From the IMG/VR virus record IMGVR_UViG_3300017781_000177, positions 1-21,213 of that record: 21,213 bases of DNA; one strand, written 5' to 3'. Source of the DNA: a virus. The notes beneath the pieces are model-generated. The model saw nothing but the letters and a program-made list of their open reading frames with translations. It ran no database searches and had not been told where the DNA came from. The translations under genes and the position numbers were made by a program. Shown piece after piece: positions 1 through 21,213 of this stretch (within the stretch, counting starts at the first letter, position 1; every line of letters begins with the position of its first letter).

Positions 1-74
1 TATTTTGGTACATCAAAACCAACATCATGAAATCTAGTATTTAAACCAGCCATACATATAATCAAACTGCCCAT
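1..74 (-). CDS. Sugar-phosphate nucleotidylyltransferase, N-terminal fragment (cut by window edge)
   Basis: Only the first 24 codons lie in the window. They read MGSLIICMAGLNTRF followed by a His-Asp-Val-Gly-Phe-Asp-Val-Pro-Lys stretch. This matches the start of the NTP_transferase family, which makes NDP-sugars from NTP and sugar-1-phosphate: a short hydrophobic strand, then MAG-x-x-x-RF, a glycine, and Pro-Lys. The ATG at 74-72 is preferred because an AGAGGA Shine-Dalgarno lies about 9 nt upstream. A TTG at 65-63 and an ATG at 53-51 are alternatives, but the latter would remove the first strand. It overlaps the end of the upstream gene by 13 nt. With the two genes before it, it suggests a sugar-activation and glycosyl-transfer cluster that continues outside the window. 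The family call rests on a short segment. Confidence 0.6.
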   Translation of the reverse strand, partial: MGSLIICMAGLNTRFHDVGFDVPK

Positions 75-769
75 TGTTCAAAATCCTCTCTAATCAAAGA
101 GTGCCAAGTTCCGTTGTATTTACCTGGAGGAAAAGGATGATTGATGTTACAATAAACTAAGTTTTCACCAATCATGTCATGATATTTCCAATTAGCACTC
201 ATTAAATCTTCACACATCATTTGTGTGCCTTTGTCATAATGATAATCAATATAATCAAATGCTTTAGCATAGGCGTTCATTACTCTTGAACCAGAAAAAG
301 CAAACTGGTCATTACCAAAATCTCTTTCGGGTGTCATTCTACAATTTGGTATATGTAATTTATTATTATCTAGTTCATCAAAAGGTATAGGAACATTGAT
401 TGCAAAATCAAATCTTGAACGTATAACCCAATCATAAACTGTTTTAGTTTTAATCTCCTCTTGTATTTTGAGTTGATTGCATTTTTTAATTGCATATAGT
501 TGTGCATAAGTTGAAAGAGCTGGGTTCTTAACCTTCCAATTTGGTTGAGGCGGTGGTACCCTTGTATATTTTGATAAGTTTGGTTTCACCGACTCTTCTA
601 TCATACTACCTTTTGGTTTGTAAAGGTCTATCAACTCATTTAAACTAGCAGATTTCCATGTATGAATAAAAACATCAACATCATTATTTTCTATGATGTT
701 TTTGTAGTGATATTCATAACCTTTTTCAAAACATCTAGGTTGCCCAGATATACATAAAGCTATTTTCAT
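62..769 (-). CDS. Putative glycosyltransferase-like protein
   Basis: A 235-residue protein opening with MKIALCISGQPR, a first beta strand and loop typical of small GT-A-like sugar transferases of phage and bacterial polysaccharide loci. Other family-like blocks are YDWVIRSRFDF (residues 112-122, an acidic site that could bind metal and nucleotide), a GNDQFAFSG segment near 152-160 and an acidic CEDLM near 186-190. The start at 769 gives an ATGA overlap with the stop of the preceding gene. The longer reading frame, which begins 11 codons upstream inside that gene, is unlikely. No signal peptide or membrane segment is visible, so it should act in the cytoplasm. The substrate cannot be read from the sequence. 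It may modify a surface polysaccharide or a phage component. Confidence 0.6.
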   Translation of the reverse strand: MKIALCISGQPRCFEKGYEYHYKNIIENNDVDVFIHTWKSASLNELIDLYKPKGSMIEESVKPNLSKYTRVPPPQPNWKVKNPALSTYAQLYAIKKCNQLKIQEEIKTKTVYDWVIRSRFDFAINVPIPFDELDNNKLHIPNCRMTPERDFGNDQFAFSGSRVMNAYAKAFDYIDYHYDKGTQMMCEDLMSANWKYHDMIGENLVYCNINHPFPPGKYNGTWHSLIREDFEQWAV

Positions 770-1638
770 TTTGCATATTTCATTTCTATTATGTGACGCC
801 ATGCTGGTACCCTATCATATTGATGAACAATTGTAAAGGGTTTTCCTGTAGAAGTTTTAACTGTGCCCGCTTCCATTATTGGTGATTTCTCTAATAGTTT
901 CGGTTTAAAATCTTCTATCTTAGCTGGGTCAACAGTCGTGCCTAATTGGCAAGCCCAACCATCTTCGGACTTATAATACTTTGAAGTTCTTTTGTAAGGG
1001 GGTTGTGAGATCATAAAGTTAAATGTAGATTGGTCACAAATTGATATTGGTTTACCCATACAAGCTGAGAATATATTAATCATCAAAGATTTCATAGCCT
1101 CACCTGTGCCACCTAAAACACCTACATTATAGATTTCATTCTCTTTGAAAATATCGTGAACATAAGGACCAAAAGTATCAAGTAGATTTTGATTACCCCA
1201 TGGTTCATCTTTATATAATATACTTTCTGAGGCAAAAGCTAAGTCGTGTAATACACTCATGATGTCACCATTTTCATAGCTTTTTGAAAGTTCATCTTCA
1301 AGAAACTTACATGGATCACTTTGAAAGATTACATCTTTTACATCAGTTGTAACAACCCAATCATATGGTTCTGCTCTTCTTAGGTATTCGTAAATATGTA
1401 AAAATCTCTCAACATGAGGTGGCATTTTTGAGTCATGCACTAAATTACCATCATTATCTTTGTTGAAGCCTATGATTTTAAAACCGGCCTGTTCAACTTT
1501 GACAACTGTATCTTTATCACAATTCATCAAGACTAAAACTTTGTCACCTTTAAAGCCAGATTGATTGATTGAGTTACACCAATATTGTAAAGTAGACCAA
1601 TCGTAGTTGCTAGCACAACCTATAATCAAATTTCTCAT
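766..1638 (-). CDS. Putative GT-A-type glycosyltransferase
   Basis: A 290-residue protein with a Rossmann-like start (MRNLIIGCASNYDW) and a central YDWVVTTDVKDVIFQSDP block (residues 92-109). In GT-A glycosyltransferases a T-D-x-x-D segment of this type holds the metal and the NDP-sugar phosphates, here Asp99 and Asp102. Later blocks, YNVGVLGGTGE and CDQSTFNF, resemble the acceptor-side region of such enzymes. The start is well supported by GGAG six bases upstream of the ATG. Its stop overlaps the next gene as ATGA, so the two are probably translated together. The order (this gene, another transferase-like gene, then a nucleotidylyltransferase) looks like a small glycan operon. Donor and acceptor are unknown. 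Confidence 0.6.
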   Translation of the reverse strand: MRNLIIGCASNYDWSTLQYWCNSINQSGFKGDKVLVLMNCDKDTVVKVEQAGFKIIGFNKDNDGNLVHDSKMPPHVERFLHIYEYLRRAEPYDWVVTTDVKDVIFQSDPCKFLEDELSKSYENGDIMSVLHDLAFASESILYKDEPWGNQNLLDTFGPYVHDIFKENEIYNVGVLGGTGEAMKSLMINIFSACMGKPISICDQSTFNFMISQPPYKRTSKYYKSEDGWACQLGTTVDPAKIEDFKPKLLEKSPIMEAGTVKTSTGKPFTIVHQYDRVPAWRHIIEMKYAK

Positions 1639-1654
1639 AATAAACTCCAGTTTT

Positions 1655-2740
1655 TTATTTTATATAGTTCTTAAATTTTTTCATCTTTGAGAAAGGTGTA
1701 TCACTCATATATTTTTTTACAACCTTGTTTGTGCCTTCTTCACCTGCACCATATTCTTCTTCTACTGAACCTTCTTTGTAATATGGGTTCTTAGGGTCTG
1801 CATCTTTTGTTTCATCTGGCCACCAATCATTTGTGTATGTCTTACCAGTTTCAAACATCTTTCTCATTTCTAAAATTCTTTTTTCATACTCTTTCTTACT
1901 TGGTTTTACTCGACCTGCGACTACATCTAAAACATAATTAAGTGTTACTGCATTTGCTGTAAGTGAACCACACCTTGCACCAACTTCGTTTTTAAGAAAG
2001 TCTAAAAGTATTGACTCACTACTGTTTACCATATCTTCTGCAAATTCATGTGGTACTTTTAGATCAATGTAACTATAAACAAAATCATAATGTGGTGCAG
2101 GAGAACCATGTAATATGTGTTCGTCTAATACCACAATTCTTTTAAATCCATCTTTACCATACCAAACTGCTCTTTCACCAGTAAGTTCATCAGGTTGACC
2201 AAATGTTTTGGTTAGATGCTTTGAATACTTAACAGGTTCGGCATATGTCCACTCATTGTATGGTGAACTATCTTCATTTACACTCTTATGTAATTTTACA
2301 CCAGTAACACTATGAATTAAATCTCTAAACTCTTTATGTTTTTTATTCTTCATATGTGAACTTAATTGTTTCTTTTGTTCTGGTGTTGCCTTAGAATGGA
2401 AGTTTACTAACTCCATAACACCTAAATTTCCTTTGTATGCAGCTTCATTCATCTTTTTAGTTTTTCTTTTCATAGAATTTATGAAAGAACGATATACGGC
2501 AGCCGCACCGGTTTTACCCATCACTCTAGCTCTTTGTTCCATAGCTATCGCTGCTTGAATCTTATGGGCGTGGGATCGTCCGCTTGACTTAATCTTTCGT
2601 ACTGAAGCTTCTGCATCAGACTTACTTGCGAATTTGAGTCCGTGGATTGTTCCTTTCGGATCCTCGTCTGTGTAGAGGTCTGAGTGCTTTTTAGATTTTG
2701 CTGGTTGACCTTTTTTCCTTGCGATTCTTGGATTACTCAT
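1655..2740 (-). CDS. Conserved marine-phage protein of unknown function, basic N-terminus
   Basis: 361 residues, not assigned to a known function. Residues 1-100 are very basic (K, R, S, H rich) and predicted helical, with a KGTIHGLKFASKSDAE block and a long run of Lys/Arg-rich helices ending at KKMNEAAYKG (about 95-104). Residues 105-155 look like a separate small helical module ending VTGVKLHKS. The rest (about 165-320) is mixed alpha/beta with an acidic, charged tail. From memory, the N-terminal block recurs in marine T4-like phages. The ATG is preceded by AGAGGATA and overlaps the upstream stop as TAATG. It is the last gene of the 5565-1655 block. The basic first third could bind nucleic acid, and M-N-E/A at about 98-101 loosely resembles a prohead protease site, but both points are inference. 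Confidence 0.7.
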   Translation of the reverse strand: MSNPRIARKKGQPAKSKKHSDLYTDEDPKGTIHGLKFASKSDAEASVRKIKSSGRSHAHKIQAAIAMEQRARVMGKTGAAAVYRSFINSMKRKTKKMNEAAYKGNLGVMELVNFHSKATPEQKKQLSSHMKNKKHKEFRDLIHSVTGVKLHKSVNEDSSPYNEWTYAEPVKYSKHLTKTFGQPDELTGERAVWYGKDGFKRIVVLDEHILHGSPAPHYDFVYSYIDLKVPHEFAEDMVNSSESILLDFLKNEVGARCGSLTANAVTLNYVLDVVAGRVKPSKKEYEKRILEMRKMFETGKTYTNDWWPDETKDADPKNPYYKEGSVEEEYGAGEEGTNKVVKKYMSDTPFSKMKKFKNYIK

Positions 2741-3033
2741 TATCCTCTCGTTAATTTTAAAACTTTTTGCATTTGTTTTTCTAATAAATTACCACGATTA
2801 GGCCAATGAATATAAGCCTGTTCTCTGGATTTATATAGGTTAGTTAGGAAAGGCATAATTATTTGTTCTAAATCTTTCATTCTTTCTTTATATTGTTCTA
2901 CTGTTATGTCTTTCTGATAACTTTCCTTCTCTAATTTTTCTTTGACTTGTTCGTATTCTGTTTCATCAACAGCTGTAAAGCCAAAGTCAATATCTCCATA
3001 CTCATGTAATATTTTGTCTATATCGTATGCCAT
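2740..3033 (-). CDS. Small conserved phage protein, unknown function
   Basis: 97 residues. The N-terminal part carries a YGDIDFGFTAVDE segment, followed by a charged, probably coiled-coil helix (about 27-55). The C-terminal part is another helical segment with an unusual YIHWPNR motif (about 74-80). From memory, similar short proteins with a Y-I-x-W-P-N-R motif occur in marine T4-like phages, always without known function. The start lies one base beyond the stop of the upstream nucleotidyltransferase-like gene, and its own stop overlaps the next ATG as TAATG, so it sits in a coupled set. It has no signal peptide or membrane segment. A role as partner or adaptor of its neighbours is possible but not shown. 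Confidence 0.7.
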   Translation of the reverse strand: MAYDIDKILHEYGDIDFGFTAVDETEYEQVKEKLEKESYQKDITVEQYKERMKDLEQIIMPFLTNLYKSREQAYIHWPNRGNLLEKQMQKVLKLTRG

Positions 3034-3034
3034 T

Positions 3035-4264
3035 TTACTTATCCCATTGTTTCTTAACTGTGAAGTTTTGGTGTGAAAATTCTAATCTATCAACAAGTTT
3101 CAATGCACCACCAGATAATTTGTCAACTGCAACAAAACCTTCTGGGTTTGTAATCTTGAAACCATCATCTGTTCTAACAAATGAATTTGTAACTTGTCGC
3201 ATCTCTTGTAACTTACGAATAATAATTAGTTTAGCATCAACAATTTGATTCATTAGATTGAATATCTGTACTAACTGCATCGCTGATGATCTAAAAAATC
3301 TCATCATTTCACTTTTTTCTTTTTGCCTTTTTCTTTTTGTGTCGGCTCTTTTTGCTTTAAGTATTTCTTTATTTAATTTATCTTCAACAAATCTTATTAA
3401 GTTTATTGTATGTACATTTGTGTTTCTTATCTTTTGACCTGCACGAACTGATTTATTATTAAATGTTTTTATTTCCATCAATATTTTATCATTAAGTGAT
3501 AAACGATTTAACACTAATGGGCTAATTGTTCTGAATGTTCTACCTGCCTGAGAGAGTATATTTGTAATCTGTCTTGTTTCAGCCTCTGTAAATGTGGCGG
3601 TACCAGAGGCGTCGGTGAAAGAAGCATCACGAAACCAAACATCTTTTGTTGGTTGTAATCTACCAATGTCTATGTTAAAAGATGGCTTCATTGTGCTGAG
3701 TGTCCTACCGGAGTAGGAGGTATGAAAAACAATACCTAGTTGAGCGGCCTGCATTTTCTTAGCTAAGATAGAATTTTCTGGCACAGCATAGACAATAGTA
3801 TTTGGTTGAAATGTAATGTATCTTTCACCTTCAATCGTTTCTTTCTTTATATCTCCTTTTGTAAACATCATGTCGCCTTGTAATACACCTTTGATACCAA
3901 GTTTTGGTATAAATGCCAAGGCTGTTTTAAGTTTTCCATTCAGACCACCAGTTGGGTGGTTCTTATCTATATCTTTATCTGTGTAGTTTAATTTAGGTGT
4001 TATATTGAATACTGATTTAGTACCAACAAAGAACTTACCATTTGCAGGATTTATACCAGCAAAAATGGCAGGTGCACCATCCCATTTTGTTGTAACATTT
4101 ATTTTAGATGATGATTTACCTGCAAGCATATCTCTCAACGATTGTAAAAAGTTGATTGACTCTCTGGCGCCAGTAACACCACGATTCAAGATATTATCTT
4201 CTAAATGTTCTAAGTGAAGATTCTTGTCTTGTCTGGCTTCTTGTAAAAATTCTGTGAAATTCAT
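3035..4264 (-). CDS. Ligase-like nucleotidyltransferase (DUF6267-type) with capsid-targeting leader
   Basis: 409 residues. The first ten, MNFTEFLQEA, closely resemble the T4 capsid-targeting sequence MKTYQEFIAEA of internal proteins and fit the gp21 prohead protease rule (L/I-x-E before A): cleavage would fall after Glu9. The body has, in order, KWDG at 60-63 (like motif I K-x-D-G of DNA/RNA ligases and capping enzymes, Lys60 as candidate AMP/GMP acceptor), GVLQGDMMF at 126-134 (like motif III), TIVYAV at 156-161 (like IIIa), EGFVAV at 375-380 (like IV) and ALKLVDR at 387-393 (like V). A Lys/Arg-rich helix at 300-320 may bind nucleic acid. I associate this family with DUF6267, whose function is unknown. 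The ATG overlaps the upstream stop as ATGA. Packaging and ligase-type chemistry are inferred from motifs only. Confidence 0.75.
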   Translation of the reverse strand: MNFTEFLQEARQDKNLHLEHLEDNILNRGVTGARESINFLQSLRDMLAGKSSSKINVTTKWDGAPAIFAGINPANGKFFVGTKSVFNITPKLNYTDKDIDKNHPTGGLNGKLKTALAFIPKLGIKGVLQGDMMFTKGDIKKETIEGERYITFQPNTIVYAVPENSILAKKMQAAQLGIVFHTSYSGRTLSTMKPSFNIDIGRLQPTKDVWFRDASFTDASGTATFTEAETRQITNILSQAGRTFRTISPLVLNRLSLNDKILMEIKTFNNKSVRAGQKIRNTNVHTINLIRFVEDKLNKEILKAKRADTKRKRQKEKSEMMRFFRSSAMQLVQIFNLMNQIVDAKLIIIRKLQEMRQVTNSFVRTDDGFKITNPEGFVAVDKLSGGALKLVDRLEFSHQNFTVKKQWDK

Positions 4265-5565
4265 TTTGCGATTACAAAAGGACTAGAATTTATCGACCTA
4301 GATGTTACATAAGCAAATAAAGCTCTTAGAACCTTATGTTGTTTCTCCTTTGGATTTTTAAAATAAGCACTAATTAATGGTCTAATAGCATTCATAACTG
4401 TTAGACCACTTATAGCACCCATATCATTATTAAATGTTTCTCTTTGTTCTTTATTACCTTTATACAATCTACCACCAATTGATTTTATATAAATGTTTGC
4501 ATCTTCTTCAAACTTTTTGTAGTTTTGATTCCATGTATCTGATAATTTCTTAGCAAAACCTTTATCTATCAAAGAAATTTGTTTAGTAAATAGCGGTATA
4601 CCAACTAACTGACCACCTAGAGCTGCATCACCTTTATATCCAAATATAACCTTGACACCTTTTTGTGGTTTACCTTTTGAGGCCGGAGTATGTCTTATCT
4701 GAATAAAACCATCTTTGTTCCCGGATTTAACATCTATTTTTATTTCTCTAAAAGCACCTTTGCCAATAGGATAATCCTTGACCCATGCAAAAGTTTTTTT
4801 CTGTTTATTAATTTGGTATTTACCAGTCATCAAATTAAATTTTTGTGGACCGACAACAAATGTATCTGCAAGTAATTTTTCCTCTTTTTTTCGATTGAAA
4901 TTTACTTCAACTATGTTTGCTGTTCTTTCTACTTTTTTTAATGATAAGGGCAGTAATTGACCTTTGTCTATTAATTTAAAAATCATTTCATTTAATTCAG
5001 CAAATCTAAAATTACCAGCTTTTGTTTGAGGATCAGATAATGTAGATTTCAACATTTTTTTAGCCTTATCGGTCGCAAAGTAAATGTCAGCTGGCGACCA
5101 CTTGTTTATGTCACCAAAAAAAGGCCTACCATCCTCTTTCTTTGAAAAATCATTAGCTACTTTAAATAATTTAGATAATACACCCATGACCTCTTTATCA
5201 CCTCTTGCGTAAAAAACATCACCCCAACCTGGTCTCTTAATGTATCTAAAATTAGAATCAATTTTATCAATATCTTTAATTAGTTTTTCGGCTATCAGAA
5301 GAGATGATATGAACCAGGACTTGCCTGTATTATCTTTACCTAAGTAAGATAAAATTTGAGATTTTGGTAAATCAGTTTCTATGGCCTTAGTCCTAAAACC
5401 TGTGTCTATTTCACTTTTAAACTCTTCCTTAAATTGTGTGTAGTTTTTTTCACCTTTCAAATAAGGTTTCCATAATCGGTTTACTTTTACCGTACCTAAA
5501 ACATCAGCGATGTATGAAAACAAAGCCTGTGCTCCTTCCGCTTCTGCTGTAGCTGCCATTACCAT
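4261..5565 (-). CDS. Conserved phage protein of unknown function, first gene of a probable late block
   Basis: 434 residues, not recognised as a known enzyme. The N-terminus is alanine- and glutamate-rich (MVMAATAEAEGAQ). At 76-83 the string GKDNTGKS formally fits the Walker A pattern G-x4-G-K-S and is followed by a hydrophobic helix, but no convincing Walker B was found. Residues 155-163 read KWSPADIYF, a block that looks conserved. The C-terminal half is basic. The start at 5565 has a strong AAGGAG seven bases upstream. Upstream lies a 47-nt gap with a late-promoter-like motif, so this is the first gene of its block. Its stop overlaps the next gene as ATGA, tying it to the capsid-leader nucleotidyltransferase. 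It may be a functional partner of that protein, which is inference from position. Confidence 0.65.
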   Translation of the reverse strand: MVMAATAEAEGAQALFSYIADVLGTVKVNRLWKPYLKGEKNYTQFKEEFKSEIDTGFRTKAIETDLPKSQILSYLGKDNTGKSWFISSLLIAEKLIKDIDKIDSNFRYIKRPGWGDVFYARGDKEVMGVLSKLFKVANDFSKKEDGRPFFGDINKWSPADIYFATDKAKKMLKSTLSDPQTKAGNFRFAELNEMIFKLIDKGQLLPLSLKKVERTANIVEVNFNRKKEEKLLADTFVVGPQKFNLMTGKYQINKQKKTFAWVKDYPIGKGAFREIKIDVKSGNKDGFIQIRHTPASKGKPQKGVKVIFGYKGDAALGGQLVGIPLFTKQISLIDKGFAKKLSDTWNQNYKKFEEDANIYIKSIGGRLYKGNKEQRETFNNDMGAISGLTVMNAIRPLISAYFKNPKEKQHKVLRALFAYVTSRSINSSPFVIAK

Positions 5566-5594
5566 AATTTTTCTCCTTAATTGTAGTAACTATT

Positions 5595-5604
5595 GTATTT
5601 ATGA
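5595..5604 (-). promoter_or_regulatory. Candidate T4-type late promoter
   Basis: The minus strand reads TCATAAATAC here, one mismatch from the T4 late promoter core TATAAATA. It lies in one of the few intergenic gaps of the window (5566-5612), about 31 nt before the ATG of the 434-residue protein, with room for a start site and the AAGGAG ribosome site between. The motif is short and the DNA is AT-rich, so chance is possible. The position in a gap where overlapping genes are the rule is the main support. Confidence 0.5.
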
Positions 5605-5612
5605 TAACACAA

Positions 5613-6731
5613 CTACCGAATAATATCAATCTCTTTATCTCCTGTCCATACTTCTAACTCTTTTCTAAGTCTTTTGTCGTTTTTAAGTGACACATATCTG
5701 TTTGATGCTTTCTTTCTCCACCACTTAATTACGTTCTCCAGATGGTGCTTATCGTAGTTCTCCTTGTCTGGAACCAACTTATCTGTCTTACCAGTCACTA
5801 CATCAACAAAGTTTGAGAAACCATAGGAAGAGGCGTAATATCGTTTCTTTTCAGTCAAATTAAGAGCATTCTTAATTGTATCATTGTATCGTTTCAAATC
5901 TTCGCCATCTAAACTAGCCTTGATAAGAGCCTGTATTTTTGTAGACATTTTAAGTTTTCTTGATGAAGCATCTTCTGGTACAACCGGACCACCAACTGCA
6001 CCTTCCATATAATCTTTTAAATCTTCATATGGTTTGCCGTGCATCAATGGTAAAAAATTAGAGTCTGTAAGGCCTTTGAATCTGAGAAATGGTTTCATAC
6101 CATCATACTGTGAACTAGACTTTGATGACCCATACAAACTGGTCGTTTCAAACAAACATACATTCATACCTGGATATTTCTTGTTCATCATCTCACGAAC
6201 ATGATGTGAACAACATATGGCTGCAAGTAATTTACCACCAAGTGTATTGAAACCAAATGGTTGTGATGGTACAATAGAAAAGCCCATAACAGTTGTCTGA
6301 TTAAATGACCTGGCTGTTTTTGCATCTTGAGTAAATACACAATCAAGTAATTGATTTCTAGGTTTCATGTTGATTACTGGTGAACCAAGGCGAATAAAAC
6401 CAAGCCATTTGTTTGTATTCTTTTCTAATACACCTAATCTTAATTCTTTACCTGGTACACTTACCATGTTTGAATGTGATGTAATGATTGATAGATAATT
6501 ATCCCATAGTCCTTGTTTCATTCTATGAACCTCAATATTCATATCTTCTGGGTGCATATCATAGTCATTAAACAAATCTAGTTCAGGCCCCATACCTGGA
6601 AGACCAACAGGCATATCCGAAACTGCATTTAGTTTTTGATCTCGCATATAATCAGCGATACTTTTAAAACGATCAAAGTAATCTGAAAAGGCTTTGGCGC
6701 CATATAATGCTTGTTCTCTAGTTATTTTCAT
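5613..6731 (-). CDS. DUF4338/DruA-like protein
   Basis: 372 residues. Residues 109-210 carry a pattern resembling DUF4338, the domain of Druantia protein DruA: WLGFIRLGSPV (109-119), an arginine-containing RNQLL loop, a buried strand MGFSIVPSQP (149-158), LGGKLLAAI (164-172, compared with the L-A-x-x-L helix of DUF4338), and FETTSLYGSSK (194-204, compared with the L-E-T-F block). Residues 1-100 form a helical N-terminal part. The C-terminal third is very basic (YGFSNFVD, then a WWRKK helix), as expected for nucleic-acid contact. The biochemical role of DUF4338 is not settled. The ATG overlaps the gp41 helicase stop as ATGA, so it is coupled to replication genes, and the late-promoter gap follows it. 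The assignment comes from visual motif comparison and needs a profile search. Confidence 0.5.
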   Translation of the reverse strand: MKITREQALYGAKAFSDYFDRFKSIADYMRDQKLNAVSDMPVGLPGMGPELDLFNDYDMHPEDMNIEVHRMKQGLWDNYLSIITSHSNMVSVPGKELRLGVLEKNTNKWLGFIRLGSPVINMKPRNQLLDCVFTQDAKTARSFNQTTVMGFSIVPSQPFGFNTLGGKLLAAICCSHHVREMMNKKYPGMNVCLFETTSLYGSSKSSSQYDGMKPFLRFKGLTDSNFLPLMHGKPYEDLKDYMEGAVGGPVVPEDASSRKLKMSTKIQALIKASLDGEDLKRYNDTIKNALNLTEKKRYYASSYGFSNFVDVVTGKTDKLVPDKENYDKHHLENVIKWWRKKASNRYVSLKNDKRLRKELEVWTGDKEIDIIR

Positions 6732-8119
6732 ACTTTAAATCCATCAAATTTTTCTTTTGTGCCAAATGTATTTAGCGGTTTATCAGGACCGTTATTTTGA
6801 CCTGCATCTAATATATCATCTTGACCACCTTGTTCTACATCATATAATCTCATCTTAGCTCTATCAACACCAAGAATAAATTTCTTGTAATAACTTGGGT
6901 CATTGTAACGATTCTTTTGTTGTTTGACCATTATCTGATTTAGTTCTTCAAGTTGTTCGTTTGATACTAAAGAAATCATAAAGTCAGCAGTCGCTGGTAG
7001 ACCAAATGATTCTGAAACATCTTCAAGACCTGGATCTGAATTTGTAAAACCAGACCTTGTTGTTTGTGTTGCTGATACAACTGGTAGTTCATACTCAACT
7101 GCAAGACCACGGAGTTCTTCTGCAATTGCTTTTACATACACATAAGAATTGATTGTACCACCTGGTCTTACTCTTGATGATGAACAAATATTCAAGTAAT
7201 CAATAAATATAATATTTGGTTTAAATTGTTTCTTCATCGCCAATTCACTTAACAAGGCTCTGAAATGTAATGTTGAAGCAGCCGCCGTTGGATATTCTTT
7301 GATGATTAACTTACCTTGTGTCTTAGACCTCAACACTTTGAATTTGTTTTCGTAATCTTCTTTTGATACGGACCTAAGTTCATTCAAACTAATGTTCAAT
7401 AAGTTTGCATCAATTCTTTCTGCAATCTTTTCTTCAGCCATCTCTAAAGTAATATACAAAACATTATCACCTTGAGATAAACAAGCTGATGCCATATGAC
7501 ACATAAACAAACTTTTACCAACACCAGTACCTGCCATCAATACATTCAAAGTTTTATCTGGTAGACCACCTTTTGTAATCTTGTTCATCAAGTCAAGGTC
7601 AAACTTCGTTCTACTTTCTACTTTATGATAGAAGTCATACCTTTCGTTGTAATCGTCCATGTAATCATGACCAACGTGCCTGTCGAATGAAACACCAAGT
7701 GCATCACTCAATAGTTTTGGTATTTCACCTTTTGCTTTCTTTGTACTTTTATCATCTAGTATTGCAACCGAATCCATGATTGCATTGTAGATAGCTTTGT
7801 CTTGACAAAACTTTTCACTCTGTTCTGTAAGCCAAGTAATATCTACTTTTTCATCTTTTGTTTTTTTGAGTTCATGAAGAAGCTCTACTGATTTTGAAAC
7901 CTCATCTTCTGTGAGTTCTTTTTTCTCTGTAAAGTTAATTACAAGAGCTTCATGTGAAGGTAACTTCTCATAACGATTTACAAACTCTTGTATCTCTTTA
8001 AATACTTTTCTTTCTATTGAATCAGCAAAGTATTCTATCTGAATAAAAGGTAATACTTTCCTTGTAAATTCTTCATTGTAAACTAAGTTCTTTAGTATCG
8101 TCTGTTCTAATCTCATCAT
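6728..8119 (-). CDS. 41: Replicative DNA helicase, T4 gp41 type
   Basis: 463 residues, DnaB-family hexameric helicase that unwinds the fork 5'-3' and works with the primase and polymerase holoenzyme. The N-terminal domain (1-150) aligns with T4 gp41, and the linker VGHDYMDDY (149-157) is nearly the same as in T4. The RecA-like domain follows: NKITKGG, Walker A GTGVGKS (197-203), TLEMAEE with the likely catalytic Glu226, Walker B IIFID (303-307) and GLPATADF near 373-380. T4 gp41 is 475 aa, so this is full length. The start is ATG-ATG at 8119/8116, inside the end of uvsX (47-nt overlap). Alignment with T4 needs residues from about 4 onward, so a start after the overlap is excluded. The ribosome site is weak (GGGAAT), which suggests coupling to uvsX. 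Confidence 0.97.
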   Translation of the reverse strand: MMRLEQTILKNLVYNEEFTRKVLPFIQIEYFADSIERKVFKEIQEFVNRYEKLPSHEALVINFTEKKELTEDEVSKSVELLHELKKTKDEKVDITWLTEQSEKFCQDKAIYNAIMDSVAILDDKSTKKAKGEIPKLLSDALGVSFDRHVGHDYMDDYNERYDFYHKVESRTKFDLDLMNKITKGGLPDKTLNVLMAGTGVGKSLFMCHMASACLSQGDNVLYITLEMAEEKIAERIDANLLNISLNELRSVSKEDYENKFKVLRSKTQGKLIIKEYPTAAASTLHFRALLSELAMKKQFKPNIIFIDYLNICSSSRVRPGGTINSYVYVKAIAEELRGLAVEYELPVVSATQTTRSGFTNSDPGLEDVSESFGLPATADFMISLVSNEQLEELNQIMVKQQKNRYNDPSYYKKFILGVDRAKMRLYDVEQGGQDDILDAGQNNGPDKPLNTFGTKEKFDGFKV

Positions 8120-9137
8120 TCAATATATTCCCATAACCTATTTGATATTTTTCTTGTACAAATGTTTTAAACTGATTGTCCTCTAGTATAGGATACCAGA
8201 ATTCCTTTGTTTGTGTGGCATCTAAGCGTACTTTTGCACCAACTTCGCCCGTTTTACGGTCTATCTTTGCATACCAACCTGGTGATGGCTTCGTTACAAA
8301 CTTAGCTTCGATTGCTAAATCTAATAAACCAGAATACTTTTGCATACCACCATTAAATGATACTGTGATTGGTATTTTAGATTTCTCTTTTACATACCTA
8401 GATTTTTCTACATTGATGATAAAGTTGTAACCTTGTAAACCATCTTTACCTTTATCTTGTTGTCTACCAAGAATCCAGATTGTGTCAGCAGAGTAATAAG
8501 AACCTGTACCACCGCCAACAATGTCTTTTGGAAACATTCCAATTTCTTTATATGTGTGATTGACAACAACTAAAGGTATGTCTTTGATAGTGAGGTGAGG
8601 TGTTATCATGCGAAACAAAGACTTTATACCTTTAGCTCTTGTCATATCAGCAACTGTTTTACCTTCTATTGAATCATCAACTTCTTTCTTTGAAGCTAGA
8701 TTACCAATAGAATCTATAATAACAATTATTTTATCTTCAGCTGAAATATCTTGTAACTGATTCATTATATCAATTTTAAGTTCTTCTACACTTGTAATCG
8801 GTGTATGTAAAACTCTATTCATATCAACATCAAATGTTTCAAAGTATTTTTGTGGTGTGCCAAATTCTGAATCATAAAACAATACAATTGCATCTTTATA
8901 TTTTTTCAAGTATGAAGAGGCAAGTAACAAACCAAATGCACTCTTAAAGTGTTTTGATGGCCCTGCCAACATTGTTAAACCTGGTGTTATGCCACCATCA
9001 AGTGAACCTGAAAGGGCAACATTAATCATTGGTACTTCTGTTTGTACCATATCTTTTTGACTAAAGAATTTTGACTTAGAAAGTATTGACGATTCTTTAA
9101 TCGTAGTATTCTTTTTTAATTTGTCTAGTAAACTCAT
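8073..9137 (-). CDS. uvsX: UvsX RecA-like recombinase
   Basis: 354 residues. UvsX forms filaments on single-stranded DNA and drives strand invasion for recombination-dependent replication and repair. The Walker A region LAGPSKHFKS ends at Ser66 and has the T4-type G-P-S-K-x-F-K-S form. The block YDSEFGTP (88-95), Walker B IIVIIDSIGNL (137-147) and the DNA-loop regions with IVGGGTGSYY are all present. T4 UvsX is 391 aa, so it is slightly short, with an acidic C-terminal tail (IRTDDTKE). The ATG overlaps the stop of the upstream membrane protein as ATGA. Its last codons overlap the gp41 start in another frame. Its place immediately before gp41 matches other marine T4-like phages. Confidence 0.96.
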   Translation of the reverse strand: MSLLDKLKKNTTIKESSILSKSKFFSQKDMVQTEVPMINVALSGSLDGGITPGLTMLAGPSKHFKSAFGLLLASSYLKKYKDAIVLFYDSEFGTPQKYFETFDVDMNRVLHTPITSVEELKIDIMNQLQDISAEDKIIVIIDSIGNLASKKEVDDSIEGKTVADMTRAKGIKSLFRMITPHLTIKDIPLVVVNHTYKEIGMFPKDIVGGGTGSYYSADTIWILGRQQDKGKDGLQGYNFIINVEKSRYVKEKSKIPITVSFNGGMQKYSGLLDLAIEAKFVTKPSPGWYAKIDRKTGEVGAKVRLDATQTKEFWYPILEDNQFKTFVQEKYQIGYGNILNDEIRTDDTKELSLQ

Positions 9138-9958
9138 TTCATTCCTCTCACTTTTGCAATTTGATTTTTAGGCACCAACATTTTATCTTTATCTATAAAG
9201 AAGGATTCTAAACTAGGACTAGCTGGTAAGTCAAGCCTTTTCTTTCGATTTGCCTTCTTTACTGGTGCTGGTGGTTTTGGTTTTGTTTTATATTTTTTGT
9301 AAGATTGATTTGCAGCTATCAAAAGTAAAACTGCTAACGGGTCGAACACAAATATAATTATGAATATAACAAATCTTACGGCTTTATCTATAAACTTTGT
9401 ATCATCTTTATCATATAATAACTCGGCGATAAACATGATTGGCCCTACTTCTGCCCTTAATATATTTTCTTCTCTCAATAATGGTAATTTTTCTTTTGTA
9501 AGTTCTACTAATTGTGCTTGTGCATTTCGTATTTGTCTATCAGTTGTTCTTGCCACTTTTTCTGGGTCATCACCTGCCTGCCTATACAAGTAAGTTAATC
9601 TTTCTCTAATTAACTTTTCTCTTTGTTCTATCTGTTTCACTTGTACAGAATTTGCACCAACTATTATGTTAGATTCAATGTGAGCTCTTGAAAGAAAACC
9701 AAATATACCCATAGAAGTAATTAACATCACAAGTATAATAGCTGTGATAAAATATACTTTCATAACCAAAATAGTTTCTTTCCAGTTATTATATAACCAA
9801 GATACTGTAACTAATTTGGCAATTTCTAATACTGTACCCATTACAATAATTGGCCAAAATGAACCTGGAAAAATCTGTGCTAAACCTATAACTGAGTAGT
9901 AAGCTGCAATCGCTGATAAAGCAATTGCTGTGAGAAAAGGTAAAATGGCTTGTGTCAT
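9134..9958 (-). CDS. Four-helix membrane protein with central coiled coil
   Basis: 274 residues. Hydrophobic segments are visible at about 5-29, 35-55, 68-90 and 194-215. Between the third and fourth lies a charged helical region (about 102-170) with many E, R, Q and K residues, likely a coiled coil. The last membrane segment contains a conserved-looking FDPLAVLLLIAANQ. The tail after 220 is Lys/Pro-rich (KTKPKPPAPVKKANRKKR) and probably cytoplasmic. From memory, proteins of this type sit beside uvsX in several marine T4-like phages, without a known role. Both ends overlap neighbours as ATGA. It could anchor replication complexes at the host inner membrane or act in host takeover, but neither is shown. 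Confidence 0.75.
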   Translation of the reverse strand: MTQAILPFLTAIALSAIAAYYSVIGLAQIFPGSFWPIIVMGTVLEIAKLVTVSWLYNNWKETILVMKVYFITAIILVMLITSMGIFGFLSRAHIESNIIVGANSVQVKQIEQREKLIRERLTYLYRQAGDDPEKVARTTDRQIRNAQAQLVELTKEKLPLLREENILRAEVGPIMFIAELLYDKDDTKFIDKAVRFVIFIIIFVFDPLAVLLLIAANQSYKKYKTKPKPPAPVKKANRKKRLDLPASPSLESFFIDKDKMLVPKNQIAKVRGMK

Positions 9959-10587
9959 TTTATTTCCAATTGATACTCTTGAGAACCTATCTTACCTTTT
10001 ACATAAAAATTAAAAGCAATAGAGTATCTATCAAGATCTGATTCATTGTCTGATACAGAATGACCTAACCAAGGAGGAAAAAGATAGAGTTCATTATTTT
10101 TTGGCTTAAAACTCCATGACTTACAATTAAGTAAATTCCATTCAGTATAGTCCAAATCTAAGTGCATTGGAAAAACTGTTGTGTGATTATATTCTTTAGC
10201 AAAATGGATATCTCCTGAATTATCAGTTACATCAAAATAATATATGCCAGATAAGATACAGTTTGTATGCACATGATTTTGAGCCCAATCCCCTTTACTA
10301 TGTTTTACAACCCACGAATTTGTCATATAAAACTCAATATTAGAGTTGACTTTAAGTTCATCAAATACAAATCTATTTACATTATGTAAGATATGTTGTT
10401 TGAGTTTTTGAGTCTGTGGGTTATCTAACACATATTTATCTATTGAATAATCACCATTTTCTGAGGACATTCTTTGAAACTTAGTAGATTTTAAATAATT
10501 AATCTCTTCTTCGGTAATTGGTAAATTTTCTTTTACAAAAATTGGTGTACTAAAGAGAGGTAAAATTTTGTAATCTACTTTAGCCAA
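9955..10587 (-). CDS. 2OG-Fe(II) oxygenase-like protein (TIGR02466 type)
   Basis: 210 residues. The protein starts with KILPLFSTPIF, typical of the TIGR02466 group of 2-oxoglutarate/iron dioxygenases. The double-stranded beta-helix core shows WAQNHVHTNCILSGIYYF (His105 and His107 as iron-ligand candidates), LYLFPPWLGHSV (His176 as the distal histidine) and RYSIAFNFYVKG (Arg187 likely binding the 2-oxoglutarate carboxylate). The substrate is unknown: protein, sugar or nucleotide hydroxylation are all possible. The first codon is TTG at 10587-10585, seven bases after a GGAG. No ATG occurs before residue 40, which is too late for the fold. The start overlaps the end of the DNA polymerase gene by 8 nt, and the stop overlaps the next gene as ATGA. 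Confidence 0.8.
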   Translation of the reverse strand: MAKVDYKILPLFSTPIFVKENLPITEEEINYLKSTKFQRMSSENGDYSIDKYVLDNPQTQKLKQHILHNVNRFVFDELKVNSNIEFYMTNSWVVKHSKGDWAQNHVHTNCILSGIYYFDVTDNSGDIHFAKEYNHTTVFPMHLDLDYTEWNLLNCKSWSFKPKNNELYLFPPWLGHSVSDNESDLDRYSIAFNFYVKGKIGSQEYQLEIK

Positions 10588-13102
10588 AAAAATTCTCCAA
10601 TGAATTAGTCTTTTCTATTTCCCAGCCAATACACTCAAGTATAAATTTGATTGGTTCTATAAAACCTTTTTGAAATTGTATATCATAATCAATATACTTT
10701 TGTAAGTCAAACTCTTTTGGTATTCTTGTTGGAAAAGATATGACATTATCTTTCAATGGGTTTGGTTGTTTAACATATGTAAACTTCAACTTTTCACCAT
10801 CTTGAATCATAGGATATCTTTTATCAAGATTTAATTTTTTAACATTGTGATTGTATATCAATGCACCTCTCACATGAATTGGTGTGCCTTTTTTGTATAT
10901 TGAATTAGAATCTACATATGTTTTCATACCATTCACACCACGAGGAAAAGATATTTCTTCTGGTGGTAAATTCTTAAATTCTTCTTTGAACTTTGCAATA
11001 AATTCTTGAACTTCATCTTCACCTTTTGTAACAATAATCTTAGTAAGCTCTTTCATCTTCTCACGAATCGCATAAGGCGTTGATGATTTAATCATCTCAA
11101 GACCCATGATTTTTAATTTAGGTGTTGTATATCTAACACCTTCATTATCATATACGTTTAGAATATATCTTTTCTTGGCAGTCCAAAGACCTTTGTCTGC
11201 AAGTGCTTCTCTTTTCATTACCATCTTTTGGTCATATGCAGATACATAGTCAGCAAGATCCTTATAACTTTTATCAATAAAAGATTGAATCTTTCCATCA
11301 CATACTTTATCCATGAATTTGATTGCTTCGTCAGCTGATGGTTTTTCCTTAAATACTTTATTAACAAGACCACCAAGCCTAAGGTAAATTGAGTCTGTAT
11401 CTGAAGCAACAACATAATCTTCCTCTGTTTTAAGTAAGTCATTCATGTACCTGTTCAGTTTGTTTTCTATCCAACGAATAGATAACTGACCAGCCAAAGT
11501 AACTGCAAGTGCCTGTCTTAGGTCATAGAATCTAAAGTATTGTGAACCAAGAGCACCATAAGCAGAGTTTAGTGATACTTTCTTTGCAAGTTGTAGATTA
11601 TTCAGTTTTGATATAAGTTTTTCTAAATCTTTACTTGGTCTTTTCTCATAATCTTTTTGAGCCTGTATCATTTGTTTTTTAAACTTCTTACGATCTTCAT
11701 ACATTTCTTCCATCATCTTTGGTAAGAAACCTTGTTTATCTGTTCTAAAAAACTGGCCGTTTGGTGTGAGTGTTACACCATCTAATTTCTTTGTATCAAT
11801 CTTTTGATGCAATAAAGACTCTACATTTACTTCTTGCATAAGAACCTTTTGCATATCTTTTGTATACTCTTCACTATTCACAATAGTTTCTGGACTAATG
11901 TTATACATGATTAACAAATGTGGATATAGACTGTTCAAGTCAAATGATGCAATCCAATCGTGCATACCAACTTGAGGTTCTTTTACATAAGCACCTTCAA
12001 AGGCAGATACTTTCTTTTTGAATTTTTTTGGTGGTACAATAATCTTTTGTGGTAGTAAATGATTGTATATCAAAGAGTCCCACATTCTTGTTTGTGCAAA
12101 TACATCTTCAAAGTTTGACTTTGTATCGTAAGCCAGAGTGATTGCCATTTCAATCAACTTTAACTTATCTTCTAGTTTAATAATCAAGTCAACGTCTTTG
12201 ATATTGTAATCAATAAATTTCTGATAGTTCTCTTGGTATAGATTATGCAAACTATCATACTCATCATACGATAATTTTCTCTCACCAAGTTCTACATTGG
12301 CAATTGCATCTAACTTATATGATTCTTGAGATTTACCACCTGGTGCATACCATTTGTATAGTTCAATATAATCTAATGAGTTAACGCCAGATAAATGATA
12401 TGATATAAGTTCACGGCCATTCAATACAACTTTTCTTTCCCATATATTATTCCAAGGCGAAAGTTTTTTTGCATACTCTTCACCGAACAGCATACGAAAA
12501 CGATTGATGATATAAGGTATATCAAAGAAGTTTGTATTCCAACCAGATATAATATCAGGATAATCCGATTGCCAGTATTGTAAAAACTGTTTGCATAAAT
12601 CTTTTTCTTCAACACACTTGATGTATCTCACATTTTCTGGACAATCATAATCACCACAACCAAAGACAACTGAATTACCATTTAACTCACGAATACAAAT
12701 GGCTGTGATTGGTGCTCTCGCCTCATACGGGTCTGGAAAACCATCTTGAGAACTGACCTCTATATCAATAATAGCTATGTTGATGTTCTTAATATCCCAT
12801 TCTATTTGACCCTTGAATTGGTCAGCAATAAAAGCATATTCAAAACGATCCATACCATAAATATCAAAGTTATCTATATCTTTATACTTTCTTTGAAAGT
12901 CTTTTGCAGCTCGTATAGAATCAAATCTCATAGCATCTAAAGATTCTCCATGAATACCATGCCAATCACTTTTAGAACCTTTAGACCTGAGAAATAAACT
13001 AGGTGAATAGTCTACTTTACCTTTTACTCTCTTACCATTATTAACACCACGATAAAGTATTTTATTACCTTGACATAAAACATTCGTATAATGTTTTGAC
13101 AT
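10580..13102 (-). CDS. 43: Family-B DNA polymerase, T4 gp43 type
   Basis: 840 residues, the replicative polymerase with 3'-5' proofreading. Exo I is IDIEVSS (Asp113, Glu115), Exo II GWNTNFFDIPYI (Asp194) and Exo III YNIKDVD (Asp303). Polymerase motif A is SFDLNSLYP (Asp388), motif B KKVSLNSAYGALGSQYF (507-523) and motif C ASDTDSIYL (Asp568, Asp570). T4 gp43 is 898 aa, so this is a slightly shorter full-length enzyme without visible intron or split. The C-terminus ends LENFFG, a short aromatic tail of the kind that docks on the gp45 clamp. The ATG shares one base with the upstream TAA (TAATG), and no clear ribosome site is seen, so coupling is likely. In T4, RegA and gp43 itself repress gp43 translation. 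Confidence 0.98.
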   Translation of the reverse strand: MSKHYTNVLCQGNKILYRGVNNGKRVKGKVDYSPSLFLRSKGSKSDWHGIHGESLDAMRFDSIRAAKDFQRKYKDIDNFDIYGMDRFEYAFIADQFKGQIEWDIKNINIAIIDIEVSSQDGFPDPYEARAPITAICIRELNGNSVVFGCGDYDCPENVRYIKCVEEKDLCKQFLQYWQSDYPDIISGWNTNFFDIPYIINRFRMLFGEEYAKKLSPWNNIWERKVVLNGRELISYHLSGVNSLDYIELYKWYAPGGKSQESYKLDAIANVELGERKLSYDEYDSLHNLYQENYQKFIDYNIKDVDLIIKLEDKLKLIEMAITLAYDTKSNFEDVFAQTRMWDSLIYNHLLPQKIIVPPKKFKKKVSAFEGAYVKEPQVGMHDWIASFDLNSLYPHLLIMYNISPETIVNSEEYTKDMQKVLMQEVNVESLLHQKIDTKKLDGVTLTPNGQFFRTDKQGFLPKMMEEMYEDRKKFKKQMIQAQKDYEKRPSKDLEKLISKLNNLQLAKKVSLNSAYGALGSQYFRFYDLRQALAVTLAGQLSIRWIENKLNRYMNDLLKTEEDYVVASDTDSIYLRLGGLVNKVFKEKPSADEAIKFMDKVCDGKIQSFIDKSYKDLADYVSAYDQKMVMKREALADKGLWTAKKRYILNVYDNEGVRYTTPKLKIMGLEMIKSSTPYAIREKMKELTKIIVTKGEDEVQEFIAKFKEEFKNLPPEEISFPRGVNGMKTYVDSNSIYKKGTPIHVRGALIYNHNVKKLNLDKRYPMIQDGEKLKFTYVKQPNPLKDNVISFPTRIPKEFDLQKYIDYDIQFQKGFIEPIKFILECIGWEIEKTNSLENFFG
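10585..10598 (-). promoter_or_regulatory. Ribosome site and TTG start inside the polymerase 3' end
   Basis: GGAG (10598-10595) is followed by AATTTTT and a TTG start codon (10587-10585). These bases also encode most of the last residues of DNA polymerase, LENFFG. The site decides the start of the 2OG oxygenase gene, which lacks an early ATG. Confidence 0.65.
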
Positions 13103-13347
13103 TATACTGGTACTTTAACATCATCTGAAAAAACACCTATAGTAACCCATCTTTTTGGGAACAACATCTCACGACCACGAAAATCGTTCATGTCTTTTGT
13201 TGGGTCTTGAACATAGCCAATCACTTCAACTTTTTTGTCGAAGCTTCTACTGACCATGTCATATCTTTCGGCTCTAGGCAGCCTATACTCTGTTGCTAAT
13301 TTCTTAGCAAGTTCTTGCCTAGCATTTGGTTTCCATCTTTTTCTCAT
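13102..13347 (-). CDS. Small basic protein upstream of DNA polymerase, unknown function
   Basis: 81 residues. The N-terminal half is a basic helix (RKRWKPNARQELAKK, then RAERYDMVSRSF). The second half looks like short beta strands (KVEVIGYVQ, RWVTIGVFSDDV). Both ends overlap neighbours: ATGA at the start and TAATG with DNA polymerase at the end. It is therefore translated directly before the polymerase. Size, charge and position would fit a nucleic-acid-binding or regulatory protein, but no known family was recognised. Confidence 0.65.
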   Translation of the reverse strand: MRKRWKPNARQELAKKLATEYRLPRAERYDMVSRSFDKKVEVIGYVQDPTKDMNDFRGREMLFPKRWVTIGVFSDDVKVPV

Positions 13348-13595
13348 AATAAATCTCCCAAATCCATATTATACATCTTGTCTTTTAAAAAGTCAACTCT
13401 TTCTTCTAAAACACGAGCTGTTGTTTTTAAATGTCCAAGCCCTGTGATACCTTTTTCTTCCTCGTTCTTTATAAAAGTTCTCACTCTTTTAGCTTCACTA
13501 GATAAAACTCGAATGTAAACTAATTGTTGAGATATTTCATCTCTGTTTCTAATTTTAAATTCTATATTATTCATTGTTTCTTCGTTTATAATCAT
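13344..13595 (-). CDS. Small helical protein, unknown function
   Basis: 83 residues beginning MIINEETMNNIEF. The ATG at 13595-13593 forms an ATGA overlap with the stop of the upstream gene. A longer frame starting four codons earlier would lie inside that gene and is less likely. The protein is highly charged and almost entirely helical, with a heptad-like pattern at residues 10-45 and 55-75 separated by a Gly-rich turn (GITGLG). It is probably a two-helix coiled-coil hairpin. It has no enzymatic motif, no cysteines and no membrane segment. It lies in a cluster of three unknown genes directly before DNA polymerase. Confidence 0.65.
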   Translation of the reverse strand: MIINEETMNNIEFKIRNRDEISQQLVYIRVLSSEAKRVRTFIKNEEEKGITGLGHLKTTARVLEERVDFLKDKMYNMDLGDLL

Positions 13596-14191
13596 TCTAT
13601 TACCCAATGTCCTATTCTGTCACCACAAGGACTATCATACCATATTCCACCTTTTGGTTGAGGCAAATCTTCGTCTTTCCATACAGGATAAATCACTTTG
13701 CCTTTATGATTTCTAAAATCATCATTATATCTAAGATGAATCTCTATCACATTACTACCAATCATTTCAATATTAACCCATGGATGCCAATTCCACAAAT
13801 CATCCAACTTTTTTGGAAATGGTATCTCTCTGTCTATAAGTTCCCATTTATCAAAACGGTCAAGTCTGCCTTCTCTAGGGAATCCTAATGCTGTAGTTTT
13901 TTGTTTTCCATAATTATAGTCTACTGTAATATGTTCACCCGTAAACTTTTCACACCAAAAATATCCAGGTTCAATGTTATCACCTGGTTCTAGCCATTGT
14001 AGTCTTGCACCTTTACTCATCATTTCTAAATTCATGATAGGTCTAACTACATACTCACCTGATTCTGGTACTGTTATGCCAGCCGGCCCACATTTATGGC
14101 CAAGTTTTTTAGAAAGTATTAACTTGTCATAAACCCATAACCATTTCCAACTTAACTGTTGCCAAATATTATAATCGTTTTGAAAATCCAC
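13592..14191 (-). CDS. Conserved phage protein of unknown function
   Basis: 199 residues starting from a GTG (14191-14189) that shares a base with the TAG stop of the peptidase gene (TAGTG). No later start would keep the N-terminal block VYDKLILSKKLGHKCGPAG. No ribosome site is obvious, so it is probably translated by coupling. Conserved-looking segments include YVVRPIMNL, PGYFWCEKFTGEHITVDYNYGK, a VNIEMIGSNVIEIHLRYN strand pair (residues about 138-155) and a C-terminal CGDRIGHWVIE. The strand and loop pattern, with an acidic E-x-H near the end of the core, is vaguely like ATP-grasp enzymes, but this is a guess. From memory, similar proteins occur in marine T4-like phages without known function. 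Confidence 0.65.
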   Translation of the reverse strand: MDFQNDYNIWQQLSWKWLWVYDKLILSKKLGHKCGPAGITVPESGEYVVRPIMNLEMMSKGARLQWLEPGDNIEPGYFWCEKFTGEHITVDYNYGKQKTTALGFPREGRLDRFDKWELIDREIPFPKKLDDLWNWHPWVNIEMIGSNVIEIHLRYNDDFRNHKGKVIYPVWKDEDLPQPKGGIWYDSPCGDRIGHWVIE

Positions 14192-14655
14192 TATGCAACA
14201 AGACCGACCTTGTAAACAGTTTTACCATCTTCTTTCATAGCAGTCATAACTTTTTTTCTATTATCATCTAAGTCATGTGATACATGAACCCATCCTGAAT
14301 CAGGTATTCCTGGTGTATAAAATTCAAGTATCAATTGTCTAAACTCACAATTATCTTTTATCCACTCTGCTAAATCAGCATTTGCGACACCATTGATTTC
14401 AATGTCAGCTGCCATACCTTTACAATGGTCTGATGTTTTAGAACCACCAATAGCAGAATTTAATTCTGGGCTTCTATACCCTGAGTTTACTCTTACTGCT
14501 TTACCAAAGTGTTCTCTTACTGGTTGTAAAACACGTTCACAAAGTTGTTTTAAATTTTCAATTTCTTCTTCGCCTGGCTCATTATCAATATCTTTTCTTG
14601 TTGCTGTTTGGCTTTTCGTCATTTCTTTTAACGAAAAATTATCTGATAATTTCAT
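14191..14655 (-). CDS. M15 family peptidase, probable endolysin (D-Ala-D-Ala or L-Ala-D-Glu peptidase)
   Basis: 154 residues, zinc peptidase of the M15/VanY-like fold that cuts peptidoglycan cross-bridges. The SGYRSPELN block (58-66) is followed by the S-x-H-x-x-G-x-A-x-D motif at 75-84 (His77 and Asp84 bind zinc). The catalytic glutamate is probably Glu111 in LILEFY, and the last zinc ligand is His124 in GWVHVS. The length is that of a single catalytic domain. There is no signal peptide or cell-wall-binding domain, so export would need a holin, not seen in this window, or incorporation in the virion. The ATG is preceded by AGGAG, which overlaps the TAG stop of the upstream gene. Its position between Hsp20 and the polymerase cluster is unusual for a lysis gene but common in marine T4-like phages. 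Confidence 0.88.
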   Translation of the reverse strand: MKLSDNFSLKEMTKSQTATRKDIDNEPGEEEIENLKQLCERVLQPVREHFGKAVRVNSGYRSPELNSAIGGSKTSDHCKGMAADIEINGVANADLAEWIKDNCEFRQLILEFYTPGIPDSGWVHVSHDLDDNRKKVMTAMKEDGKTVYKVGLVA

Positions 14656-14663
14656 TTCATCTC

Positions 14664-15464
14664 CTATTGTAAAAATATCAAAGGCACTTCTAGTTTTTTC
14701 AACGAGTTTGCATGAATAAAAAATCCTAAAAATCTTTCACCAATAAAACCAGGATATCTCCAAGGCAAAGGCTCTGAAAAATTATCGCCTGATTTTTTTA
14801 CTGGATAAACTTTAGAACTGTTAATGTATATGTATTCAAGTATTCGGAACAACTCTGAGGCATATCTTAAAAAGTATTTTTTTCTAAAGATATAATTTGT
14901 TGTGAATGGTATAACACTTTGATTAAACCATTGTAAGGCATTACTATGATAATAAGGACATACTTTACAAATAGATTCGTAAAAGAGGTCCCAATATTCT
15001 TTTGGTTGTGATTCTAAGTATTGTTGTGCTACAGAACCAGGCAGAACAGTTGAAGCATTAGTAATTACATCATTAAAACGTAAGTAATGTAACAAAGTTC
15101 TTTTCTCTCCTTCTGTACCTAAATTTACAGCCTCACTTGCAGGCATAGTAACTTCATTTTCATATATTGGAATTTCTGGTCTAAAAGAAAGCATACGTCT
15201 ATATGTTACACAACCAATGTATTCCATATCTGGTGGATTTTTTAAAAGATAATACTCTGTTGCTTGTTGACCAAGAGCCTTTAAAAAATCATCTTTTGAA
15301 ACACCCTCTGCTTCATAGTATTTGTACAAATCATCAAAAATCCAGTCAATGTATATAGAGTTATTACCAATCTCTACATTGTCTACATGACATGGTTTTA
15401 TCCAACTTGAGTTTTGATTGTATGGAAAAGGTTTATGAAAATGTGGATATAAACAAACACTCAC
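14664..15464 (-). CDS. DUF4422-like putative glycosyltransferase
   Basis: 266 residues beginning at GTG (15464-15462), which overlaps the stop of the small upstream gene (GTGA) and has AAGGAA as ribosome site. The block YIGCVTYRRML (82-92) resembles the hallmark H/x-Y-R-R segment of DUF4422 transferases. Later, TNYIFRKKYFLRYASELFRILE resembles the N-x-F-x-M-x-x-x-x-F-x-x-Y block followed by a helix, and the C-terminal RYPGFIGERFLGFF (about 236-249) resembles the R-x-x-G-F-L-x-E-R-L block. These enzymes add sugars to surface polysaccharides in bacteria. The role in a phage, whether decorating the virion or changing the host surface, is not known. No membrane segment is seen. The fold call is from motif order only. 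Confidence 0.65.
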   Translation of the reverse strand: MSVCLYPHFHKPFPYNQNSSWIKPCHVDNVEIGNNSIYIDWIFDDLYKYYEAEGVSKDDFLKALGQQATEYYLLKNPPDMEYIGCVTYRRMLSFRPEIPIYENEVTMPASEAVNLGTEGEKRTLLHYLRFNDVITNASTVLPGSVAQQYLESQPKEYWDLFYESICKVCPYYHSNALQWFNQSVIPFTTNYIFRKKYFLRYASELFRILEYIYINSSKVYPVKKSGDNFSEPLPWRYPGFIGERFLGFFIHANSLKKLEVPLIFLQ

Positions 15465-15622
15465 TTAGTTTCCTTTTTTCTTTTTCTTTCAAAGGATTGT
15501 ACGTTATCAGATTCAATAATCATTTTCTTATACAACACTCTCTTATCACCATCTAAATTTGCTAACATAGTTTTACATTGTTTAGACATTTTATAATTAC
15601 CACTTGATTTTTTACTTAACAT
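15461..15622 (-). CDS. Small conserved basic protein (53 aa)
   Basis: A 53-codon gene read directly from the sequence: ATG at 15622-15620 and TGA at 15463-15461. The protein begins MLSKKSSGNYKMSKQCKTML and ends with a highly basic tail (FERKRKKETK). A GGAG (15634-15631) lies eight bases before the ATG, and its stop overlaps the GTG start of the next gene (GTGA), the junction type used throughout the window. It fills a gap of 200 bases that otherwise would be empty. From memory, similar short proteins with a G-N-Y-K-M-S start occur in marine T4-like phages, but the function is unknown. The basic composition suggests nucleic-acid binding. Confidence 0.7.
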   Translation of the reverse strand: MLSKKSSGNYKMSKQCKTMLANLDGDKRVLYKKMIIESDNVQSFERKRKKETK

Positions 15623-15634
15623 AATATAATCTCC

Positions 15635-15663
15635 AAAAAAAGGTGAGGCGTAAATGCCTCACC
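15635..15663 (-). terminator. Intrinsic terminator after hsp20
   Basis: On the minus strand a perfect 8-bp stem (GGTGAGGC with GCCTCACC, arms at 15663-15656 and 15649-15642) with a 6-nt loop is followed by seven T residues (15641-15635). It starts two bases after the Hsp20 stop. The U-tract runs directly into the GGAG of the 53-aa gene. Confidence 0.9.
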
Positions 15664-15665
15664 CC

Positions 15666-16142
15666 CTACTTAGCTTCTTCTTCTTGTAAAAGTTTTGGCT
15701 CAAGTAATTTCAGGTCTTTGCCAATCTCAATCTTTCTTGGCTTCTTGTGATCAGGTACTACATTCACAAGACCAACCCTTAAAATACCATCATTAAATTC
15801 AGCGCCTTTCACTTCTAAAGTATCAGCTACTGTAAGAGTTTTAGTAAATGAACGTGTGCCTATACCTTTGTGGATATATTCAACACCTTCAACATCTTTC
15901 TCTTTCTTCACACCCTTAATAATAAGGACATTATCTTCTACTGTAATATCAATCTCATCTTTACCAAAACCAGCAACGGCAAGCTCAACGACATAATGAT
16001 CTCTATCGACCTTGAGTATGTTGTGTGGTGGGAATGTTGATTGTTGTTGTCGGTCATTTAACACTTTATCCAAGTCGTTAAATATTCTTTCAAAACCGAG
16101 TGTAGAATGAGCCAAGTGTGGCCCGAAAGCGAACTCTACCAT
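15666..16142 (-). CDS. hsp20: Hsp20 small heat-shock protein
   Basis: 158 residues, ATP-independent holdase chaperone of the alpha-crystallin family. It has an N-terminal arm (1-38, GFERIFNDLD), an alpha-crystallin domain (about 40-140) with HYVVELAVAGFGKDEIDI, VLIIKGVKK, GTRSFTKTLTV and the signature GILRVGL, and a C-terminal IEI as the I-x-I oligomerisation motif. The start at 16142 is chosen because AAGGAG (16155-16150) lies seven bases upstream. A longer frame starting 17 codons earlier adds an unrelated stretch. Hsp20 is a core gene of marine T4-like phages and is thought to aid folding or virion assembly. A hairpin and a weak late-type motif lie in the 62-nt gap before it, and a strong terminator follows. 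Confidence 0.95.
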   Translation of the reverse strand: MVEFAFGPHLAHSTLGFERIFNDLDKVLNDRQQQSTFPPHNILKVDRDHYVVELAVAGFGKDEIDITVEDNVLIIKGVKKEKDVEGVEYIHKGIGTRSFTKTLTVADTLEVKGAEFNDGILRVGLVNVVPDHKKPRKIEIGKDLKLLEPKLLQEEEAK

Positions 16143-16149
16143 TTTAAAT

Positions 16150-16155
16150 CTCCTT
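16150..16155 (-). promoter_or_regulatory. Ribosome site deciding the Hsp20 start
   Basis: AAGGAG on the minus strand lies seven bases before the ATG at 16142-16140. It supports that start over the upstream in-frame ATG at 16193. Confidence 0.8.
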
Positions 16156-16173
16156 TTAAGCAAGTTAAACAAT

Positions 16174-16194
16174 TGTGTCCCATTTGGCGACACA
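16174..16194 (-). other. Hairpin between regA and hsp20
   Basis: The minus strand folds with arms TGTGTC and GACACA (6 bp), extended by two C-G pairs past a bulged G around an AAAT loop. It lies 10 bases after the regA stop. The following bases (ATTGTTTAAC) are only moderately T-rich, so it could be a weak terminator, an mRNA-stabilising hairpin or a leader element for hsp20. Confidence 0.5.
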
Positions 16195-16196
16195 TT

Positions 16197-16205
16197 ATAT
16201 TTAGT
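16197..16205 (-). promoter_or_regulatory. Weak late-promoter-like motif before hsp20
   Basis: ACTAAATA on the minus strand lies just after the regA stop, about 55 nt before hsp20. It shares TAAATA with the T4 late core but has two mismatches to TATAAATA, and the DNA is AT-rich. A TATAAT-like string overlaps it, but no -35 box is visible. Confidence 0.25.
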
Positions 16206-16612
16206 TACGAAATATCTTCAGCTTTTTTTCCGATATTATATTTCGCCACTAAATCCCATTCATCTTTCTCCTTGAAAGATATAATCTTTATCTGGTGTAA
16301 TGGGGCGACATTATTACCAATTCGGTCCATATTGTCAACTTTAAGAAGTCCCCACTCCTCCAATAATTTAGCTATTGCATTTCTTCTTTGTATATCATTC
16401 TCTGATATATTAGATGGCTTACCATCTAGTGCAAACAATTCTTTAAAATGTACTATATAATATTTTCCCTGTTTATGTAATATATGGCAAGATTGATATA
16501 ATACTTTTTCTTTTCTTGAAGATACACCAATTCTTGTAAGAGTTTCCCTTACCTTCAGAAAATCATCTTGTTCACTTAGTATAACTTCTATAAAATTCGT
16601 TAAGTCTACCAT
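16205..16612 (-). CDS. regA: RegA translational repressor
   Basis: 135 residues. RegA binds AU-rich translation start regions of phage early mRNAs and blocks ribosome access. The protein aligns with T4 RegA over nearly all its length: DDFLKVRETLTRIGV matches T4 EDFLKVKETLTRMGI, KVLYQSCHILHKQGKYYIVHFKE matches the core T4 block (given here from about residue 35), and IKIISFKEKDEWDLVAKYNIG matches the T4 C-terminus. The RNA-binding side (Lys/Arg-rich N-terminal helix and strand) is retained. T4 RegA is 122 aa, so this one has short extensions at both ends. The ATG lies one base after the gp62 stop. A hairpin follows its own stop. Confidence 0.96.
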   Translation of the reverse strand: MVDLTNFIEVILSEQDDFLKVRETLTRIGVSSRKEKVLYQSCHILHKQGKYYIVHFKELFALDGKPSNISENDIQRRNAIAKLLEEWGLLKVDNMDRIGNNVAPLHQIKIISFKEKDEWDLVAKYNIGKKAEDIS

Positions 16613-16613
16613 T

Positions 16614-16997
16614 TTATTTTTTCGTGCCGCCGGTGTCGGCCCTTTCTTTCAGTTCTTTTAGTTGTTCTTTTGGGAGTATTCTGAGAGCTTCTTGTGCTTT
16701 TGCTTCTGACATATTATAAAGAATCTTTATATAGTCCACATTCTCACGTTTCTCCGGCTTCAACCACTTTGCAAAAGTTCTTCTTTGTGATCTAACTGTA
16801 TTTAGTAAAAAGTCATTCTGCATCTTTTTATCTACAAAATGCCTTTGATTTATCTCATTTGCAAAGAGCACACAATCTTTGTGGTAACTTAGTGAACGAT
16901 TTACAAGAAATGGTACATACTCTTTCTCTGTTATATCATCAACAATGAGTTGTTTCTTACCTTGTAATATTTGTTTTACGAAATCGAATGGACTCAT
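16614..16997 (-). CDS. 62: Clamp loader small subunit, gp62 type
   Basis: 127 residues. It pairs with gp44 in the loader that opens the gp45 ring and places it on DNA. T4 gp62 is 187 aa and diverges strongly. This shorter form matches the marine-phage version: an N-terminal SPFDFVKQI helix, EKEYVPFLVNRSLSY (25-39), NEINQRHFVDKKMQNDFLLNTVR (47-69) and a basic KWLKP segment. The position, ATGA-coupled after gp44 and just before regA, is the T4 order and strengthens the call. There is no P-loop, as expected because gp62 does not bind ATP. Confidence 0.88.
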   Translation of the reverse strand: MSPFDFVKQILQGKKQLIVDDITEKEYVPFLVNRSLSYHKDCVLFANEINQRHFVDKKMQNDFLLNTVRSQRRTFAKWLKPEKRENVDYIKILYNMSEAKAQEALRILPKEQLKELKERADTGGTKK

Positions 16998-17926
16998 TTG
17001 AAATCACATTCTACCATCAATTCAGTTAAACAGGCGACCGTGTTAATCTCTTGGTCTGCCACAAAGGCAGCTTTGTATTGATAGTCAGCCAGTATCAAAA
17101 CTGCTTTTGGTATTGAATGTGGTTTAAGTTTATCATAGAGTGCATCATAAACTTTACGAAATAGAGTAGTTGAATCAACATCATTTGTAGCGACCCACTT
17201 TCTTACATCACCAAAGTTTTTGTCTTTAATGTGACCTATAATCTTCTCAATTGGTACATCACCAAGTTGAGATAAGACACCAACATCAATCTTACCAAAA
17301 CTGGAATATCTTTGTAGTTCGTTTATAACTCTACGGAAATCTGGAAAATGTTTCTTGATAAGTTCTACAATTACTTTATCATCATACTCAATGCCTTCAT
17401 CTTTCAGAATCTTTGTAATTCTTTTCATAAAGGCCGATGCCATCTTGGCTTTTTCACCATTGCGTAATGTAAAATCTACAACAGCACACCTTGAATGTAA
17501 AGGGTCTATAATTCGATTCTTAAAATTACAAGTGAATATAAAAGAACAATTACCTGCAAACTCTTCTATTGCGTTACGCAAGGCAGGTTGAGTTGAATTA
17601 GGGTTGAGATAATCTGCTTCATCTATGATGATGACCTTGCGACCACCAGCAAGACTAACTGACGAAGCATAGTTCTTTATCTTAACACGGAAGGTATCAA
17701 TGCCTGATTCATCAGAACCATTGATAACGATTGAATCACAACCAATTTCATTACACATGGCTTTTGCAATGGTTGTTTTACCAACACCTGCACCACCAGA
17801 TAATAATAAGTTTGGTATGTTTTTTTGGTCTACATACTCTTGAAAAGGCTTTTTAAGTCTATCAGGTAATATGCAATCTCCAACGGCCTGAGGCCGATAC
17901 TTCTCTGTCCATAATAAATGTTCCAT
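16994..17926 (-). CDS. 44: Clamp loader AAA+ ATPase, gp44 type
   Basis: 310 residues, forming the ATPase subunits of the T4-type clamp loader. The N-terminus WTEKYRPQAVGD is the classic start of RFC-like proteins. Walker A is GGAGVGKTT (44-52), Walker B VIIIDEADYL (98-107) and the trans-acting arginine motif HSRC (144-147), followed by the lid domain and the C-terminal collar helices. The length is close to T4 gp44 (319 aa). The start is supported by AGGAG five bases upstream. There is a 27-nt gap to the preceding gene, and the stop overlaps gp62 as ATGA, which would help set the subunit ratio. Confidence 0.97.
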   Translation of the reverse strand: MEHLLWTEKYRPQAVGDCILPDRLKKPFQEYVDQKNIPNLLLSGGAGVGKTTIAKAMCNEIGCDSIVINGSDESGIDTFRVKIKNYASSVSLAGGRKVIIIDEADYLNPNSTQPALRNAIEEFAGNCSFIFTCNFKNRIIDPLHSRCAVVDFTLRNGEKAKMASAFMKRITKILKDEGIEYDDKVIVELIKKHFPDFRRVINELQRYSSFGKIDVGVLSQLGDVPIEKIIGHIKDKNFGDVRKWVATNDVDSTTLFRKVYDALYDKLKPHSIPKAVLILADYQYKAAFVADQEINTVACLTELMVECDFK

Positions 17927-17953
17927 TGGAACTCCTCACAAAATAAATCATAA

Positions 17954-18253
17954 TCAAAGTTTCTTTAAGTCATCAACACTTTTTTTAGCTTTTACTGAAC
18001 GTCTAAAGTGTTTATTCATTCCATCTTGAAGCGTTTCCGAACCGTTTAGTTTTTCAGCAACTTCAGCAATCGAATCATCAACCAACCAAGTTTGACCGCT
18101 TTCAGAATATAATGTAACAGTCGGTTGTATTGAATTTGTATCAGGTTCAGGACTAATAGATTCATAAACCGTAACAATATGGTCTATGTTTATCCATATA
18201 TCTAAACCTACATTACCTTTAAAATGGTTTTTGAACTTTCTGAACGTGGCCAT
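17954..18253 (-). CDS. Small protein between clamp and clamp loader, unknown function
   Basis: 99 residues. A beta-rich core (DIWINIDHIVTVYE, VTLYSESGQTWLVDDSI, about 18-63) is followed by a helix (IAEVAEKL) and a basic C-terminal tail (MNKHFRRSVKAKKS). The core pattern (strand with I-N-x-D-H-I-V, then T-V-T-L, then W-x-V-D-x-S-x-x-E-V) resembles small FlbD-like proteins, but this is only a likeness. The ATG shares a base with the gp45 stop (TAATG), so it is coupled to the clamp gene. In T4 no gene stands between 45 and 44. An accessory factor for the clamp or its loading is possible. Confidence 0.7.
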   Translation of the reverse strand: MATFRKFKNHFKGNVGLDIWINIDHIVTVYESISPEPDTNSIQPTVTLYSESGQTWLVDDSIAEVAEKLNGSETLQDGMNKHFRRSVKAKKSVDDLKKL

Positions 18254-18945
18254 TATTCACCTTTCGCCACAAATTTACTACCAGTTTCAGTTGATATCCA
18301 ATAAGTCAAAGGTACATCTTTGTTCTTAAACTCTGAAACACCCTTTGATGATATTGATACTTCATAATTACCAGCCATAACCTTTACAAGGTTTTCGGTC
18401 TTGAATATCATCTTATACTTATCACCAGTATCACACTTTGAAATCTCAAGGTCGTCACTATGAGCAGAATCATCTTGAGAATTAAATGTAACTACATTAA
18501 TTGTGATACCATCAGATTCAATTGCAACATGAGGTGAACTCAAAACAGAACTCGCCTTAGTAATCCAATCAAAATCTTCTGCTGAAAGGTTAAACTTTAT
18601 TTCAGGCTCTGGCATTACAAAGTCTTTTTCAGGTGGTAGAACAATCATGGTAGGTTCACAAAAACGATACTTAATTTTTGAACGACCTTTTCTACCAACT
18701 ATTACAACGTGTTTATCATCAAACTGAAAATCAGGATCATCTTGGTCTAAAGATACTACTGAAAGAAAATTATTCAAATCATAAACACCAAAATCAGCAG
18801 GTATATCTTCTGTGATTTTTGCTTCGGATAAAATGTTTTTATGTGAAGATACAGTCTTTAAAACTTTACCTTTCTTAAACATAATACCTTGGTTTATATT
18901 TGCATAATTTTTTAGGACGCCTAACGTCTTATCACTTAATTTCAT
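18253..18945 (-). CDS. 45: Sliding clamp, gp45 type
   Basis: 230 residues, a trimeric ring that tethers the polymerase to DNA and in T4 also activates late transcription. The start MKLSDKTLGVLKNYANINQGIMFKKG aligns with T4 gp45 MKLSKDTTALLKNFATINSGIM (first residues), which is why the second of two adjacent ATG codons was chosen. The first ATG at 18948 would add one Met, and AGAGG serves both. FGVYDLNNFLSVVSL matches T4 VAIYDLNGFLGILSL. The length equals T4 gp45 (228 aa). It overlaps the upstream DUF3310 gene by 14 nt (17 nt from the first ATG) and is TAATG-coupled to the next gene. Its presence supports T4-like late transcription and the late-promoter candidate at 5595-5604. Confidence 0.96.
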   Translation of the reverse strand: MKLSDKTLGVLKNYANINQGIMFKKGKVLKTVSSHKNILSEAKITEDIPADFGVYDLNNFLSVVSLDQDDPDFQFDDKHVVIVGRKGRSKIKYRFCEPTMIVLPPEKDFVMPEPEIKFNLSAEDFDWITKASSVLSSPHVAIESDGITINVVTFNSQDDSAHSDDLEISKCDTGDKYKMIFKTENLVKVMAGNYEVSISSKGVSEFKNKDVPLTYWISTETGSKFVAKGE

Positions 18946-19222
18946 CATCTGTTCCTCTATATAAATCGTGATTATGTAATGCTATTATTCCATAGTGTAA
19001 CACTTTTAACAAATCATTGCGGCAATACCCATTCTTTTTGCCGTATCTTTGTGCATACTTCATAATATTACCAATACAAAATCCTTCACCATGCCCACTA
19101 TCAATTATAAATTCAGTTGCTTGAAATCTATCTTTTGAATAATGTTGGCCATATGTTTTATCAACATATTCTTGAAACTGTTTTATCAAAACATCTTCAT
19201 TGTATTTGTAATCTATTGTCAT
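18932..19222 (-). CDS. DUF3310 protein (putative nucleotide kinase type)
   Basis: 96 residues. The central region reads ATEFIIDSGHGEGFCIGN, then MKYAQRYGKKNGYCRNDLLK and a C-terminal helix with HYGII. This is the DUF3310 pattern: an F-I-x-x-x-x-x-x-x-G-F-x-x-G-N helix, the Lys-Tyr-x-x-Arg-Tyr-x-x-K motif and an N-D-L-x-K helix. The family includes T7 gp1.7, reported as a nucleotide kinase acting on thymidylate. The activity here is inferred. The ATG overlaps the upstream glycosyltransferase stop (ATGA), and the 3' end overlaps the gp45 start. A role in dNTP supply would suit its place beside the replication genes. Confidence 0.8.
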   Translation of the reverse strand: MTIDYKYNEDVLIKQFQEYVDKTYGQHYSKDRFQATEFIIDSGHGEGFCIGNIMKYAQRYGKKNGYCRNDLLKVLHYGIIALHNHDLYRGTDDEIK

Positions 19223-20037
19223 AGTTTACCAGTATATTGTGCAACAGCTGGCATATTACCAGAGAAGGCGTAAGTACCAATATGTTGTGTTTTCATCCAT
19301 GGGCATAGATGTATTTTACCACCCATCTTACGCCACATTTGGCAGAACATATAATCTTCGCTTAGATACCTTTCTGAACCTCCGCCTGTGATACTATCTT
19401 TATCATCAATTACAGTATCAAAGTACGCATGAATATATCTCGACCCATCAAAGTGTGCTTGACCTACATGATCGGGCTTATATTTAATCATAGGGTATGC
19501 TTCTCTCATTTTGTCAAATACTTGACGCTGAACCAACATGAAACCAGTACCAATCTCCATCACTTCTAATGGGTCGGTAACTTGGAATTGTGAAGTTCCT
19601 TTTACTACATTGAACACATACTCACCAACCAAAGCCTCAAGTTCTTTAGGGTCTAAATCTGGATTATTTCTAGCTGCATGAGCTACGTTACCCCAATTGA
19701 TAGATTTTTTTGGATAAGGACCACCAGATACCTCTTTGTTCATAGCTAATAAAGCTATAACGTCCTGTGGATTATAATGTATATCTGAATCAATAAACAA
19801 GAGGTGAGTAAAACCTTCGCATCTTAAAAACTCATCAACCAAATAATTTCTTGCTCTTGTAATTAGTGATTCATTAAATAGGAATGAGAATTTAGATTCT
19901 ACTCCGTATTTGTTTAATGTTGATTGTAAGTCTAAACATGACTTGATGTATAGACCATGTGCCATACCGCCATACATTGGTGTGGCGATAAAGACTTTGT
20001 GTTTTCTCAATTCATCTACTTTAACTTGAATTTCCAT
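19219..20037 (-). CDS. GT-A glycosyltransferase (family 2-like)
   Basis: 272 residues. The fold begins with KVFIATPMYGG (14-24), then a RARNYLVDEFL helix and a D-x-D site LLFIDSDIHY (79-88, Asp83 and Asp85), which holds the metal and nucleotide-sugar. GTGFMLVQRQVF and LSEDYMFCQMWRKMGG provide the likely acceptor and base region (E-D of SEDY). The C-terminus has the WMKTQHIG block with a histidine often near the metal. It has no membrane segment. It starts just after a strong terminator, with the ribosome site poorly defined (GGAA). The product probably glycosylates a phage or host component. Which one cannot be read from the sequence. Confidence 0.8.
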   Translation of the reverse strand: MEIQVKVDELRKHKVFIATPMYGGMAHGLYIKSCLDLQSTLNKYGVESKFSFLFNESLITRARNYLVDEFLRCEGFTHLLFIDSDIHYNPQDVIALLAMNKEVSGGPYPKKSINWGNVAHAARNNPDLDPKELEALVGEYVFNVVKGTSQFQVTDPLEVMEIGTGFMLVQRQVFDKMREAYPMIKYKPDHVGQAHFDGSRYIHAYFDTVIDDKDSITGGGSERYLSEDYMFCQMWRKMGGKIHLCPWMKTQHIGTYAFSGNMPAVAQYTGKL

Positions 20038-20048
20038 AATTTTTCCAT

Positions 20049-20082
20049 AAAAAAGGTGGGACTAATAATATTTATTAGTCCC
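20049..20082 (-). terminator. Intrinsic terminator before the glycosyltransferase
   Basis: On the minus strand a perfect 10-bp stem (GGGACTAATA with TATTAGTCCC, arms 20082-20073 and 20067-20058) with a 5-nt loop is followed by ACC and six T residues (20054-20049). It lies after the winged-helix gene and ends 12 bases before the next ATG. Confidence 0.9.
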
Positions 20083-20104
20083 GACCAAAAATTAAACAAC
20101 TATT

Positions 20105-20377
20105 TTAGGCAAAAGCATTAACGCCATGTTGCCTTAGGGCTAAAACCCCAGCAGCTACCATTGCTCTGGTTGGTTTACCTAGGCGATAAAAACTAACCTT
20201 GGTACCGTTCGCTACTTTTTTAGAGTTAAGGTATATTGCATACCCTTTTTTTCTTAGGGTATCCACCATCGCTGATGGATTTTTCACACCAAATTTAGAA
20301 CGCATTTGGCTGGCGGTGAGAGTATTGTACCCATCTGATTTAGAAAGATACTTTATAATTTTGCTCTCTATTGACAT
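20105..20377 (-). CDS. Small basic winged-helix-like DNA-binding protein
   Basis: 90 residues beginning MSIESKIIKYL. The first 70 residues have the helix-turn-helix layout of small winged-helix proteins: SIESKIIKYL, a TLTASQMRSKFGV turn and helix, a recognition-type helix SAMVDTLRKKGY, and a beta wing AIYLNSKK with KVSFYRLG. It is rich in Lys and Arg. The start is set at the third possible codon (20377) because GGAG (20387-20384) lies six bases before it. Upstream TTG and ATG codons overlap this ribosome site. It stands alone between two terminators, which suggests a separately controlled, possibly abundant transcript. A role in transcription control or DNA organisation is inference. Confidence 0.7.
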   Translation of the reverse strand: MSIESKIIKYLSKSDGYNTLTASQMRSKFGVKNPSAMVDTLRKKGYAIYLNSKKVANGTKVSFYRLGKPTRAMVAAGVLALRQHGVNAFA

Positions 20378-20383
20378 AAACAT

Positions 20384-20387
20384 CTCC
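20384..20387 (-). promoter_or_regulatory. Ribosome site deciding the winged-helix start
   Basis: GGAG on the minus strand lies six bases before the ATG at 20377-20375. It overlaps the earlier in-frame ATG at 20383, which therefore cannot be the main start. Confidence 0.7.
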
Positions 20388-20390
20388 AAA

Positions 20391-20420
20391 TAAAATGAGC
20401 AACACTTAAAGGGGTTGCTC
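20391..20420 (-). terminator. Intrinsic terminator after the AAA+ ATPase gene
   Basis: On the minus strand a 7-bp stem (GAGCAAC with GTTGCTC, arms 20420-20414 and 20403-20397) with a 10-nt loop is followed by ATTTTATTTT. The T-tract is interrupted, so it may be partial. It lies 21 bases after the ATPase stop and 13 bases before the next start. Confidence 0.75.
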
Positions 20421-20441
20421 GTTCCCTTATAGGGGCGGTGG

Positions 20442-21213
20442 TTATGATGATATATTAATCAACTCATCAGCTTCGGGAGTTTCGGGAGTTTCATCAGCTG
20501 TGAGTAGTGATTCAACATCAGCACCAGAATCAACTTTGGTATACAAGTCTAAGAATGTAGCCTTAGTGTCCTCGTCAAAACGAGCAATACACTTAGCAAT
20601 ACTCTTTAACTTATCGGAGAATATACCAAAGGTCTTTGATATGTGAACCAATCGTCTAGTCGATATGACCTCATCACAACCACCTTGTTCAAATGTTTTA
20701 CGGATAACTTCAGCCCAGATAACAAGCTTCTCAGCAAAGTCATCATCTTGACCATTTAATTCTTTTTTGAGAATGTTAATCTCAATCTTTCTTGAAGGCC
20801 AATCTTGCTCTTCAGTTGTAGGGAATCTTTCTAAGAAAGCTTCGTTTAGCACATTAGTGTACATATAACGACCATCATCAGAACCTTTGCCTTTTGTATT
20901 AGCAGTAGCAAAGATTGTAAAACCTTCAGCGGGAGTTACAATCTCGCCTTTCTTGTTGAGTAGAATTGGCTTGCCCTCTAGTACACGTTGCAACGAAGCA
21001 AGATTATTTGCACCATAATCTATTTCGTCAATACACAACACAGCACCTTGCCTCGCTGCCACCGTGACTGGACCATCTCGCCATTCCATCTGACCGTTAA
21101 TCAATACATAGTTGCCAAGTAAATCACCTTCATCAGTTTCAGGTGTCATTGAGATACAAACATACTTGCGTTTGTTTCTCGCACAAGCCTGTTCAACGGA
21201 CATTGTTTTACCA
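20442..21213 (-). CDS. CobS/MoxR-type AAA+ ATPase, 5' end outside the window
   Basis: The open frame reaches the window edge: just before the Met at 21203 the codons read G-K-T, the end of a Walker A loop, so the true start is upstream. Visible parts are the GDLLGNY block after it, a QMEWRDGPVTVAARQGAVLCIDEIDYG segment (in part) with Walker B CIDEID, a sensor-1 FATANT strand, and NEAFLERFP with the likely arginine finger. After these comes STRRLVHISKTFGIF of the lid domain. The tail is acidic with a short Thr-Pro-Glu repeat (TPETPEADE). Proteins of this kind are named CobS in marine T4-like phages by similarity to the cobaltochelatase subunit, but in phages they may be general remodelling ATPases. 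Confidence 0.88.
   Translation of the reverse strand, partial: GKTMSVEQACARNKRKYVCISMTPETDEGDLLGNYVLINGQMEWRDGPVTVAARQGAVLCIDEIDYGANNLASLQRVLEGKPILLNKKGEIVTPAEGFTIFATANTKGKGSDDGRYMYTNVLNEAFLERFPTTEEQDWPSRKIEINILKKELNGQDDDFAEKLVIWAEVIRKTFEQGGCDEVISTRRLVHISKTFGIFSDKLKSIAKCIARFDEDTKATFLDLYTKVDSGADVESLLTADETPETPEADELINISS

What the first reader, a model, noticed from the sequence alone, without database searches (positions are those of the whole stretch)
3035..4264. A ligase-like nucleotidyltransferase that appears addressed to the virion interior
The N-terminus MNFTEFLQEA has the T4 capsid-targeting form (T4: MKTYQEFIAEA) and a perfect prohead-protease site L-Q-E before A. The mature body carries KWDG (60-63), GVLQGDMMF (126-134), EGFVAV (375-380) and ALKLVDR (387-393) in the order of ligase/capping-enzyme motifs I, III, IV and V. 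A packaged, injected ligase or nucleotidylyltransferase could act on incoming DNA ends or host RNA/tRNA before phage genes are expressed. T4 packages Alt and internal proteins in this way, but a packaged ligase-like enzyme is not something I know to be described. Leader and motifs are seen; family chemistry is established; packaging is inferred.
Basis: partly seen in the sequence, partly recalled or inferred. Interest (0 to 1): 0.85.

Follow-up and report, generated by a model that had tools for sequence, protein, structure and literature searches.

The report
Ligase-like phage enzyme with packaging leader
A common but uncharacterised protein of marine T4-like phages looks like a DNA/RNA-ligase-type enzyme and carries a conserved tag that should send it inside the virus particle, so it is probably injected with the phage DNA to act in the first moments of infection.

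Summary
The ORF is real but lies on the minus strand (4264→3035, 409 aa). It is a full-length member of Pfam DUF6267 (E 1e-114), a function-unknown family with relatives in 468 phage records, mostly marine T4-like phages.

Ligase-like reading: supported, not proven. K60-D62-G63, D131, E375-G376, K389 and R393 are invariant across distant homologues. Polynucleotide ligases dominate the PDB matches of two AlphaFold models (pLDDT 82 and 86); for the compact homologue ranks 1-10 are all ligases. But the best E-value is only 0.07, and profile comparison with T4 RNA ligase 2 found nothing.

Leader: strongly supported. Across 134 distinct leaders from 259 loci the form is F-x-x-[FY]-[LI]-x-E: P1 always E, P3 L/I in 133. 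Mostly cyanophage-type groups lack it. Leaders of the same form sit on proteins found in cyanophage virions (cytidylyltransferase, SAM hydrolase, kinase). Leaderless DUF6267 is absent from the two virion lists I could read. I found no virion data for a leader-bearing DUF6267.

Best reading: a new, packaged branch of the covalent nucleotidyltransferases, part of an injected cargo set. Substrate unknown.

The parts
3035..4264 (-). DUF6267 gene, 409 aa, ligase-like nucleotidyltransferase with packaging leader
   Evidence: Pfam PF19782 E=1.4e-114; phrog_455
4238..4264 (-). Leader residues 1-9 MNFTEFLQE; predicted prohead-protease cut between E9 and A10
   Evidence: logo of 134 distinct leaders; same form as T4 IPIII
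4076..4087 (-). Motif I KWDG, residues 60-63; K60 = predicted nucleotidylated lysine
   Evidence: K60, D62, G63 invariant in 88 and in 58 sequences
4016..4018 (-). K83, candidate motif Ia basic residue (VGTKSVF)
   Evidence: invariant, at least 90%; assignment to motif Ia is inference
3863..3889 (-). Motif III-like GVLQGDMMF, residues 126-134, on predicted strand 127-135
   Evidence: D131 invariant; strand in model
3713..3724 (-). H181-T182-x-Y184, family-specific invariant element between motifs III and IV
   Evidence: invariant
3209..3586 (-). Predicted helical insert, residues 227-352; much shorter in S-SM1-type homologues
   Evidence: model secondary structure; alignment
3125..3142 (-). 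Motif IV EGFVAV, residues 375-380
   Evidence: E375, G376, V378 invariant
3086..3106 (-). Motif V ALKLVDR, residues 387-393
   Evidence: K389 and R393 invariant
4261..5565 (-). Upstream gene, 4-base overlap with DUF6267; in relatives this slot holds different proteins, often leader-bearing (this one has no leader)
2740..3033 (-). Downstream 97-aa gene, conserved behind DUF6267 in window-like relatives

Best explanation
DUF6267 is a divergent branch of the covalent nucleotidyltransferases (the fold of DNA/RNA ligases and capping enzymes), with K60 as the predicted nucleotide-accepting lysine. In this phage and its non-cyanophage relatives the precursor is steered into the prohead by the N-terminal helix MNFTEFLQE. 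It is cut after E9 by the T4-type prohead protease, stays in the head and is delivered with the DNA. There it would seal or modify nucleic-acid ends before phage genes are expressed, most plausibly as part of an injected set with a nucleotidyltransferase/P-loop-kinase protein and a SAM lyase that carry the same leader. Shown: family, invariant motifs, conserved leader and its form, prohead protease in the relatives, leader on virion-detected proteins of related phages. Inferred: fold (predicted only), catalysis, packaging of this protein, injection, substrate.
For: Invariant KxDG, D131, EG-V, K389 and R393 across distant homologues. Models at pLDDT 82.4 and 86.5 place these motifs on or next to strands. 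PDB Foldseek: about 18 of the 50 best matches (window model) and 30 of 50 (compact homologue, ranks 1-10 all) are polynucleotide ligases or capping enzymes. Leader logo over 134 distinct leaders in 259 loci: P7 F, P4 F/Y, P3 L/I 133/134, P2 free, P1 E. Very distant homologues keep it (L369 ...VLTE|E, L376 ...LLVE|G). Prohead protease PF03420 in 8 of 9 relatives. In S-CREM2, 5 of 6 proteins with the strict leader are in the published virion list, against 47 of 213 others (PMC10665884). [quoted passage not shown] N-termini). S-CRM01 kinase gene 130c, two genes downstream of DUF6267, starts MISFDQFLSE, and PMC10665884 cites protein kinase in S-CRM01 virions. Leaderless DUF6267 of S-SZBM1 and S-CREM2 (gp87) is absent from their virion lists.
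Against: No single structural match is significant (best E 0.07 for the compact homologue; for the window model the best ligase is 0.25; TM-scores about 0.2), and hhalign against T4 Rnl2 homologues gives nothing. No ligase family is among the 25 Pfam families shown for 88 members. Motif III has D where ligases usually have E; there is no domain after motif V. No virion proteome of a leader-bearing DUF6267 was found. The gene sits in a replication cluster beside DnaB helicase and UvsX, and mostly cyanophage-type groups keep the protein without a leader, so its basic function does not require packaging. My strict leader pattern was framed after seeing several of the S-CREM2 N-termini, so the p-value of 0.003 is optimistic. 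Virion lists can contain co-purified proteins, as the S-CREM2 authors say.
Confidence: 0.62

Rival explanations
1. It is a ligase-like enzyme that works only in the infected cell during replication; the N-terminal helix is a docking or localisation element and is not a packaging signal.
For: It lies beside DNA polymerase, UvsX and DnaB helicase in many relatives. Mostly cyanophage-type groups lack the leader yet keep the enzyme.
Against: The protease-site residues (P3 L/I, P1 E) are the only near-fixed positions while lengths and other residues vary. Unrelated neighbouring proteins carry the same leader, and proteins with it are found in virions.
Confidence: 0.2
2. It shares the motifs and fold but does not ligate: it transfers a nucleotide to a protein, RNA 5' end or small molecule, perhaps with the neighbouring NMNAT-like protein that is fused to it in S-PM2-type phages.
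For: No OB or other C-terminal domain after motif V. DUF6267-cytidylyltransferase fusions (602-aa ORFs in L335 and L337; S-PM2 591 aa). Conserved downstream CTP_transf gene in 32/32, 25/25, 21/21 and 39/49 loci of four clades.
Against: The structural matches are mostly DNA and RNA ligases, RNA ligases first. 8 of 9 large relatives lack any recognisable PF01068, PF09414 or PF01653 ligase, which leaves room for this one as their ligase.
Confidence: 0.3
3. It is a structural or scaffold protein of the head that has lost enzyme activity.
For: Several protease-processed T4 proteins are core or shell components; no activity of DUF6267 has been shown.
Against: All predicted active-site residues are invariant over very distant homologues, which a dead enzyme would not need.
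Confidence: 0.07

Closest known systems
Pfam DUF6267 (PF19782), PHROG 455, T4-like gene cluster GC 71 of cyanophages
   Same: Full-length match; the window protein is an ordinary member.
   Different: The family is listed as function unknown; no paper in the library names DUF6267, and I found neither the ligase-like reading nor the packaging leader described.
T4 RNA ligase 2 and archaeal RNA ligases (covalent nucleotidyltransferases)
   Same: KxDG, acidic motif III, EGxV and K-containing motif V in the same order; no OB domain; P. pacificus RNA ligase is the best structural match.
   Different: No detectable sequence similarity, GD in place of GE at motif III, long helical insert between motifs III and IV, almost nothing after motif V.
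T4 internal proteins (IPIII: MKTYQEFIAE|A) and the gp21 prohead protease
   Same: Same leader form and cleavage consensus; PF03420 protease encoded by the relatives.
   Different: T4 internal proteins are small or, for Alt, an ADP-ribosyltransferase (own knowledge); a packaged ligase-like phage protein was not found in the papers searched.
Virion-associated cytidylyltransferase/NMNAT of cyanophages (T4-GC 190)
   Same: Neighbouring gene, same leader form in several clades, detected in virions of S-SM1, S-SZBM1 and S-CREM2.
   Different: Different fold (CTP_transf_like); leader use is mosaic between this gene and DUF6267.

Membership tests
DUF6267 (PF19782) | HMM match over the curated cut-off along the full model | tested here: met
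   383.8 bits against a cut-off of 27, profile 1-376 of 376
Covalent nucleotidyltransferase superfamily | Motif I KxDG with invariant lysine | tested here: met
   K60, D62, G63 invariant
Covalent nucleotidyltransferase superfamily | Motifs III, IV and V in order | tested here: met
   D131, E375-G376-V378, K389 invariant in that order; motif III is GD, not GE
Covalent nucleotidyltransferase superfamily | Adenylyltransferase-domain fold | tested here: inconclusive
   Predicted models; ligases dominate the matches but none has E<0.001
Covalent nucleotidyltransferase superfamily | Sequence-profile similarity to a known family | tested here: not met
   hhalign against Rnl2 Prob 0.2; no ligase among the 25 Pfam families shown for 88 members; PDB sequence searches gave no ligase
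Covalent nucleotidyltransferase superfamily | Lysine-nucleotide intermediate | not testable with these tools
   needs biochemistry
DNA ligase / mRNA capping enzyme | C-terminal OB domain after motif V | tested here: not met
   only 16 residues follow R393; models show one helix there
T4-type packaged internal proteins | N-terminal targeting helix ending in [LI]-x-E | tested here: met
   MNFTEFLQE|A; 134 distinct leaders
T4-type packaged internal proteins | T4-type prohead protease in the genome | tested here: met
   PF03420 in 8 of 9 relatives, including the window-like genomes G004, G010 and G011; the window itself is a 21-kb fragment without head genes
T4-type packaged internal proteins | Presence of the cleaved protein in virions | not testable with these tools
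   no proteome of a leader-bearing member found

The most novel reading that the evidence does not exclude
Marine T4-like phages inject a kit made of a ligase-like enzyme (DUF6267), a nucleotidyltransferase fused to a P-loop kinase, a SAM lyase and, from a variable slot next to DUF6267, exchangeable further proteins, all addressed by one interchangeable leader. DUF6267 repairs nucleic-acid ends at entry, before any phage gene is read.
Probability: 0.35. Interest if true: 0.88.

Novelty: new variant of a known kind. Interest (0 to 1): 0.74.

Why it matters
DUF6267 is a widespread function-unknown protein of marine T4-like phages, including those of SAR11 (HTVC008M) and OM43 (Melnitz). If it is a packaged ligase-like enzyme, it adds a new activity to the short list of enzymes phages bring with them (RNA polymerase, ADP-ribosyltransferases, kinases). 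The leader form is simple enough to help read virion cargo from genomes, and it points to a variable slot beside DUF6267 as a place to look for injected anti-defence proteins.

Tried and rejected
Sequence searches for a ligase relative failed: Pfam on 88 members, PDB by sequence and by profile, hhalign against 13 T4 Rnl2 homologues. From I first read that the leader sits on either DUF6267 or the cytidylyltransferase, never both; that is wrong, since window-like genomes (G010), C48C1 and Melnitz have it on both. A bare [LI]xE in the first 30 residues does not predict virion presence (p=0.14) and a loose form only weakly (p=0.06); only the strict F..[FY][LI].E form near the start does (p=0.003). 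DUF6267 as a fusion partner in S-SM1 was rejected: there the two are separate genes. The split S-PM2 gene in the older record is a single 591-aa protein in another S-PM2 entry. Supplementary tables of the proteome papers could not be opened, so Table S8 of PMC3037559 (S-SM1) was not checked for T4-GC 71.

Full report
What is there. The interval holds one ORF on the minus strand, 4264 to 3035, 409 aa; read on the plus strand it is closed. The protein is a full-length member of Pfam DUF6267, function unknown (E 1.4e-114), and of PHROG 455. 468 records of the phage collection hold a relative, nearly all marine or freshwater T4-like phages; in cyanophages it is T4-like gene cluster 71. No paper in the library mentions DUF6267. 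The window is a 21-kb virus fragment with a T4-like replication cluster: UvsX and DnaB helicase lie a few genes away, and a long polymerase-like ORF further on.

The enzyme. In 88 homologues K60, D62, G63, Q129-G130-D131, E375-G376, V378, K389 and R393 are invariant. Adding compact and very distant members (58 sequences; most only 23-33% identical to the compact reference) leaves K, D, G, the motif-III aspartate, EG, V, K and R invariant. That is the order of motifs I, III, IV and V of the covalent nucleotidyltransferases. AlphaFold gave a usable model of the window protein (mean pLDDT 82.4) and a better one of the compact S-SM1 homologue (86.5, pTM 0.82). Foldseek against the PDB returned no match with E below 0.001. 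But about 18 of the 50 best for the window model are ligases or capping enzymes, and 30 of 50, with ranks 1 to 10 without exception, for the compact homologue, led by an archaeal RNA ligase at E 0.07. Many of these are repeat entries of the same proteins. Sequence methods see nothing: PDB sequences, Pfam, hhalign against T4 Rnl2 homologues. I therefore take the fold as likely (about 0.8), not shown. There is no domain after motif V, so it is not a standard DNA ligase or capping enzyme; a helical insert of about 125 residues lies before motif IV.

The leader. Homologues with a readable start, outside mostly cyanophage-type groups, have an N-terminal extension ending in [LI]-x-E just before the conserved body. 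Over 134 distinct leaders from 259 loci: P7 F (92), P4 F or Y (101), P3 L (101) or I (32), P2 any, P1 E (134), P1' A, D, S, E, Q or G in nearly all. The match rule itself required a hydrophobic P3 and E at P1; the loci it excluded are leaderless cyanophage-type proteins, a second leaderless group (L342-L353 type), cut-off ends, and one clear leader (L266) that my anchor missed. Leader lengths vary from five residues (MLLVE) to more than a dozen, so the site is conserved and the rest is not. P-HM2-type cyanophages start at M-SKNTHLEH, about where the cut would leave the mature protein. T4 IPIII starts MKTYQEFIAEA. Eight of nine relatives encode the T4-type prohead protease.

Does the leader mean packaging? 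In S-CREM2, whose virion proteins are published (PMC10665884, Table 3), the proteins with the strict leader are SAM hydrolase MKDFDSFLEE, gp13 MKDLHSFLTE, kinase VKRFDAFLTE, gp136 MQTFSMFFSE and cytidylyltransferase MKNFSSFLTE, all detected, and one small undetected protein; 5 of 6 against 47 of 213 (Fisher p 0.003; the pattern was framed after I had seen several of these). The Cas9-like virion protein gp12 has RFASFMAE from residue 18. Cytidylyltransferases with leaders were also found in virions of S-SM1 (MKKFSAFLNE; PMC3037559) and S-SZBM1 (MRFRQFIIE; PMC9146016). The leaderless DUF6267 proteins of S-SZBM1 (gp135; Table 1 read) and S-CREM2 (gp87) are not in those lists. PMC3037559 says the cluster-190 protein had not been detected in S-PM2 virions; in S-PM2 it is fused to a leaderless DUF6267. 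All this fits, but I found no study that looked for a leader-bearing DUF6267 in a virion.

The company it keeps. A CTP_transf-like gene follows DUF6267 within the fetched flank in 32/32 Pelagibacter-type, 25/25 P-HM2-type, 21/21 S-SM1-type and 39/49 DLP6-type loci. In the window-like genome G010 it lies about 7 kb further on and is fused to a P-loop kinase (Zeta_toxin/AAA_33). In that 146-kb genome only three of 161 ORFs carry a credible leader: DUF6267, this kinase fusion and an S-adenosylmethionine lyase. Scanning all flanks found 318 leader-bearing ORFs, every one on the coding strand and none on the opposite strand, in more than ten unrelated families. The gene just upstream of DUF6267 differs from relative to relative and often has a leader; the window's own copy of that gene has none. 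Eight of nine large DUF6267 relatives tested with all three models have no recognisable DNA or RNA ligase.

Mechanism. Most likely the precursor is made with the replication proteins, captured in the prohead by its N-terminal helix, cut after E9, held in the head and injected. K60 would take up a nucleotide, and the enzyme would seal or modify ends in incoming DNA or in host RNA. Ligation is my first choice because the nearest folds are RNA and DNA ligases and most of these phages lack another ligase; nucleotide transfer without ligation is close behind. Overall confidence in ligase-like plus packaged is 0.62.

Known or new. The family and the two principles (covalent nucleotidyltransferase, T4 leader) are known; their union in one protein, and the function proposed for DUF6267, are new as far as the library shows.

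Noticed in passing
window 4261-5565 and the same slot in L258, L113, L110, L255, L301, L323, L291, L293: The gene immediately upstream of DUF6267 is a variable slot filled by unrelated proteins, many with the packaging leader; it could be an exchangeable cargo position.
   Followed up: partly
L491 (G010 144899-145459): S-adenosylmethionine lyase (PF23780, E 6e-12) with leader MLSLKQYMVE|G; parallels the virion-detected SAM hydrolase of S-CREM2 (MKDFDSFLEE).
   Followed up: partly
L489 (G010 96322-98436) and L342: Leader-bearing CTP_transf-like protein fused to a P-loop kinase (Zeta_toxin/AAA_33), NadR-like in layout.
   Followed up: partly
L386 7704-10313 minus (S-CREM2 gp12) and L088 10400-10951 (S-CRM01 128c): Cas9-like virion protein with an internal leader RFASFMAE|A, and a similar N-terminus on an S-CRM01 protein; a packaged Cas9 relative would be unusual.
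   Followed up: no
L053 5504-6238, L296 about 3341 on: Leader-bearing HAD-type phosphatase (FDIDETLF) and leader-bearing HD_4 protein near DUF6267.
   Followed up: partly
window 5613-6731 minus: 372-aa protein with a DruA-like stretch (PF14236, E 1.5e-8) inside the replication cluster.
   Followed up: no
window 62-1638, 14664-15464, 19219-20037: Several glycosyltransferase-like or DUF4422 proteins placed among the replication genes.
   Followed up: no
L086 5992-7771 (S-PM2 NC_006820): DUF6267 is split by a frame change in this record, while another S-PM2 entry (A0A0M6VVW4, 591 aa) has one DUF6267-cytidylyltransferase protein.
   Followed up: partly
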